From Halolamina sediminis (lineage in GTDB: Archaea > Halobacteriota > Halobacteria > Halobacteriales > Haloferacaceae): a stretch of DNA of 64,000 bases. Below the pieces are notes generated by a model. The model had not been told where the DNA came from, made no database searches, and saw only the letters and a program-made list of their open reading frames with translations. Within the stretch, counting starts at the first letter, position 1. Each line of letters begins with the position of its first letter. Location of the stretch: NCBI RefSeq assembly GCF_001282785.1, contig NZ_CVUA01000001.1, forward strand, positions 558,001-622,000. The letters run 5' to 3'. Shown one piece after another: positions 1-64,000 of this stretch. A program made the position numbers and the translations under genes.

Positions 1-55
1 GCTCCGAGCCGCGCCGTCGAACCGCTTTTGCCGGCGGGCGCCGACCGCCGAGGGG

Positions 56-847
56 ATGCCCCCGCTCTGGCCCGCCGTCTTCCTCCTCGCCGGCGCGATC
101 GTCTGGCTGCTCGCCGCGCCCGCACCCCTGACCGGCCTCCGACTGCTCCGGACGCCCGAGTTCGCTGTCTCGGACCTGCTCGCCGACCGCCCCGACCGCG
201 CCTGCTTCACCGGGACGGTCGTCGAGGCCGAGGACGGCGGGACCGTCGAGGCGCCGTTCTCCGGCCGGCGGGCGGTCGCGCTGGCGTACCAGGTGCTGGA
301 GGAGGAGTCCTCCGGGCTCTGGTGGCTCGGCTTCCCGTTCGGCACCATGACCAGCTTCGAACCCATCGACGGCGGCGCCGTCGCGGAGCCGTTCCTGCTC
401 GACGACGGCACCGGACAGGTCCGGGTCGACCCCGGCGGCGCGACGTTCCGTCTCGACCCGGACACGATGATCGGTGTGAAAGGCGGCGACACGCCGCCCG
501 AGCGGATCCGGCGGTACATCGACAGCAACGACGACGTGAACGATGAGGACGTGAGCGTCAACCTCGGCATCGTCAACTGGGGCGTCGGAACCGATCGGCG
601 CTACGTCGAACGCCGGGTCGAACCGGGCGACGAGGTGCTGGTCTGTGGCGGGGCCCGGGACGCCCGGGGAGCGATCGGCGCCGTCCCCGCGGTCATCGAC
701 GGCGGCTCGCCGTTCCTGCTGGCTGACACCGACCGCCGCACGCTCGCCCGACGGCTCCTCGTCGGCAGCCCCGCCGCAGTACTGCTCTCGCTGGCGCTGA
801 TCGCGGGTGGCGGGCTGGCGTACGCCGGCTTCTTGGGTCTGCTCTGA
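56..847 (+). CDS. GIDE/MULAN-like two-TM membrane protein
   Basis: Predicted membrane protein of 263 aa with one hydrophobic segment near residues 4-22 and another near 235-260. Between them is a soluble domain of about 200 aa. The order TM - soluble domain - TM, and phrases such as 'FTGTVVEAEDGG' and 'PFSGRRAVALAYQV', resemble the GIDE domain of MULAN-type proteins, but there is no RING finger, so ligase activity is not implied. The family assignment is from recalled pattern and is moderate. A T-rich stretch (cttttg) about 30 nt upstream could be the promoter. It lies just before the RNB nuclease gene on the same strand. Confidence 0.6.
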   Translation: MPPLWPAVFLLAGAIVWLLAAPAPLTGLRLLRTPEFAVSDLLADRPDRACFTGTVVEAEDGGTVEAPFSGRRAVALAYQVLEEESSGLWWLGFPFGTMTSFEPIDGGAVAEPFLLDDGTGQVRVDPGGATFRLDPDTMIGVKGGDTPPERIRRYIDSNDDVNDEDVSVNLGIVNWGVGTDRRYVERRVEPGDEVLVCGGARDARGAIGAVPAVIDGGSPFLLADTDRRTLARRLLVGSPAAVLLSLALIAGGGLAYAGFLGLL

Positions 848-914
848 CCCGGTGCATCGCGGAACACGGCTCGCGCCCCGAAACGCCTACCTGCCGGCTC
901 CGCCAACGGCACCC

Positions 915-2222
915 ATGAGCGAAACTGACGACGCCCAGGCCGCGGCCGGCACCGCCGAGGGACAGGGCCCCGTGCTGATCTCCGAGGCCCTCGACGAGGC
1001 GCTGGCCGAGAAGCGCGACGAGCTGTTCGAGGAGTTCGACCTCCGGGACGAGTTCCCGCCCGCGGTGATGCGCGAGGCCGAGCGCCGGATCGAGAACGTC
1101 GAACAGGAGATCCAGGACGAGCTCGACGACCGGGCGGACCTCCGCGATCTGACCGCCTGGACCACCGACCCCGCGGACGCACAGGACTTCGACGACGCCC
1201 TCTCCGTCGAGGAGCACGACGACGAGTACGTGCTGTACGTCCACATCGCGGACGTGAGTCACTACGTCCACCCGGACTCGCTGATGTGGGAGGAGGCCGT
1301 CGAGCGCTGTAACACTGTCTACCTGCCGGGGTACACCACCCACATGCTCCCGCCCGCGCTGGCGGAGACGGTCTGCTCGCTCGTCCCCGAGGAGGACCGA
1401 CTCGCCCACACCGTCGAGATGCATCTCGACAAGGAGGAGCTCTCCTTCGAGGAGATCGACATCTACAAGTCCGTCATCAACTCCGACGAGCGGCTCACCT
1501 ACACCCAGTGTGAGCACCGACTCGAGGACGAGGATGCGCCGCTGCACGACGAGAACCAGTTGGCGTTCGAGCTCGCCGACCGCATGCACGAACAGCGGAA
1601 GGCCGACGGCTCGCTCGTGTTGAACCCCCGCCGGGATCAGGCCCACACGATGATCGAGGAGTCGATGCTGAAAGCGAACAAGGCCGTCACGCACACGCTG
1701 ATGTGGGATCGCGGCGTCGAGGCGATGTATCGCGTCCACCCCCAGCCGACCCCGGACCAGTGGAACGAGGCGCTGAAGGAGATCCAGGAGCTCGACGGCG
1801 TCTCCATCCCCGGCGAGGCGTTCGGGGACGACCCGCGGAAGGCGGTCAACGCCGCGCTGGAGGAGTCCCCCGGCCGTTCGCTGGACAAGATCCAGCGCGC
1901 CGTGCTGAAGGTGATGCCCCGGGCGAAGTACATGAACGACCCCTTCGGCGGCCACCACGCGCTCAACTTCGACATCTACGGCCACTTCACTTCGCCCATC
2001 CGCCGGCTGTCGGACCTGATCAACCACTGGATCGTCCACACCAACGAGGTGCCCGAGGATCTCGTGGAGCTCTGTGACCGCGCCTCGGACAAGCAGAAGG
2101 ACGGCGAAACCGCCGAACGGCTGTACAAGCAGTTCATGCAGGAGCAGGGGCTCGACCCCCACGCGGTGAACAACCGCGGGGTGGAGGTCGTCGACGCCGA
2201 GGCGGCCGACCACGACGTGTAG
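915..2222 (+). CDS. rnr: RNB-domain exoribonuclease (RNase R-like)
   Basis: Predicted 3'-5' exoribonuclease of the RNase II/R family, 435 aa. The metal-binding motif is visible as 'DPADAQDFDDALS' at residues 85-97, followed by 'VHIADVSHYV', typical of RNB catalytic domains. There are no recognisable cold-shock or S1 domains, so it is a catalytic-domain-only form, as known from haloarchaea. The start at 915 (MSETDD) is chosen because the open frame upstream runs into the previous gene; the ATG follows a short intergenic gap. It probably acts in RNA turnover in the cytoplasm. Confidence 0.88.
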   Translation: MSETDDAQAAAGTAEGQGPVLISEALDEALAEKRDELFEEFDLRDEFPPAVMREAERRIENVEQEIQDELDDRADLRDLTAWTTDPADAQDFDDALSVEEHDDEYVLYVHIADVSHYVHPDSLMWEEAVERCNTVYLPGYTTHMLPPALAETVCSLVPEEDRLAHTVEMHLDKEELSFEEIDIYKSVINSDERLTYTQCEHRLEDEDAPLHDENQLAFELADRMHEQRKADGSLVLNPRRDQAHTMIEESMLKANKAVTHTLMWDRGVEAMYRVHPQPTPDQWNEALKEIQELDGVSIPGEAFGDDPRKAVNAALEESPGRSLDKIQRAVLKVMPRAKYMNDPFGGHHALNFDIYGHFTSPIRRLSDLINHWIVHTNEVPEDLVELCDRASDKQKDGETAERLYKQFMQEQGLDPHAVNNRGVEVVDAEAADHDV

Positions 2223-2268
2223 GCGGGGGTCGTGCCGCGTGGCCGCCTTCGGCGGATCCACCCGGACG

Positions 2269-2275
2269 CTTATAG
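2269..2275 (+). promoter_or_regulatory. TATA-like box of the zinc-finger gene
   Basis: The sequence cttatag is centred about 25 nt before the ATG at 2298, the spacing expected for a leaderless haloarchaeal transcript. A similar cgcttatgc at 2519-2527 precedes the next gene's GTG by the same distance. Confidence 0.5.
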
Positions 2276-2297
2276 TCGCGGCTGCCGACGACCGAGT

Positions 2298-2510
2298 ATG
2301 AGCGACGACGACGGCCCGCAGGTGCCCATCCACTGTCCCGAGTGTGAGACCACCACTCGTGTCCCCTTCTCGGAGCTCGCCGACCGGATCGAGGCCCACA
2401 ACGAGTCGGTCCACGACGGCGACGACGTCGCCCAGGTCGATCCCGGCGTCGCCGAGCAGTTCCAGGACATCGTGCTCGAGGAGTCGGGGCTGCTTGAGGA
2501 CGACGCCTGA
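2298..2510 (+). CDS. small C2H2-type zinc-finger-like protein
   Basis: A 70-aa acidic protein. Cys13 and Cys16 (HCPEC) are followed by His34 and His39 (HNESVH), a CxxC-x17-HxxxxH pattern that could bind one zinc ion. The remainder is acidic and probably helical. The start is set by a TATA-like box at 2269-2275. The molecular function is unknown; nucleic-acid or protein binding is only an inference from the finger. Confidence 0.65.
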   Translation: MSDDDGPQVPIHCPECETTTRVPFSELADRIEAHNESVHDGDDVAQVDPGVAEQFQDIVLEESGLLEDDA

Positions 2511-2549
2511 CTGCCGAACGCTTATGCCGACGCTCACCCTGGTTCGAGC

Positions 2550-3278
2550 GTGATTCGTGACCGCCGCGGAGTGAGCGAGACCGTCGGCTTCGTGCTCGTG
2601 TTCTCGCTCGTGTTGCTCACCGTCGGCACCGTTCTCACCGTCGGCTACGGCGGTTTGCAGGACGTGCGCGACGCCGAACGCGTCAACAACGCCCAGCGGG
2701 CATTCGACGTCCTCGCGAACAACATCGAGGACATCACCGCCCGCGGCGCTCCGAGCCGCGGCACGGAGATTCGACTCGCGGAGGCCAGCCTCGGCCGGGG
2801 GGAACCGACGATACTGAACGTTTCAGCCGACTGGTCGTCGTCGAACTTCTCGACGGGCAACGACAGCCTCGACTCGATCGTCTACGAGGCCGAGGGGACA
2901 CAGATCCGCTACGCCGCCGGCGCGGTGACGCGGGTCCAGTCCGGCGGCTCGGTGATGCTCGTCGAGCCCAACTTCGTGCTCTCCGACCAGCGGGTGATCC
3001 TCCCGGTCGTGGAGCTCGTCGTCGAACAGCGCAGTATCGCCGGGTCGCGCACCGTGTTGGTCCGCTCGGTCCGAACCAACCGGGAGGTAGAGCTGGATCG
3101 CGGCGTCGATCAGTTCCAACTCAACGTCACGACCCCGGCGACCGACGCGTGGGAGGGGTATCTCGAAGAGGAGGGGATGAACTGCACGCGCCCCAGTGAC
3201 GACCGGCTCTCCTGCTCGATCGACGATCTCGACAGCGTTCAACTGGTCCGGTTCACGATCGAGGTCACGTTCGGTTGA
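2550..3278 (+). CDS. pilin-like N-terminus membrane/secreted protein
   Basis: A 242-aa protein that begins 'MIRDRRGVSETVGFVLVFS', a short basic leader followed by a hydrophobic segment (about residues 8-32) resembling archaeal type IV pilin-like N-termini processed by a prepilin peptidase. The rest is a beta-rich, Asn/Thr-containing extracytoplasmic domain with two cysteines near the C-terminus (NCTR..LSCS) that could form a disulfide. The start is a GTG at 2550 placed 25 nt after a cttatg box. The function is not known; a surface or pilus-associated role is an inference. Confidence 0.65.
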   Translation: MIRDRRGVSETVGFVLVFSLVLLTVGTVLTVGYGGLQDVRDAERVNNAQRAFDVLANNIEDITARGAPSRGTEIRLAEASLGRGEPTILNVSADWSSSNFSTGNDSLDSIVYEAEGTQIRYAAGAVTRVQSGGSVMLVEPNFVLSDQRVILPVVELVVEQRSIAGSRTVLVRSVRTNREVELDRGVDQFQLNVTTPATDAWEGYLEEEGMNCTRPSDDRLSCSIDDLDSVQLVRFTIEVTFG

Positions 3279-3408
3279 GGGAGTGTCGGCGTCGATTATC
3301 GGCCCGTTTCTACTGGATTGCGACTTTTCGAGACCGAGAACACATCAAAGCGAGGTGCTCTGGAGTAATTTGGACTGCGCGGATCGTTACCGGGGGCGCA
3401 GAAACGCG

Positions 3409-3468
3409 GACTCGCTGGGAGTCTCGCGAGCGAAGCCGGAGGCTGAGCGAGTGAGACTAAAGCGAGTC
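3409..3468. repeat. inverted repeat beside tRNA-Ala
   Basis: The arms gactcgc (3409-3415) and gcgagtc (3462-3468) enclose gtctc/gagac and an agcc-gga-ggct mini-hairpin. The stretch ggactcgctggga at 3408-3420 is identical to the 3' end of the nearby tRNA-Ala gene (3501-3513). No gene is seen in 3279-3499. Confidence 0.45.
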
Positions 3469-3499
3469 AACGACTGAACGAACGGAGTGAGTAAAGAAG

Positions 3500-3571
3500 T
3501 GGACTCGCTGGGATTTGAACCCAGGGCCTCTTCCTTGCGAAGGAAGCGATCTACCACTGATCTACGAGCCC
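3500..3571 (-). tRNA. tRNA-Ala (CGC anticodon)
   Basis: A 72-nt cloverleaf on the minus strand. The acceptor stem GGGCTCG/CGAGTCC contains a G3-U70 wobble, the identity element of alanine tRNAs. The anticodon stem CTTCC/GGAAG encloses the loop TTCGCAA, so the anticodon is CGC. The T arm is CTGGG-TTCAAAT-CCCAG. The discriminator is A and no CCA is encoded. There is no intron. Confidence 0.95.
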
Positions 3572-3689
3572 GCAGTCGAATCGAGGCGGGGGAGCGGTTT
3601 GAACGTTGCGCTTCCTCGTCACCGTCGATCCTGGCGCCGACCCAGCAGTCGCTCGCCGGCCGTGAGAAAACGTGAGAACGGAAAGCCGC

Positions 3690-4004
3690 TCAGTCCTCGA
3701 GGACGATCTCGATCGAGACGTCGTTCGGGACCTGAATCCGCATCAGCTGGCGGAGCGCGCGTTCGTCCGCGTCGATGTCGATCAGCCGCTTGTGGACCCG
3801 CATCTCCCAGTGCTCCCACGTGGCGGTCCCCTCGCCGTCGGGGGACTTCCGCGAGGGCACGTTGAGCTCGGTCGTCGGGAGCGGGATGGGGCCGGACAGC
3901 GAGACGCCCGTCTTCTCCGCGATCTCGCGGACGTCGTCACAGATGTCGTCCAGGTCTTCGGGGCTCGTCCCCGTCAGACGGACGCGGGCCTGTTGCTCGG
4001 GCAT
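3690..4004 (-). CDS. rps10: 30S ribosomal protein uS10
   Basis: Small-subunit protein uS10, 104 aa, normal length for archaea. Recognisable features are '[19 protein letters not shown]' at the N-terminus and the central '[19 protein letters not shown]' loop that reaches into the 30S head. The start codon directly follows the stop codon of tuf (0 nt between them), so the two are surely co-transcribed and probably translationally coupled. The tuf-rps10 pair is the end of the str-type operon. Confidence 0.97.
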
Positions 4005-5270
4005 CTATCGCTCGTCGACGCTCAGGACCTTGCCGGCCGCGATGGTCTGACCCATGTCGCGGATGGCGAAGCTCCCCAGCTCCGGGATCTCGCTCGACGG
4101 CTCGATCGAGAGGGGCTTTTGCGGGCGGACGGTGACGACCGCGGCGTCGCCGGACTTGATGAAGTCCGGGTCCTCCTCGGCGACCTCGCCGGTCGACGGG
4201 TCGATCTTCTGGTCGATCGACTCGATCGTACACGCGACCTGTGCGGTGTGGGCGTGGAACACCGGCGTGTAGCCGGCGGTGATCACGCTCGGGTGCTGCA
4301 TGACGACGACCTGCGCCTGGAACGTCTCCGCGACGCTGGGCGGGTCGTCGGCCGGGCCACACACGTCGCCACGGCGGATGTCGTCCTTGCCGATGCCGCG
4401 GACGTTGAACCCGACGTTGTCACCGGGCGCAGCGCTGGGCACCTCCTCGTGGTGCATCTCGATCGTCTTCACCTCGCCGCCCACGTCGCTGGGCTGGAAG
4501 GAGACGTTGTCGCCCGTGTTGAGCGTCCCCGTCTCGATCCGTCCGACCGGGACGGTCCCGATACCGGAGATGGTGTAGACGTCCTGGATCGGCAGGCGGA
4601 GCGGCGCGTCCGTCGGCGGCTCCGGCTCCGGCAGGTCGTTGAGGGCCTCGAGCAGCGTCGGGCCGTCGTACCAGGCGGTGTTCTCCGAGGCCTCGGAGAC
4701 GTTGTCGCCCTCGAAGGCGGAGATCGGGATGAACGTCGTGTCGTCGGTCGCGAACTGGACCTGGTTCAGCAGGTCCTCGACTTCGCCGATGACCTCCTTG
4801 TAGGAGTCCTCGCTGTAGTCGACGAGGTCCATCTTGTTGATCCCGATGATGAGCTCGTTGATACCCAGCGTGCGGGCCAGGAACACGTGCTCTCGGGTCT
4901 GGGGCGCGACGCCGTCGTCGGCCGCGACGACGAGCACCGCGTTGTCGGCCTGCGAGGCGCCCGTGATCATGTTCTTCACGAAGTCACGGTGGCCCGGACA
5001 GTCGACGATGGTGAAGTTGTACTCGTCGGTGTCGAACTCCTGGTGGGCGATGTCGATGGTGACCCCTCGCTCTCGCTCTTCGGCGAGGTTGTCCATGACG
5101 TAGGCGAACTCGAAGCCACCCTTGCCCTTCTCTTCGGCCTCCTCTTTGTGCTGCTCGATGACGTGCTCGGGGACGCTCCCTGTCTCGTAGAGGAGCCGGC
5201 CCACGAGCGTACTCTTCCCGTGGTCGACGTGGCCGATAATGGCCAAGTTCTGGTGCGGAATGTCGCTCAT
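4005..5270 (-). CDS. tuf: translation elongation factor aEF-1A
   Basis: GTPase that delivers aminoacyl-tRNA to the ribosome, 421 aa. The P-loop 'GHVDHGKS' lies at residues 13-20, followed by 'DCPGHRDF' (G3) and 'GINKMDL' (G4), then the domain II and III beta barrels. The start at 5270 (MSDIPHQN) is chosen over an upstream ATG because it matches the family N-terminus. A T-rich tggttttac about 60 nt upstream on the minus strand may be the promoter, implying a short leader. The stop abuts rps10. Confidence 0.97.
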
Positions 5271-5397
5271 AGTGGATTCACGCGCTGAAGGCGCTGTGGG
5301 GAAACGTTCGGCAGAACGCCGTAAAACCATTTCGATACGTTCCCCCCGCAATCCGGCCGTGTACGGCGGTTTGTGGTACTGTACCGTGGTTCTGGTC

Positions 5398-6354
5398 TCA
5401 GCGCGGGGGGAGCCGCCCCACGTCGGACAGCACCGCCGACGCCGTCTCGGGGCCGCCGGCGCCGTGTCCCGAGATGTTCAGCCGGCCGGCGTGGTCGGTC
5501 TCTATCTGGACGATGTTCTGGGTGCCGGTCACCGCCAGCGTCCCGTTCTCGGGCACCAACCGTGGCCCGACCCTGACGCCATCGGGCGTTGCCTCGGCGA
5601 TCAGCCGAACCGTCCGCCCGTCCTCGCCGGCCAGCGAGAGCGCGCTCGCCGGCAGCGACTCGATCCCCTCGACTTCGGCGTCGTCGAGCGTGAGCGCGTC
5701 CCGGCCCCGGGCCTCCCGGAGCACGTTCGCGACGATCACGCCCTTGAGCGCGGCGTCCGTCCCGTCGACGTCGAACGTCGGGTCGGCCTCCGCGACGCCC
5801 AGATCCTGGGCCTCCGAGAGCACGTGGTCGTAGCTCAGCCCCTCGGCGGCCATCCGCGAGAGCACGAAGTTCGCGGTGCCGTTGAGCACGCCGCGGACGC
5901 GATCGACCCGGTTGGGGCCGACGTCTTCGACGGACCGGACCGCGGGGATCGCGCCGCCGACGGTCGCCTCGAACCGGAGCTGGCCCTCGCTCGCCCGGGC
6001 TGCGGCCCGGAGCTCGTCGTAGCGCTCGGCGACCGGCCCCTTGTTCGCCAGCACGACGTGTCGATCGCGGTCGAGCGCCGCGACGGCGTTGGAGAAGCCG
6101 GGATCGGCGTCGCCCAGCGTCGTCGGCGTCGCCTCGACCAGCGCGTCGTAGTCGGCCCCCAGCAACGACTCGTGTGGCTCCTCGCCGACCGTCCCCCTCT
6201 CGGACTTCCGGGCGAGTGCGTCGTCCACGTCCAACGGATCGCCCAGGGCGGCACCCGTCGAGTCCGCGAGACCGACGACCTCGTGGCCGTGCTCGCCGGC
6301 CAACTCCGCGACCGATCGGCCGACCGCACCGACGCCGACGATGGCCAGCCTCAT
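5398..6354 (-). CDS. hom: homoserine dehydrogenase without ACT domain
   Basis: NAD(P)-dependent homoserine dehydrogenase, 318 aa, for the threonine/methionine branch of aspartate metabolism. It shows the Rossmann motif '[14 protein letters not shown]', the substrate-loop '[14 protein letters not shown]' and the catalytic-domain signature '[13 protein letters not shown]'. It ends shortly after the catalytic domain, so the C-terminal ACT regulatory domain found in many homologues is missing. Its ATG overlaps the stop of the upstream ACT-domain gene by four bases (ATGA), suggesting that the two proteins work together. Confidence 0.93.
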
Positions 6355-6875
6355 CCGCTGGCCTCCAACGGCTCGACGACGGTCAGCCCCTTGCGGTCGG
6401 CGATCTTCCGCACCTGCTCCAGAGCATCCCCGCGCTCGCCCGAGCGGGCGCCCAGCCGCAGGTACGCGCTGGAGACCGCCTCCACGCCGTCGGGCGCCGA
6501 CAGCGAGAGCTCCTCGACGGCGACCGTCGACGCGCTCTCGATCTCCCGCAGCGTCTCCGAGAGGTCCGTGTCGACCAGATGACCGCTCAGCAGCACCCGG
6601 AACGCCTCGCCGTAGTACTCCTCGTCGGCGGCGACGACGGTCACCCCACGGTCACGGAGCCCCTCGATCACCTCGTCGAACCGCTCGGCCGGGCAGTCCA
6701 GCGCCACCTCGACCGGGATGCGCCCGCCGGGTGTGCGACTCCCGCGCTCGTGGAACACCGAGAGGAGGTTCCCCCCGTGTTCGGCGATGGGTTCGAGCGC
6801 GGCCGCGAGCTCGCCCGGCTCGTCGTCGAGCTCGAGCCGGAGCGTGTGTGTCGTCACCCCGTCGGCGCGGCTCAT
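6351..6875 (-). CDS. ACT-domain amino-acid-binding regulator
   Basis: A 174-aa protein whose N-terminal half ('LRLELDDEPGELAAALEPI', then 'GGNLLSVFHERG') is an ACT domain, the small-molecule sensor used to control amino-acid enzymes. The C-terminal half is less characteristic. The start at 6875 (MSRADG) is used because the upstream extension is Arg-rich and not conserved in style. It overlaps hom by ATGA. The likely job, by inference, is feedback control of homoserine dehydrogenase by an amino acid. Confidence 0.82.
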   Translation of the reverse strand: MSRADGVTTHTLRLELDDEPGELAAALEPIAEHGGNLLSVFHERGSRTPGGRIPVEVALDCPAERFDEVIEGLRDRGVTVVAADEEYYGEAFRVLLSGHLVDTDLSETLREIESASTVAVEELSLSAPDGVEAVSSAYLRLGARSGERGDALEQVRKIADRKGLTVVEPLEASG

Positions 6876-7048
6876 CGTGGGACGACACCTCCGGCGATCG
6901 ACTGTGGACGGAACACGAACGGACGGAGCGGCGGGGTGGACATAAGCCTTCTCGGGGTGTGGCAACCCCGCCACCCCCGAGCCGGCGCCGTCGCTGGGGA
7001 GTCGAAAAGAGCGAAGAGAACCGCAAGACGTCGACCCGGGTCGCCGAC

Positions 7049-9238
7049 TTAGATGTAGTCGACCGACTCGGGGAGCTCGAGCTTCATCCCCTTGCGCTCG
7101 CGGATCTCCATGATCTGCTCGCGCTGGAGGTTGTCGGCCATCACGCGGAAGCCGGCGTTCTCGGTGTTCCAGGACGCGCGACCCTCGGTCGCGCTCCGGA
7201 TGTCGCTGGAGAAGCCGATCATCTCCTCGACGGGCGCAACGCCCTCGACGACCATCAGGCCGCCCTCCTGGTACATGTCGTCGACGCGGCCACGGCGACC
7301 CTGAATCTCGCCGGAGGCGGCGCCCATGTGTTCGCTAGGCACGTCGATCCGGACGTTCTGGATCGGCTCCAGCAGCCGGATCTCCCCGTCGATCAGCGCG
7401 TGGTGGACTGCCTCGCGGACGGCGGGGATGACCTGTGCGGGACCGCGGTGGATGGTGTCCTCGTGGAGGCGGGCGTCGTGCAGTCGGAGCAGCGTCCCCT
7501 GCACGGGCTCGGCGGCCAGCGGGCCGTCGTCGAGGGCCTCGGAGAGCCCCTCGACCACCAGCTCCATCGTCTCGTTCAGGTGCTGGATCCCCTTCGTGTC
7601 GTCGATGAGGATGTTCGTCCCGTGGATGTGCTCCACGTTCTGGGACGTGTCCTTGTCCATGCCGGCGTCCTGCAGCGCCTCACGGCGCTCCAGTTCGGGC
7701 ATGTCCATGGAGACCTCGCCGAGCTGGATCGCGTCGACGATGTCCTGCCCCATCGGGTGGATGGAGATGTAGAACTTGTTGTGCCGGTTGGGCGAGACGC
7801 CCTCGACCTCCCGGGACTCCTGCTGGGGCTGCTCGCGGAACACGACGATCGGTTCGCCGGTGTTGACCGGGATGCCCTGCTCTTTCTCGATGCGCTGGGT
7901 GATCACTTCGAGGTGGAGCTCGCCCTGTCCGCTGATCAGGTGCTCGCCGGTGTCCTCGTTGATCTCGATCTGGATCGTCGGGTCCTCCTTGGCGACCTGC
8001 TGGAGCGTCTCGATCAGCTTCGGCAGGTCGTCCATGGTCTGGGCCTCGACGGACTTCGTGATCACCGGCTCCGAGATGTGCTCGATCGACTCGAACGGCG
8101 TCATCTCCGCGGAGGAGACCGTCGAGCCGGCGATGGCGTCGCGCAGCCCCGTGACCGAGGCGATGTTCCCCGCGGGGACGCGATCCACTTCCTCGCGTTC
8201 ACTCCCCATGAACAGCCCGACGGACTGGATCCGGTTCTTGCCGGCCGTCCCGGAGACGAACAGGTCCTGCCCCTTCTCCAGCGTGCCGGAGAACACCCGG
8301 CCTGTGGCGATCTCGCCGGCGTGGGGGTCCATCGAGATGTCGGTCACCATGAACACCACGTCGCCGTCCTCGTTCACCAGCCGCATGTCCTCGGCCAGCT
8401 CGGACTCGGAGTCGCCGCGCCAGATGCGCGGGACACGACGGGGCTGGGCGTCGACGGGGTTGGGGAAGTGCTCACAGACCATGTCGAGCACCACGTCCGA
8501 CAGCGGCGAGCGCTCGTGGAGCTCGCCGCGCTTGTCGTTGCGCTCCATCTCGATGATGTCCTCGAAGGAGATGCCGGTACGCTGCATCGACGGCATCGAG
8601 ACGCCCCACTTGTACAGCGCGGAGCCGAAGCCGACGGTGCCGTCCTCGACGGAGACGGTCCAGTCGTCGTCGATGTCGTCCATCTCCTCGATCATCCCGC
8701 GGATCAGCTCGTTCACGTCCGCGATGACACCGAGCAGGCGCTCCTGCATCTCTTCCTCGCCCTCCTGCAGCTCGGAGATCAGGCGGTCGACCTTGTTGAT
8801 GAACAGGGTCGGCTTCACGCCCTCGCGGAGTGCCTGTCGCAGCACCGTCTCCGTCTGGGGCATGGCGCCCTCGACGGCGTCCACGACGACGAGCGCGCCG
8901 TCGACGGCACGCATCGCTCGGGTCACGTCGCCACCGAAGTCGACGTGGCCCGGCGTGTCGATGAGGTTGATGAGGTGGTTGGTGTCCTCGTACTCGTGGG
9001 TCATCGAGACGTTCGCCGCGTCGATGGTGATCCCACGCTCCTGTTCGTCCTCCTTCGTGTCCATCGCCAGCTGCTCGCCGGCGGTGCCCTCGGAGATCAT
9101 CCCCGCACCCGCGAGGAGGTTGTCCGAAAGCGTCGTCTTCCCGTGGTCGACGTGGGCGGCGATGGCGATGTTCCGGATGTTCTCCGGGGTGTCCATCAGC
9201 CGCTCACATTCTTGGACAATTTTCTTGCGTCGGCCCAT
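7049..9238 (-). CDS. fusA: translation elongation factor aEF-2
   Basis: Ribosomal translocase GTPase, 729 aa. The P-loop 'AHVDHGKT' is at residues 28-35 and '[11 protein letters not shown]' is the G3 region. The C-terminal 'LHEDTIHRG' carries the histidine that is normally modified to diphthamide in archaea. Length and domain order are standard and no intein is present. It is on the same strand as tuf and rps7 but separated from rps7 by three non-translation genes. Confidence 0.97.
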
Positions 9239-9310
9239 TGGGGTGGGCTACCCGTGGCGGGGTCAAAAGGGTAGTGTTTCACGGAGCGGGTGTGCCACCG
9301 ACACACGCCT

Positions 9311-9325
9311 CTGTGGCCGCCACAG
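9311..9325. repeat. 15-bp perfect palindrome upstream of fusA
   Basis: ctgtggc-c-gccacag is an exact inverted repeat with a one-base centre in the divergent region between fusA and the DUF5781-like gene. It could be an operator, but nothing else supports that. Confidence 0.35.
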
Positions 9326-9396
9326 CGGGCGATTCTGTCACTCGACTGGTGCCCGGTGTCGTCCGTCTCGATCGGTCGACGACGGTTCCCACCGGG

Positions 9397-9499
9397 GGCT
9401 GCCCGACGCCGCCTCATACTGCCGACTCCGGCGGCTGCCCGACGCCGCCTCATACTGCCGACTCCGGCGGCTGCCCGACGCCGCCTCATACTGCCGAAA
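9397..9499. repeat. 36-bp tandem repeat, 2.9 copies
   Basis: A 36-bp unit beginning ggctgcccgacgcc starts at 9397, 9433 and 9469; the third copy breaks off after 31 bases. The copies are otherwise identical and each contains gcctcatactgccga. The unit is a multiple of three, so the plus-strand frame that leads into the downstream gene stays open and would read a 12-residue peptide repeat, but the start codon of that gene lies after the repeats. This is most likely recent slippage. Confidence 0.85.
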
Positions 9500-9534
9500 C
9501 CGTCTTCCCCTTCTACCCCGTGGTACAGTCACAC

Positions 9535-10278
9535 ATGGATATACGACTCCCCGACAACGGCCCCGCGGAGCCGTTTCTCGGCGCAGCAGACCTCTTGGAG
9601 ACCGAGAGTGAGATCGATCTTCCCGTCCACGTCCGCGTCCGCGACGACCCCGACGAGCGCACGTGGGCCGGCCACTACGAGGACCGACACGTGCTCAACA
9701 TCTCCCGACAGGCCGCGACGAGTGCGATGGCCCGGGAGCTGGCGCTGCACGAACTCTCACACATGGCGCGCTACGAGCAGCACCACCCCTCACACCACCA
9801 GTCGACCCGGGAGGCGATCTTCCTCGCGCTGGCGGGCAAGAGCGTCGAACAGCGCAAGCTGGCCCACGTCCACCAGCTCGCCAACCACATGAAGGACATC
9901 TACGCCGACGATATCACGCTCTCGGTCGCGCCGGGCGGGAAGCTCGTCACATTCCTCGAGTCCCGGCTCGCCGCCGCCGTCGCCGACCGGCCGCCCGCAG
10001 CGCCGACGGGCTGGCAGCTCGCGACGCCGGGGTCGGACCCGCAGATCACGGCGGTCAACGCCGCCTTCGCGCTCGCGCTGGTCGAACGCCACGACCTCGT
10101 CGATTCCGACCACCGCATCTACGACCTCGCACACGCGGCCGCGGACGACGCGCCCGAGGTTGGCGTCGAGGAGTTTGCCGAGGCGTTCCGCTCGCTCGAC
10201 GACGACCCCTCCGAGAGCGAGTACCGCAAGGCGCTGGTCGACGTGACCCGCGCGTACGTCGGCGAGGGCGCCGACTAG
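9535..10278 (+). CDS. HExxH-motif protein, DUF5781-like
   Basis: A 247-aa protein with 'HELSH' at residues 72-76, a zinc-metallopeptidase-type HExxH motif, followed by further histidines ('QHHPSHH', residues 81-87). I recall haloarchaeal DUF5781 proteins next to fusA, and this matches that context, but no activity is established. The ATG at 9535 is chosen after the tandem repeat; the frame is open further upstream only because the repeat unit is 36 bp. Its last four bases overlap the convergent sugar dehydrogenase gene. Confidence 0.75.
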   Translation: MDIRLPDNGPAEPFLGAADLLETESEIDLPVHVRVRDDPDERTWAGHYEDRHVLNISRQAATSAMARELALHELSHMARYEQHHPSHHQSTREAIFLALAGKSVEQRKLAHVHQLANHMKDIYADDITLSVAPGGKLVTFLESRLAAAVADRPPAAPTGWQLATPGSDPQITAVNAAFALALVERHDLVDSDHRIYDLAHAAADDAPEVGVEEFAEAFRSLDDDPSESEYRKALVDVTRAYVGEGAD

Positions 10279-11642
10279 GCCTCGGTGATCCGCACCAGCA
10301 CGTCGTCGATCTCGCGGGGGAACGGCTCGTCCGCCCGCCCGTCGCGGTTGGAGGTGATGGCGTACAGTGCGCCGTCAGGGCCTTCCTCGACGTGGCGGAT
10401 CCGTCCGAGCTCGTTCACGAGCAGGTCGTGGCTGGTGACGGTGTACTCGTCGTCGAGCCAGTCGGCATCGTGGCGTTTGCCCGTCTCGCCGAGTTCGGGC
10501 AGCTCCTCGCCCGCGGGGGTCAGCGTGAACGACTTGAGTCGCTGATTGATGAGCGCGCCCACGAGCAGTCGGTTCTGTAGCGTCGGTGCCTCCTCGCTGC
10601 GGTAGAACGACGAGCCGGAGGGGGCCCACGTTGCCGACACGAGCGCCGAACTCGCGACCGGCCGGTGGTAGTCGGTCCCTTCGTACTCCTCGGGACGGCG
10701 TGCCTCCGGCCAGCCGTAGTTCCCGCCGGCCTCCAGTACGTTCACCTCGTCGGGACCGGGGCCGTGCTCGTCGGCGACCGGCGTCGCGTCGGGGAGCCAG
10801 CTCAGCCCCTGTACGTTCCGGTGGCCCATCGTGAAGATGCGGGGGTCGCCCGGGCTCTCGTTGCCGGGCGCGCCCTCGCCGTCGGGCGTCATCCGGAGCA
10901 CCTTCCCCGCCAGCGTGTCGGGGTCGGCGGCGAGATCGCCGTCGCCGGCGTCGCCGGCAGTCACCCAGAGGTAGTTCGCGGGGCCGAACCGCAGGCGGCC
11001 GCCGTTGTGGATGTTCGTTCTGGTGCCGGCCCGGGCGGGCGACTCCGCGAGCACGGAGACCGGCTGGCCGGGGTTCTCGCTGTCCGGCTCGAAGGCGGCC
11101 AGCCGCACGACGGGCTCCTCGTCGGTCGTCGCGGTGTAGTAGACGTACACCAGCGGCACGTCGGGGTAGTTCGGATGGGCTTCGACGCCCATCGTGCCGC
11201 CCTCCCCGCCCTCGACGAACCAGCTGTCCTCGTCGCTACCGGGCTCGACGGAGCCGGCGGGAATGGCGTCGGCGGGTTCGAACGCCGGGCCGATCTCGCC
11301 GTCGGCGTAGCGCAGCACCTGCCCGGTCCGCTCGGTCAGGAACAGCTCGCCAGTCCCCGTGAACGAGAGGTCCCACGGGATCTCTAGCTGTTCGGCGAGC
11401 ACCTCGGTCTCCAGTTCGGTCTCGGCGGCGCTCGTCGGCGCCGACCACTCCGGATCGTAGCCGTCCCACGCCGTCTCGTCGTGGTCGAGGCTGGGGTCGT
11501 ACTCCCCGGACTCGGTCGGTCCGCTGGGGGAGGGATCGGTCCCGGGGTCGGTCTCGCTCGGGTCGTCCGGAGCGCTACAGCCGGCCAGTCCGACGGCCGA
11601 GAGGGCGAGCAGCGTTCGGCGGGAGAGCGTATCGGGGTCCAC
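10275..11642 (-). CDS. PQQ-type aldose/sorbosone dehydrogenase lipoprotein
   Basis: Secreted sugar dehydrogenase of the soluble glucose/sorbosone dehydrogenase family, 455 aa. The N-terminus 'SRRTLLALSAVGLAGC' is a Tat signal with a lipobox; Cys22 would be lipidated and hold the enzyme at the outer membrane face. The beta-propeller has typical phrases such as 'LEIPWDLSFTGTGELFLTER' near the start and 'NIHNGGRLRFGP' in the centre. It would oxidise aldoses with PQQ. It sits next to an MFS transporter on the same strand, 36 bp downstream of it. Confidence 0.85.
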   Translation of the reverse strand: MDPDTLSRRTLLALSAVGLAGCSAPDDPSETDPGTDPSPSGPTESGEYDPSLDHDETAWDGYDPEWSAPTSAAETELETEVLAEQLEIPWDLSFTGTGELFLTERTGQVLRYADGEIGPAFEPADAIPAGSVEPGSDEDSWFVEGGEGGTMGVEAHPNYPDVPLVYVYYTATTDEEPVVRLAAFEPDSENPGQPVSVLAESPARAGTRTNIHNGGRLRFGPANYLWVTAGDAGDGDLAADPDTLAGKVLRMTPDGEGAPGNESPGDPRIFTMGHRNVQGLSWLPDATPVADEHGPGPDEVNVLEAGGNYGWPEARRPEEYEGTDYHRPVASSALVSATWAPSGSSFYRSEEAPTLQNRLLVGALINQRLKSFTLTPAGEELPELGETGKRHDADWLDDEYTVTSHDLLVNELGRIRHVEEGPDGALYAITSNRDGRADEPFPREIDDVLVRITEA

Positions 11643-11678
11643 GTTCGATACTCGCGAGCGCCGCCCAAAGTCTTTCTG

Positions 11679-12893
11679 TCAGGTGGCATCCTCGCGACGC
11701 CCTCCGCCCTCCAGCAGTCGGAGCGGCCGCGTGACCGTCGACGCCGCGGCGACGAGGAGGAACACGCTGCCGAGCGCGGCGACCGCGCTGGTCTCCCCCA
11801 GCCCGTCCGCGAGCACCCCGGCGCCGACCGCCAGCGGGAGCTTGTACAGTCTGGTGAGCATCGACACCGCGGACACGGCCGTTGCCCGGCCGGCGTCGTC
11901 GACGGCCTCGCTCACGCGGGCGTTGACGACCGGGAGCAGCAGCGCCCGCGAGGCGCGCTGGGCGACGAACATCGGGAGCGCGGCGACCAGCGCCAGCCGG
12001 GGAAGCACGAGCAGCCCGCTCGTGAGCACGGGGACGGCGATCAGCAGCCGTCGCACCCCCAGCCGATCCTCGAGCCACCCCGCGCGCTGGCTCGAAACCG
12101 CCGTGACGCCGCTGAAGCCGGCGTACAGCAACCCGAGCGAGAGCCCGACCGGCAGCCCACCGGGGATCGCCGTCTCCAGCAGCGACTCGGCGATCGGCTG
12201 CACGTACGTCGTCGACGCGCTCAGCACGGCGAAAAAGAGGCCGACGTACAGCGCGAACGACCGCAGCGACGGGCGGGCGACCGCCCGGCGGAGCACACCG
12301 AACGTCTCGGCCGCGCTCGGGCCGCTGGTCTCGTCCCCGCGATATGCTCGGTTCTTGGGCAGCGAGGCCAGCGCCGCCAGCCCGAGGAGGTTCATCCCGA
12401 CGCTCGCGAGGAACGGCCACGTCGGATCGACGCCGTAGAGTGCGCCACCCCCGATCGCGGTGACGACCGAACTCCACGCCGTCACGGCCTCACCGCGCCC
12501 GCGGATCCGGGTGAACTGGCCGGCGTCGAGGCGCTCGCTGAGCGTGTCGTATAGCCAGGCGTCGATGCTGCCCGAGGCGAACGTCAGCCCCAGCGCCCAC
12601 GGGACGTACAGCGCCGCGTACCCCAGAGGCGACCGGACGAACACGAAGCCGAGCAGCGACGCCGCCTTCAGCCCGATACTCAGGCCGATGCTCGCCCGCC
12701 GGCCCAGCCGATCGCCGACGTACCCCGTCGGCACCTCGCCGAGCACGACGATCGCGGCCGACAGCGCGCTCAGCGTCCCGACGACAGTGAAGGAGAGATC
12801 CCGGAGCAGAAACAGCGTGAAGATCGGGGCGATGAACCCGACCGAGCGGGTCGCCTGCAGCAGGTAGAACTTCCGGACGACGCTGGAGGGCAC
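11679..12893 (-). CDS. MFS transporter
   Basis: Major facilitator superfamily membrane protein, 404 aa, with about 11-12 hydrophobic segments. The loop after TM2 reads 'GYVGDRLGRRASIGLS', matching the MFS motif A (GxxxDRxGRR). The substrate cannot be read from sequence. It lies between rps7 and the secreted sugar dehydrogenase gene on the same strand, so uptake or export of the dehydrogenase substrate or product is a possible but unproven link. Confidence 0.85.
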   Translation of the reverse strand: MPSSVVRKFYLLQATRSVGFIAPIFTLFLLRDLSFTVVGTLSALSAAIVVLGEVPTGYVGDRLGRRASIGLSIGLKAASLLGFVFVRSPLGYAALYVPWALGLTFASGSIDAWLYDTLSERLDAGQFTRIRGRGEAVTAWSSVVTAIGGGALYGVDPTWPFLASVGMNLLGLAALASLPKNRAYRGDETSGPSAAETFGVLRRAVARPSLRSFALYVGLFFAVLSASTTYVQPIAESLLETAIPGGLPVGLSLGLLYAGFSGVTAVSSQRAGWLEDRLGVRRLLIAVPVLTSGLLVLPRLALVAALPMFVAQRASRALLLPVVNARVSEAVDDAGRATAVSAVSMLTRLYKLPLAVGAGVLADGLGETSAVAALGSVFLLVAAASTVTRPLRLLEGGGRREDAT

Positions 12894-12954
12894 GGCTCGG
12901 GGGGTCGACCCGGACCGTGCAAAAACGCATCGAGAGCCGCCGCTCGGGAGCTGC

Positions 12955-12967
12955 TAAAAACGAAAAG
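12955..12967 (-). terminator. T-rich terminator after rps7
   Basis: On the minus strand, 12 bases after the rps7 stop codon, the sequence reads cttttcgttttta, a double T tract of the kind that ends haloarchaeal transcripts. A second gttttt tract lies at about 12,930. It would separate the rpo-rps7 operon from the MFS gene. Confidence 0.5.
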
Positions 12968-12978
12968 CCGGAGCCGAG

Positions 12979-13608
12979 TTAGCGGGCCGCGGCCGCGACG
13001 CGCTCGGTCTCCTCCTTCTGGGAGATCGGGTAGACGTTCACGTCGTAGTCGGCGGCGCCGACGAGCTGCTGGGCCAGCGCCTCCTCGACGGGGGTTGCCG
13101 TGTTGCGCGAGGCGTTGAGCGTGCCCTGCGCGATGAACTTCAGGCCCTGGTCGACCCGGCGCTGGGGCGCTACGTCGACGGCCTTCGGCACCGAGATCCC
13201 GCCGTACTTCAGGCGGACGGTCTCCTCGCGCGGGGCCGCGTTCTCGACGGCCTCGACCAGCACCTGCGCGGGGTTCTCTTCGGTCCGCTCGTGGACGATC
13301 TCGAAGGCGTCCCGCACGATGCGGGTCGTCTTCTGCTTGTGACCGGTGTTGTCCTCGGTCTGCATCAGTCGGTTGATCAGGCGCTCGACCACGCTGATCT
13401 CGGACTTCTCGAACTGCTTGCTCGCGTGGCGACCCATCGTGTGCGCGACGGGCGTCACGTTGAGGTAGCGCTGGGTCGAGGGGTCGGAGTACTCGATGTC
13501 GCTCACGTCCCAGACGCCGAACAGGTCGGCGCCGGTCGACGTCTCCTCGGTCTCCTCTTCGGCCTCGATGTCCTCGGGCTCGGCCTCGGCGGCTTCTTCC
13601 TCGCTCAT
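12979..13608 (-). CDS. rps7: 30S ribosomal protein uS7
   Basis: Small-subunit protein uS7, 209 aa, which nucleates assembly of the 30S head. The core begins around '[15 protein letters not shown]' and includes '[18 protein letters not shown]'. The first 28 residues are an extremely acidic extension rich in Glu, as often seen in haloarchaeal ribosomal proteins. Its start overlaps the rps12 stop by four bases (ATGA). Confidence 0.97.
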
Positions 13609-14033
13609 CTGACTGGCTTCTCCGCGTTCCCGCGAACCAGTTCGATCAGCGACACGCCGTTGACCTTCTCGACCTTGTAGTTGACACCGGAGATGTCACC
13701 CATCGCACGACCCTTCGAGCCACCGATCCCTGCGATCGTGACCTCGTCGTGCTCGTCGATGAACGAGATCGCGCCGTCACCGGGACAGAACGCGGTGACC
13801 TGCTTCCCGTTCTTGATGAGTTGGACCCGGACACACTTCCGGATCGCCGAGTTGGGCTGTTTCGCTTCGATACCGACCTTCTCCAGCACGATCCCGCGAC
13901 CCTGCGGGGCGCCCTCGAGCGGGTCGGACTTCTCCTTGAGTCCGCGTTCACGGCGCGCGTACTCCGAGTCGGACCACCGTCGCTTCTGGCGGTCCTTCTT
14001 GAGTTTCCGCGCGGCGTACTTGCCGTTCGCCAT
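13605..14033 (-). CDS. rps12: 30S ribosomal protein uS12
   Basis: Small-subunit protein uS12, 142 aa, part of the decoding centre. The conserved loop '[15 protein letters not shown]' and '[15 protein letters not shown]' are visible. The start is ATG at 14033 ([10 protein letters not shown]), the normal archaeal N-terminus, rather than the ATG eight codons upstream. It overlaps rps7 by ATGA and follows nusA. Confidence 0.97.
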
Positions 14034-14137
14034 ACCACAACTGTTCGACGGAGCCACTTAAGCGTCCCCTTTCGAGGAGAGAAGACGGATCGAGAACGCG
14101 TTAGAGGTGGCGCTACTCCGATCTGCGCCCGTCCCGG

Positions 14138-14560
14138 CTACGCCAACTGCACGTCGTCGATGTCGAAGTGTCGGGCTGCCAACTTTCGGGCTGCCTCGAT
14201 CGACTCGCCGTCGGCGCCGATCGCGACCCCGCGGTCGCCCTGCGGGACCTCGACGTACGCGACCGTGCTGCCGCCCTGGGTCGACAGGGTGACGTTGCGC
14301 ACGGCCGCGGGCGCGAGGCAGTTGGCGACGAACGCGGCGGGTTCCTCGGCGTTTTCGACGAGATCGACCCGGCTGCCCAACTGTGACTCGACGGCCTCGA
14401 CGGTCTCGCCGTCCGGCCCGATCGCCGCCCCCATCTCGCCGGCGGGGATCACGAACACCGCACGGTCGTCCTCGATCAGGCAGTCAACCGGCGTCACGTC
14501 GGCCACGTCGGCGAACGCGGCGATGTGCCGGCGCGCTTCGTCCGACAGCGTCAGGCTCAT
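14138..14560 (-). CDS. nusA: NusA-like KH-domain transcription factor
   Basis: Archaeal NusA, 140 aa, composed of two KH domains without the bacterial N-terminal polymerase-binding part. The KH GxxG-type loops appear as 'GAAIGPDGETVEAVE' and 'GVAIGADGESIEAAR'. Its place between rpoA2 and rps12 is the standard archaeal order. It is thought to bind RNA and act in transcription termination. Confidence 0.95.
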   Translation of the reverse strand: MSLTLSDEARRHIAAFADVADVTPVDCLIEDDRAVFVIPAGEMGAAIGPDGETVEAVESQLGSRVDLVENAEEPAAFVANCLAPAAVRNVTLSTQGGSTVAYVEVPQGDRGVAIGADGESIEAARKLAARHFDIDDVQLA

Positions 14561-14600
14561 CGGCGGCCTCCGGCCTGCGAGTGGGGGTAGGGCGGGCCCA

Positions 14601-15836
14601 TCAGTCGTCGGCGGATTTCGCGGCGCCGCCCGAGCCCATCCGGAGGTCCACGTCGCCGGTGCCGATCGACACCGGCTTCCCGACGATCACGTTCTCGATC
14701 ACGCCGTCGAGGTCGTCGACCTCGCCGTGGACGGCGGCGTCGAGCAGGTGGTTCACCGTCACCTCGAACGCCGCGCGGGCGAGCACGGACTCCTTCGAGC
14801 CGGAGATGCCGTGCCGGCCGATCGACTCGATCGTCCCGCGGTTGGTCATGATGTCCGCCACCAACATCAGGTGCCGGACGTTCACGTCGTCGAGCCCCTG
14901 TTCGGCCAGGGTCTCGTGGGTCTCGTTGATGATCGTCTCGCGGGCGGCCTCGATCCCGAGGTTGTCGTAGATCTCGTGGATGTTGTTACACGTCGAGCGG
15001 CTGGTGTCGACGCCCTCGATCTCGAGCACGTCGCCGAAGGCCGACCCCTCGGTGTAGAGGACGAACTCCTCCTCGTCGTCCTCGACCTCCTCCTTCCGGA
15101 TCACGACGCGGGAGATCTCCTCGATCCCCTTGAACACGACCTCCCGCAGCTCCTCGACCAGTTGGAGCAGCTCGCGGTAGCTCGGCTGTTCGGGGCCGAA
15201 CGCGATCTTCGTTCCCTTGCGCTTGGTCGCGACTTTGAGCTCGCTCTCGATGGTGTCCTGGATCTCCTCGGCGACGTCGCCCACGTCGTCGTAGGTGGGC
15301 CAGCGCTTCTGGAGCGTGTCCTCGTTCAGGTCGATCGTGACCTGCATGTCCGCGACGTTGGTCGAGACGTTCCCCAGTGCGAGGATCTTCGTCGCCTCGA
15401 TCTGCCACACCACCTCGCGGGCCTTGTCGCGGTCGGTCGCGTACTCCTCCTCTAAGTGGACCGTCATCGTCGGCGTGTCCGGCGTCTTCCGGGCGTCGAC
15501 GAGCTCGATCAGCCGGGGCAGCCCCTGTGTCACGTCGATCTCCGCGACGCCCGCGAAGTGGAACGTGTTCATCGTCAGCTGGGTGCCCGGTTCGCCGATC
15601 GACTGGGCCGACACCGTCCCGACGGGGTCGAGCGCGTCGACCCGGGTGTCGTCGTAGCGGGTGACGACCGCCTTGACGATCTCGTCGATCTCCTCGCGGG
15701 TCGCGCCCTCGTTCTCCTCGATGGCGCCGTAGATGCGGTCCTTCAGGCGCCGCGGGAGCTCGGTGTCCTCGACCAGCGCCTCGGTCTCCTCGTCGACGTG
15801 CTCGAAGCTCTCGGGGAGTACGTCGGGGTCAGTCAT
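14601..15836 (-). CDS. rpoA2: DNA-directed RNA polymerase subunit A''
   Basis: C-terminal part of the largest RNA polymerase subunit, 411 aa. Typical phrases are '[20 protein letters not shown]' (bridge/trigger region) and 'NTFHFAG'. The split of the beta'-like subunit into A' and A'' is normal in archaea. The start overlaps the end of rpoA1 by eight bases, so the two halves are translated in a fixed ratio. No intein is present. Confidence 0.97.
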
Positions 15837-18753
15837 CGCTCACCCCCTGGCCCGCCTTGTTCAGGCCGGGGCCGGCGTACTCCGAGATGTTGGTGGTCTC
15901 CTCGTCCTCGCCGAGGAAGCGGGCCTTCTGCTCCTCGCTGCTGAACTCGGCGTCCAGCACGCGCTGGGTGATCGCCTCCACGTCGACGGGGTCGTCCTCG
16001 TCTGAGGAGACTTTCACCGGCGAGGTGCCATCCTCGCCGAACTCGAACTGGACGACCGTGCCGGAGGTGTCCCGGACGGTGCCGTCGTACTGCGCTTCCA
16101 GCTCGGAGAGGGCGTTGATCAGGCGGCGCTGGAGGTAGCCGGACTTGGAGGTCCGGACTGCCGTGTCGACCAGCCCCTCGCGGCCACCCATCGCGTGGAA
16201 GAAGAACTCCCGCGGCGTGAGTCCCGAGCGGTAGGAGTTCTCCACGAACCCGTGGGGTTTGGCGCCGAGGTCGCCACGCTCGTAGTGGCTGAGCGTGCGG
16301 CCCTCGTAGCCGCGGTTGATGCGCTCGCCGCTGACGGACTGCTGGCCGACGGTGGCGGCCATCTGGGTCAGGTTCAGCATCGACCCACGCGCGCCCGAGC
16401 GGGCCATGACGATCGCCGGGTTGTCGTCGTCGAAGTGGTCGCCGGCGATGTCCTCCGCGGAGTCACGCGCCTTGCCGAGCGTCTGCATGATCTTGAGCTC
16501 GAGCGTCTCGTCGACGGTCCGGCCGGGGATCGAGTTCAGATCGCCCGCCCGGTACGTCTCGATCAGCTCGTCGACCCGTTCGTAGGCGTCGTCGATCGCC
16601 TCGTCGACCTGCTCGTCGGCCGTCGGCGGGACGGACTCGTCGTCGATCCCGATCGAGAACCCGAAGTGCATGATCGAGCGCATCGCGAGCGTCGCCACCT
16701 CGTTGACGAACACGCGGGCGCGCGTCTTCGAGTAGTCCTTCGTGATCGTGTCGACGATGTCGCCGCCGAAGGCGCCGATGGCGCCCTCGTCGATCGTCCC
16801 CTGCACGAGCTGGCCGTCCTCGATCACGACCTCGTCGTCGGCCTCCGAGCGGAACTCGAGGTTGAGGTCGTCGGGCAGCAGCTCCGAGAACACCGTCCGG
16901 CCTGTCCAGACTGGCTCGCCGTCGTCCTCGCCGTCGGGCTCGGGCAGCTCGTCGACGCTGGTCGCACGCAGCAGGTCCAGCGCTTGGTTCTCGGTGAACT
17001 CGGGGTTGTTCCGGGTCAGCAGGTACGTCCCGGAGACGTGGTCCTGGATGGCGCCGATGATGTTCTCGCCGAAGCGCGGGCTGAGCATCTGCTCTTGGAC
17101 GCGCATCAGGACGCGGGCCTCCGCACGCGCCTCCTCGTTCTGGAGCGCGTGCATGTTCATCTCGTCGCCGTCGAAGTCGGCGTTGTACGGCGTACAGACC
17201 GTCGTGTTCAGCCGGAACGTCTTGTACGGCATCACGACGACCTCGTGGGCCATGATCGACATCCGGTGCAGCGACGGCTGTCGGTTGAACACGATGATGT
17301 CGCCGTCGGTCAGGTGCCGGGAGACCTCCCACTCGGGCTCGACCTTCTCGGCGAGCTCCTCACAGTTCTTCTCGGTCACCTTCAGCCGGCGGCCGTCGGG
17401 CCGCTTGACGTAGTTGGCGCCCGGATGCCCCTCGGGGCCGTTCCGGACGTACGTCCGCGCCTCCTCGAGGTTGCGCTCGGAGACGTTCATCGTCTGGGTC
17501 ATCTCCCGAGCCACGCGCTCGGGGACGCCGACCTCGTTCAGCGACAGCGTCGGGTCCGGCGAGATCACGGTTCGCGCCGAGAAGTTCACGCGCTTCCCGG
17601 ACAGCGAGCCGCGGAAGCGACCCTCCTTCCCCTTCAGGCGCTGAGAGAGCGTCTTCAGCGGCCGTCCCGAGCGGTGTCGGGCCGGCGGCGTCCCGGAGAT
17701 CTCGTTGTCGACGAACGTGGTGACGTGGTACTGGAGCAGCTCCCAGAGGTCCTCGATGATCAGCTGGGGTGCCCCCGCCTCGCGATTCTCCATGAACCGC
17801 TGATTGATGCGGATGATGTCGACCAGCTTGTGGGTCAGGTCGTCCTCGGAGCGCTGGCCGTTGTCCAGCGTGATCGAGGGACGGGTGGTGACCGGCGGCA
17901 CCGGTAGTACTGTCAGGATCATCCACTCCGGCCGGGAGGTCTCGGGGTTGACGCCGATGTTCGCGAGGTCCTCGTCCGGGATGTCCTCGAACCAGTCCCG
18001 GATATCGCTGGGCATCAGCTTGTTCTCGTCCTCCTCGGTCAGGTCGATGTTCAGCGCCTTCTCCAGCGCCTTGCGGTCCTCCTCGCGCGGGCGGAACTCG
18101 CCGCCGAGGATGTCGTTGATCCGGTCGAGCGCGATGCCGGTCTCGTCGGCGAGCTCCTGGGGCGCGACGCCGTCGTCGTCCTCGTCCTCGGGCTGCATCG
18201 CCTCGGCGATGATCTCGGAGTACTCGCCGGCGAGGACGTCCTGCACCTCGTAGTAGGTGGTCGGCTTCTCGTGTTTGATGTCGTACTGGGTCTCGCCACA
18301 GAACGGACACCGCGACGTCTTCCGGGCCTGCCGGATGGCGGCCTTCAGCACGTCGTCGGGGTCGTCGCCGAGCTCCTTGGCTCGCTCGAGCCGCTCGGCG
18401 AACTCGGCCTGCTCGTCCTCCGTGAGCGAGAGCCGGCCGCAGTCCCGACAGGTGCCACGCAGCAGGCGGCGGATCAGCTTCGCGAAGCCGACGTGGATCA
18501 CCGGCGCCGCGAGCTCGATGTGGCCGAAGTGGCCGTTACACGAGCCGGAGTGCTGGCCGCAGGTCCGACACTCCAGCCCGGGGTCGATGACCCCCAGCCG
18601 GGGGTCCATCAGCCCCATGTCGATGGGGTAGCCGTCGTCGTCGTACGTGTCGGCGGTGATCACCTTCGTGGCGCTCATGTCCCGGTACGTCTCCGGGTCC
18701 ATCAGGCCGAAGCTGATCTCGCCGATCTCCTTGGGTGAGCCTGAGATTGACAT
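15829..18753 (-). CDS. rpoA1: DNA-directed RNA polymerase subunit A'
   Basis: Catalytic clamp subunit, 974 aa. The N-terminal zinc site is visible as '[17 protein letters not shown]'; the absolutely conserved metal-A motif '[11 protein letters not shown]' lies near residue 525. Length is normal, with no intein or split. The start codon is adjacent to the rpoB1 stop. It is part of the rpoH-B2-B1-A1-A2 operon. Confidence 0.98.
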
Positions 18754-20586
18754 TTATACTGCGTCCTCCAGTTCGAGTTTGGGTCGGATGCCGAGCGCCT
18801 TCATCTCGTCGAGCAGCAGCTTGAACGCGTAGCTGACCTCCAACTCGTGGATGTTGTCCTCGTCTTTCGTGATTGGGTCGTACACTCGGCGCTGCTCCAC
18901 GTCCTCCACGGCGACCATCCCGGTGTCCTCCGAGATGTACACCGTCTCGCGGTCCGAGGAGTCGAGCAGGCGTTCCTTCAGCGCCATCGCGGCGCCGTGG
19001 CCGATCAGCACCTCACGCTCCATCTCCCCCACGCGGAGGCCACCCTCGCGGGCGCGCCCCTCGGTGGGCTGGCGGGTGAGCACCTGCACCGGCCCGCGGG
19101 AGCGGGCGTGCAGCTTGTTGCTCACCATGTGGTACAGCTTGTGGTAGAAGATCGTGCCGACGAAGATCTCGGCCTCGATCTTCTCGCCGGTCACGCCGGA
19201 GTACATGACCTCCTTGCCGGAGGACTTGAAGCCGCGTTCCTCCAGACTCTCGCGGAGCTCCTCCTCGCCTTCGCCCTGGAACGGCGTGCCGTCGACGCGC
19301 CGGCCTTCCAGCGAGCCGACCTTGCCGCCGAGCATCTCCAGCACGTGGCCCACGGTCATCCGCGAGGGGAGCGCGTGGGGGTTCATCACGAGGTCGGGGA
19401 TGAGCCCCTCCTCGGTGAACGGCATGTCTTCCTGGGGTGCGAGGTGACCGACGACGCCCTTCTGGCCGTGCCGGGACGCGAACTTGTCCCCGAGTTCGGG
19501 GATCCGTTCGTCCCGCACGGACACCTTCGAGAGCTTCGAGCCGTCCTCGCCCTCCATCAGCGTTACCGTGTCGACGATGCCGTCCTCGCCGGAGCGCATC
19601 GTCACGGAGGTCTCACGCCGCTTCTGGGGCGAGAGGCCGCCGAGGTCCTCCTGCTCTTCGAGGAACCGGGGCGGCGAGGTCTTCCCGAGCAGCACCGAGC
19701 TCTCGTCGACTTTCGTCTCGGGATTGACCAGCCCGTCCTCGTCGAGCTGGGTGTACGCGTCCTCGCCGCGTGCGCCGCGCACGTCCTGCGAGGGCGTCTC
19801 GAAGCGGTCCTCCTGCCCGCCGGGGTAGCGTCGCTCCTCACCCTCGTACGTGCGGAAGAAGTGCGAGCGGGCGAGGCCGCGCTCGACCGAACCCTGGTTC
19901 ATGACCAGCGCGTCCTCGATGTTGAACCCCTCGTAGGACATGACCGCGACCGTGAAGTTCTGGGCCGCGGGGCGCTCGTCGAACCCGATCTGCTCGGTGG
20001 TCTGGGTCTTGACCATCGAGAGCTGCGGGTAGTGTAGGAGGTGCTGTCGCGTGTCGGGCCGGATGCGGTAGTTCGCCGACGGCAGCCCGAGGGACTGCTT
20101 CATCATCCCCGCACCCATCGTGATACGTGGCGACGCGTTGTGCTCGGGGTAGGGGATCATCCCCGCGCCGATCCCGAAGATCAGCTGCGGGTCGACCTCG
20201 AGGTGGGTGTGGTTCTCGGTGAGGTCCTCCTCGTCGACGGCGACGAGGATGTCCTCCTCCTCCTCGGCGTCGATGAACTCGACGATGCCGCGGTCGACGA
20301 GGTCGTCGAACTCGAGCTCGTCGTCCTCGATCGCCTCGATGTGCTCGTCGGTGAGTCGCGGCTCGCCGTCGTCGACGACGATCAGCGGGCGCCGCGCGCG
20401 GCCGGAGTCGGCGTTGACGATGACCTCGCGGGTGCGGTCCTTGACCGCGACGTTGACCATCTCGCTGACCTCGCCGTTGCGACGTGACTCTCGGATCTGT
20501 GCTGCCAGCTCCTCGGGGTCCGGATGGGTCCCGACGAGGCTACCGTTGACGTAGACCTTCGCAGGTCGTTCTTGTTTTCCTGCCAT
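18754..20586 (-). CDS. rpoB1: DNA-directed RNA polymerase subunit B'
   Basis: C-terminal half of the second-largest polymerase subunit, 610 aa, in the split form typical of halophiles. Recognisable stretches are '[20 protein letters not shown]' and '[20 protein letters not shown]', which line the active centre, and '[20 protein letters not shown]'. One base separates its ATG from the rpoB2 stop codon. Confidence 0.98.
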
Positions 20587-20587
20587 C

Positions 20588-22156
20588 TCAGTCGTCCGCG
20601 GGTGTTGCTCGTTCGACGCCCTCGATACCGGGGATGCCCTCCACGCCCATGTCGTCGAGCTCGCGCTTCAGTTCGCGCTCGTCGTCGACGTGCTGGGAGA
20701 GCTCCATCGCCTGTGCGAAGTTCTTCACCAGCCCACAGTTGGGGCCCTCCGGCGTCTCGGAGGGACAGATACGCCCCCACTGGGTCGCGTGCAGGTCACG
20801 CGCGTCGAAGTGGGGCTGGGAGCGACTCAGCGGCGAGCGGAGCCGCCGCAGGTGGGAGAGAACGCCCATGTAGTCGGTCCGGTCGACCAGCTGGGAGACG
20901 CCCGAGCGGCCGCCAACCCAGTTCCCGGTCGCGATCGGGTGCTCCAGCCGTTCGGTGAGCACGTCCGACCGCACGACCGTGTTGACGCTGAGGTCGCGGT
21001 TGCGCATGTTGGCGCGTTCGAGCTGGTACTTCACGTCCCGGGAGAGCTTGTTCAGCGCGGTCCGGAACAGGTCCTTCATCAGGTCGCCGCTGACCTTGAG
21101 GCGCTTGTTGGAGTAGTGGTCCTTGTCGTCGGAGTCACGACGTCCGAGGGCGAGTTCGAAACACGCCTCGGCCATCCGACAGAGGTAGTACGCCTTGTTG
21201 ATACGGACGTCCTCCTCGTCGACGCCCTCCTCGTGGAGGTGCGGGAGGAGGTAGCGGTCGATCACGTAGTTCGCCCGCTTGAGCTGGTAGTTCTTCCCCT
21301 GTCCGGAGGCGACGCGCTTCCCGAGGGTCTCGATGGCCCCCTCCTCGGTCTGCACGTCGGCCTCCTCTAAGTTCTCCAGCATGAACTTCACGATCTCGGG
21401 GTCCTCCGAGACGCGGTGAACGATCTCCTCGTCGGATTCGAGGCCGAGCGCTCGGACCAGCGTCACGAACGGCACGGAGCCGGAGACGGAGGGGAAGCTG
21501 ACCTCGAGGATCCCCTCACGGTTGCGCTCACACAGCACCAGCGCGCGGTAGCCCCGGCGCTGGGAGAACGTCTTGGCGACCTGAATGTCGTCGCCGTACT
21601 TGGTGTCGTGCTCCGCGAGGATCTTGTTCGGCGCCAGGTCCTCGCTGGTCATCAGCACACGCTCGGAGCCGTTGACGATGAAGTAGCCGCCGGGGTCGAC
21701 GGGGTCCTCGCCGATGTCGATCAGCTCCTCGTCGGAGAAGCCGTCGATGTTACACTTGTTCGAGCCGACCATGATTGGCATCCGGCCGACCTTGGTCTCG
21801 GTCTGGTCGACGACCTCTTCGGGCTCCTCTTCGCCGCCCCGAACGATGGACATCTCCATGAACACCGGCGCGGCGTAGGTGATGTTGCGCAGGCGGGCCT
21901 CCTGTGGGTAGAGCAGCTCCTCGGAGCCGTCGGCCTCGCGCACTCGCGGTGTCAGGATACGTACGTCGCCGAGTTCGACCCAGACGGGCTCTTGCCCTTC
22001 CTTGTCGCCGATGTCGGTGCCGATCGTCTCCTTCTCGTCGACCACGTCCTGCATCCCGCGGTCGAGGAAGTTGTTGAACGATCGGAAGTGGTGCTCCGCC
22101 AGCCGTTCCTGGGAGAAGTACTCCCGGGAGACCGCACGTCGGTCCTCTCGATCCAT
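20588..22156 (-). CDS. rpoB2: DNA-directed RNA polymerase subunit B''
   Basis: N-terminal half of the second-largest polymerase subunit, 522 aa. Its C-terminal region contains '[20 protein letters not shown]', a universally conserved beta-subunit segment. The ATG overlaps the rpoH stop codon (TAATG). B'' and B' are encoded in order, as in other haloarchaea. Confidence 0.98.
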
Positions 22157-22383
22157 TATTCGACCACCAGCCTGTAGACGACCGCAGTGTCTGTGGTACG
22201 GGAGTCGCGCTCGATGCGAACGACGTCGCCGGGCTCTGCCTCCTTGGGCAGGGCGGGGTCCCTGCGCTTGATCTTGGGTAGGTTGGTCTTCTTCACTTGG
22301 TACTCCTCCAGCACCTCCTCGACCTCGGGCTCGTCGAGGAGCGTGTGCTCCGGAACCAGTTCGTGTTGGCTTACGTCTACCAT
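22156..22383 (-). CDS. rpoH: DNA-directed RNA polymerase subunit H
   Basis: Small polymerase subunit H (RPB5 C-terminal homologue), 75 aa. The family features '[20 protein letters not shown]' and '[20 protein letters not shown]' are clear. It is the first gene of the RNA polymerase operon; a gctaaaatac box at about 22,427-22,437 on the minus strand is a likely promoter. Confidence 0.97.
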
Positions 22384-22426
22384 AGGTGTGGGGCGTTCAG
22401 AGAATCGGTCACGAGATACTACGGCT

Positions 22427-22437
22427 GTATTTTAGCC
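22427..22437 (-). promoter_or_regulatory. candidate promoter of the rpoH operon
   Basis: The minus-strand sequence ggctaaaatac is the only AT-rich box upstream of rpoH at a suitable distance, implying a leader of about 20 nt. Further upstream, cgcgtgcg (22469-22476) and cgcacgcg (22488-22495) form a perfect 8-bp inverted repeat of unknown role. Confidence 0.4.
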
Positions 22438-22591
22438 GGCGGCACATAACGCTTGCTAATGTAGGTTGCGCGTGCGCGAGCGGTTGACGCACGCGACCCG
22501 TGAAGCCGTGTCGACCATAGGTCGCGGGCCCTCCCTGGCGCGGCGACGCCACGCCACGCGGTTCCCTCCCATAGCAGCGATGGATGGCAAG

Positions 22592-22602
22592 CCTTATTTA
22601 CA
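22592..22602 (+). promoter_or_regulatory. TATA box of tRNA-Asp
   Basis: gccttatttac lies about 40 nt before the mature 5' end of tRNA-Asp, leaving a short 5' leader of about 10-15 nt to be removed by RNase P. Confidence 0.55.
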
Positions 22603-22637
22603 ACACGGCGGTACGATTGAGTGCAGCGAGGCAGCGT

Positions 22638-22710
22638 GCCCGGATGGTGTAGTGGCCCATCATACAACCCTGTCACGGTTGTGACGCGGGTTCAAATCCC
22701 GCTCCGGGCG
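22638..22710 (+). tRNA. tRNA-Asp (GTC anticodon)
   Basis: A 73-nt cloverleaf. The acceptor stem is GCCCGGA/TCCGGGC with discriminator G. The anticodon stem CAACC/GGTTG closes the loop CTGTCAC, giving anticodon GTC. The T arm is GCGGG-TTCAAAT-CCCGC. No CCA is encoded. The last 22 nt and 58 nt of downstream flank are repeated 136 bp further on. Confidence 0.95.
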
Positions 22711-22904
22711 TCTTCTGCTGATCTTCACCGGCTAGCGAGGGCTCGGCTTCGATCAAGCGTCGAGTCAAGCGAAACAGCGTCGGCGGGATTCTGAACCCAG
22801 AGGACGAGCGCAGCGAGTCCTCGCGGTTCAAATCCCGCTCCGGGCGTCTTCTGCTGATCTTCACCGGCTAGCGAGGGCTCGGCTCCGATCGAGCGTCGAG
22901 TCGA
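22689..22904 (+). repeat. direct repeat of the tRNA-Asp 3' end and flank
   Basis: Copy 1 (22689-22768) and copy 2 (22825-22904) are 80 bp each. The first 60 bases are identical and there are three mismatches after that. Copy 1 starts inside the T arm of tRNA-Asp; copy 2 has the same T-loop and acceptor end but no tRNA body. The 56 bp between them (22769-22824) contain gggattctgaaccc (22785-22798), a second T-arm-like piece on the opposite strand. Confidence 0.85.
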
Positions 22905-22945
22905 TGTCTCGTGAACCGATCAGCGTGGTAACGAGTCCGACTACC

Positions 22946-24499
22946 TCAGTCGTCGTCCGCCGCGACGGTCTGTTCCTCACCCGTCAGCACGTCCATCTGC
23001 GTCGCGAGCCACGCGTCGATGTCGTCCTCGCGAACCGAGACTCGCATCGTCGCCGCGCGCTCGCGGCGCTCGGTCTCGTCCATCGTCAGCGCCGTCCGGA
23101 TCGTCTCGGCGAACCCCGCCACGTCGTAGGGGTTCACCGACAGCGCCGCGGGACAGAGCGACTCGGCGGCACCGACGAAGCGGCTCAGGACGAGCGCCCC
23201 CGGCGTCCTGTTTCGGGTCGATCGGTCGAGCCCGTCCGCCTGCGCGAGCCCGGCGTTGGGCGCCGGCTGCCCCTGTGCGGCGACGAACTCCTTCGCGACG
23301 AGGTTCATCCCGTCGCGTCGGGAGCTCACCACCGCGGCGTCGGCGTGGCGGTACAGCCCCGCCAGCTCGCGGTCGTCGACGTCGTCCTCGATGTAGACGA
23401 CGGGCGTCCAGTCGGGCGTGCCGTGGGCCCCGTTCAGGTCGGCGATCCGGTCGCGAACCTCGTCGTAGTAGCGCCGGTAGGCGGGGATCCCCTCGCGGGT
23501 GCGGGTCCCCTTCTGGACGTAGGTGAACTCGCCCGCCAGCTCGGGCGTCGTCTCCAGCAGGTATGCGAGCGCATCGAGGCGCTCGATCACGCCCTTCGTG
23601 TAGTCGAGGCGGTCGACGCCCAGCACGATCGAGCGCCCCCGATCGAGGTCGTACCGACCAGTCACTCGGTCCCAGTAGTGAGTCGCGGCGTCGCTTCTGG
23701 CGTTCGCCGCGACGCGCTCCGTGTCGACGCCGATGGGGGAGGCGTGCGTCTCGACGGTCCGGCCGTCGTAGCGGATCGTGCCCGAGGCCATCAGTTCGGC
23801 GTCGGGGACGAACCGCGCCACGCAGTCCCGGAAGTTCGCGGCGTACCGCTCGAGGTGGAAGCCGATCGCGTCGTTGCCGAGCAGGCCGCGGAGCAGTTCG
23901 GTCCCCTGCGGGCAGATCTCGAAGAACTCCGGCGTGGGCCACGGGACGTGCCAGAACTGCACCAGCCGCGCCTCGGGCCGCTCCTCGCGGACGTACTGCG
24001 GCGCCAGCGCGAGGTGGTAGTCCTGAAACCAGACTACGTCGGGGTCGGCGGCGACCGCGCGCTCCGCGAACCGGCGGTTGGCCTCGCGGTACGCCGGCGC
24101 GAACGCGGGGTCGACGGTCACGGGGTCGGCTTCGAGGTGGCAGATCGGCCAGAGCACCTGATTGCTGTAGCCGTAGTAGTAGTTCTCGATCAGCCGGCGG
24201 GGGAGGTCGAGCCGTGAGAGCGTGTAGCCCGGTCGGTCGTCGTCCGCCGGCTCGTCCCCGCTGCCCCCCGCCGGAACGTGAACCTCGCCGTCGGGCGCCA
24301 CCGCGGGGTCGAAGTCGGCGTCACCGCTCCCCCACGCGACCCACGTGCCGCCCGTCTCGGCGACCACGCCGTCGAGCGCGGTCACGAGCCCGCCGGCGGG
24401 GCGCTCGGCCGTCGGCTCGCCGTCGACGTACTCGTGGACGCACGGCTCGCGGTTCGAGACGACAACGAGCGAGCGGTCGCCGAGCGCGTCGTCGATCAC
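22946..24499 (-). CDS. otsA: trehalose-6-phosphate synthase (GT20)
   Basis: Glycosyltransferase that joins UDP- or GDP-glucose to glucose-6-phosphate, the first step of trehalose (osmolyte) synthesis. GT20 signatures are 'LVVVSNREP' at the N-terminus, 'VWFQDYHLALAPQY', 'FWHVPWPTPEFF' and 'GVDRLDYTKGVIERL'. About 517 aa from a GTG at 24499. An ATG at 24598 would add 33 residues of Arg/Pro-rich sequence and leave almost no room for the divergent promoter, so the GTG is preferred; the start is uncertain. No trehalose phosphatase gene is next to it. Confidence 0.9.
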   Translation of the reverse strand: MIDDALGDRSLVVVSNREPCVHEYVDGEPTAERPAGGLVTALDGVVAETGGTWVAWGSGDADFDPAVAPDGEVHVPAGGSGDEPADDDRPGYTLSRLDLPRRLIENYYYGYSNQVLWPICHLEADPVTVDPAFAPAYREANRRFAERAVAADPDVVWFQDYHLALAPQYVREERPEARLVQFWHVPWPTPEFFEICPQGTELLRGLLGNDAIGFHLERYAANFRDCVARFVPDAELMASGTIRYDGRTVETHASPIGVDTERVAANARSDAATHYWDRVTGRYDLDRGRSIVLGVDRLDYTKGVIERLDALAYLLETTPELAGEFTYVQKGTRTREGIPAYRRYYDEVRDRIADLNGAHGTPDWTPVVYIEDDVDDRELAGLYRHADAAVVSSRRDGMNLVAKEFVAAQGQPAPNAGLAQADGLDRSTRNRTPGALVLSRFVGAAESLCPAALSVNPYDVAGFAETIRTALTMDETERRERAATMRVSVREDDIDAWLATQMDVLTGEEQTVAADDD

Positions 24500-24598
24500 G
24501 GCCAGTCGTGGTCGCCGGGCGGAGTTGAACCCATCGGGACCGGCAGAGCGACGCTGTGCGGGCGGCACGACGCGGCCGGCGTCGGCCGCTTCCAGCAC

Positions 24599-24607
24599 GC
24601 TTTAGCT
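24599..24607 (+). promoter_or_regulatory. TATA box of the dihydropteroate synthase gene
   Basis: cgctttagc ends 22 nt before the ATG at 24629, the spacing of a leaderless transcript. It sits in the short divergent gap between otsA and folP. Confidence 0.5.
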
Positions 24608-24628
24608 TCCGCCGCCGGACCCACGACC

Positions 24629-25909
24629 ATGAACCCCGTCGACGTCGCTGGCCTCCCGGTCGGGGACGGCCACCCGCCACGGATCATGGGCGTGTTGAAC
24701 ATGAGCGTCGAGTCGAACTACGACCCCAGCACCTGGGGCGACGTGGACGGCGCCGTGGATCACGCCGAGCAGATGGCCGCCGAGGGCGCGGACATCATCG
24801 ACGTGGGGCTCCAGTCCTCGAACCCCAAGAACCCGTGGCAGGCGGTCGACACCGAACTCGAACGGCTGGAACGCGCGCTCGAAGTGCTCGATCGCGCGGA
24901 CTGTGACGCGGTCTGGTCGATCGAGACGCGTTACGCCGAGGTCGCCGACGAGGCGCTCGCCCGCGGCTTCGACATGGTGAACGACGTGTGTGGCTTCGCC
25001 GACCCCGACATGCCCGACGTCTGTGCGAAACACGACGCCGCGGTCGTGAAGATGGCGTCGCCGCCGGACATTCAGTCGCCGGGCCACCTCCGCTCAATCG
25101 ACGACTGCTTCGCCGCGCTCGCTCGCGGTGGCTTCACCGAGAAGACGATCATCGACCCCGCCTTCGGCGGCTGGTACGACGAGAAGACGTACGAGGACAA
25201 CTGGGAGATGTTCCGCCGGCTCCGCGAGTTCCGGGCGTTCAACCGTCCGATACTGACCGCGACCAACCGCGAGGACTTCCTCGGCGATATCGCAGACCGC
25301 CCCGAGACCGAGGACCAGCTCGCGGTCAGCCTCGCGGCGGCGACGATGGAGGTCGAACGCGGCGCGGACATCGTCCGCACCCACGACGTGCCGGAGACCG
25401 CCGACGTGGCCGCGGTCGCCGACTTCCTCGGCGACCGGCGCGCGATCGAGGCAGGTCCTGCAGCCCACGAGAACGACGACGAAGCGGGCGTCCACGCGGC
25501 CGAACTCACTGGCGTCACGCCCCGTGAGGTCGCACGTAACACCGCCCTCCGGGAGCACGACGGTGCCGACCCGGCAGAGGCGGTGACCCTCACGTTCGTC
25601 GCCGGCGACCTGCCCCGAGCCGCCCACGAGGAACTCATGGCGGTCGGCGGCGAGCACGGTCTGCTCGTCGCCGCGGGCGACGCCGGCAACACGATCCCGG
25701 CCGACAAGGTCGAGGCTGCCGCCGACGGGTCCCGAGGTGGTCACGGGGACAGCCCGGCCGGCGAGGGGACGTTCGTCTCCGGGACGCTCGCGGCGTACGA
25801 GGACGCGCTGCCCGGACTGTCCGGGACGCCCGGGCTGGAGGCGCTCGCTGCGGCGATCCGGGCGGCGATCGACCGCGAGCAGTTGTCGTCAGGCGCGCCG
25901 CAGGAGTAG
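24629..25909 (+). CDS. folP: divergent dihydropteroate synthase with C-terminal extension
   Basis: Pterin-binding TIM-barrel enzyme for folate synthesis, 426 aa. 'RIMGVLNMSVESNYDPSTWG' and 'VRTHDVPET' correspond to the first and last DHPS signatures. The usual second signature (IDIGGESTRPG-like) is replaced by 'IIDVGLQSSNPKNPW' and the DPGIGFGKT-like loop by 'IDPAFGGWYDEKTYEDN'. After about residue 280 there is an extra domain of roughly 140 aa that I do not recognise. It could therefore be a DHPS-like enzyme with another acceptor. It overlaps a convergent membrane-protein gene by 21 bp. Confidence 0.8.
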   Translation: MNPVDVAGLPVGDGHPPRIMGVLNMSVESNYDPSTWGDVDGAVDHAEQMAAEGADIIDVGLQSSNPKNPWQAVDTELERLERALEVLDRADCDAVWSIETRYAEVADEALARGFDMVNDVCGFADPDMPDVCAKHDAAVVKMASPPDIQSPGHLRSIDDCFAALARGGFTEKTIIDPAFGGWYDEKTYEDNWEMFRRLREFRAFNRPILTATNREDFLGDIADRPETEDQLAVSLAAATMEVERGADIVRTHDVPETADVAAVADFLGDRRAIEAGPAAHENDDEAGVHAAELTGVTPREVARNTALREHDGADPAEAVTLTFVAGDLPRAAHEELMAVGGEHGLLVAAGDAGNTIPADKVEAAADGSRGGHGDSPAGEGTFVSGTLAAYEDALPGLSGTPGLEALAAAIRAAIDREQLSSGAPQE

Positions 25910-26188
25910 CGTCGCGGTCCCGACGCCGACCAGCACCACCGCGACCGCGAGTAGTGCGGGTAGGTTCCCGGCCAACACGGCCGACGCGAAGCCGACGATC
26001 GCCCCCCAGATCGCGTCGCGGAACTCGATCAGCCCGCCGACGAGAAACACGAGCGAGAGCAGGAACAGCGCGGCGATCACCATCCCGCGAACCGGGTTCT
26101 GTCGGATCGCCAGCCCGAGTCGCTCCTTGAACGTCGGCACGCCGTCGTCCCACGCCCGATCACCGCTCCGATCGTCTGGTCGACTCAC
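25889..26188 (-). CDS. small two- or three-TM membrane protein
   Basis: A 99-aa protein from a GTG at 26188 that overlaps the stop of the upstream ATPase gene as GTGA. The first 30 residues are hydrophilic, then hydrophobic segments cover about residues 34-53 and 60-95 ('MVIAALFLLSLVFLVGG', 'LLAVAVVLVGVGTATLLL'), ending in Arg residues. The tail overlaps folP on the other strand. The function is unknown; the tight coupling suggests it works with the HerA-like ATPase. Confidence 0.65.
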   Translation of the reverse strand: MSRPDDRSGDRAWDDGVPTFKERLGLAIRQNPVRGMVIAALFLLSLVFLVGGLIEFRDAIWGAIVGFASAVLAGNLPALLAVAVVLVGVGTATLLLRRA

Positions 26189-27327
26189 GGTCCCCTCTTC
26201 GAGCGCTCGCACCTGTCGTTTTCTATTCGTGGGTCGGTCGATCCCTCCGCGGCGACCTCGCTGGCTCGTGGCGTGTCGCCGCCGTGGGGCGTGTGCCGGT
26301 CCCGGACTCGGATCGTGTGTGTCGACTCGGTTGCGTCGTCGACAATCAGCGCCTCGCCCCGCCCGCTCGGCAGTCGGTCCCCGAGCGTTCCGGAGAGGTA
26401 CGTCGGACTCGCGGCCGCGAGCGCCTCGATGTCGGCCTCGCTCGTGAGTCGGTGGGCGAGCAGGAGGTCGGCCTGTGAGGCGGCGACCGCCGGGAGCGCC
26501 GACGGTCGCTGCGTCGCGAGAACGAGCGAGACGCCCGGCGCACGCCCTCGAGTCAGGAGCGTCCGGAGCGCCGTGCCCGCGACGCCGTCGACGGCGACGT
26601 GTGCCTCGTCGACGAACAGCCACGGCAGCCGGTCCGGACACCCGTCGCCCGTCCGAGCGTCGTAGAGCAGCCGCGCCACCGCGGCCACGACGGCGCCCGT
26701 CGGCGCATCGTCGACGCCCGACAGCGAGAGGACGGTCGCCGCCGGCCCGAACAGGTCGTCGGCGTCGAGCCCGTCAGGGTCGAACACCGCCCACTCTCGC
26801 GCCCGCCGGAGGTGGTTCCTCGCTGTCCGCCGGAGTTCGGGCACGCAGTCGGTCCCCTCGACTCGATCGAGCATCCCGGGGAGCGTCGACGACGACGCGG
26901 CGACCTCCCAGATCAGCCCACCGGCCGCGCTCGTCGGATCGAGTCCGACCAGTGCCGGCCACTCCGACGCGGGCAGCGCGTCGGCCCGGATTGTCGGCCG
27001 CTCGATCACGTTCGCCGGGACGGTCCCGGTATCGCCGATCGTCTCGGCCGCAAGCCCCGGGAACGCCCCCATCGGATCGACGACGACCGGCGCGAGACCG
27101 TCGGCCCGCGCGGTCGCTTCGGCGAGCACGCCGAGCGTGTGTGACTTCCCGGCGCCGCGCTTGCCCACGACGAGCGCGGCGTGCGGGCGGTCCACGTCGA
27201 TCCCCACGCGGGCACCGCGGCTCCCGTCGCGGGCGAGATACCGGCCGAGGTGGCCGGCCATCGGTGGCGGCTCGCTTCCTGTTCCGCTCTCGCTCGGCCC
27301 GTCGCGCTCGCGACCGACGACGTGCAT
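26185..27327 (-). CDS. HerA/FtsK-superfamily ATP-binding protein
   Basis: A 380-aa ATPase. Walker A 'GKRGAGKS' lies at residues 55-62 and Walker B 'LPWLFVDEAH' near residue 240, followed by 'LRTLLTRGRAPGVSLVLATQ', a sensor region typical of HerA/VirB4-type (DUF87) motor ATPases that handle DNA or form membrane complexes. There is no NurA gene beside it, so it is probably not the DNA-end-resection HerA itself. Its TGA overlaps the GTG of the small membrane protein gene. Confidence 0.8.
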   Translation of the reverse strand: MHVVGRERDGPSESGTGSEPPPMAGHLGRYLARDGSRGARVGIDVDRPHAALVVGKRGAGKSHTLGVLAEATARADGLAPVVVDPMGAFPGLAAETIGDTGTVPANVIERPTIRADALPASEWPALVGLDPTSAAGGLIWEVAASSSTLPGMLDRVEGTDCVPELRRTARNHLRRAREWAVFDPDGLDADDLFGPAATVLSLSGVDDAPTGAVVAAVARLLYDARTGDGCPDRLPWLFVDEAHVAVDGVAGTALRTLLTRGRAPGVSLVLATQRPSALPAVAASQADLLLAHRLTSEADIEALAAASPTYLSGTLGDRLPSGRGEALIVDDATESTHTIRVRDRHTPHGGDTPRASEVAAEGSTDPRIENDRCERSKRGP

Positions 27328-27401
27328 ACCGAGGGTGGTCGCGTCACCCCCCTTGAGTGCTCGTCCGCTCTTTCAAGTGCGATGACGGAACCACCGTGCC
27401 C

Positions 27402-27884
27402 ATGCTCGATCCGAATCGAGTTCGCGGGCGGGTCGCCGACGGCATCGCCGAACTGCGCGACGACGAACGCGCGATCGAGGGGCTCCCGGTTCGCCTCGTC
27501 GTCTCGCTGGTCGTCGGCGCCGCGTGTCTGAGCGTGATGTTGAACCTCGTCAACGGCGTCGGCGGGCTCGCCGCGTCCGAGGTGGATGTGCGCCCGACGC
27601 CCGAGGTGGTCGAGACCGGGGAACAGGAACTGACGGTGCGGGTCGTCGACCCTGACGGGAACCCCGTCTCGGGGGCGACGGTCATCGTCGACGGCGGGAC
27701 AGCGAGCCTCGACGGCGTCGCGACCGCGAAGACCGGATCGGACGGCAACGCCACCGTCTCGATCGATCCGGCGCTCGGCTCGAACCAGGCCGAGGGGACG
27801 CTCACGCTCGACGTGAAGCCGCCGGCTGGGGGATCGTACGTCGACCGCCGCGAGAACAGCCACGTGTTGGTGATCGGCGAATGA
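27402..27884 (+). CDS. membrane-anchored Ig-like/carboxypeptidase-regulatory domain protein
   Basis: A 160-aa protein with one hydrophobic helix around residues 30-52 ('VRLVVSLVVGAACLSVMLNL') and an extracytoplasmic beta-sandwich. The phrase 'VVDPDGNPVSGATVIVDGG' is typical of carboxypeptidase-regulatory-like folds. The start is ATG at 27402 (MLDPNR). It is divergent from the ATPase gene. The function is unknown; a cell-envelope structural or binding role is an inference. Confidence 0.7.
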   Translation: MLDPNRVRGRVADGIAELRDDERAIEGLPVRLVVSLVVGAACLSVMLNLVNGVGGLAASEVDVRPTPEVVETGEQELTVRVVDPDGNPVSGATVIVDGGTASLDGVATAKTGSDGNATVSIDPALGSNQAEGTLTLDVKPPAGGSYVDRRENSHVLVIGE

Positions 27885-27999
27885 GTTGTTCGGAACGCCC
27901 CGACGGCGAGGCTCACTCGCCGCGGCCGATACCACAGTACCCGCTCGTTCGGCCGGCACTCGCCGGCGTCACCGCGAGGGACGTGGTCCGCGCGTCGCC

Positions 28000-28800
28000 C
28001 TACCGCCGGTCGCCGTAGTCGCCGTAGTCGGGCGCGCCCGAACTGCGTTCGCGACCCGAGAGCCGCTCGTCCCAGTCGAGCCACTCGTGCTCCCAGCCGG
28101 GCGAGGCGCCGCGCTCGGCGCGCTCGCGGTCCTCCCGCCGGGTTCGGTTACGGGTGACGCCGGGCTGTTCGCCGTCGACGAGCAGCGGCGCGAACTGGAC
28201 CGGCCCACGCTCGTCGACGCGCCGGTAGCCGTCCGGGGCGTCGCGGTCGCGCGTCACCGCGACGAGCGTCTGGTCCCCGTTGCCCTTCGGGAACACGATC
28301 CGGCCGTCGTCGGCCAGCTGTTCGAGCAGGGGACGCGGCGGTTCGACGACGCCGGCCTCGATCAGGATCCGGTCGTAGGGGGCGTACTCCGGCAGCCCGG
28401 CGGAGCCCTCCTGGCAGTCCACGAGCACCTCGCCGTAGCCTGCCGCGTCGAGGTTCGAGCGGGCGCGGTACACCTGCGGGCGGGCGATGTCGAGCGCGTG
28501 GACGTGGCGCCCGCCGAGAATCTCCGCCAGCACGGCGGCGGTGTAACCGCCGCCGGCGCCGACGACCAGCGCCTCCTCGCCCTCTCGCGGGTCGAGCGCG
28601 GTCAGGAGCCGTGCGACCGTCCCGGGCGCGAGCGTGACGGCGCCGTCGACGGTCCGCGGGCGGTTGTCGTACGGCGCCTCCTCGACGAACTCCCGGCGCG
28701 GTACCGTCCGCATCGCGAGCCCGATCTCCTCCGGGAGCGGCCGGCCGAGGGTGTGTTCCAGCCCGTCGACCATGTCGTCCCGGAGCACCGCGGGGTCCAT
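28000..28800 (-). CDS. pcm: protein-L-isoaspartate O-methyltransferase family protein
   Basis: SAM-dependent methyltransferase related to PCM, which repairs isoaspartyl residues; 266 aa. 'LAMRTVPRREFVEEAPYDNR' is the PCM N-terminal signature, and 'ALVVGAGGGYTAAVLAEIL' is motif I of the SAM site. The last 60 residues are a charged tail rich in Arg, Glu and Tyr without known function. It is one of two PCM-like genes flanking a third methyltransferase gene on the same strand. A ttcaaatacc box lies upstream. Confidence 0.85.
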   Translation of the reverse strand: MDPAVLRDDMVDGLEHTLGRPLPEEIGLAMRTVPRREFVEEAPYDNRPRTVDGAVTLAPGTVARLLTALDPREGEEALVVGAGGGYTAAVLAEILGGRHVHALDIARPQVYRARSNLDAAGYGEVLVDCQEGSAGLPEYAPYDRILIEAGVVEPPRPLLEQLADDGRIVFPKGNGDQTLVAVTRDRDAPDGYRRVDERGPVQFAPLLVDGEQPGVTRNRTRREDRERAERGASPGWEHEWLDWDERLSGRERSSGAPDYGDYGDRR

Positions 28801-28842
28801 AGCCGCGGTTCGGTGACGCGGGTATTTGAACTCGGCGGTGCG

Positions 28843-29790
28843 TCAGATCGCCGGGTCGTCAGCCTCCAGTCGCCCGACGACGGCTTGGTACGGCGTTCCG
28901 GGCACGTCGCTCGTCTCGACTTCCGCCAGCCCGGCGTCGACGAACCACTTCACGACCGTCGACTCGGTGTAGGGTTCGCCGGTGCCGGTCGCGAGTGCGG
29001 TCGCCGCCACCTCGACCGCGGCCGCGGACCGGTCCCGGAGCGGCTCGATCAGGACGACGGCGCCGCCGGGGGAGAGCACGTCCGCCGCAGCGAGCACGGT
29101 GAACCGGTTCTCCTCGGCCCCCTGCCGCCACGCGCCGTCGACTATCAGAACGAGGTCGAACGCCGCCTCCACGTCGACGAGACTGCCCGCTCTGGTCGTG
29201 ACGAGCGTGGACTCGAGCAGCGGTTCGACGGCCTCGATCACGGCCGGGCCGTCGAGTAGCGTCACGTCGAGCCCCCGATCCGCCAGCGCTCTCGCGTGCC
29301 GGCCGGGGCCGTCGGCGACCACGAGCGCCCGCTCGGCGTCGGTATTCGCGGCGAGCGCGGCGTCGACGGTCGCCTGGACGGTCGTGTCGTCGACTGCCTC
29401 TGCGGCGCCGAGGCGGTGGCGGACGCGCTCGTCGGGGTCGACGGGCGGGACGCCGCTCTCCATCGTCCGCGGGAGTTCGGCGTAGGTAGCGAACCGATCC
29501 AGCGCGGCCGGGACCGTGCCGACCGAGCGGAGGTCACGGGTCGCAAGCAGCCCCAGCGCGCGGTTGGCTGGCTCGACGGCGCCGTCGACGCGGCGCAGGA
29601 AGCCGAGGTCGGTCAGCGCGTCCGTGACGATCCGGGCGGCACGCTCGGTGACGCCGGCGGCGTCGGCGGCCTCGCGTTCGTCCCCGGCCCCCTCGACGAG
29701 CGCCGCGAGCAGCCCCGTCTCACGGGCGGCCCACAGCAGCGCAAGCGCCGGCGTGTCGAGCTCTGAATCTCCAGCGGTCGGCATCGTCAT
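28843..29790 (-). CDS. O-methyltransferase with N-terminal helix-turn-helix
   Basis: A 315-aa class I SAM methyltransferase. The first 80 residues resemble the winged-helix dimerisation domain of plant/bacterial-type O-methyltransferases ('AADAAGVTERAARIVTDALT'). The catalytic part contains 'ALVVADGPGRHARALADRG' (motif I) and 'FDLVLIVDGAW'. The substrate is unknown. It sits 42 bp upstream of one pcm gene and 36 bp downstream of the other, so the three are probably one operon. Confidence 0.75.
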   Translation of the reverse strand: MTMPTAGDSELDTPALALLWAARETGLLAALVEGAGDEREAADAAGVTERAARIVTDALTDLGFLRRVDGAVEPANRALGLLATRDLRSVGTVPAALDRFATYAELPRTMESGVPPVDPDERVRHRLGAAEAVDDTTVQATVDAALAANTDAERALVVADGPGRHARALADRGLDVTLLDGPAVIEAVEPLLESTLVTTRAGSLVDVEAAFDLVLIVDGAWRQGAEENRFTVLAAADVLSPGGAVVLIEPLRDRSAAAVEVAATALATGTGEPYTESTVVKWFVDAGLAEVETSDVPGTPYQAVVGRLEADDPAI

Positions 29791-29826
29791 CCAGATGGGG
29801 AATTCGTGTGAAAGCAGTTTGGGTCC

Positions 29827-30456
29827 TCACTCGCCCTGCATCCGGACGAACCGGACGCCGCCGAACGTCTCGCGCTCCGTTCGCTCGTTCTCGCGGACGG
29901 TCAGCCGGACTAACTCCTGTCGCGCGCTGCCGACAGGAGCGAGTATCCGTCCCCCGGGTCGGAGTTGTTCGACGATCCCGGACGGCACCTGCTCGGCCGC
30001 ACAGGTCAGGTAGGCGGCGTCGTAGGGCGCGTGTTCGGGCCACCCCTCGTGGCCGTCGCCGGTCCTGATCGCGACATCGTACCCCAGTCGGTCGAGCGTC
30101 TCGCGGGCGCGGTCGGCCAGTTCCGCGACGTACTCCACCGAGAAGACGTTCTCTTCGCCGACGACTTCGGCGGTGACCGCGGCGTGGTAGCCACACCCCG
30201 TCCCGATCTCCAACACCCGGTCCCCGCGTTCGAGGCCGAGGCGGTCGACCATCACTGCCACCATGTGCGGCGCCGAGATCGTCTGTCCCTCGCTGATCGG
30301 GAGGGGCCGGTCGCGGTAGGCCTCGCCCCGTCGGTCCGCGGGCACGAACTCGTGACGCGGCACCGCCCGCATCGCCGCTGCGGTCACCTCGCGCTCGATC
30401 ATCCCGCGGTCACGGAGTCGCTCGACCAGCCGCTCGCGGCGTCGCTCGAACTCCAT
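29827..30456 (-). CDS. pcm: protein-L-isoaspartate O-methyltransferase
   Basis: PCM repair methyltransferase, 209 aa, normal family length. Signatures are 'MRAVPRHEFVPADRRGEAYR', 'GQTISAPHMVAVMVDRL' (substrate-binding region) and 'VLEIGTGCGYHAAVTAEV' (SAM motif I). This copy is the closer match to canonical PCM. It is probably the first gene of the three-gene methyltransferase cluster. Confidence 0.92.
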   Translation of the reverse strand: MEFERRRERLVERLRDRGMIEREVTAAAMRAVPRHEFVPADRRGEAYRDRPLPISEGQTISAPHMVAVMVDRLGLERGDRVLEIGTGCGYHAAVTAEVVGEENVFSVEYVAELADRARETLDRLGYDVAIRTGDGHEGWPEHAPYDAAYLTCAAEQVPSGIVEQLRPGGRILAPVGSARQELVRLTVRENERTERETFGGVRFVRMQGE

Positions 30457-30543
30457 ACCCGCGTTTTCGGGCGGAACGGGTAAAGACGGTTCGGCGGGAC
30501 GCGTGCCGAAACTACTTCCCCTCCCGGCCGGAGAGAGTCACCT

Positions 30544-31689
30544 ATGCAGGCCGCCGGCTACGCGGACGCGCTCGCGAAAGCCGAGCAGTTCGTCCGGGGG
30601 AACCCCGAGCTGGTCGCCGGGGCGGCGGCAGTCACCGTGTTCGCGGTCATCGTCGCCCTCGCGCTGCTTCGCTACCGGCGCCCGATAGGCGTCCGGTTCA
30701 AGGAGGCGCTCGCGGACCGCGACCGGGTCGCGGTGCTGATGCACCCCGACCCCGACCCGGACGCGATGGCGGCTGCGATCGGCATCGCCCGGCTGGCAGA
30801 GCAGGTGGACTGTGAGTCGACGATCCAGTTCTCCGGCCAGATCCGCCACCAGGAGAACCGCGCGTTCCGGAACGTACTCGACCTCGACATCGAGGAGATC
30901 GACCACGTCTCCGAGCTCGCCGCGGAGTCGGTCGTCCTGGTCGACCACAACCAACCCCGCGGGTTCGAGGGCGCCGACGGCGTGCTCCCCTTCGCGGTCG
31001 TCGACCACCACCCCGGCGAGGGGACGGGCGAGGAGTTCACCGACGTTCGGACCGACTACGGCGCCAGCGCCAGCATCGTCGCGGAGTACTTCGCCGACGT
31101 GGGCGGCAAGCCCGTCCCGCCGGACGTCCACGAAAGCGAGGTCGCCGCGCGCTTCACGCTCCCCTCCCGGGAGTGTACCGGCCTCCTGTACGGCATTCTC
31201 GCGGACACTCGCCACCTCACCACGGGCGCGGCAGCGCCGGACTTCAACGCCGCGGCCTCGATCGCGCCCGGCGTCGACGAGGACTCCCTCGACCGGATCG
31301 CGAACCCGCAGGTCAGCGGCGAGACGCTCGACGTGAAGGCACGTGCCATCGCCGGCCGGCAGGTCGAGGGCTCGTTCGCGGTCAGCGATGTGGGGACGTT
31401 GTCGAACGCCGACGCCATCCCGCAGGCTGCGGACGAGCTCATCACGCTCGAAGGCATCACGGCGGTCGTCGTCGTCGGCGAGCGCGACGGGACAGTCCAC
31501 CTCTCCGGCCGCTCACGCGACGACCGCGTCCACATGGGTCGCGCGTTGGAGAACGCCGTCGAGAGCATTCCGGCGGCCGGCGCGGGCGGCCACGCCCGGA
31601 TGGGCGGCGGGCAGCTCCCGGCCGACGAGGAGGCGTCCCGCGAGGAGCTGATCGAGCGAATCTTCCACAGCCTCGAAGGCGACGTGTAG
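30544..31689 (+). CDS. membrane-anchored DHH-DHHA1 phosphoesterase
   Basis: A 381-aa phosphoesterase. One transmembrane helix at about residues 22-41 is followed by a DHH domain with 'HPDPDPDAMAAA', 'VLVDHNQP' and the name-giving 'VVDHHPG' near residues 152-158, then a DHHA1 domain ending in 'GGHARMGGGQLP' (GGGH-like substrate-binding motif). Family members are nanoRNases, pAp phosphatases or c-di-AMP phosphodiesterases; which one applies here cannot be read. The single TM is reminiscent of membrane-bound c-di-nucleotide hydrolases, but this is inference. Confidence 0.85.
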   Translation: MQAAGYADALAKAEQFVRGNPELVAGAAAVTVFAVIVALALLRYRRPIGVRFKEALADRDRVAVLMHPDPDPDAMAAAIGIARLAEQVDCESTIQFSGQIRHQENRAFRNVLDLDIEEIDHVSELAAESVVLVDHNQPRGFEGADGVLPFAVVDHHPGEGTGEEFTDVRTDYGASASIVAEYFADVGGKPVPPDVHESEVAARFTLPSRECTGLLYGILADTRHLTTGAAAPDFNAAASIAPGVDEDSLDRIANPQVSGETLDVKARAIAGRQVEGSFAVSDVGTLSNADAIPQAADELITLEGITAVVVVGERDGTVHLSGRSRDDRVHMGRALENAVESIPAAGAGGHARMGGGQLPADEEASREELIERIFHSLEGDV

Positions 31690-31779
31690 CGGTCGACGCC
31701 GGCGCGATCGGGCGGCGTCGCCCCGACACACTGCCCGTCGTCCGGCAGCCATATGCCGAGCCGCGCCCTCCGTCCGACA

Positions 31780-32880
31780 ATGGCGACCCGTGACGCGACG
31801 TGGCGCTACCGGGATCGGTTCGGCGATCGGTACGGGCGAACCTTCTTCCGTCGGTTCGGCCCCGGCGTGGTCTCCTCGATCGGCGCCGGCAGCTACCAGG
31901 GCGAGCCGACCGCCGCGGTCGACGACCGCCACCGGGACGCGCTCGTGACCGCGCTGGAGAACGGCTGTAACGTCCTCGACACCGCGCCCGACTACCGCTG
32001 TGGCCGTGCCGAGGGCGTGGTCGGCGACGCGCTGGAAACCGCAGACGTGGACCGCGATGCGGTGCTGCTCGCGACGAAGGGTGGGTTCGTCCCGTTCGAC
32101 GGCGAGCGCCCCGCCGAGCCGGCAGAATACGTCCGCGAGCAGTTCGTCGAGACCGGAATCGTCGATCCGGCCGACCTCGCCCGCGGGAGCCACGCGATCG
32201 CGCCCGCGTTCCTCGAAACGATGCTGGATCGCTCGCTCGACGTGCTGGGCGTCGAGACGATCGACTGCTACTACGTCCACAACCCCGAGACGCAGTTCGC
32301 GGAACACCCCCGCGAGGAGGTGTACGACCGGATCGAGGCCGCCTTCGAGCAGCTGGAACGTGAGATCGCTGCGGGTCGAATCGACCGCTACGGCGTCGCC
32401 TCGTGGGAGGCGTTCCGCGTGCCCGCCGACCACGATCAATATCTCTCGCTCTCTCGCGTGCTCGACTGTGCCCGCTCGGCCGCCGAGTCAGTCGGCGGCG
32501 ACGTCGACGACCACGGGCTCGCAGCGATCCAACTGCCGTTCAACGTCCACATGGCCGACGCGTTCACCAGCGCTCACCACGAGGACCCCGAGAGCGGCGA
32601 GGCGGTGAGCGCCTTGGAGTTCGCCCACCGCGAGGGGCTGTCGGTGTTTGCGAGCGCGGCACTCATGGGCGGCGAACTGGTCGAGGGGCTCCCCGACAAC
32701 ATCTCGGCCGAACTCGCCGGCGACAGCCCGGCCCAGCGGGCGATCAACTTCGCGCGCTCGGCGCCGGCGGTCGCCGCGGCGCTGGTCGGCATGGGCCGGC
32801 CCAGCCACGTCCGCGAGGACTTGGCTGCCGGGACGTTCGACCCGCTGGGGGCGTCGGCGTTCGACGCGGTGTTCGAGTAG
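31780..32880 (+). CDS. aldo/keto reductase
   Basis: NAD(P)-dependent oxidoreductase of the AKR superfamily, 366 aa. The catalytic tetrad is visible: Asp and Tyr in 'DTAPDYRCGRAE', Lys in 'LATKGGF' and His in 'YYVHNP'. The start is ATG at 31780 (MATRDATW), placed shortly after the DHH gene. The substrate is unknown. An insertion after the Lys segment makes it a little longer than the typical 320 aa. Confidence 0.87.
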   Translation: MATRDATWRYRDRFGDRYGRTFFRRFGPGVVSSIGAGSYQGEPTAAVDDRHRDALVTALENGCNVLDTAPDYRCGRAEGVVGDALETADVDRDAVLLATKGGFVPFDGERPAEPAEYVREQFVETGIVDPADLARGSHAIAPAFLETMLDRSLDVLGVETIDCYYVHNPETQFAEHPREEVYDRIEAAFEQLEREIAAGRIDRYGVASWEAFRVPADHDQYLSLSRVLDCARSAAESVGGDVDDHGLAAIQLPFNVHMADAFTSAHHEDPESGEAVSALEFAHREGLSVFASAALMGGELVEGLPDNISAELAGDSPAQRAINFARSAPAVAAALVGMGRPSHVREDLAAGTFDPLGASAFDAVFE

Positions 32881-32915
32881 GCCCGAACACGGCTCCCCCC
32901 GAAATCTCCGGAACC

Positions 32916-32925
32916 TTCTTTATCG
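32916..32925 (+). promoter_or_regulatory. TATA box of ppsA
   Basis: ttctttatcg ends 21 nt before the ATG of the PEP synthase gene, fitting a leaderless transcript. Confidence 0.55.
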
Positions 32926-32946
32926 CTACACCGGCATTCCTACCTG

Positions 32947-35214
32947 ATGGGAGTACTCTGGCTCGACGACGTTCGCGCCGCGGACCTGGAGACGGTCGGC
33001 GGGAAGGGAGCTTCACTCGGTGAACTCACCGAGGCCGGGCTTCCCGTACCGCCGGGATTCGTGGTCACGGCGGGGACGTATCGGGCGTTCATCGAGGAGG
33101 CGGGCATCGACGAGGAACTGTTCGCGGCGATGGACGTGGACCCGGAGGACTCCGCCGCGCTCAAGGAGGCCTCCGACACCGCCCACGACCTGATCCTGAA
33201 CACGCCGTTCCCCGAGAAGGTGCGCGAGGAGATCCTCGCCGCCTACGGGAACCTCGACGACGGCGAGGCGTTCGTCGCCGTGCGCTCTTCGGCGACCGCC
33301 GAGGACCTGCCCGACGCCTCCTTCGCGGGCCAGCAGGAGACGTTCCTCAACGTCACGGAGGAGGCGCTGCTCGAACGCGTCAAGGAGTGCTGGGCGTCGC
33401 TGTTCTCCCAGCGCGCGATCTACTACCGCGAGCGCAAGGACTTCCCCCACGACGCGGTCGACATCGCGGTCGTCGTCCAGAAGATGGTCGACGCCGAGAA
33501 GTCCGGCGTGATGTTCACCTCCCACCCCTCGACGGGCGAGCCCCGACTGATCATCGAGGCCGCGTGGGGGCTGGGCGAGGCGGTCGTCTCGGGGACGGTC
33601 TCCCCGGACAACTACGTGTACGACCGGAACGCCGACTCGGTCGAGGAGGTGACCGTCGCCGACAAGAAGGTCAAGATGATCAAGGACCCCGAGACGGGCG
33701 AGACCGTCGAGGAGCCGGTGTCGCCGGACCGGCGGAACGAACGGGTGCTCTCCGACGACGAGATCGAGGATCTCGTCGAGCTCGGCGAGCGCGTCGAGGA
33801 CCACTACGACGAGCCACAGGACGTGGAGTGGGCGGTCGCCGACGACGAGATCTACATGCTCCAGTCCCGGCCGATCACGACGATCGACGACGGCGACGCC
33901 GATCTGGAGGAGGAGCGCGAGACGGAGGACGACGGCGAGGGCGACGTGATCCTGCGGGGGCTCGGCGCCTCGCCGGGCGTCGTCTCGGGCGAGGTCCGCG
34001 TCGTCACCGAGCTCGACCAGCTCGACAAGGTGGGTGACGGCGACGTGCTCGTCACCGAGATGACGATGCCCGACATGGTGCCCGCGATGAAGCGCGCGGC
34101 GGGGATCGTCACCGACGAGGGCGGGATGACCAGCCACGCCGCGATCGTCTCCCGCGAGCTCGGCGTCCCCGCGGTGGTCGGCACCGGCAGCGGGTCCCGC
34201 GAGCTCGTCGACGATCAGGTCGTCACCATCGATGGCGACCGCGGCACCGTGATCGAGGGCCGAACCGAGCCCGCCGAGCCCGACCACGAGCCCGTCGAGG
34301 AGGTCCGCCCCAAGACGCCGGTCAAACCGATGACCGCGACCGAGGTGAAAGTCAACGTCTCCATTCCGGAGGCCGCCGAGCGCGCGGCCGCGACCGGCGC
34401 CGACGGCGTGGGACTGCTCCGAATGGAGCACATGGTGCTCACGCTGGGCAAAACCCCGGAGCGGTACATCGCCGAAGAGGGCCCCGAGGCGTACCAGGAG
34501 CAGCTCGTCGACGGCATCCAGGGCGTCGCCGAGGAGTTCTACCCCCGGCCCGTCCGCGTCCGGACGCTCGACGCGCCGACCGACGAGTTCCGTTCGATGG
34601 AGGGCGGCGAGGACGAGCCCAACGAGCACAACCCCATGCTCGGCTGGCGGGGGATCCGCCGCAGTCTGGACAAGCCGGAGGTGTTCCAGCACGAGCTCGC
34701 GGCGTTCCGGAAGCTGTACGACATGGGCTACGACAACGTCGAGCTCATGCTCCCGCTGGTGAACGACGCCGAGGACGTGATTCAGGCCAAGGCGCTGATG
34801 GAAGAGGCCGGCATCGACACCGAGAAGCGCAACTGGGGCGTGATGATCGAGACGCCCGCCAGCGCGCTGATGGTCGAGGAGATGGCCCAGCAGGGCATCG
34901 ACTTCGCCTCCTTCGGCACGAACGACCTGACCCAGTACACGCTGGCGGTCGACCGCAACAACGAGCACGTCGCCGACCGCTTCGACGAGCTCCACCCCGC
35001 GGTGCTGGAGCTGATCAGCGAGACGATCGAGACCTGCCGCGAGCACGACGTCGACACGTCGATCTGTGGGCAGGCCGGCTCTAAGCCCGAGATGGTGGAC
35101 TTCCTCGTCGAAGAGGGGATCAGTAGCATCTCGGCGAACATCGACGCGGTGCGTGACGTCCAGCACGAGGTCAAGCGCGTCGAGCAGCAGCTGATCCTCG
35201 ACTCGGTCCGCTAA
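32947..35214 (+). CDS. ppsA: phosphoenolpyruvate synthase
   Basis: Pyruvate,water dikinase, 755 aa, converting pyruvate and ATP to PEP for gluconeogenesis. Domain order is normal: N-terminal ATP-grasp ('AVRSSATAEDLPDASFAGQQ'), the swivelling phosphohistidine domain with His397 in 'GGMTSHAAIVSRELG', and the C-terminal PEP/pyruvate TIM barrel with 'FGTNDLTQYTLAVDRN' and 'CGQAGSKPEMVDFL'. It has its own TATA box. Confidence 0.96.
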   Translation: MGVLWLDDVRAADLETVGGKGASLGELTEAGLPVPPGFVVTAGTYRAFIEEAGIDEELFAAMDVDPEDSAALKEASDTAHDLILNTPFPEKVREEILAAYGNLDDGEAFVAVRSSATAEDLPDASFAGQQETFLNVTEEALLERVKECWASLFSQRAIYYRERKDFPHDAVDIAVVVQKMVDAEKSGVMFTSHPSTGEPRLIIEAAWGLGEAVVSGTVSPDNYVYDRNADSVEEVTVADKKVKMIKDPETGETVEEPVSPDRRNERVLSDDEIEDLVELGERVEDHYDEPQDVEWAVADDEIYMLQSRPITTIDDGDADLEEERETEDDGEGDVILRGLGASPGVVSGEVRVVTELDQLDKVGDGDVLVTEMTMPDMVPAMKRAAGIVTDEGGMTSHAAIVSRELGVPAVVGTGSGSRELVDDQVVTIDGDRGTVIEGRTEPAEPDHEPVEEVRPKTPVKPMTATEVKVNVSIPEAAERAAATGADGVGLLRMEHMVLTLGKTPERYIAEEGPEAYQEQLVDGIQGVAEEFYPRPVRVRTLDAPTDEFRSMEGGEDEPNEHNPMLGWRGIRRSLDKPEVFQHELAAFRKLYDMGYDNVELMLPLVNDAEDVIQAKALMEEAGIDTEKRNWGVMIETPASALMVEEMAQQGIDFASFGTNDLTQYTLAVDRNNEHVADRFDELHPAVLELISETIETCREHDVDTSICGQAGSKPEMVDFLVEEGISSISANIDAVRDVQHEVKRVEQQLILDSVR

Positions 35215-35239
35215 CGCCACTCGGCTCCTTCGCTCCTTC

Positions 35240-35545
35240 TCAGACTTCCACTTCCGACGCGTCGCTGACCTCGTAGCGCATCACCTCTGGTTCGCCCCCG
35301 AGCAGCTCCGGGAGCTTCGTTTCGAACGCCTGGAAGTGGTCGCTCTCGACGTGGGCCGCGAACGCCGCCTCGTCCTCGTACACCTCCACGAACCGCAGGA
35401 GATCCGACTCCACCAGATCGGTCACGGCGCTGTACTCGATCACGCCGGGCTCTTTCCGCGTCTCTGAGACGAGTTCGGCGGCGCGTGCGAGCGCTTCCTC
35501 GCGCTGTTCCGGGTCGATCGGGAACGTCGCGTGAACCACGAGCAT
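35240..35545 (-). CDS. antibiotic-biosynthesis-monooxygenase-fold protein
   Basis: A 101-aa dimeric ferredoxin-like (ABM fold) protein: '[20 protein letters not shown]' starts the first beta-alpha unit, and '[20 protein letters not shown]' is the family's second helix. Members are small cofactor-free quinol monooxygenases or aldehyde-related enzymes. The start is ATG at 35545 rather than 15 codons upstream. It is divergent from nikR and shares a 90-bp promoter region containing a TAAT-C-ATTA palindrome. Confidence 0.78.
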
Positions 35546-35600
35546 CGGCGGCGCTTCGGCACCGCCCCGGATACGCGTTCGGGTCGGCACACGCGACTGC

Positions 35601-35615
35601 TAATCATTATTAACG
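35601..35615. promoter_or_regulatory. AT-rich palindrome between ABM gene and nikR
   Basis: taatcatta is an exact palindrome (TAAT-C-ATTA) within the AT-rich run taatcattattaacg, 27 nt before the nikR ATG. In an otherwise very GC-rich genome this is a likely TATA/operator overlap and could mediate NikR autoregulation. It does not resemble the E. coli NikR operator. Confidence 0.45.
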
Positions 35616-35635
35616 AGAGGCACCTCGGTTGCTAC

Positions 35636-36139
35636 ATGACCGTCGTCAGCGTCTCGATGCCCGAGGAACTGCTCGAGCGAATCGACACGTTCTCCGAGGA
35701 ACACGGCTACACGGGTCGCAGCGAGGTGATCCGGGAGGCCGCCCGGAACCTCCTCGGCGAGTTCGAGGACCGCCGGCTGGAGGACCGCGACCTCATGGCC
35801 GTCGTCACCGTGCTGTTCGAGTACGAGACCACGAGCGTCGAGGAGCGCATGATGCAGTTGCGCCACGAGCACGAGGGGCTGGTGGCCTCGAACTTCCACT
35901 CCCACGTCGGCGAGCGCCACTGCATGGAGCTGTTCGTGCTGGAGGGGAACCTCGAGGAAGTCTCGACGTTCGTCGGCAAGATTCGGGCGACCCGGGACAC
36001 GCTCACCGTCGACTACTCCGTCACGCCCGTCGACGGGTTCGACCCTGCGTCGGGGCTGGGGCCCCTCTCGGGCCACAGCGAGGCCGAGGACGGTGAATCG
36101 GGGAGTGATGCTGCGGACGACACCGGCCACGACCACTGA
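35636..36139 (+). CDS. nikR: NikR-like nickel-responsive regulator
   Basis: Ribbon-helix-helix DNA-binding protein with a NikR C-terminal ACT-like metal domain, 167 aa. The RHH part is '[20 protein letters not shown]' followed by '[10 protein letters not shown]'. The nickel site HxHx5C is intact as His88, His90 and Cys96, with upstream His77 and His79. The tail is acidic and ends DTGHDH. No nickel transporter or enzyme gene is in the neighbourhood, so its targets lie elsewhere. Confidence 0.9.
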
Positions 36140-36148
36140 CTGCCCCGC

Positions 36149-37579
36149 TCAGAGCCAGCCGTCGTCGACGGCTCCGACTAGCTCGGGATCCGCGGCGCGC
36201 CAGTCCTCGCTCGCGCGCTCGTACAGCGCCTGCGCCCGTTCGGTGGCCACCGCGACGGCCGCCTCGGGGTCGGCGTCGACGAACGCCCCGTCCCGCAGGA
36301 TCGGTTCGCCGGCGACGAACACGTCCCGGACCTCCCGCCCGGTCGTCGAGTAGACGAGGTTCGGCACCGCCGTGTGCAGCGGCGACTCGACCGCGGGCGC
36401 GGTCGAGAGCTGGTCCGTCTCCACGACGAGCAGGTCCGCCCGCGTCCCTGCTTCGAGCGTTCCCACCTCGTCGTCGATCCCGAGCGCCTCGGCGCCGCCG
36501 ACGGTGGCGAGCCGCAGCGCCTCGGGCGCGGTGAGCGCCGTCGGGTCGGTCCGCTCGACTTTCGAGAGCGTCGCCGCGGTGCGGGCCTCGCGAAATACCG
36601 AGTGGTGGCCCGGCCCGGGTGCCTGATCGGTGCCGATCCCGACGGGGGCGCCGTACTCCCGGAACTCCGCCACGGGGGGCACGATCCCGTCGATCGCCGC
36701 AATCGAGGACGGGCAGCCGAGCATCGCCGCACCGCCTTCCGCGAGCCGCCGGCGTTCGTCGGGCGTCGCGCCGTGGCAGTGCACCGCTACGAGCGACTCG
36801 TCGACGACCCCCAGATCGTCGAGCACCGACACCGTCGACTCGTCCGTGCCGTAGCGCTCCTCGATCTGGATCGCCTCCCGCTCGCCCTGCGCGGTGTGGA
36901 GGTGGAGCTTCGCACCGCGCTCATGGGCGTGCTGCTGGACCGTCTCGAGGAGTTCGGGCGACACCATATCCAGCGCCTGCGGCCCGTAGGCGGGCGTCAC
37001 GAGCGGCTCGTCGCCGAACCGCTCGAACAGTCGGTCCGCGCGGGCCAGCGCCGCCTTCCCCTGCTCGCGGTCGAACGGGTAGCGCTCTCGGGGTCCGAGA
37101 TCGCCGCGCTCGTCGGGCACCTCGTTGATGGTCTCGACGGCGACTACGTCGACGCCGAGGGGTTGGTACACCGCTTCGACGAGCGTCCCCACTTCGCCGG
37201 CGTACTCACAGATCGTCGTCGCGCCGGCGCGGACCGCCTCCAGCACGCCGAGTCGCGTGCCGGCGACGCGGTCGCCCTCGTCGGCGTGAGCCGACAGCGG
37301 CCCGAGCGCGCGGTTCATCCACTCGATCTCGGGCACGTCCTGTGCGCCGCCGCGGAGCAGCGTGTGGGCCATGTGGGTGTGGGCGTTCACCAGCCCGGGC
37401 ATGACGACGCCACCTTCGGCGTCGACGTGGTCGTCCGTGTCGCTCGGGTCCGGCCCCTCGGCTGCCGGACCCACGTAGCTGATCCGGCCGTTCTCGATTG
37501 CGACGACCCCATCGTCGACGATTCCGAGCTTCTCGCCCCGCATCGTGAGCAGCGTTCCGTTCGTGACGAGCGTGTCCAT
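36149..37579 (-). CDS. mtaD: amidohydrolase, MTA/SAH deaminase-like
   Basis: Metal-dependent deaminase of the TrzA/AtzA group, 476 aa, likely acting on 5'-methylthioadenosine or S-adenosylhomocysteine. Metal ligands are seen in 'GLVNAHTHMAHTLLRG' (HxH), 'LHLHTAQGE', 'VAVHCHG' and 'GIGTDQAPG' (Asp). The last motif has Gln where most members have Gly-Ala, so the substrate may differ. It ends 10 bp from the nikR stop, convergent. Confidence 0.83.
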   Translation of the reverse strand: MDTLVTNGTLLTMRGEKLGIVDDGVVAIENGRISYVGPAAEGPDPSDTDDHVDAEGGVVMPGLVNAHTHMAHTLLRGGAQDVPEIEWMNRALGPLSAHADEGDRVAGTRLGVLEAVRAGATTICEYAGEVGTLVEAVYQPLGVDVVAVETINEVPDERGDLGPRERYPFDREQGKAALARADRLFERFGDEPLVTPAYGPQALDMVSPELLETVQQHAHERGAKLHLHTAQGEREAIQIEERYGTDESTVSVLDDLGVVDESLVAVHCHGATPDERRRLAEGGAAMLGCPSSIAAIDGIVPPVAEFREYGAPVGIGTDQAPGPGHHSVFREARTAATLSKVERTDPTALTAPEALRLATVGGAEALGIDDEVGTLEAGTRADLLVVETDQLSTAPAVESPLHTAVPNLVYSTTGREVRDVFVAGEPILRDGAFVDADPEAAVAVATERAQALYERASEDWRAADPELVGAVDDGWL

Positions 37580-37733
37580 GCGCGGGGGCTCGGCGGGGGC
37601 GTGCTTGAAGCTTCGGCGCCCGGGCCGCGAGTCCGGCTCGCGGGAAGTGGAGCCCGCGGGCGAGCTGGCCCCGTTGGCATCGCGCAGGGGCCGCTACCCC
37701 GGTGCTTTTCCCGGTTCAACGTCTGGAACCGGT

Positions 37734-38384
37734 ATGTCCGAATCAGAGGGCGTCGCTGACACCGACGTCGAGGCCGACGAGGTAGTGGTGTTCAGCGACT
37801 ACGTCTGTCCGTTCTGCTATCTGGGTCGCGCGTCGCTGGCACAGTACCGCGAGGGTCGCGACGCACCGCTGGCGGTGGAGTGGCACCCCTTCGACCTCCG
37901 GGGACACAAGCGCGACGAGAACCGCGAAATCCGCAATGACGTCGACGACGGGAAGGACGAGGACTACTTCGAGCAGGTTCGGGAGAACGTCGAGCGCCTG
38001 AGCGAGCAGTACGACGTGGCCCTCGACATCGACGCGGTGCCCGACACCGACTCCTGGAGCGCCCAGCAGGCGGCGTTCTACGTTCGCGAGGAACACCCCG
38101 AGCAGTTCGAGGCGTTCGACGACGCGCTGTTCGAAGCGTTCTGGGACGACCACCGCGACATCGGCGACACCGACGTGATCGCCGACGTCGCCGAGTCGGC
38201 CGGCCTCGACAGCGAGGAGATCCGCAAGGCGGCGACCGACGAGGAGTGGGCCGACCGGCTCGAAGCGCAGTTCCAGAGCGCCCGCGACCGTGGCGTCACC
38301 GGCGTGCCGACGTTCGCCGCCGACGGCCACGCCGCCCGCGGCGCGGTGCCGCCCGAGCAGCTCGAGCGCCTGATCGAGGGTTGA
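37734..38384 (+). CDS. DsbA/FrnE-family thioredoxin-fold protein
   Basis: A 216-aa thioredoxin-fold oxidoreductase with a 'CPFC' redox centre at Cys25-Cys28 in 'DYVCPFCYLGRASL', and the cis-Pro loop 'GVTGVPTFAADG' near the C-terminus. The helical insertion and lack of signal peptide point to the FrnE subgroup of cytoplasmic DsbA-like proteins (2-hydroxychromene isomerase-like fold). It probably handles thiol/disulfide exchange or stress; the partner is unknown. Confidence 0.88.
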   Translation: MSESEGVADTDVEADEVVVFSDYVCPFCYLGRASLAQYREGRDAPLAVEWHPFDLRGHKRDENREIRNDVDDGKDEDYFEQVRENVERLSEQYDVALDIDAVPDTDSWSAQQAAFYVREEHPEQFEAFDDALFEAFWDDHRDIGDTDVIADVAESAGLDSEEIRKAATDEEWADRLEAQFQSARDRGVTGVPTFAADGHAARGAVPPEQLERLIEG

Positions 38385-38403
38385 TCGCCCGGCTCCCACG
38401 AAA

Positions 38404-38413
38404 CACTTATACT
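38404..38413 (+). promoter_or_regulatory. TATA box of the candidate ncRNA upstream of mutS
   Basis: cacttatact lies 20-27 nt before the predicted 5' end at about 38,431 and just after the DsbA-like gene, so it cannot serve mutS, which starts 350 bp away and has its own box. Confidence 0.55.
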
Positions 38414-38430
38414 TCGGCTCCGTTCTTTCG

Positions 38431-38673
38431 GGTGTCGCGATGCTCCCCGGTTCGGGGTAGGGGCCTTATCGGGGCGGCACCGCGGCGATGCGCGCATCGC
38501 CGTGCGGTCGGCCAGACGTGGCCGTTCACCCACGGCGGATTCGTTATTCGCGAGACGGGGAAACACGACCGAAGGGAGTGGTAAACCGTCTCGGCTGCGA
38601 ACAGGGCGGGACCGGAGGTCCCGCTGGCAACCGGGAGCCACCGGCTCCCGGTGACGGGGAGCAACGCGACCCG
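38431..38673 (+). ncRNA. candidate structured RNA upstream of mutS
   Basis: This 243-nt stretch has no plausible gene but folds tightly. A closing helix joins gtcgcg (38434-38439) to cgcgac (38665-38670) and tgctccccg (38441-38449) to cggggagca (38655-38663). Inside are a 10-bp hairpin at 38481-38504 containing a G-U pair, cggcca/tggccg (38509-38524), cgagacgg/ccgtctcg (38551-38593) enclosing a tandem G-A motif, gcgggacc/ggtcccgc (38606-38624) and a 10-bp hairpin at 38630-38652. A TATA box precedes it and a further hairpin follows. The hallmark motifs of RNase P RNA and SRP RNA are absent. Type unknown. Confidence 0.5.
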
Positions 38674-38690
38674 TGAGCTGCGGTTCACGC
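38672..38690 (+). terminator. hairpin at the 3' end of the candidate RNA
   Basis: cgtgagc-tgcg-gttcacg forms a 7-bp stem (one G-U) with a 4-nt loop right after the closing helix of the candidate RNA. It may be the last stem of the RNA or its terminator. The rest of 38,691-38,758 holds only the mutS promoter. Confidence 0.35.
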
Positions 38691-38727
38691 CAAACGCGAG
38701 CCGCGACGACCGCCAGCGACCCGCAGG

Positions 38728-38735
38728 GCTTTAGC
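38728..38735 (+). promoter_or_regulatory. TATA box of mutS
   Basis: gctttagc is placed about 25 nt before the mutS ATG, so mutS is probably transcribed on its own, leaderless, and not from the upstream RNA promoter. Confidence 0.5.
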
Positions 38736-38758
38736 CACCAACCCACCGAGACACCTCC

Positions 38759-41446
38759 ATGTCGCAGGGAATCGTCGAGGAGTTCCTCTCTCTGAAGGCC
38801 GAGACCGACGCGGATCTGCTGTTGATGCAGTGTGGCGACTTCTACGAGCTGTTCGCCGACGACGCCGAGACCGTCGCCGACGAGCTCGACCTCACGATCT
38901 CCCAGAAGTCCTCCCACGGCTCCTCCTACCCGATGGCGGGGGTGCCGCTCTCGGAGCTCACCCCCTACCTGACCGCACTGGTCGAGCGGGGCTACCGCGT
39001 CGCCGTCGCCGACCAGTTCGACGCCGAGGACGGCTCGAAGTACCGCGAGATCACCCGGCTCGCGTCGCCGGGCACGCTCGTCGAGACCACCGACGACGAC
39101 GCCCAGTATCTCGCCGCGGTCGTGGAGGGGCAATCCGGCGAGTACGGCCTCGCGTTTGCTGACATCACCACGGGCCGCTTCCTCGTCACGGCCGTCGACG
39201 GCGCCGACGCCGCGAGCGCCGAACTCTACCGGTTCTCCCCCACCGAACTCCTCCCCGGCCCCGGCGTTCGCAACGACGACGCCCTGCTCTCGCGGCTGCA
39301 GGAACGCCTCGACGCCACCCACACGCTGCGTCCGAGCGACGAGTTCGGGGCCGGCCGCGCGCGCCACCGCGTCCGCGAGCGGTTCGGCGAATCAACGCTC
39401 GAGAGCATCGGTCTCGACGATGACTCCCCCGCCGTGCAGGCTGCGGGCGCGATTCTCGCGTACGTCGAGGACACCGGCCTCGGCGTCTCGGCGGCGATGA
39501 GCCGGCTCCAGCACTACCGCCCCGACGACCACCTCGACCTCGACGCGACCACCCAGCGCAACCTCGAACTGGTCGAGACGATGCAGGGCGGCAGCGAGGG
39601 GTCGCTGTTCGACACCATCGACGCCACGGTCTCCTCGCCCGGCCGACGCCTGCTGCGGGAGTGGCTCACGCGCCCCCGCCGCGATCAGGAACTACTCGCC
39701 CGCCGCCACGATGCGGTCGAGTCGCTCGCCTCGGCCGCGCTCGCTCGCGAAGCCCTGCGGGACTGCCTCGACGACGCCTACGACCTCGAACGGCTGGCGT
39801 CGCGGGCCGCTTCCGGCTCTGCCGACGCGGGCGACCTGCTCGCGGTAACCCAGACGCTCGCGGTGCTGCCCGCGCTGGAGGACGCGATCGACGACACGCC
39901 GCTTGCGACCTCGCCGCTGCCGGAGGTGCTCGCGAAGCCCGACCGCGCGGCCGCCGCCGACCTCCGGGACGACCTCGACGCGGCGATCCGCGAGGACCCG
40001 CCGAAGACCGTCACGCAGGGCGGGATCTTCCGTGAGGGGTACGACGACGAGCTCGACGAGCTGATCGAGCGCCACGAGGAGCTGGAGCGGTTCCTCGATA
40101 CGCTCGCCGACCGGGAAAAACGCCAGCACGGGCTCTCACACGTCACCGTCGATCGGAACAAGACCGACGGCTACTACATCCAAGTCGGCAAGAGCGTCGC
40201 CGACCAGGTGCCCGAACACTACCGCGAGGTGAAGACGCTCAAGAACTCCAAGCGGTTCGTCACCGAGGAGCTGGAGGAGAAAGAGCGGGAGATCATGCGC
40301 GTCGAGGAGGCCCGCGGGGAACTGGAGTACGAGCTGTTCGAGGAGCTCCGCGAACGCGTCGCCGCCCGCGCCGAACTCCTGCAGGACGCCGGGCGCGCGA
40401 TCGCCGAGGTCGACGCGCTGGCCTCGCTGGCGGACCACGCCGCGCGCAACGACTGGACCCGCCCCGAACTCACCGACGGCGACGCGCTGCACGTCGAGGC
40501 CGGCCGCCACCCCGTCGTCGAGACCACGACGGAGTTCGTCCCGAACGACCTCCACCTCGACCGCGATCGGCGGTTCCTGATCGTCACGGGGCCGAACATG
40601 AGCGGGAAGTCGACGTACATGCGACAGGCCGCGCTGATCACTCTTTTGGCGCAGGCCGGCAGCTTCGTCCCTGCCCGAGCCGCCGAAGTCGGCCTCGTCG
40701 ACGGGATCTACACCCGCGTCGGCGCGCTGGACGAGCTCGCACAGGGGCGCTCGACGTTCATGGTCGAGATGCAGGAGCTCTCGAACATCCTCCACTCGGC
40801 GACCGAGGACTCGCTCGTGATTCTCGACGAGGTGGGGCGCGGGACGGCGACGTACGACGGCATCTCGATCGCGTGGGCCGCGACAGAGTACCTCCACAAC
40901 GAGGTCCGGGCGAAGACCCTCTTCGCGACCCACTACCACGAACTCACGACGCTCGCGGACCACCTCGACGGGGTGGCGAACGTCCACGTCGCGGTCGACG
41001 GCGAGCCGGGCGAGGAGAACGACGTCACGTTCCTCCGGACGGTTCGGGACGGCCCGACCGACCGCTCCTACGGGATCCACGTCGCCGACCTCGCGGGCGT
41101 GCCCGGCCCCGTGGTCGACCGCGCGGGCGACGTGCTCGACCGCCTGCGCGAGGACAAGGCCATCGAGGCTCGCGGCTCGGGCGGCGACGGCGAGCCAAAA
41201 CAGGCCGTCTTCGACCTGAGTTCGGGCAGCTTCGCGGGCGCGACGAGTGCCGACGAACCGGGCGGGGGAGCGGCCGACGCGACCCCGGAAACTGTTGGCG
41301 ACGGTGGCGGGAACGTCGAGGGTGAGCCAGTCGATCCCGAGGCCGCCGACGTGCTCGACGAACTCGACGGAACCAACGTCGCGGAGATCTCGCCGATCGA
41401 ACTGATGCAGCGCGTCGAGGAGTGGCAGTCCCGGCTGGAGGACTGA
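38759..41446 (+). CDS. mutS: DNA mismatch repair protein MutS
   Basis: Mismatch-recognition ATPase, 895 aa. The mismatch-wedging Phe-x-Glu motif is intact ('GDFYELFADD', Phe28-Glu30). The C-terminal ABC-type ATPase has Walker A 'GPNMSGKSTYM' near residue 611 and the Walker B/D-loop 'DEVGRGTATYDG'. After the ATPase there is a low-complexity Gly/Asp-rich linker and a C-terminal helix-turn-helix ('ISPIELMQRVEEWQSRLED'). The last codons are part of a 37-bp tandem repeat. It is followed by Nudix and mutL genes on the same strand. Confidence 0.97.
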   Translation: MSQGIVEEFLSLKAETDADLLLMQCGDFYELFADDAETVADELDLTISQKSSHGSSYPMAGVPLSELTPYLTALVERGYRVAVADQFDAEDGSKYREITRLASPGTLVETTDDDAQYLAAVVEGQSGEYGLAFADITTGRFLVTAVDGADAASAELYRFSPTELLPGPGVRNDDALLSRLQERLDATHTLRPSDEFGAGRARHRVRERFGESTLESIGLDDDSPAVQAAGAILAYVEDTGLGVSAAMSRLQHYRPDDHLDLDATTQRNLELVETMQGGSEGSLFDTIDATVSSPGRRLLREWLTRPRRDQELLARRHDAVESLASAALAREALRDCLDDAYDLERLASRAASGSADAGDLLAVTQTLAVLPALEDAIDDTPLATSPLPEVLAKPDRAAAADLRDDLDAAIREDPPKTVTQGGIFREGYDDELDELIERHEELERFLDTLADREKRQHGLSHVTVDRNKTDGYYIQVGKSVADQVPEHYREVKTLKNSKRFVTEELEEKEREIMRVEEARGELEYELFEELRERVAARAELLQDAGRAIAEVDALASLADHAARNDWTRPELTDGDALHVEAGRHPVVETTTEFVPNDLHLDRDRRFLIVTGPNMSGKSTYMRQAALITLLAQAGSFVPARAAEVGLVDGIYTRVGALDELAQGRSTFMVEMQELSNILHSATEDSLVILDEVGRGTATYDGISIAWAATEYLHNEVRAKTLFATHYHELTTLADHLDGVANVHVAVDGEPGEENDVTFLRTVRDGPTDRSYGIHVADLAGVPGPVVDRAGDVLDRLREDKAIEARGSGGDGEPKQAVFDLSSGSFAGATSADEPGGGAADATPETVGDGGGNVEGEPVDPEAADVLDELDGTNVAEISPIELMQRVEEWQSRLED

Positions 41447-41547
41447 TCGGCGCGGCACGCTGTCAGCCGCGCCGGAGGACTGATCGGCGCGGCACGCTGT
41501 CAGCCGCGCCGGAGGACTGATCGGCGCGGCACGCTGTCAGCCGCGCC
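41437..41547 (+). repeat. three 37-bp tandem units at the mutS 3' end, each with a hairpin
   Basis: The unit beginning ggaggactgatcgg starts at 41437, 41474 and 41511. The first copy contains the last codons and the stop (TGA) of mutS; copies 2 and 3 are identical non-coding duplicates, followed by a broken fourth start (gga-cgactgatc). Each unit holds ggcgcggc/gccgcgcc, an 8-bp perfect stem with a 9-nt loop, so three identical terminator-like hairpins follow mutS. Confidence 0.88.
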
Positions 41548-41597
41548 GGACGACTGATCTCCCCGGGGCTGGTCGGCTGGGAAGGAGTGAGCGCATC

Positions 41598-41606
41598 GTT
41601 CTTTGT
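41598..41606 (+). promoter_or_regulatory. promoter of the leader ORF/Nudix/mutL unit
   Basis: gttctttgt is spaced about 25 nt before the ATG at 41629, not before the GTG of the Nudix gene. A leaderless transcript from here would begin at the short leader ORF. Confidence 0.45.
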
Positions 41607-41628
41607 CCCGCGCCCTGTGGGTGTCTCC

Positions 41629-41667
41629 ATGGACGCACAGCGAGTCGACGCAGGGGATCGACCGTGA
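41629..41667 (+). CDS. 12-codon leader ORF overlapping the Nudix start
   Basis: ATG at 41629 opens a 12-residue frame (MDAQRVDAGDRP) whose TGA overlaps the GTG start of the Nudix gene as GTGA. The promoter spacing favours this ATG as the first codon of the transcript. It may couple translation into the Nudix gene. Alternatively it is the former N-terminus of that protein separated by a one-base frameshift. Confidence 0.4.
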   Translation: MDAQRVDAGDRP

Positions 41668-42056
41668 GCCGTCGGTTCGCGGTCACCCAGAAGGCGGTCC
41701 TGCTCGGCCCCGACCCCGAGCGCCGCCTGCTGTTGCTGGAGAACGAGGACGGCGTCTGGGAGCTCCCCGGGGGCCAGCTCCGCGTGGGCGAGCAGCCGGT
41801 TCCGGGGCTGAAACGCGCGATCCGTGAGACGACCGGGCTCGACATCGACGTCGACGAGCCCGTGCTGAGCACCGCGTGGGAGATCGACGAGGGCGGCGCG
41901 TTCGCCACGATCTACCGCGCCTACAGCCCGACCGAGAGCGCGACGCTCGCGGGCGACCACGTCCGGGCGGTGTGGCTCGACCCCGCGGAGGCCGTCGAGC
42001 GCGACCTGAACAGCACCCAGAAGCGCGCGATCGAACGAGCGGTGGACCGACGATGA
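41664..42056 (+). CDS. Nudix-fold protein with degenerate catalytic box
   Basis: A 130-aa Nudix-fold protein between mutS and mutL. The Nudix box reads 'GQLRVGEQPVPGLKRAIRET' then TGL. Compared with GX5EX7REUXEEXGU, the Glu after Arg is Ala and the second Glu of EE is Thr, so two metal-binding acidic residues are lost. It may have no hydrolase activity or bind nucleotides or protein instead. The GTG start follows a 12-codon leader ORF; the stop overlaps the mutL ATG as ATGA, so it is co-translated with mutL. Confidence 0.78.
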   Translation: MSRRFAVTQKAVLLGPDPERRLLLLENEDGVWELPGGQLRVGEQPVPGLKRAIRETTGLDIDVDEPVLSTAWEIDEGGAFATIYRAYSPTESATLAGDHVRAVWLDPAEAVERDLNSTQKRAIERAVDRR

Positions 42057-44332
42057 GCGAGCACGACGACACCCCGACCATCACCGCACTCGACGACGAG
42101 ACGGTCCAGCGCATCGCCGCCGGCGAGGTGGTCGAGCGCCCCGCCTCCGTCGTCAAGGAACTCGTCGAGAACAGCATCGACGCCGACGCCGACCGCGTCT
42201 CGATCGCGGTCGAGCGCGGCGGCAAGGACGGCATCCGCGTCCGCGACGACGGCGTCGGCATGACCGCCGAGGAGCTCGACCTCGCGGTCCGGGACCACCA
42301 CACCTCCAAGATCGGCGACATCGCCGACCTCGAAGCCGGTGTGGGAACGCTCGGGTTCCGCGGCGAAGCACTCGCCGCCATCGGCGCGGTCTCGCGGACG
42401 ACGGTCCGATCGAAGCCCCGCGGCGGCGAGATGGGCCACGAACTCACCGTCACCGGCGGCGACATCGGCGAGCCCGAGCCGGCGGGCTGCCCGGCAGGGA
42501 CCGTCGTCGAGGTCGAGGACCTGTTCTACAACGTCCCCGCCCGCCGGAAGTTCCTCAAGACCGACGCGACGGAGTTCGACCACGTCAACACCGTCGCAAC
42601 GCAGTACGCGCTGGCCAACCCCGGCGTCGCGGTCTCGCTGGAGCACGACGACCGCGAGGTGTTCGCGACCGACGGCACCGGGAACCTCCGCTCGACGGTG
42701 CTCTCGGTGTACGGCCGCGAGGTCGCGGAGTCGATGGTCGACGTGGAGTGGGCCACAGAGGCCGACGACGCCCCCGTCCACGCCGTACAGGGGCTCGTCT
42801 CCCACCCCGAGACCACCCGCGCGGGCCGGGAGTACCTCTCGACGTTCGTCAACGATCGCTACGTCACCGCCTCGACGCTCCGGGAGGCGGTGCTGGACGC
42901 CTACGGCGGGCAGTTGGCGCCGGACCGCTACCCGTTCGCCGTCCTCTTCGTCGAGCTCGATCCCGCGACCGTCGACGTGAACGTCCACCCGCGGAAGCTG
43001 GAGGTGCGGTTCGACGACGAGGCGGGCGTCCGGGAGGCTGTGAGCGACGCCGTCGAGGACGCGCTGCTGGCCGAGGGGCTGATCCGCACTTCCGCGCCCC
43101 GCGGGCGCTCACAGGCCGCGGAGACGCCGGTCCGGCCCGGCGAGGACGACGAGGAAGCGGTCGGCGGCGCCGGCACGCACCACGAGGAAGCGAGCGGCGT
43201 CGGCGACCGAGGCTCGTCTGCTGATCGGCAGCAGTCCGCCGACGGTCTCGGCAGAGCCACCGGTAGCGACAGACCGACCGAGAACCCGGGGATCGAGCCG
43301 TCGACGGACTCGACAGCGCCCTCGGGCGGTATCCGTGACGACGAGTCGGCCGAAACCGAACTCGAGGACTGGAACGACAGCGCGGAAACGTCGACGGACG
43401 ACACCGACGAGGGAGCGACCACCACCGAGTCGGCGGGCGAGGAGACGGACGACTGGTCGGTCGACCTGTCGGGAAGCTCCTCGGCGTCGACCGGCGGATC
43501 GCGTTCACCGCAGAGCAGTCGAGACCACACTCCCCGTGACGACACGCCGGATTTCGCCGACTCTCCGGATACAGCCGACCCTTCGAGCGGTCGATCCGAC
43601 TCCGGAACGGACGAGCAGTCCCGGACCGAGTCCGCCCGAACGCCGGAGCGGAGTCGGTCGTTCGCCACGGCGACCCAGCAGGCGCTTGGCGGCGGAACCG
43701 CCGAGGCGGGCGGCGAGTTCGACTCGCTGCCGACGCTGCGAGTGCTCGGGCAGCTACAGGACACCTACGTCGTCGCCGAGACCGACGACGGCCTCGTCCT
43801 GATCGACCAGCACGCCGCTGACGAGCGCGTGAACTACGAGCGCCTCCAGCGGGAGTTCGACGGCGGGATGGCGAGTCAGGTGCTGGCGTCGCCGGTGACG
43901 CTCGAACTCACCGCCCGCGAGGCGGAGCTGTTCGCGAGCCAGGCCGACGCGCTGGGGGAGCTCGGGTTCGAAGCCGAGCGAGCGGACGATCGCACGGTCG
44001 AAGTGACCGCGGTCCCGGCGGTGTTCGACGCGACGCTCGACCCCGAGCTCCTGCGGGACAGCCTCTCGGCGTTCGTTGCCGCGGGCGACGGCGAGACGGT
44101 GGTCGACGACGCGGTCGACGAGCTGCTCGCGGATCTGGCGTGCTACCCGTCGGTGACGGGCAACACGTCGCTGACCGAGGGGTCGGTGAGCGAGCTGCTG
44201 TCGGCGCTGGACGACTGCGAGAACCCCTACGCCTGTCCGCACGGCCGGCCGGTGATCGTGGAGGTCTCCGGCGAGGAGATCGGAGAGCGGTTCGAGCGCG
44301 ACTACCCGGGACACGGCGGACGCCGGCAGTAA
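42053..44332 (+). CDS. mutL: DNA mismatch repair protein MutL (endonuclease type)
   Basis: GHKL ATPase and nicking endonuclease of mismatch repair, 759 aa. The N-terminal part has 'RIAAGEVVERPASVVKELVE', the ATP-lid 'DDGVGM' and 'GFRGEALAAI'. Residues about 345-545 are a Ser/Asp/Glu-rich linker, long for the family. The C-terminal dimerisation domain carries the endonuclease motif 'DQHAADERVNYE' (DQHAx2Ex4E) and 'CPHGRP'. Thus it is the nicking type, as expected where no MutH exists. Its last codons and stop region are partly duplicated downstream. Confidence 0.96.
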   Translation: MSEHDDTPTITALDDETVQRIAAGEVVERPASVVKELVENSIDADADRVSIAVERGGKDGIRVRDDGVGMTAEELDLAVRDHHTSKIGDIADLEAGVGTLGFRGEALAAIGAVSRTTVRSKPRGGEMGHELTVTGGDIGEPEPAGCPAGTVVEVEDLFYNVPARRKFLKTDATEFDHVNTVATQYALANPGVAVSLEHDDREVFATDGTGNLRSTVLSVYGREVAESMVDVEWATEADDAPVHAVQGLVSHPETTRAGREYLSTFVNDRYVTASTLREAVLDAYGGQLAPDRYPFAVLFVELDPATVDVNVHPRKLEVRFDDEAGVREAVSDAVEDALLAEGLIRTSAPRGRSQAAETPVRPGEDDEEAVGGAGTHHEEASGVGDRGSSADRQQSADGLGRATGSDRPTENPGIEPSTDSTAPSGGIRDDESAETELEDWNDSAETSTDDTDEGATTTESAGEETDDWSVDLSGSSSASTGGSRSPQSSRDHTPRDDTPDFADSPDTADPSSGRSDSGTDEQSRTESARTPERSRSFATATQQALGGGTAEAGGEFDSLPTLRVLGQLQDTYVVAETDDGLVLIDQHAADERVNYERLQREFDGGMASQVLASPVTLELTAREAELFASQADALGELGFEAERADDRTVEVTAVPAVFDATLDPELLRDSLSAFVAAGDGETVVDDAVDELLADLACYPSVTGNTSLTEGSVSELLSALDDCENPYACPHGRPVIVEVSGEEIGERFERDYPGHGGRRQ

Positions 44333-44400
44333 CGGACGGCGACGCTCGTGTCGCCGTCGACGGACCGTGCCGGGGTCGGGCAGGGCGGACGCCGGCAGTA
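44315..44400 (+). repeat. 17-bp direct repeat at the mutL 3' end
   Basis: ggcggacgccggcagta occurs at 44315-44331 (the last five codons of mutL plus the first bases of its stop) and again at 44384-44400 just before the coaBC stop. The two copies are 69 bp apart. Confidence 0.8.
44335..44358. terminator. hairpin between mutL and coaBC
   Basis: gacggcgac and gtcgccgtc form a perfect 9-bp stem with the loop gctcgt, three bases after the mutL stop. The convergent coaBC gene ends 44 bp further on, so the hairpin could end transcripts from both sides. Confidence 0.5.
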
Positions 44401-44401
44401 G

Positions 44402-45565
44402 TCAGTTCTCCCCGAGAACGTCCGCCAACTCTTCTGCCACCCACGCCCCGAGTTCAGCCTTGCTCCCCGTGAACTCCGCGTACCCCTCGCCGCGCACCAG
44501 TAGCGCCCGGGTCTCGTCGTCGCCCATCACGCTCGCGTCGTTGGCGACGACGAAGGAGAGGCCCGCGCGGTCCATGATCCGCCTCGCTTCGTCGATCAGC
44601 CCCTCGTCGCCGCCGGCGGTCTCGGCCTTGAACCCGACGATCGGGAGGTCCGGATGAGCGTCCCGAACGTCGTCGATCAGCTTCGGCGCCGGCGTCAGCG
44701 TCAGCGTGCGCTCGTCGCCGGACTTGATCTTCTCGTCGGCGGCGTCGACGGTGAAGTCCGAGATCGCCGCCGCGGAGATCACCGCGTCGCCGCCGACCGA
44801 GAGGGTCTCCAGCACGGCGTCACGCATCGCCGCCGCGCGCTCGACCTGTCGGACTGCGGCGTAGGGCACGTCGTCGCCGTCGTGGACCAGCGTCACGTCC
44901 GCGCCGCGAACGTAGCACGCCTTCGCAACCGCGCGGCCGGTCTTCCCCGAGGCGCGGTTGGTGATGGTCCGGATCGGGTCGATCGGCTCGCTCGTCGCGC
45001 CGGCGGTGACGACGACGTGCCGGCCGGCGAGGCTGTCGGGCGTCGTCGCGCGAGCGACCTCCGTGACGATCGCGTCCTCAGTCGCGATCTTGGCTTTCCC
45101 CTCCTCGATCCGCGGGTCGACGAACTCCACCCCCCACGACTCCACGCGGTCGATCGCGTCGAGCACGCCCGGGTGGTCGTACATCGGCTCGTGCATCGCG
45201 GGGGCGATCACGACCGGCACGTCGGCGCCGATGGCGGTCGTCGCGGTCGTCGTGACCGGCGAGTCGTCGACCGCGGCGGCGACCTTCCCGACGGTGTTGG
45301 CGGTGCAGGGCGCGAGCAGGAGCAGGTCCGCCCAGCCGTCGCGGCCGCAGAGCTCAACGTGCTCGACGCGACCCGTGAGCTCGGTGATCGGCTCGTGGCC
45401 GGTCGCGAACTCCACCGCCCAGGGGTGGACGATCCCCTGTGCGCTCTCGGTCAGCACGCCGCGGACCTCGGCACCCTGCCGGCGGAGTTCGTGGGCGAGT
45501 TCGACGACCTTCACCGCCGCGATGCTACCGGTCACGCCGAGCGCGACGTTGACGCCTTCGAGCAT
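44402..45565 (-). CDS. coaBC: bifunctional phosphopantothenoylcysteine decarboxylase/synthetase
   Basis: CoA-biosynthesis enzyme, 387 aa. The N-terminal flavoprotein (CoaC) part begins 'NVALGVTGSIAAVKVVELAH' and contains 'LLLAPCTANTVGKVAAAVDD'. The CoaB part starts at about residue 180 with 'VVVTAGATSEPIDPIRTITN' and 'RASGKTGRAVAK'. The start is ATG at 45565 (MLEGVNVALG); the longer open frame upstream runs across the promoter and into the divergent gene and is not credible. It is divergent from the TANGO2-like gene. Confidence 0.93.
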   Translation of the reverse strand: MLEGVNVALGVTGSIAAVKVVELAHELRRQGAEVRGVLTESAQGIVHPWAVEFATGHEPITELTGRVEHVELCGRDGWADLLLLAPCTANTVGKVAAAVDDSPVTTTATTAIGADVPVVIAPAMHEPMYDHPGVLDAIDRVESWGVEFVDPRIEEGKAKIATEDAIVTEVARATTPDSLAGRHVVVTAGATSEPIDPIRTITNRASGKTGRAVAKACYVRGADVTLVHDGDDVPYAAVRQVERAAAMRDAVLETLSVGGDAVISAAAISDFTVDAADEKIKSGDERTLTLTPAPKLIDDVRDAHPDLPIVGFKAETAGGDEGLIDEARRIMDRAGLSFVVANDASVMGDDETRALLVRGEGYAEFTGSKAELGAWVAEELADVLGEN

Positions 45566-45587
45566 TCCTCGGGAGATGGGACGCCGG

Positions 45588-45597
45588 GGGCTTAAAC
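45588..45597 (+). promoter_or_regulatory. TATA box of the NRDE gene
   Basis: gggcttaaac precedes the GTG at 45621 by about 25 nt and supports that GTG as the leaderless start. It lies within a 55-bp divergent region shared with coaBC. Confidence 0.5.
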
Positions 45598-45620
45598 ACC
45601 GCCCGCGCCTACTCGACCCC

Positions 45621-46379
45621 GTGTGTACGCTGACGCTCGCTTGGCAGGTGTTCGACGACGCGCCCGTGGCCGTGGCCGCGAACCGCGACGAGCAACGTAA
45701 TCGGCCGTCCGAGCCGCCGGCACGGCTCGAGGGGGAGCCCACCGTCATCGCGCCCCGCGACGCGGAGGCCGGCGGGACGTGGCTGGGGTACAACGACGCC
45801 GGCCTGTTCGTCGGGATCACGAACCGCTGGACCGACGCCGACCTCGCGGGCGAGCGCTCGCGTGGGCTGCTCACCCGCGACGCGCTGCGGGAGCAGTCTG
45901 CCGAGGAAGCGCTTCGGACGGTCGAGAGCGCCGTGGAGAACCACGAGTACGCGGGGTTCAACCTCGTGCTCGCCGACGCCGACGCGGCGTACCTGCTGGA
46001 GTGGGACGGCCGGCTGCTGGTCCGCGAACTGGAGCCCGGCGTCCACGTCGTCGTCAACGTCGGCGCCAGCGACGCGCCCGCGATCCCAGCTTCGGCCGCC
46101 GAACGCGGGCAGGAACAGGCCGAGGACGCGGCTGCCGTCCGGACCGCGCTCCTCTCCGAACCCGACGAGGGTAGCGACGCGTGGCTCGACCGCGCGTTGG
46201 GCGTGCTCGGCGACCACGAGTACGGCGTCTGTGTCCACCAGAACGGCTACGGGACGGTGTCGGCGTCGCTGCTCTCGATCGGGACGGACGGCTCGGTTCG
46301 GTTCGACTTCGCCGACGGGCCACCCTGTGAGACGGCGTTCGAGCCCGTCGAGGCGGCGGTCGACACGGACGAAACGTAG
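45621..46379 (+). CDS. NRDE/TANGO2-family protein
   Basis: A 252-aa protein with the name-giving 'NRDE' in 'VAVAANRDEQRNRPSEPPA'. It starts Met-Cys-Thr-Leu from a GTG; the Cys after the initiator Met is the family's conserved N-terminal residue, consistent with an Ntn-hydrolase-like fold. TANGO2 homologues have been linked to haem or acyl-CoA handling in eukaryotes, but the prokaryotic role is unclear. The start is supported by promoter spacing. Confidence 0.85.
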   Translation: MCTLTLAWQVFDDAPVAVAANRDEQRNRPSEPPARLEGEPTVIAPRDAEAGGTWLGYNDAGLFVGITNRWTDADLAGERSRGLLTRDALREQSAEEALRTVESAVENHEYAGFNLVLADADAAYLLEWDGRLLVRELEPGVHVVVNVGASDAPAIPASAAERGQEQAEDAAAVRTALLSEPDEGSDAWLDRALGVLGDHEYGVCVHQNGYGTVSASLLSIGTDGSVRFDFADGPPCETAFEPVEAAVDTDET

Positions 46380-46428
46380 TTCGGCTTATCGTCGTCGAAA
46401 GAAAAGGTCGAACGGGAGAGAGACTGCG

Positions 46429-46713
46429 CTATCGGCGAAGCAACGCGCCCGCGGCGCCGCCGACGACGAGGCCGGCGGCGAACCCCGCGGCGGCGACTTT
46501 CCGGCGTCGCGCAGCGACTTCTTCCGGGAAGTACTCCTCGGTCAGGTCGATCGTTCGCTCGGCCAGTCGGTGGCGCGCGGCGGCGGCCTCCTCGCTGTCG
46601 GCCGCCCGAGCCTGGAGCGCGGCGTAGCGTCGCCGAAGCTCGTCGACGGCCATCTCGCTGTCGACACCGCGGTCGCCCGCGTACTGCTGAACGTTGCTGA
46701 GTTCCATATCCAC
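46429..46713 (-). CDS. small protein with C-terminal glycine-zipper membrane anchor
   Basis: A 94-aa protein. Residues about 20-70 are charged and helical, with likely coiled-coil character ('AVDELRRRYAALQARAADSE'). The C-terminus 'GFAAGLVVGGAAGALLRR' is a short glycine-zipper-type membrane segment ending in arginines. A gttatcc box lies just upstream on the minus strand; ATG at 46707 is an alternative start. The function is unknown. Confidence 0.6.
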   Translation of the reverse strand: MDMELSNVQQYAGDRGVDSEMAVDELRRRYAALQARAADSEEAAAARHRLAERTIDLTEEYFPEEVAARRRKVAAAGFAAGLVVGGAAGALLRR

Positions 46714-46771
46714 ACTTCGCTGTCAGTGGGGATAACTGTTGCGTGCGGAAGGACAGAAGGTAGCACGGGTC

Positions 46772-47350
46772 TCAGAGCGGGAACCGTGCGATCGTCTCGT
46801 GCACCGCGCCGTCGTCGCCGAGGATCGAACGCTTCAGCCGGAGCTCTTCGGCGGTAAAGCGGCCGACTGTGGGGTCGGTGTTCCGGAGGCGGTCCTGCAC
46901 GAGCTCTTTCCCGCGGACGTCGTTCATCCGGGCGAGCGTGACGTGCGGCGTGAAGGGATTGTCCGCCGCGTCGAACCCCCGGTCGGTGGTCTCCCTTTCG
47001 AGTGCGGCCGCGAGCGCTTTGAGGTCGGCCGCGCCGTCGCGGACGCCGGCCCAGACCACCGAGATGTACTCCGCGGAGGGGAACGCGCCGAGGCCGCCCA
47101 CCTCCACCTCGAACGGCGAGAGGTCGGCCGCGTCGACTGCCGCCGCACCGGCGGCTTTCGCGTCGGCGACGGTCGGTTCGTCGTCGGCCGCGTCGTCCTC
47201 GGCCGCGGTGTCGCCGAGGAACTTCATCGTCAGGTGTGCCTGTATGGGGTCGGTGAAGCTGAGCCCGTCGGCGGCGGCGAGATCGCCCTGCAGCGCGGTG
47301 AACGGCGCCCGAAGGTTGTCGGGCAGGTCGATCGCGAAGAACAGGCGCAT
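46772..47350 (-). CDS. thpR: RNA 2',3'-cyclic phosphodiesterase
   Basis: 2H-phosphoesterase of the LigT/ThpR family, 192 aa, opening 2',3'-cyclic phosphates on RNA. The two HxTx catalytic motifs are 'HLTM' (in 'IQAHLTMKFLGDT') and 'HVTL' (in 'PFTPHVTLARMND'). An acidic Asp/Ala-rich insertion follows the first motif. The N-terminus 'MRLFFAIDLPD' is standard. Confidence 0.93.
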   Translation of the reverse strand: MRLFFAIDLPDNLRAPFTALQGDLAAADGLSFTDPIQAHLTMKFLGDTAAEDDAADDEPTVADAKAAGAAAVDAADLSPFEVEVGGLGAFPSAEYISVVWAGVRDGAADLKALAAALERETTDRGFDAADNPFTPHVTLARMNDVRGKELVQDRLRNTDPTVGRFTAEELRLKRSILGDDGAVHETIARFPL

Positions 47351-47433
47351 ACCGGGGTGGCAGGTCCCGGCGACGACTAAGCGTTGGGGCTGGACGCGTA
47401 ACCCTTACCCCCGACGACCCCGAACTTCGGGTA

Positions 47434-48177
47434 ATGAGTGATAACCCCCGTGAGGACCGCGATCACCAGTTCTCGGAGGGTCAGGGACTCCCCGACGAGT
47501 TCGAGGAGTTCGACATCGACCCGCCCGAACTGAAAGTCGATCCCGGCGAGGTCGACCCCGTCGACACCCGCGTGCTCGCGGACCTGCTCGACGAGCGCAA
47601 CATCGCGAAAGACGAGGTCGACGTCGACCAGCTCATCGACGTGGGCGTCTCCTACACGAAGATCAACCGCTTCGAGGAGGCGACCGAGACGTTCGATCGC
47701 GCCGCGCAGTACGCCGAGGACCCCCACACGGAGCAGGAGGCCTGGGTCAACAAGGGCGCCGCCCACGCCGAACTGGAGGAGTACGACGAGGCCATCGGCG
47801 CGTACAAGGAGGCGATCGACATCGACGACGACTCCGAGCACGCCGCCACCGCCGAGACGAACCTCGCCTACGCGCTCTGGGAGTTCGGCCAGAGCGAGGA
47901 GGCGCTGCGCCACGCCGAGAACGCGGTGGAGATCGACCCCCGCTTCGCGCAGGCGTGGTACAACCGCGGCTTCTTCATGCTCGAACGCGGGCTCGCCGAG
48001 GACGCCGTCGACTGCTTCGAGAACGCTCAGCGCCTCGGGATGAGCAACGCCGAGGTGCTGGAGGAGAAGGTCCGCGCGCTCGAGGAAGTGGGCCGCGAGG
48101 AGGAGGCCGAAGAGGTCCGCCAGCGCGCCGAGGAGATGCGCGAGGAGGCCGAGCAGCAGATGGTCGAAGAGTTCTGA
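47434..48177 (+). CDS. TPR-repeat protein
   Basis: A 247-aa acidic protein with about four tetratricopeptide repeats between residues 65 and 215 (for example 'AWVNKGAAHAELEEYDEAIG' and 'AQAWYNRGFFMLERGLAEDA'), preceded by a 60-aa acidic region. TPRs mediate protein-protein contacts; the partner is unknown. Its stop overlaps the ATG of the DUF424 gene (TGATG), so the two are one operon. Confidence 0.85.
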   Translation: MSDNPREDRDHQFSEGQGLPDEFEEFDIDPPELKVDPGEVDPVDTRVLADLLDERNIAKDEVDVDQLIDVGVSYTKINRFEEATETFDRAAQYAEDPHTEQEAWVNKGAAHAELEEYDEAIGAYKEAIDIDDDSEHAATAETNLAYALWEFGQSEEALRHAENAVEIDPRFAQAWYNRGFFMLERGLAEDAVDCFENAQRLGMSNAEVLEEKVRALEEVGREEEAEEVRQRAEEMREEAEQQMVEEF

Positions 48178-48476
48178 TGCTCCTTCGCGAACGCGAGACC
48201 GAACGCGGGCTGCTCGTCTCCGTCTGTGACCCCGACCTCGTCGGGGAGACGTTCGAGGACGGGGAGATCTCGCTGACGGTCGAGGAGTCGTTCTACGCCG
48301 GCGAGGACGCCGTCGAGGCCGACGCCGACGCCGTGATCGAGGGGCTGCGCCGGGCCTCGGTCGCGAACCTCGTCGGCGAGGAGTCGGTCGGCGTCGCCGT
48401 CGAGGCCGGGATCATCGACGAGGCGACGGTGCTGGAGGTCGGGGAGACCCGGCACGCGCAGTTGTTGCAGATCTAG
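48177..48476 (+). CDS. DUF424 family protein
   Basis: A 99-aa archaeal protein of the DUF424 type: 'MLLRERETERGLLVSVCDPD' and 'LVGETFEDGEISLTVEESFY' match the family's start, and 'SVANLVGEESVGVAVEAGII' its end. The function of DUF424 is not established; it is often near RNA-related genes. It is translationally coupled to the TPR gene. Confidence 0.8.
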   Translation: MLLRERETERGLLVSVCDPDLVGETFEDGEISLTVEESFYAGEDAVEADADAVIEGLRRASVANLVGEESVGVAVEAGIIDEATVLEVGETRHAQLLQI

Positions 48477-48509
48477 GGGTCGATTTCTCGGGAACGCTCG
48501 CTTCGGGAC

Positions 48510-48536
48510 CGTTTGCCGCCGCTCGCTTCGCTCGCG
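48510..48536 (+). repeat. 27-nt dispersed repeat, copy 1
   Basis: cgtttgccgccgctcgcttc followed by gctcgcg is present here and, exactly reversed and complemented, at 54113-54139. It contains the palindrome-like gctcgc-ttc-gctcgc. The rest of 48,477-48,684 contains related gctcgcgttt stretches and no gene. Confidence 0.75.
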
Positions 48537-48684
48537 ACGTTTCCACCCTGCCACCGCGGCTCGCGGGTCACTTCGTTCCCCGCTCGCGTTTCGGGGTGGT
48601 TTTCCGCTCGCTCAATACCCTCGCTCGCGTTTCCCCACCCCGCTACCGAAGCCCCCTTGCACCTCCAGCCCCAGTTATCACCCA

Positions 48685-49959
48685 ATGGCTACCCACGATT
48701 CGCCGGCGCTCGACGTCGACGCCATCCGCGAGGATTTCCCCATCCTCGACCGGAAAGTCGGCGGCGACGTGACCGTTCCCGGCCCCGACGAGAACGACGA
48801 CACGCCGCTGTACTACCTCGACAACGCCGCGACGAGCCACACGCCGAAGCAGGTCGTCGAGGCGATGACGGAGTTCTACTACGAGTACAACTCCAACGTC
48901 CACCGCGGCATCCACAGCCTGAGTCAGGAGGCCTCCGTGGCCTACGAGGAGGCCCACGATCGCGCGGCCGAGTTCGTCGGCGCCGACGGCCGCGAGGAGA
49001 TCGTGTTCACCAAGAACACGACCGAGGCGTTCAACCTCGTCGCCTACACGTGGGGGCTGACCGAACTCGAACCCGGCGAGAACGTCGTCACCACGCAGAT
49101 GGAGCACCACGCCTCCCTCGTCACGTGGCAGCAGCTCTGTGAGAAGCAGGGCGCGGAGATCCGCTACGTCGAGATCGACGACGACGGCCGGCTGGACATG
49201 GACGACCTCCGGGAGAAGGTCGACGACGACACCGCGATGGTCAGCACGGTCCACGTCTCGAACACGCTCGGGACGATCAACCCTGTCTCCGAGATCACCG
49301 ACATCGCCCACGAGCACGGCGCGCTCTCGTTCATCGACGGCGCGCAGGCCGTCCCCACCCGTCCCGTGGACGTGGGCGCGATCGACGCCGACTTCTACGC
49401 CTTCTCGGGCCACAAGATGCTCGGCCCGACGGGGATCGGCGTGCTGTACGGCAAGGAACACCTCCTCGAAGAGCTCCCGCCGTTCCTCGTCGGCGGCGCG
49501 ATGATCCGCCGCGTGGAGTTCGGCGGGTCGACGTGGGAGGATCTCCCTTGGAAGTTCGAGGCGGGCACCCCGCCGATCGCCGAGGCCGTCGGGCTCACCG
49601 CCGCGATCGACTACCTCGAGGACGTGGGGATGGACGCGATCGAGCGCCACGAGTCCGAACTCGCGGCGTACGCCTACGACCGGCTGAGCGAGTTCGACGA
49701 CGTCGAGATCTACGGCCCGCGCGAGGAGCGCGGCGGGCTCGTGGGGTTCAACCTCGAGGGCGTCCACGCCCACGACCTCTCCTCGATCCTCGACGACCAC
49801 GGCGTCGCGGTCCGCGCGGGCGACCACTGCACCCAACCGCTGCACGACGTACTGGGCGTCCCCGCCTCCACGCGTGCCTCGTTCTATCTCTACAACCGCA
49901 AGGAGGAGATCGACGAGCTGATCGACGCCGTCGACACGGCGCGGGAGCTGTTCGCGTAG
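48685..49959 (+). CDS. sufS: cysteine desulfurase SufS
   Basis: PLP enzyme, 424 aa, taking sulfur from cysteine for Fe-S cluster assembly. The PLP lysine is Lys244 in 'FSGHKMLGPTG' and the persulfide cysteine is Cys382 in 'RAGDHCTQPLH'. The order of segments matches group II (SufS-type) desulfurases. The scaffold gene sufU follows 294 bp downstream on the same strand. Confidence 0.95.
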   Translation: MATHDSPALDVDAIREDFPILDRKVGGDVTVPGPDENDDTPLYYLDNAATSHTPKQVVEAMTEFYYEYNSNVHRGIHSLSQEASVAYEEAHDRAAEFVGADGREEIVFTKNTTEAFNLVAYTWGLTELEPGENVVTTQMEHHASLVTWQQLCEKQGAEIRYVEIDDDGRLDMDDLREKVDDDTAMVSTVHVSNTLGTINPVSEITDIAHEHGALSFIDGAQAVPTRPVDVGAIDADFYAFSGHKMLGPTGIGVLYGKEHLLEELPPFLVGGAMIRRVEFGGSTWEDLPWKFEAGTPPIAEAVGLTAAIDYLEDVGMDAIERHESELAAYAYDRLSEFDDVEIYGPREERGGLVGFNLEGVHAHDLSSILDDHGVAVRAGDHCTQPLHDVLGVPASTRASFYLYNRKEEIDELIDAVDTARELFA

Positions 49960-49991
49960 TCGACGCTGAGACTGGGGCGGTGGCGCGAATG

Positions 49992-50005
49992 CGGAGCGCG
50001 CTCCG
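49992..50005. repeat. 14-bp perfect palindrome downstream of sufS
   Basis: cggagcg-cgctccg is an exact palindrome 33 bp after the sufS stop. The gap 49,960-50,253 otherwise shows no gene; a cccttttcccc box lies at about 50,220, upstream of sufU. Confidence 0.4.
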
Positions 50006-50253
50006 TCGCGCGACGGGCGCGAGGGACGACTGACCGAACGAACGTGAGGGAGGGAGTCGGCTGGGGAGGCACGTGGGCTGTGCGGGGCGGTTGCGGTCGC
50101 AAGTGGTCTACGGACGAGACGCTGTTGCTGTCGCCGTTCGCGGTCGAAACCGCTCTACAGTGACGTTTACACTCTGCCACACCCCGTTGGCAATCCCGGT
50201 ATTCGACCACGAACCCCGGAACCCTTTTCCCCGAAAACCGTCTGTTTCGAGCC

Positions 50254-50673
50254 ATGAGTGGCTCGGACATGTACCGCCAGCAGATCCTCGACCACTACAA
50301 GAACCCCCGGAACTACGGGGAGATGCCCGACCCGGACTTCTCCCACGTCGGGGAGAACCCCTCCTGTGGGGACACCATCCAGGTCGACGTGAAGCTGGCC
50401 GACGACGACGAGACGATCGAGGCGGTCTCCTTCAGCGGCGACGGCTGTGCGATCTCACAAGCCGCGGCGTCGCTGTTGACCCAGGAGCTCCCGGGTACGA
50501 GCATCGAGGAACTCCACGAGATGGACACCGACGACATCGTCGACCTCCTCGGCGTCGACATCTCGCCGATGCGGATCAAGTGCGCCGTGCTCGCCCGGCA
50601 GGTCGCCCAGGACGGCGCGAAGCTCTACCGCGGCGAGATCGAGGAGAAGGACCGGACGATCACCGAGGAGTAG
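50254..50673 (+). CDS. sufU: SufU/IscU-like Fe-S assembly protein
   Basis: Iron-sulfur scaffold or sulfur-transfer protein, 139 aa. The three conserved cysteines are visible in 'NPSCGDTIQVDV', 'FSGDGCAISQAAASLL' and 'MRIKCAVLARQ', and 'YRQQILDHYKNPRNYG' is the family N-terminus. It belongs functionally with sufS just upstream. Confidence 0.94.
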   Translation: MSGSDMYRQQILDHYKNPRNYGEMPDPDFSHVGENPSCGDTIQVDVKLADDDETIEAVSFSGDGCAISQAAASLLTQELPGTSIEELHEMDTDDIVDLLGVDISPMRIKCAVLARQVAQDGAKLYRGEIEEKDRTITEE

Positions 50674-50714
50674 CCAGTTCTTCGAACTGATACTCGAACG
50701 TGACAGAAACTAAA

Positions 50715-50771
50715 CGTATACAAACCGCCGAACGGGGGGCCGATCCCCGCCGAGAATGGCGGTACGTTTTT
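50715..50771 (+). terminator. hairpin with T tract after sufU
   Basis: accgcc (50724-50729) pairs with ggcggt (50758-50763), extended by aaacgt/acgttt across a small bulge, with ggggccgatcccc inside, and is followed directly by ttttt (50767-50771). This is a good terminator for sufU, but it also overlaps the promoter region of the next gene. Confidence 0.5.
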
Positions 50772-50798
50772 GAAACGCCGTCTCATTCCCGATAACGA

Positions 50799-51134
50799 AT
50801 GGCCTCGGACGAGATCATCGAGGTGCTCGGGAACAAGTACAACCCGGAGATCCTCGAAGCGGCGGACGAGCCAAAGTCCGCTCAGGAGCTCTCCGACCAA
50901 CTGGACGTCCCGATCGCGACCTGCTACCGCCGGATCGAGGAGCTGACGGAGGCGGACCTGCTCGAACTCCACGACCGGCCGCTCTCGGAGGAACACCGGC
51001 GGATCAAGGTGTACCGCCGCTGTGTCGACGAGATATCGATCGACTTCCGGGACGGGCTGAGCGTCGAACTCGAACAGCGCTCGGACGTGACCAACAAGCT
51101 CGACGAAGTCTGGCGCCGGATGTCCCAGAGCTAG
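50799..51134 (+). CDS. winged helix-turn-helix transcriptional regulator
   Basis: A 111-aa ArsR/wHTH-like protein: 'NKYNPEILEAADEPKSAQEL' then 'VPIATCYRRIEELTEADLLE' is a helix-turn-helix with recognition helix, followed by a wing with 'EEHRRIKVYRR'. No metal-binding cysteines are evident. It overlaps the convergent KaiC-like gene by four bases. The target is unknown. Confidence 0.82.
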   Translation: MASDEIIEVLGNKYNPEILEAADEPKSAQELSDQLDVPIATCYRRIEELTEADLLELHDRPLSEEHRRIKVYRRCVDEISIDFRDGLSVELEQRSDVTNKLDEVWRRMSQS

Positions 51135-51859
51135 AACTGCGGCCGCTCCTCGTTACCCATCATCGAGAAGCCACCAGCGCGCTCGTAGACGGTAATGCCC
51201 CCCTCGCCGATCTCCATCGGGAAGATGTCGGTGTTGATGTCCTGTTTGCGCATCTTCGCGACCCAGACGTAGCGGTTGACGCCGTTGTCCGTCGGCGTCT
51301 GGATGAAGTAGATGTTCCCGTCGGTGAGGAAGTTCTCCAGCCCGATCTCGGTCTCGGGGAACACCGCGCCCTGCTCGTTGATCAGCAGCGAGGTGAGCCC
51401 GTTCTTCTTGAGGATGTCCGAGAACTTCAGCAGGTAGGTGCGGTTCTCCTTCTCGTCGTCGAAGAAGAGGCTGAACATCGTCAGCGAGTCAAGCACCAGC
51501 CGGTCGTACGTGGTGCCGGCGAAGTCCTGCAGCAGGCGGTCGATCGCGGTGTTGAAGTCCTCCTCCCGGAGCATCGTCGACTTGTCGTACACCTTGATGT
51601 CGCCGTTCTCGACCATCTCGCCCCAGTCCTCGAAGCCGACCGACTCCGCAGCCTGCCTGATGTCCTCGGCGTTCTCCTCGAAGGAGATGTAGATACCCTT
51701 CTCGTCGAACTCCTTCACCCCGGTATGGAGGTACTGGATGCCGAAGATGCTCTTGCCCGTACCGGGGTTGCCGCTGACCAGGACCGTCGAGTTCTCGACG
51801 ATGCCGCCGTTGAGAATAGAGTCGAGACCGTCGACGCCGGTCTCGGTCACGTCGACCAT
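51131..51859 (-). CDS. KaiC/RadA-like (RAD55-type) ATPase
   Basis: A 242-aa single-domain RecA-fold ATPase of the KaiC-like group. Walker A is 'GNPGTGKS' at residues 30-37, with 'GIYISFEENAEDI' and Walker B-like 'YDRLVLDSLTMFSLFF'. Such proteins act in signalling and in motility (ArlH-like). It stands divergent to a HalX response-regulator gene and next to a wHTH gene, which suggests a signalling role by context. Confidence 0.83.
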   Translation of the reverse strand: MVDVTETGVDGLDSILNGGIVENSTVLVSGNPGTGKSIFGIQYLHTGVKEFDEKGIYISFEENAEDIRQAAESVGFEDWGEMVENGDIKVYDKSTMLREEDFNTAIDRLLQDFAGTTYDRLVLDSLTMFSLFFDDEKENRTYLLKFSDILKKNGLTSLLINEQGAVFPETEIGLENFLTDGNIYFIQTPTDNGVNRYVWVAKMRKQDINTDIFPMEIGEGGITVYERAGGFSMMGNEERPQF

Positions 51860-52004
51860 GAGTACCGTGAGCTAGCGTCGTGGAGGGAATTAAGCCCACC
51901 GGGTCGCCACCGGGACGCGAGGGTGTCGCCGGCGCGAACTCGCGGCACTGGCCGACGATTTGACGACGGTAAAGTTAACTCAAAGCGGCCGGAGGGATAG
52001 GATC

Positions 52005-52616
52005 ATGAGTGAGGGGGTCACCGAGTCAGGGGCGCGGAATCGATCGGACGACGCGGCGGACGTGCGGGTGTTGATCGTCGAGGACGAGCAGGACGTGGCG
52101 GAGCTCTACTCCAGCACCGTCGGGGCCGAGGGGTACGACGTCGACGTCGCGAACAGCATCGGCGACGCGTCGTCGATGGTCGACGAGCGGTACGACATCG
52201 CGCTGCTCGACCGCCGGCTCCCCGACGGACACGGCGAGGACCTGCTCGCGGAGATCCGCGACCGGGAGCTCGACGTCCGGATCGGGATGGTGACCGCCGT
52301 CGAGCCCGACTTCGACATCGTGGAGATGGGGTTCGACCTCTACGTGCTCAAGCCGCTCTCCCAGAACGACCTGCTCGCCGCCGTCGAGCGCCTCGAAACC
52401 CGGAGCCAGTACGACGACCGGCTCCAACGCACCGCGTCGCTGGCCTCCAAGCGAGCGACCCTCGAAGCCGAGAAACCCCGCGAGGCGCTCGAAGGAAGCG
52501 ATGAGTACCAGAAACTGACCGCACGGCTCGACGAGCTCGACGACGAGCTCGACCGGATCACCGACCAGCTCGACACCGAGGACTACCGCAAGCTGTTCGA
52601 GGACATCGGCGCCTAG
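52005..52616 (+). CDS. HalX-domain response regulator
   Basis: Two-component receiver protein, 203 aa. The receiver domain (about residues 20-135) has acidic-pocket 'VLIVEDEQD', phospho-acceptor Asp69 in 'IALLDRRLPDG' and the Lys in 'LYVLKPLS'. The C-terminal HalX domain is the coiled 'YQKLTARLDELDDELDRITD' part. The ATG at 52005 is preceded by ggagg 11 nt upstream, a rare clear Shine-Dalgarno site in this window. No histidine kinase gene is adjacent. Confidence 0.9.
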   Translation: MSEGVTESGARNRSDDAADVRVLIVEDEQDVAELYSSTVGAEGYDVDVANSIGDASSMVDERYDIALLDRRLPDGHGEDLLAEIRDRELDVRIGMVTAVEPDFDIVEMGFDLYVLKPLSQNDLLAAVERLETRSQYDDRLQRTASLASKRATLEAEKPREALEGSDEYQKLTARLDELDDELDRITDQLDTEDYRKLFEDIGA

Positions 52617-54049
52617 TCGCCGAGCTGCTCGCCGACGATCCGGTCTGCCTCTGTGAGGAACGCGTCCCGGTTCTCTCGGGGGATCGTCGCCCCCGCCGCC
52701 ACGTCGTGACCGCCGCCGCCGCCGTCGACTGCCGCCGCCGCCTCGGACATCACGACCGAGAGGTCCAGCCCGTCACGGACGAGGAAGCCGCTGCCCCGCG
52801 CCGAGACTTTCAGTTCGTCCGCCGACTCCTGGGCAAAGGCGACGATCGGCTGATCCCGGCGGATCCCCGCCGCGCCCAGCGCCATCCCGGCGATGATGCC
52901 GACGATCGTCTCCCGGATGTGGCTGCCCGCGTCGAACCACTGGAGATGCTCTTCCTGTTCGACGCCCTCGGTTTTCACCCACTCCAGTCCCTCCGAGAGG
53001 TTCCGGCGGTGAGTTCGTAGCAGCCGGCGCGCTTCCTCCAGCGCTTCGTCGCGGTAGCCCAGACAGACCGCGAGCCCCACGTCCGCGCGCTCGTAGCGCG
53101 CGGTGGCGTTCAGCACCGTCGAGAACTCGCTCACGTCCCGGAGTTCGGTGCCGACCTCCTCGTCGGCGAGCGTGTACGTCGTCGTCGTGACGCCGTTGAC
53201 GCGCTCGGGCGGCACGCCACGCGAGATGGCGTGTTTCATCAGCGCGCTCGCGACGGTCTGGCGCTCCTCGAAGGAGAGATCGACCCACCGCCGCCAGTCG
53301 CCGTCGACTTTCAGATCCACGTCGAGCTCGGAGAGAAAGCGGATCGACCCCTGCTCGTCGCCGGAGATTCCCGGAATCCGGAGCTCGCTGGCGTACTCGA
53401 GGAGTTTGGGCAGCGGCCGTGTCTGCCGACCGTACAGCGAGATGTCCGTCACTTCCTCGATCGCGCCCGCCTCGACGCCCTCGGCGACGATCCCCTCGTT
53501 CGCGCCGATGAGGCCGCCGTCGGTGTCCTGCATATCGCCCACGGCGCCGATCACGGCCAACGCCGCGAGATCGCGGTTGTCGACGCCCTCGGGCTCCATC
53601 GCGCGGGCGAGCACGTACGTCGCGCCGGCGCCAGACAGCTCCGACGCGCCGTCGATGTCGAACAGTAGGGGGTTGAGGTGGTGGTCGATCTCGGGGGGGC
53701 CCTCGCCGTCCTCCCCGGTCGCCGGCTGGTGGTGATCCGCGACCACGGCGTCGAACTCGCCCGCCTGCTGGTGGGTGACGATGTCGTCGAGTTGGCCGCT
53801 GCCGAAGTCGGTGAACAGCGCGACCTCGTGGTCTGTCGCCGCGATCCGGTCGATCCCGTCGGCGTCCAACTGCTTCTCGAAGGTGGTCTCGAAGGGGATC
53901 CCGGCCCGCTCCAGCCCGGTCGCGGCGATCGCCCCGCTAGTGAGCCCGTCGGCATCGATGTGGGAGGCCAGCACGACGGAGTCGGCAGCCAGCAGTCGGT
54001 CGGCGCAGACGGCCGCGCGCTCGGCCATCGCGGGGACGGGATCGCTCAT
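52613..54049 (-). CDS. recJ: RecJ-like single-strand nuclease (DHH family)
   Basis: A 478-aa DHH-DHHA1 phosphoesterase of the archaeal RecJ/GAN type. Motifs are 'LASHIDADGLTSGAI' (DxD), 'VVADHHQP' around residue 105, 'EIDHHLNPLL' and the C-terminal 'GGGGGHDVAAGATIP' substrate motif. It probably degrades single-stranded DNA or RNA, possibly with the replication complex. The start at 54049 is used; the frame is open further upstream only through the non-coding and pseudogene region. Confidence 0.88.
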   Translation of the reverse strand: MSDPVPAMAERAAVCADRLLAADSVVLASHIDADGLTSGAIAATGLERAGIPFETTFEKQLDADGIDRIAATDHEVALFTDFGSGQLDDIVTHQQAGEFDAVVADHHQPATGEDGEGPPEIDHHLNPLLFDIDGASELSGAGATYVLARAMEPEGVDNRDLAALAVIGAVGDMQDTDGGLIGANEGIVAEGVEAGAIEEVTDISLYGRQTRPLPKLLEYASELRIPGISGDEQGSIRFLSELDVDLKVDGDWRRWVDLSFEERQTVASALMKHAISRGVPPERVNGVTTTTYTLADEEVGTELRDVSEFSTVLNATARYERADVGLAVCLGYRDEALEEARRLLRTHRRNLSEGLEWVKTEGVEQEEHLQWFDAGSHIRETIVGIIAGMALGAAGIRRDQPIVAFAQESADELKVSARGSGFLVRDGLDLSVVMSEAAAAVDGGGGGHDVAAGATIPRENRDAFLTEADRIVGEQLGD

Positions 54050-54112
54050 CGCTCTGGTGGAACTGGACGCGGCTTGAGGTAAAAGCTCTCGCTTGCGAGG
54101 CCGCAAAAACTC

Positions 54113-54139
54113 CGCGAGCGAAGCGAGCGGCGGCAAACG
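54113..54139 (-). repeat. 27-nt dispersed repeat, copy 2 (inverted)
   Basis: This is the exact reverse complement of 48510-48536, 5.6 kb away, in the gap between recJ and the pseudogene. It is followed by gaacggagtgag, a phrase also present near 3,478 in the tRNA-Ala flank. Confidence 0.75.
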
Positions 54140-54215
54140 CCCTCGGGGAGCGAACGGTGAACGGAGTGAGCCTGCGTTGCGGAGTCGGGAAACCGCCCCG
54201 AGCGTGGTGACCCGC

Positions 54216-54735
54216 TCAGCCGTCCGGGACGATCTCGGGTGAGCGAGGCGGTTCGGGGTCGTCGAGGCTCTGCCCGCCGCGCATGTACCCCACTCACTTC
54301 CTGCGGTTCTCCGCGGTCGTGACGTGGGTAAGGTGGTGCCCGCCGACGAACACGAACGCCGAGCCCCCCCAGCAGGCCCGCGAGAGGAAGAAGATCGCCA
54401 CACTGGAGGGGGACCGGTCCGGGATCGAGCGCCAGCACGTAGCCGAACGGCACCAGCCCTTGGACGAACAGGCCGACGAGTCTCGGCTTCCGGGTGCCGA
54501 CGCTGTCGAGCAGCTGTCCCGTCGGCGTCGCCATTACGAGGCGCGTGAACCGGTTGATCGAGAGGATCGCCCCCACCACGAACGAGGAGATGCCGAGCAC
54601 CGTCCCCAGTGTCGGGAGGGTCGGGAACGCGACCCCGCCCCCGACGCCGCCGAAGAACACGCCGCCGATCACCGCCCCAACGACGCCGGGACGCTCGGCT
54701 CCTCGTCGTCGATCCCCGGCCTGGCGGGAGTGGTG
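54216..54735 (-). pseudogene. remnant of an MFS transporter gene
   Basis: Reading from about 54,735 downward, transporter-like sequence appears in successive frames: a start region (IDDEEPSVPA), then after a shift 'FVVGAILSINRFTRLVMATP' and 'LVGLFVQGLVPFGYVLALDP', then after another shift 'VAIFFLSRACWGGSAFVFVG' and HHLTHVTTAENRRK. A TGA interrupts just before VGYMRGGQSL, and the sequence then jumps to a hydrophilic tail (DDPEPPRSPEIVPDG). So there are at least two frameshifts, one stop and loss of roughly two thirds of the gene. Confidence 0.8.
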
Positions 54736-54746
54736 AGCTATACGCG

Positions 54747-55937
54747 TTACCAGGCGTACGCCTCGCGGGGATCCGTCGCGTCGGCCGCACGGTCGAACAC
54801 GTGCTCGCCGTCGACGAACACGTGCTGGGTGCGCGTATCGACGCGCCAGAACTCGCCGTCCCACACCGCCACGTCGGCGTCGGTGCCCGGTTCGAGCGTA
54901 CCGACGCGGTCCTCGATGCCGAGGATCTCCGCGGCGTTGGTGGTCACGGCGTCGAGTGCAGCCTCCGCCGGGAACCCCTCGCGGACGGCCAGCCCGACAC
55001 AGACGTCGAGGTGCTGCTGGGGCAGGATCGGCGCGTCGGTCTGGATCGCGACCTTCACGCCGGCGTCGTGGAGGATCCCCGGCGTCTCGAAGGTGATGTT
55101 GCGGAGCTCGTACTTCGAGGCGGAGGAGAACGAGGGGCCGACCACCGCGGGCACGTCGCGCTCGACGAACTCATCGGCCATCGTGTGCCCCTCGGTCGCG
55201 TGCTCGATCGAGAGGTCGTCGATGCCGAACTCGTCGGCGATCCGGAACACGGTCCGGATATCGTCGGCGCGGTGGGCGTGGACCCGCAGCGGGAGATCCC
55301 CAGTCAGGACCCGCGAGAGGTTCTCCATCCCGATGTCGCGCTCGAACGCCTCGTCCTCGTCGGTTTTCTCCTTGCGGTCGAGGTAGTCCTCGGCCGCGGT
55401 GAACTGCTCGCGGAGCGTCGCGGCGACGCCCGGCCGGGTCGAGGGCTGGCGCCCCTCGCGCTCGCCGTGGAACCGCTTGGGGTTCTCGCCCATCGCGGCC
55501 TTCATCCCGTCCTCCTTGATCAGCATTTCGTCGGCGCGGTCGCCGTAGGTCTTCATCGAGACGATCACGCCGCCGATGACGTTGCCCGACCCCATCCGGC
55601 TTGAGACGCTGGTGACGCCGTTCTGGAACGCGTGTTTGAGCTCCTCGTCGCGGGGGTGGAACCCGTCGAGCGCGTTCACGTGGGGCGTCGTCGCCGACGT
55701 GCCCTCGTTGAAGTCGCTGTCCTCGGGCTCGGCCCACTCGGCCATCCCGGCGTGGGAGTGGGCGTCGACGAGCCCGGGCGTGACGTGGGCGCCGTCGACG
55801 TCGATCTCCTCGGCTTCGGCAGGCACGTCGACGGCGTACCCCACGTCGACGATCTTCCCGTCTTCGATCAGCACGTCGCCTTCGATCGTCCCGCGCTCGG
55901 TCTGGGTGTGGACGATCCCGTTGCGGATAGCTCGCAT
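54747..55937 (-). CDS. amidohydrolase (imidazolonepropionase-like)
   Basis: Metal-dependent hydrolase, 396 aa. 'GLVDAHSHAGMAEWAEPEDS' has the HxH metal motif, 'LRVHAHRADDI' and 'LSIEHATEGH' supply further His ligands, and 'VAIQTDAPILP' the Asp. N- and C-terminal strands form the usual small beta-sandwich ('LEPGTDADVAVWDGEFWRVD'). The substrate is unknown; relatives act on imidazolonepropionate or related amides. It lies upstream of the MFS pseudogene on the same strand. Confidence 0.85.
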   Translation of the reverse strand: MRAIRNGIVHTQTERGTIEGDVLIEDGKIVDVGYAVDVPAEAEEIDVDGAHVTPGLVDAHSHAGMAEWAEPEDSDFNEGTSATTPHVNALDGFHPRDEELKHAFQNGVTSVSSRMGSGNVIGGVIVSMKTYGDRADEMLIKEDGMKAAMGENPKRFHGEREGRQPSTRPGVAATLREQFTAAEDYLDRKEKTDEDEAFERDIGMENLSRVLTGDLPLRVHAHRADDIRTVFRIADEFGIDDLSIEHATEGHTMADEFVERDVPAVVGPSFSSASKYELRNITFETPGILHDAGVKVAIQTDAPILPQQHLDVCVGLAVREGFPAEAALDAVTTNAAEILGIEDRVGTLEPGTDADVAVWDGEFWRVDTRTQHVFVDGEHVFDRAADATDPREAYAW

Positions 55938-56085
55938 ACCCCCGAGTCGCTGCGAGGGGACAAATGGTTTCGGTTCGTAGCAGCCTGTGCCGCGGCGTCA
56001 GCTTCCCGTCCCCGAACGGTTCGCTATGCGACACCGCCACATGGTCGGAGTAGAATTAAGTAGGAAGCCGATAGAGGGTTTCACA

Positions 56086-56270
56086 GGTCGAACGATGCGC
56101 ATCCCGACATCCCCCTCCATGCTCACAGCGTCCAATAGCTGTGAGTCTGGGTCTACCGGAGCGGACCGGTTCGGGTATGTCGGGATTATCGCACTCGTAC
56201 GCCCGCAGGTTCGGTCCGGTCGGCTCGCAGCGTGAATCGGTTCACGGCGGCCCGGTCGGTGCGAACCTGC
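56086..56270 (+). ncRNA. candidate structured RNA with two long helices
   Basis: Helix A joins 56086-56113 to 56173-56204: the 10-bp core is atcccgacat/atgtcgggat (56101-56110, 56177-56186), flanked by tgcg/cgca, acga/tcgt, cg/cg and gg/cc outside and ccc/ggg inside. It encloses hairpins ctcacagc/gctgtgag and accgg/ccggt. Helix B follows directly: gcaggttcg/cgaacctgc (56205-56213, 56262-56270) continues through ccggtcgg, tcgc and cgtgaa to a tcgg loop. Three G-U pairs in helix B would be A-C on the other strand, which favours plus-strand transcription. Its identity is unknown; paired sequence continues weakly to about 56,352. The rest of 55,938-56,358 holds no gene I can support. Confidence 0.5.
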
Positions 56271-56306
56271 ACTCTCCTGGAGCCGTCTGTTCACGTTGTG
56301 GGCCAA

Positions 56307-56352
56307 CTCCCACGGGAGCTGGTCCCCCAGCACGTTCGAGTCGTGGTGGGAG
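56307..56352 (+). promoter_or_regulatory. hairpin immediately before the 56,359 start codon
   Basis: ctcccac (56307-56313) pairs with gtgggag (56346-56352) and encloses gctgg-tccc-ccagc. It ends six bases before the ATG of the next gene, whose start codon itself sits in the loop of gtgc-gatga-gcac. If transcribed together, these stems could control translation. Confidence 0.35.
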
Positions 56353-56358
56353 CGTGCG

Positions 56359-56667
56359 ATGAGCACCAAAACCCCCGAAGGGTCGGCGGTTCGCCGCCAG
56401 CCCGTCGGCGTGGCCTGTACAGTGAGCGTCCCACGGAACGCGGCCGGCGACCTCGAAGCCGGCGTGCGCGACCGCCTCAGCGGCGCCGACGGCGTCGACG
56501 CCGTCGAGACGGTCGACCTCGAAGGCATCCGGCCGGGGCTGAACGACCTGACGGTCACCGTTTCGGCGTCGTTGGTAGTTGACGATCCCGGCGACGCCGG
56601 CACGCGGTTGGAGGAGCGGTTCGGCGTCAGCGACGTGGAGGTGGAGTTGCGAACCGGGCCGCCTTAG
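56359..56667 (+). CDS. small protein of unknown function upstream of pus10
   Basis: A 102-aa protein starting MSTKTPEGSAV. The pattern 'VGVACTVSVPRNAAGDLEAG' then 'LNDLTVTVSASLVVDDPGD' suggests alternating beta strands and helices, possibly a ferredoxin-like fold. Base composition and acidic character match the neighbours, so I regard it as real. It lies between two structured non-coding stretches and no function can be assigned. Confidence 0.6.
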   Translation: MSTKTPEGSAVRRQPVGVACTVSVPRNAAGDLEAGVRDRLSGADGVDAVETVDLEGIRPGLNDLTVTVSASLVVDDPGDAGTRLEERFGVSDVEVELRTGPP

Positions 56668-56668
56668 C

Positions 56669-57097
56669 CAGCCACGGCGAGTGAGCGGTGACGACCTCCG
56701 TGTCGTCACCAACGAACTTGATGCCGTGGCTGTGCGTAACGAAGGCACGGCACGTGACCCGCGACAGCCTCCGTGCTGTCGCGACGGAACCAATGCCGTG
56801 CCTTTGACCAGCCACGGCAAGCGACCAGCCGTCGACGCCATGTCGACGGCTCGGAGCCTACGCCGTGGCTGTGTATAACCGAAAACGGCGCGCGACCCGC
56901 CGGCGTAGACGAGAGCGTCGCTCTCGTCTGCCAACCAGAACGCGTCGCGTTCTGGTGACGCCTCCGTGCGCCGGCGACGGAGCCAATGCCGTGCCTGTGT
57001 CTAGCGAAAAACGGCGGCCGCGGCGCGTCTGCCGTGGCCGTGTGTAGCCGAACGACTGTGAGCGACCACGGGCGACGGATCGGCCGTCGAGTCGCCC
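56669..57097 (+). repeat. array of about six nested hairpin modules
   Basis: Modules begin at 56669, 56744, 56809, 56885, 57014 and about 57061. Typical modules have an outer stem (cagccacggc/gccgtggctg in 1 and 3, ggcacggca/tgccgtgcc in 2), a left linker ending gacc, an inner stem, the loop ctccgt in 1 and 2, and a right linker like acggaaccaa. Inner stems differ but pair perfectly: ggtgacgac, cgcgacagc, agccgtcgac. Module 4 has cgccggcg arms around two further 9-bp hairpins, gacgagagc and ccagaacgc. Linkers such as tgtgtataaccgaaaacggc recur. Module 6 is partial. Not CRISPR-like. No gene is seen in 56,668-57,178. Confidence 0.8.
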
Positions 57098-57178
57098 CAA
57101 CTCTTCTTTGCTGCTCCGACTGCCCAGCGCCGCCGAGGAAGGGCAAGGTAGTTACCCGTTCCGCCCCCGACTCCGCCC

Positions 57179-58462
57179 ATGAGCGTACTAGAGGACGCCC
57201 GCGCGGTCGACGCGGTCGGCGGGGTCTGTGACGCCTGTCTGGGCCGGGCCTTCGCCGACCGGAGCTTCGGCCTCACCAACCGCGAACGGGGGCGGGCGCT
57301 GCGGACCACCATCGGTCTCGCGGACGACGAGGAGCCGGCGTTCGTCGACGCGGCGGACTGCTGGGTCTGTGAAGGCTACTGCGACGAGTTCGACGACTGG
57401 GCCGAGCGCGCCGCAAGCGAGGTCGAGGACGTGGAGTTCGAGAGCTACCAAGTGGGCACTCGCCCGCCCGCGCTGATCGAGGAGAACGAGCGCATGCTCC
57501 GAGAGGACGCCGGCCTCGACGCCGACGCGGGCGAGGCGTTCAAAAGTGAGTTCAACCGCGAGGTGGGGAAACGCGTCGGCCGGCTCACCGACACCGAGGT
57601 CGACTTCGAGCGCCCCGACGTGCAGTTCCTGCTTGACCTCGCCGAGGACGAGGCCACCGCCGAGATCAACTCCGCCTTCGTCTACGGCCGCTACCGGAAG
57701 CTGAAGCGTGGCATCCCGCAGACGAAGTGGCCCTGCTCGGCCTGCAACGGCAGCGGGCGACAGGGACGTGAGCCCTGCGAGGAGTGTGACGGCTCGGGCT
57801 ACCGCTACCCCGAGAGCGTCGAGCAGCTCACCGCGCCCGTCGTCGAGGACGTGATGGACGGCGTCGGGGCGACGTTCCACGGCGCGGGCCGGGAGGACGT
57901 CGACGCCCGGATGCTCGGCACCGGCCGGCCGTTCGTGATCGAGATCGAGGAGCCCCGCCGCCGGACGGTCGACACCGACCGCCTGCAGTCCGACATTAAC
58001 GCCTTCGCGGAGGGGAAAGTCGAGGTCGAGGGGCTGCGCCTCGCGACCCACGACATGGTCGAGCGCGTCAAGCGCCACGACGCCTCGAAACGCTACAGCG
58101 CGCAGGTCAGCTTCGACGAGCCAGTCGACGCCGAGTCGTTTGCCGACGCGCTCGCCGAACTCGACGGTGCGACGATCGAGCAGGAGACGCCGAACCGCGT
58201 CGACCACCGGCGCGCGAGCAAGGTCCGGACCCGCGACGTGTACGAGATCGAGGGTGAACTCGAGGACGCACAGACCGCCACCGTCGAGGTCCACGGCGCG
58301 GGCGGGCTCTACATCAAGGAGCTGATCTCCAGCGACGAGGGGCGGACGACACCGTCGCTCGCGGGCCTGCTCGGCGTCGGCGCCGAGGTGACCGCGCTGG
58401 ACGTGCTCCGGGTCGACGGCGAGAGCGAACCGTTCGAGCACTCGGCGTACTTCCGGGACTGA
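57179..58462 (+). CDS. pus10: tRNA pseudouridine(54/55) synthase Pus10
   Basis: Archaeal Pus10, 427 aa, which makes pseudouridine 54 and 55 in the tRNA T loop. An N-terminal THUMP-containing region with zinc-type cysteines ('CDACLGR', 'CWVCEGYC') is followed by a second cysteine cluster ('CSACNGSG', 'CEECDGSG') and the catalytic domain. The catalytic Asp is in '[11 protein letters not shown]' (about residue 242). The stop overlaps the rnhB ATG by one base (TGATG). Confidence 0.95.
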
Positions 58463-59112
58463 TGGTCGTCGGCGCCGACGAGGCGGGCAAGGGACCCGCG
58501 CTGGGGCCGCTGGTCGCCGGCGCGGTTCGCGCCGACCCCACCGACCTCCCAGCGGGCCTCGCGGACTCGAAGGAGCTCACTGCGACGCGCCGCGAGGAGC
58601 TGGCTGCCGAACTCCGCGACCACCCCGAGATCGCGGTCGCCACAGCCGCGATCGAACCGGCGCGTATCGACGCACCCGACACGGACATGAACGGGCTCGG
58701 CGTCGCTGCACAGGCGGAGGCGATCGCGGCGGTCGCGGAGTCGGGCGACGACGTGCTCGCCGACGCCGCCGACACCGACGAAGGGCGGTTCGGCCGGCGG
58801 CTCCGAGATGCGGTCGCCGAGGCCGGAACCGCGGTCGACGTGACTGCCGAACACGGCGCCGACGAGACTCATGTGATCGTCTCGGCCGCGAGCGTCGTCG
58901 CGAAAGTCGAACGCGACCGCCGGATGGCGGAGATCGACGGCGAGTACGACCACGAGGTCGGGAGCGGCTACCCGTCGGACCCGACGACGCGGGCGTTCCT
59001 CGCGGGCTACGTCGAGGACCACGGCGAACTGCCCGCCTGCGCACGGGCGACGTGGTCGACCTGCGAGGACGCACTCGCGGCCGCCGAGCAGTCCGGGCTG
59101 ACGGATTTTTAG
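58462..59112 (+). CDS. rnhB: ribonuclease HII
   Basis: Endonuclease that cleaves RNA in RNA-DNA hybrids and excises ribonucleotides from DNA, 216 aa. The active site begins with Asp6-Glu7 in '[17 protein letters not shown]'; further ligands are in '[17 protein letters not shown]' and 'SGYPSDPTT'. The normal central Asp motif region is shortened to '[11 protein letters not shown]'. It is co-translated with pus10. Confidence 0.93.
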
Positions 59113-59636
59113 TCGTCGAAGGCGAGCGAGAGCCGCCGCCGATCGATCTCGCGGGTGTTCTCGGTGTCCGCGTCCATCTCTTCGGGCGTCCAGAATCGGA
59201 GGTCGCTCGCCTCCTCGCCCGGCTCCAGTTCGCCGCGGGCGTCGTCGTACCCGAGCAGGTAGGTGAGCATGTAGTAGTGGTAGCCGCGGTGGGTGCTGTG
59301 TGGTGCCGAAAGCAGCGTGAGGTCGTCGGGGTCGGCACGCAGCCCGGTCTCCTCCTCGAGCTCCCGGACGGCGCCCTCTCGCGGTGACTCGTCGTACTCC
59401 GGGTGGCCCCCGGGCAGCGTCCACTCCCCGCCGGTCGCCCACTCGCTGTCGCGGTCGGCCTGCTGCATCAGCAACACGGCGTCGCCGTCGCGGACGAACA
59501 CGCCCGCAGAGGGGACTGCGTTTCGGAAGAACGGCCGCTCACACGCCGGGCAGTACGGACGCTTCCGACCGTGGACCAGCCGCTCGGTCAGCTCCGCGCC
59601 GCACTGGTGGCAGAACTCGGGCTCGACGGCGACCAT
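59109..59636 (-). CDS. NudC-like Nudix hydrolase with zinc ribbon
   Basis: A 175-aa Nudix hydrolase. The N-terminal zinc ribbon has 'CHQCG' and 'CPAC' (residues about 9-33). The Nudix box is canonical: '[20 protein letters not shown]' then TGL, with all catalytic Glu present, unlike the Nudix gene beside mutL. The zinc ribbon plus Nudix layout resembles NudC-type NADH pyrophosphatases, but the NADH-specificity array is not evident. It overlaps the rnhB end by four bases, convergent. Confidence 0.88.
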
Positions 59637-59676
59637 GAACCTCGTTCGATCCGTCGAGGGATAGCCGTTCTCCCGA

Positions 59677-59940
59677 TCAGCGGAACGGCGAGAGATCCCA
59701 CGCGTACGCGCCGAGTCCGAGCAGCGCCCCGACCCACAGGAGGAACACGATCGTTATCGGGACGTCGAGCACCAGCAGCACCCCGGCGAGTGCGGGGAGC
59801 ACGAGGAAGCCGAACAGCAGGCCGCCGCCGATCTGGCTCACTGCCCGGACCGCGGCGCGGATCTCCTCGCGGACTGCCCGCCGGACCGCGGCCTCGGTCT
59901 CGGGGTCGAGATCGTCGGCGTCGCCGTTCGTGGAGGACAT
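59677..59940 (-). CDS. small two-TM membrane protein
   Basis: An 87-aa protein: an acidic then amphipathic N-terminal helix ('VRRAVREEIRAAVRAVSQIG') followed by two transmembrane segments ('GLLFGFLVLPALAGVLLVL' and 'IVFLLWVGALLGLGAYAW'). It lies downstream of secD on the same strand. The function is unknown. Confidence 0.65.
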   Translation of the reverse strand: MSSTNGDADDLDPETEAAVRRAVREEIRAAVRAVSQIGGGLLFGFLVLPALAGVLLVLDVPITIVFLLWVGALLGLGAYAWDLSPFR

Positions 59941-59981
59941 ATCTCCCTGTTGGGCGGAGTCGAAGAAAAGCGTTTGCCCGC

Positions 59982-61583
59982 TCAGTGCTCGCCGGTCAGC
60001 AGCGAGCGCAGGATGTCGCCGTAGGCGGGCCGGGTGACCAGCACGCCCACGAGCACGCCCATGATCGTGAATATCGCGAACCCGCGGAGCTGCCCGAGCG
60101 AGAGCACCGCCAGCGGCGACAGCGCGATGATCGTCGTCGCCGCCGCGGCGCCGATCACCCAGAACGCCTTCCGGAAGCGGCTCTGGAACACCCGCCGGCT
60201 GTTCACCTCGCCCTCGCTCATCACCTCGTCGGCGATGATGATCAGGTCGTCAACCCCGGTCCCGATCGCGGCGACGAAGCCGGCGATCACCGAGAGGTCG
60301 ATCGGGTAGCCGAGCGCCGCGGCGATACCCATCAGCACGACGACCTCCGAGAGCGCGGTGACGATCATCGGCCCCGCGACCTCGACCCGGCGGTAGCGCG
60401 CGAACACGACGCCGCTGACCGCCAGCACCGCCGCGATCCCGGCGATCAGCGAGTCGGTCTTGAAGCGGTCGGACTGCGAGGGGTCGACGTACAGCATCGA
60501 GTTCGCGTCCAGATCGAGCTGGGTCGGCAGCGCGCCGGCGCGGAGGTTGATCGCGACCTCCTGTGCGGTCGAGAGGTTCCGCGTCGTCAGACGGAACCGC
60601 GGATCGTCGGCCCACTCGCCGCTCCGCATCGGGCTGGCGAGCCCGGACTCGACGCCGAAGGAGTTCAGCACCTGCCCGTCCTGGACGACCAGGATACACG
60701 GCTCGGTCCCGTTGGGGTTGTCCTCGTACGTACACCGAGTGCCGCCCTCCTGTGCGAGGCCGGTGTCGACGAATCCCTGCTGGACCTCTTGGGCGCTCCC
60801 CTCGGCGACGACGACGCTAACCTCGGCGCCGGTGTTCTCTCCGGGGAGTCGGCGAGCGTTGCCGACCTGCCGGAGGTCCTCGGCGTCCATCACGGTGGTC
60901 TGGACGTACGCCCCGCTCTCGTTCTGGTGGTACGCCTGGATCAGCACCTGCCCGCGGGACTCGATCAGGTCACGCACCGCGCTCTGGTTCGCGTTGGGCA
61001 CCTCGACGACGATCACGTCGCCGCCGACGGTGCTGACGGTCCCGCCGGAGAGCCCGGCCTCGTTGACCTTCTGCCGGAGGATGGTGACCGCGGTCGACTG
61101 GGTCACCTCGGAGACGCGGTTAGCGGTATCCTCGTACTCGTAGCCCGCCGCGTTCAGCGCGGTCCCGAGTTGGGCCGCGGTGACGTTCCCGGTCCGGACC
61201 TCCACCACGGTCGTCTGTTGGGTAATGTCGCCGTACTCGCCGGGGTAGCGGACCGCGACATCCTCCGTGCTGGCGTTCGCGAGTTCGGCGGCGACCTGCT
61301 CGCGGACCGCCGAGGTCTCGGTGTCGTTGCCGATCTCCACCCCGGTCGCGTGGACGCCGACGAGCGGCGCCTGGATCCGGGTGCCGCCGGAGAGCTCGAT
61401 CCCGTACTGGAGGTTGGTGATCCCGCCGCTCTCGGCGACAGTTCCATCCTCGCCGCCGGCTGAGGTGCTGGGTGCGAGCGTCGGGGAGAACAGCGCGAAC
61501 ACGCTCGCGAGCACGATGACGACCAGCAGCACGACCCGCCAGTTCGCCTTGATGCTGGCCCACGTTCCGCCGTCGTCGGCCAT
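59982..61583 (-). CDS. secD: protein-export membrane protein SecD
   Basis: Archaeal SecD, 533 aa, which with SecF supports Sec-dependent protein export. One N-terminal TM ('VVLLVVIVLASVFALFSP'), then 'GIELSGGTRIQAPLV' (the D1 signature), a large extracytoplasmic domain and five C-terminal TMs with 'VAAIGTGVDDLIIIADE'. The start ATG at 61583 overlaps the secF stop (TGATG). The extracytoplasmic part has two cysteines (RCTYED..PCILVV). Confidence 0.94.
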   Translation of the reverse strand: MADDGGTWASIKANWRVVLLVVIVLASVFALFSPTLAPSTSAGGEDGTVAESGGITNLQYGIELSGGTRIQAPLVGVHATGVEIGNDTETSAVREQVAAELANASTEDVAVRYPGEYGDITQQTTVVEVRTGNVTAAQLGTALNAAGYEYEDTANRVSEVTQSTAVTILRQKVNEAGLSGGTVSTVGGDVIVVEVPNANQSAVRDLIESRGQVLIQAYHQNESGAYVQTTVMDAEDLRQVGNARRLPGENTGAEVSVVVAEGSAQEVQQGFVDTGLAQEGGTRCTYEDNPNGTEPCILVVQDGQVLNSFGVESGLASPMRSGEWADDPRFRLTTRNLSTAQEVAINLRAGALPTQLDLDANSMLYVDPSQSDRFKTDSLIAGIAAVLAVSGVVFARYRRVEVAGPMIVTALSEVVVLMGIAAALGYPIDLSVIAGFVAAIGTGVDDLIIIADEVMSEGEVNSRRVFQSRFRKAFWVIGAAAATTIIALSPLAVLSLGQLRGFAIFTIMGVLVGVLVTRPAYGDILRSLLTGEH

Positions 61584-62461
61584 CAGCGGTTCACCCCCTC
61601 GAACTTCCACCAGCGAAGCAGCGACATGTTGAGCATGTAGGTGTTCAGCAGGTCCGTCGTCAACCCGAAGACGAGGATCAGCCCGATCGAGGAGAGCAGG
61701 CCGATCCCGAACGCGGTCGCGACGATCGTCATCACCAGCATCGCGGCGATGGAGGTCAGCGTCATCGTGATCCCGGTCTCCATCGCGCGGTAGGCCGACT
61801 CGTAGAACCCGCCCTGCCGCCGGAGGACGTGGTTGTTGAGTAGGATGTCGGAGTCGACGGAGTACCCGATGATCATCAGCAGCGCGGCGACTGAACCGAG
61901 CGTGAGCGGGATGCCGAGGACGTTCATCAGCGCCAGCGGGACGACGATGTCGGAGAACGCCGACAGCACCACGGCGATGCTCGGGACGAACGTCCGGAAC
62001 ATCGCGAACACCAGCACGCTCATCCCCGCGAACGCGACGGCGACGCCGCCGATCGCCTGGAGCTGGGCCTCGCTCCCGAACGTCGGGGAGGTCCCGTCGA
62101 CCGACTGTACGTCGAAGCCGGCTCCTTCGGCCTGTTGCTCCAGCCGCGCGCTGTCGCTTTCGGGGCCGTAGGTCACGATGAAGCGGTTACTGTTCGCCAC
62201 CGGCTGGATGTTGGCGGGGTCGGCGTCGATCGCGTCGCGGATCTGCTGCTGTGGGTTCTCGCCATCGACGGCGACCCGTATCTCCGTCCCGCCGGTGAAC
62301 TCGACCCCGAGATCGACCGGCGCCCCGGTCGTGAGCCAGACGCCGCCGATGATCAGGAGGGCCACCACCAGCACCGCGAGCGGAACCGCCACCAACTGCC
62401 GGTTCGAGTAGTCGGCGTAGTCAACCTCCGGGAGCCCGAAGGGGAGATCCACACCGGGCAC
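61583..62461 (-). CDS. secF: protein-export membrane protein SecF
   Basis: Archaeal SecF, 292 aa, partner of SecD. The N-terminal TM is followed by 'GVEFTGGTEIRVAVDG' (SecF signature) and five further TMs containing 'GYSVDSDILLNNHVLRR' with the conserved charged residues. It is the first gene of the secF-secD pair and is translationally coupled to secD. Confidence 0.94.
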   Translation of the reverse strand: MPGVDLPFGLPEVDYADYSNRQLVAVPLAVLVVALLIIGGVWLTTGAPVDLGVEFTGGTEIRVAVDGENPQQQIRDAIDADPANIQPVANSNRFIVTYGPESDSARLEQQAEGAGFDVQSVDGTSPTFGSEAQLQAIGGVAVAFAGMSVLVFAMFRTFVPSIAVVLSAFSDIVVPLALMNVLGIPLTLGSVAALLMIIGYSVDSDILLNNHVLRRQGGFYESAYRAMETGITMTLTSIAAMLVMTIVATAFGIGLLSSIGLILVFGLTTDLLNTYMLNMSLLRWWKFEGVNR

Positions 62462-62560
62462 TTACCTCACCTCCCGGACGAACTGATTCATACCGCCGAG
62501 TTCCCCACGCGTCCCGAATAAGCCTTCTCTTACCGATCGCCGCTGAAGGGCCGTCGCCGC

Positions 62561-64000
62561 CTACCCCTGCCCGACCATCGAGTCCTCCTCGGCCCACTCC
62601 TCCTCGCGGAGTTCGTACTTCTGGACTTTCCCGGTCGCAGTCGTCGGGAGATCCGTGACGAACTCGACACGCCGGATCGCTTTGTACGTGGCGAGGTTCT
62701 CGCGGGTGAACGCGACGAGGTCGTCCTCGGTGACGCCCGGATCCTCGGGATCCCCGGACTCGGGGACGACGAACGCCTTCGGCGTCTCCCCCCACTCGTC
62801 GTGTGGCGACGGGATGACCGCGACGTCGCTCACGTCCGGGTGCTCGAAGAGCGTGTCCTCGAGTTCGATGCTGGAGATGTTCTCGCCCCCGGAGATGATG
62901 ATGTCCTTCTTCCGGTCCTGAATGGAGAGGAACCCGTTCTCGTCGACGACCGCGAAGTCCCCCATGTGGTAGTAGCCTTCGAGCCGTTGGTTGAAGGCTT
63001 CCTCCGTAGCGTCGGGCTTGTTCCAGTACCCCTCCATCACCTGGTTCCCGCTGACGACGATCTCGCCGATCGTCTCGTCGTCCCAAGGGACGTCCTCGCC
63101 GTTCTCGTCGACGACGCGGACCTCGGTGCCGAGGAAGCCGACCCCCTGGCGTTTCTTCAGCGAGTAGCGGTTCTCGTCGTCGAGGAGTCGTTCGGCTTCC
63201 GACGTGGTGATGAGGGGACCGGTCTCGGTGGCGCCGTAGACGTGGACGAGGTCCCAGTCGAACTCGTCCTCGACGGTACGGATCGTCGCCTCGGGCGGCG
63301 CGCTGCCGGCGGTCGCGGCGCGAACGTCCGCGTCCCCGGTGGTCTCGACGTCGTTGTCCGCGTAGTAGTCCTGGAGCATGTTCAGGACCGTCGGCGCCGC
63401 ACAGAGATACGAGACGTCCTCGGTTCGGACGGTCTCGAAGATGTCGGCAGCGTCGACGCCGCGAGTGCAGACGTGGACCGCGCCGGCGCCGGTGATCGAG
63501 AAGATGTGTCCCCAGCCGTTGACGTGGAACATCGGGAGCGTCCAGAGGTACGTGTCGGTGTCCCGGATGTTCTGGTGATAGGAGACGAGGAAGGAATGCA
63601 GCGTCTCGTTCCGGTGCGTGCGGCAGACGCCCTTCGGATCGCCCGTCGTCCCCGACGTGTAGTTGATGGTGATGACGTCGGTCTCGTCCATCTCCGGGCG
63701 GTCGTACGACGGTGACGTCTCCGCGAGGGGGTCGTCGACGTCCTCCCAGTCACCCTCGACGGCGTCCGCGTCGTTCGTGAGGAACGTCTCCACGGGAACG
63801 TCGTCCCGGACCGCTTCGATCTTCTCTGCGTACGCGTAGTCCGCGTAGATGGCGGTGACGCCGGCGTCGTTCAGGATGTACTCGAAGTCCTCGGGCGTGA
63901 GGCGGTAGTTGAGCGGGGTGTGGACGGCGCCGATCTGCATCGCCCCGTAGGCGGCTTCGAGGTGGTAGTGCGTGTTCGGGTCGAGGACGGCGACGCGATC
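62561..64000 (-). CDS. AMP-forming acyl-CoA synthetase (5' end outside window)
   Basis: ANL-superfamily adenylating enzyme, at least 479 aa; the frame is open to the window edge (reads DRVAVLDPNTHYHLEAAYGA before an internal Met), so the true start is beyond 64000. The adenylation motif is 'INYTSGTTGDPKGV', then 'VYGATETGP' and the hinge 'GYYHMGDFAVVDENGF' with 'ISGGENISSIELEDTLFEHP'. The C-terminal catalytic Lys region is 'LPTTATGKVQKYELR'. It probably activates medium- or long-chain fatty acids; the substrate is not readable. Confidence 0.92.
   Translation of the reverse strand, partial: DRVAVLDPNTHYHLEAAYGAMQIGAVHTPLNYRLTPEDFEYILNDAGVTAIYADYAYAEKIEAVRDDVPVETFLTNDADAVEGDWEDVDDPLAETSPSYDRPEMDETDVITINYTSGTTGDPKGVCRTHRNETLHSFLVSYHQNIRDTDTYLWTLPMFHVNGWGHIFSITGAGAVHVCTRGVDAADIFETVRTEDVSYLCAAPTVLNMLQDYYADNDVETTGDADVRAATAGSAPPEATIRTVEDEFDWDLVHVYGATETGPLITTSEAERLLDDENRYSLKKRQGVGFLGTEVRVVDENGEDVPWDDETIGEIVVSGNQVMEGYWNKPDATEEAFNQRLEGYYHMGDFAVVDENGFLSIQDRKKDIIISGGENISSIELEDTLFEHPDVSDVAVIPSPHDEWGETPKAFVVPESGDPEDPGVTEDDLVAFTRENLATYKAIRRVEFVTDLPTTATGKVQKYELREEEWAEEDSMVGQG

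Follow-up and report, generated by a model that had tools for sequence, protein, structure and literature searches.

We analyzed the intergenic region upstream of mutS in Halolamina sediminis within a window of 64,000 nucleotides (the whole stretch of DNA that was examined, to whose first letter all positions refer). The region is preceded by a gene for a DsbA-family oxidoreductase and followed by mutS itself, whose closest named relatives among the matches listed belong to Haloferax, with about 73% identity. A homologous intergenic region was found in each of the seven genus genomes sampled, i.e., in the window strain and six others. In one of these (G086, a 79%-complete genome), mutS is frameshifted about 70 codons in (L032), probably as a result of an assembly error. 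The original prediction for the locus was a single closed RNA of about 240 nt with its own promoter, in which a long closing helix brackets five hairpins. The sequence features on which it was built, namely the TATA box, the helix, the five hairpins, the tandem GA motif, and a separate box for mutS, are all present, but the stretch that they span does not delimit one RNA. The features recognized here are listed in Table 1.

Table 1. Genes, predicted signals and structural elements between the DsbA-family gene and mutS (window positions)
Feature	Position	Strand	Remarks
DsbA-family oxidoreductase gene	37743..38384	+	Pfam DSBA, E = 8.5e-41; 5' of the RNA gene; start codon approximate
Predicted RNA-gene promoter, BRE/TATA block CGAAACACTTATA	38399..38411	+	TTATA at 38407-38411
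Candidate core RNA gene, ~110-115 nt	38434..38548	+	Conservation begins and stops sharply at its edges
Hairpin 1	38434..38486	+	Small symmetrical interruptions; consensus fold, 99% of cells paired
G-rich apical segment of hairpin 1, CGGGGTAGGGGCC	38453..38465	+	Invariant in genus alignments
Perfect 18-bp palindrome GGCGATGCGCGCATCGCC, linker between hairpins	38484..38501	+	Pairing kept in all seven sequences
Hairpin 2	38497..38538	+	Invariant tip CGGCCAGACGTGGCCG; 97-100% paired; C-G replaced by U-A at one pair (double change)
Dispersed tandem-GA hairpin (GAGACGGGG...CACGACCGAAGGGAGTG...CCGTCTC)	38552..38592	+	Outside the RNA gene
Two-hairpin palindromic element, 53 bp	38603..38655	+	Hairpins 38606-38624 and 38630-38652; this strain only
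Second tandem-GA mini-hairpin, GGG-GA-GC-AAC-GC-GA-CCC	38656..38672	+	Motif scan, local fold
mutS TATA-like box, CGCAGGGCTTTAGCC context	~38729-38735	+	Invariant in the genus; mutS start at 38759
mutS	38759..41446	+	Pfam MutS domains I-V

A promoter-like block of the form CGAA[AG]CACTTATA is present at 7/7 loci of the genus. The TATA box that had been proposed ahead of the RNA was confirmed, as TTATA begins 26 nt before position 38433, and this distance, counted from its first base to the T of TGTCGCG, is identical in all seven genomes. The 21-nt spacer between promoter and core is poorly conserved (4 of 21 columns invariant), and constant spacing across such a variable spacer is what one would expect between a promoter and its transcription start. 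The conserved block that follows comprises about 106 to 115 nt and extends from TGTCGCG (38433) to CACGGCGG and a T-rich stretch (~38548). It occurs once per genome, always 5' of mutS. The 5' end of the core RNA is predicted at 38433 to 38436, and its 3' end would lie in the T-rich stretch just past hairpin 2, although this run of Ts is short by the standards of archaeal terminators. The initial claim of an independent RNA gene that lies 5' of mutS and has a promoter of its own thus draws support from conservation at all seven loci and from the constant spacing.

The core is far more strongly conserved than the third codon positions of the neighboring gene. In an alignment of six species, from which G086 was left out owing to the mutS frameshift in its assembly, 84 of 106 core columns are invariant, compared with 52% of third codon positions (P = 4e-7) and 44% of fourfold sites (P = 4e-9) in mutS. 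We also considered whether the conserved block might be a short protein-coding gene starting from an ATG at 38440, since six of the seven species have an ATG close to the predicted start and the frame stays open in G002. Because of indels of one or two bases, however, the frame differs from species to species, and the core holds no conserved reading frame; in addition, the ATG is missing in one species and the frame in the window stops after a few codons. A coding gene is largely refuted by these indels and can be regarded as extremely improbable.

Folded alone, the core forms two hairpins in all seven sequences. Standard pairs occupy 98% of the 258 pair cells of this two-hairpin model, which is above slid controls, and two of its pairs show double changes; the one in hairpin 1 is a C-G to U-A change found in two species. 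Since the seven sequences are close and 27 of the 37 pairs never vary, the covariation signal is modest, and comparative sequence data therefore argue modestly for a conserved RNA secondary structure. Both hairpin tips are invariant in the genus: hairpin 1 ends in the G-rich sequence CGGGGUAGGGGCC, and the tip of hairpin 2 can also be given as CGGCCAGACGUGGCCG. The 12-nt core of the G-rich segment, GGGGTAGGGGCC, occurs once in each of the seven genomes, within the core RNA, and no perfect complement of it was detected elsewhere in them. A simple full-length antisense target is therefore not seen.

The linker between the two hairpins coincides with a perfect palindrome whose pairing is kept across the seven species (100% paired, with compatible changes and one double change) and which might fold into a central hairpin that competes with the other two, or serve as a contact for dimerization. 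In the isolated core, this central hairpin costs 3.5 to 7 kcal/mol; folded at full length, the sequence of the window strain adopts it (38482-38503) in place of the two-hairpin fold. A palindrome in such a central position would also suit an element acting at the level of DNA with no RNA involved, for instance, the binding site of a dimeric regulator or a replication or recombination site. The conservation, however, covers about 106 nt, includes changes that are compatible with the stems, and begins at a constant distance from the TATA box, which fits a transcript better than a DNA element, and we consider the latter quite unlikely.

The same palindrome raises the possibility of a cis-acting leader or attenuator of mutS, in which competition between it and the two hairpins would switch read-through into the gene. 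The core shares its orientation with mutS, synteny is constant in the genus, and the palindrome is kept alongside both hairpins, with a coordinated triple change in G066. Against a leader, mutS has a conserved promoter of its own 24 to 30 nt before its start codon, in agreement with the separate mutS box of the original prediction; this TATA-like box is also found 5' of mutS in Halorubrum, Halohasta and others. Furthermore, the distance from the core to mutS varies between 172 and 954 nt among the genus loci, other genes lie within this gap in G066, and the alternative hairpin is disfavored by the energies given above. The variable distance, together with a convergent gene that ends 34 nt past the core in G066, marks the RNA as a separate unit, and the separate mutS promoter and the wide gap favor an independent, trans-acting sRNA. 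A role as a mutS leader is thus unlikely.

Searches for known families were in line with the earlier statement that the RNA could not be matched to any of them. Rfam 15 at gathering thresholds returned only two tRNAs for the whole window, and a search of positions 37900 to 38900 at E <= 10 gave chance-level matches only, far below thresholds. Archaeal RNase P RNA (RF00373) and SRP RNA (RF01857) showed no match at the locus, and the genome's own copies of these RNAs are located at C1:2333916 and C1:1563120, respectively. An H/ACA guide RNA, which would need a pseudouridylation pocket and, on the 3' side of each hairpin, an ANA box, was likewise rejected: neither hairpin 1 (GAUGCGCG) nor hairpin 2 (AUUCGUUAUU) is followed by ACA, and the interruptions of hairpin 1 are small only.

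A covariance model of the core recovered all seven genus genomes at 115 to 133 bits. Among the 171 genomes of the family, it yielded nothing convincing in the 164 from outside the genus, a search that a more diverged homolog could escape, and no convincing core homolog was found in a class-wide sample of 292 genomes. With laxer filters, a search of 40 relatives gave matches of 21 to 25 bits only besides the core of the genus. The best non-genus match (G128, 33 bits) lies in an apparent histidine-kinase coding region and was judged to be due to chance. In the region 5' of mutS in other named haloarchaea, the core had neither a blastn match nor a convincing covariance match, and no viral contig matched in a search from the locus.

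We then turn to the part of the locus downstream of the core. The proposed closing helix pairs 38434-38449 with 38655-38670 as 6 plus 9 bp around an A/A mismatch, and a closed RNA of about 240 nt, in which this helix and all five hairpins are functional, is energetically attractive. The 266-nt fold has a free energy of -161.5 kcal/mol (z = -6.4; 0 of 200 shuffles as good), and the joint fold of both halves in the window strain is 16 kcal/mol better than the two separate folds (-149.4 versus -133.1 kcal/mol). Moreover, among random genomic segments of 144 nt, only 0.1% pair with the 5' arm as well as the downstream stretch does (-32.2 kcal/mol). The closing helix is, however, absent from the six other species of the genus, and in the five of these species tested, the best equivalent pairing of the arms reaches only -6 to -27 kcal/mol and lies in other registers. 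Homologous loci without the helix, the very observation named beforehand as one that would refute a closed RNA, are therefore what the genus presents. Synteny and covariation upstream of mutS accordingly gave a divided answer, with seven of seven loci and a few compensatory changes for the core but no conservation of the closing helix. The 5' arm of the helix is formed by one strand of hairpin 1 and most of the 3' arm by the second tandem-GA mini-hairpin; most plausibly, the helix is a chance pairing or one particular to this strain. The proposed length of about 240 nt fared no better, as conservation in the genus is limited to the first ~113 nt. A closed RNA would also require the central hairpin, which competes with the two-hairpin fold kept in the genus.

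The hairpins downstream of the core are missing or different in the relatives as well. The block from 38552 to 38672 is missing or replaced in most of them: in G030 and G077, hardly anything separates the two-hairpin core from the mutS promoter; G050 retains only a short remnant; G066 carries two small genes between core and mutS, one of them the convergent gene mentioned above; and G002 has a tandem array with a period of ~79 bp. The tandem GA motif that had been assigned to the RNA does exist (CACGACCGAAGGGAGTG at 38564), but its hairpin is a dispersed repeat, absent in G030 and G077, with similar copies elsewhere in the genomes of the genus and in the array of G002. This hairpin and the one at 38656-38672 follow a common plan, in which a stem leads to two GA dinucleotides facing each other, then to two base pairs and, as a rule, a GNA loop. 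In a sample of 464 kb (20 genome pieces of 20 kb each plus the window), tandem GA with a GNA loop was found 17 times compared with at most 2 times (mean, 0.44) for control double mismatches, and in 80 named haloarchaeal loci the plan was found 22 times versus at most 6 for controls. Within the window, such mini-hairpins (stem-GA-NN-GNA-NN-GA-stem, e.g., CGCGAGCGAAGCGAGCG) are located at 3478, 22803, 38564, 38656, 48520, 48565 and 54113; two of them adjoin the window's tRNA genes, and the plan recurs in other haloarchaea.

Between the two tandem-GA hairpins lies the 53-bp element with two hairpins of its own. Its first hairpin was found at 17 places in the strain's own genome, compared with none for the reversed pattern, with compensatory changes between the copies, and G086 displays the corresponding empty site (GCGAAC^GGGGAG). 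By these characteristics, the block from 38552 to 38672 is made of dispersed or mobile palindromes of a REP/SMR-like kind and does not belong to the RNA gene. With the second half consisting of dispersed palindromic DNA, one of its elements inserted in this strain only, the large closed RNA is untenable as proposed, and we consider it very unlikely. The gain of 16 kcal/mol in the joint fold would allow for a longer, strain-specific read-through RNA. In a more elaborate version, a two-hairpin class of RNA restricted to the genus would work as a bistable regulator through mutually exclusive pairings among its 5' end, linker and hairpin 2, and would have captured a mobile palindrome and become a longer closed RNA here; this version seems very improbable.

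Further copies were observed at other sites. About ten in the strain's own genome (L170 to L176 and L179 to L181) have a longer unit (GAGGCGTCCACCGC...GTGAGCAGG-GCGAGACC...GGTCTCGCTGGC...CGGGCGACGCGTGGGTCGCCCG...) and form a larger dispersed family. At L039, L043 and L046, repeat copies adjoin tRNA genes, where the tRNA 3' end is present a second time (e.g., GGTTCAATTCCCGCGCCCGGACC), which suggests repeat-linked duplication of tRNA ends.

Related palindromes also lie inside genes. In birA of G000 and G086 (L209 and L210), a two-hairpin palindromic element is found in frame after the KWPNDVL motif and adds residues such as VSRAEPEVPLA to the biotin ligase; G077 has a shorter insert and four other species have none. 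A kinase-like gene carries a related 51-bp two-hairpin palindrome in frame after DLRAENVLVVDG in G030 (L220) and G086 (L226). In G030, this insert is flanked by a perfect 9-bp direct repeat, GACGGCGAG, indicative of target duplication, and five other species show an empty site. The presence of the birA and kinase-gene copies thus varies by species, as insertion polymorphism.

Bacterial REP elements and Rickettsia palindromic elements are dispersed imperfect palindromes as well, and the latter are also inserted in frame within genes; the palindromes described here differ from both in their archaeal host and in their sequences. In Haloquadratum walsbyi, PATEs, SMRs and MITEs are short transposase-free mobile repeats, many of them palindromic, and one kind of repeat has been found inserted into palindromes of another (PMC3119063). 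Similar nesting is seen here, with the 53-bp element sitting inside the tandem-GA repeat. While SMRs of Haloquadratum measure 80 to 110 bp, the element here is ~42 to 53 bp long, and its two GC-rich hairpins lie side by side, joined by a T-N-GCA linker. PATEs and SMRs lack target duplication, in contrast to the 9-bp direct repeat at the kinase-gene copy, which argues against a PATE or an IS605-derived element; the likeness to these repeats is by description only. No description of these repeats was found in a literature search covering the repeat sequence and haloarchaeal palindromic elements.

Taken together, the locus is best explained by an independent, genus-specific sRNA at 38434-38548 next to unrelated mobile or dispersed palindromes, a reading to which we assign a probability of roughly 0.6. 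That the region is composed of an RNA gene plus repeats, as its anatomy indicates, is very probable. We infer that the core RNA, with its two stable hairpins in ~110 to 115 nt, is transcribed from its own TATA box ~26 nt upstream, and the transcript would terminate among the T residues that follow hairpin 2. It would act in trans and present one or both of its invariant tips, the G-rich one of hairpin 1 and that of hairpin 2, to partner RNAs or a protein. The RNA would not be a mutS leader, given the separate promoter of that gene, and the strongly folding palindromes downstream would happen to pair with the 5' end of the RNA in this one strain. The core is probably a haloarchaeal sRNA of the regulatory type, and the suggestion that it regulates by base pairing or protein binding is tentative.

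An RNA limited to one genus fits what is known of this group, as about 72% of the small RNAs identified in Haloferax mediterranei have no sequence homolog in other archaea (PMC5852579). Like the intergenic sRNAs of that species, the core is intergenic and structured, and no convincing homolog of it was found outside its genus; it differs in that it is known here from sequence alone and occurs genus-wide at one locus. The comparison with individual Haloferax RNAs was made via the covariance searches of the family and class. If transcribed, the core would be a new conserved archaeal sRNA with sharp boundaries, in a group in which most sRNAs are unconserved and few have known functions. The locus also calls for caution, as strong folding of GC-rich haloarchaeal intergenic DNA can stem from mobile palindromes. 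The palindromes themselves, some of which interrupt conserved genes without shifting the frame, may turn out to be the broader lead.
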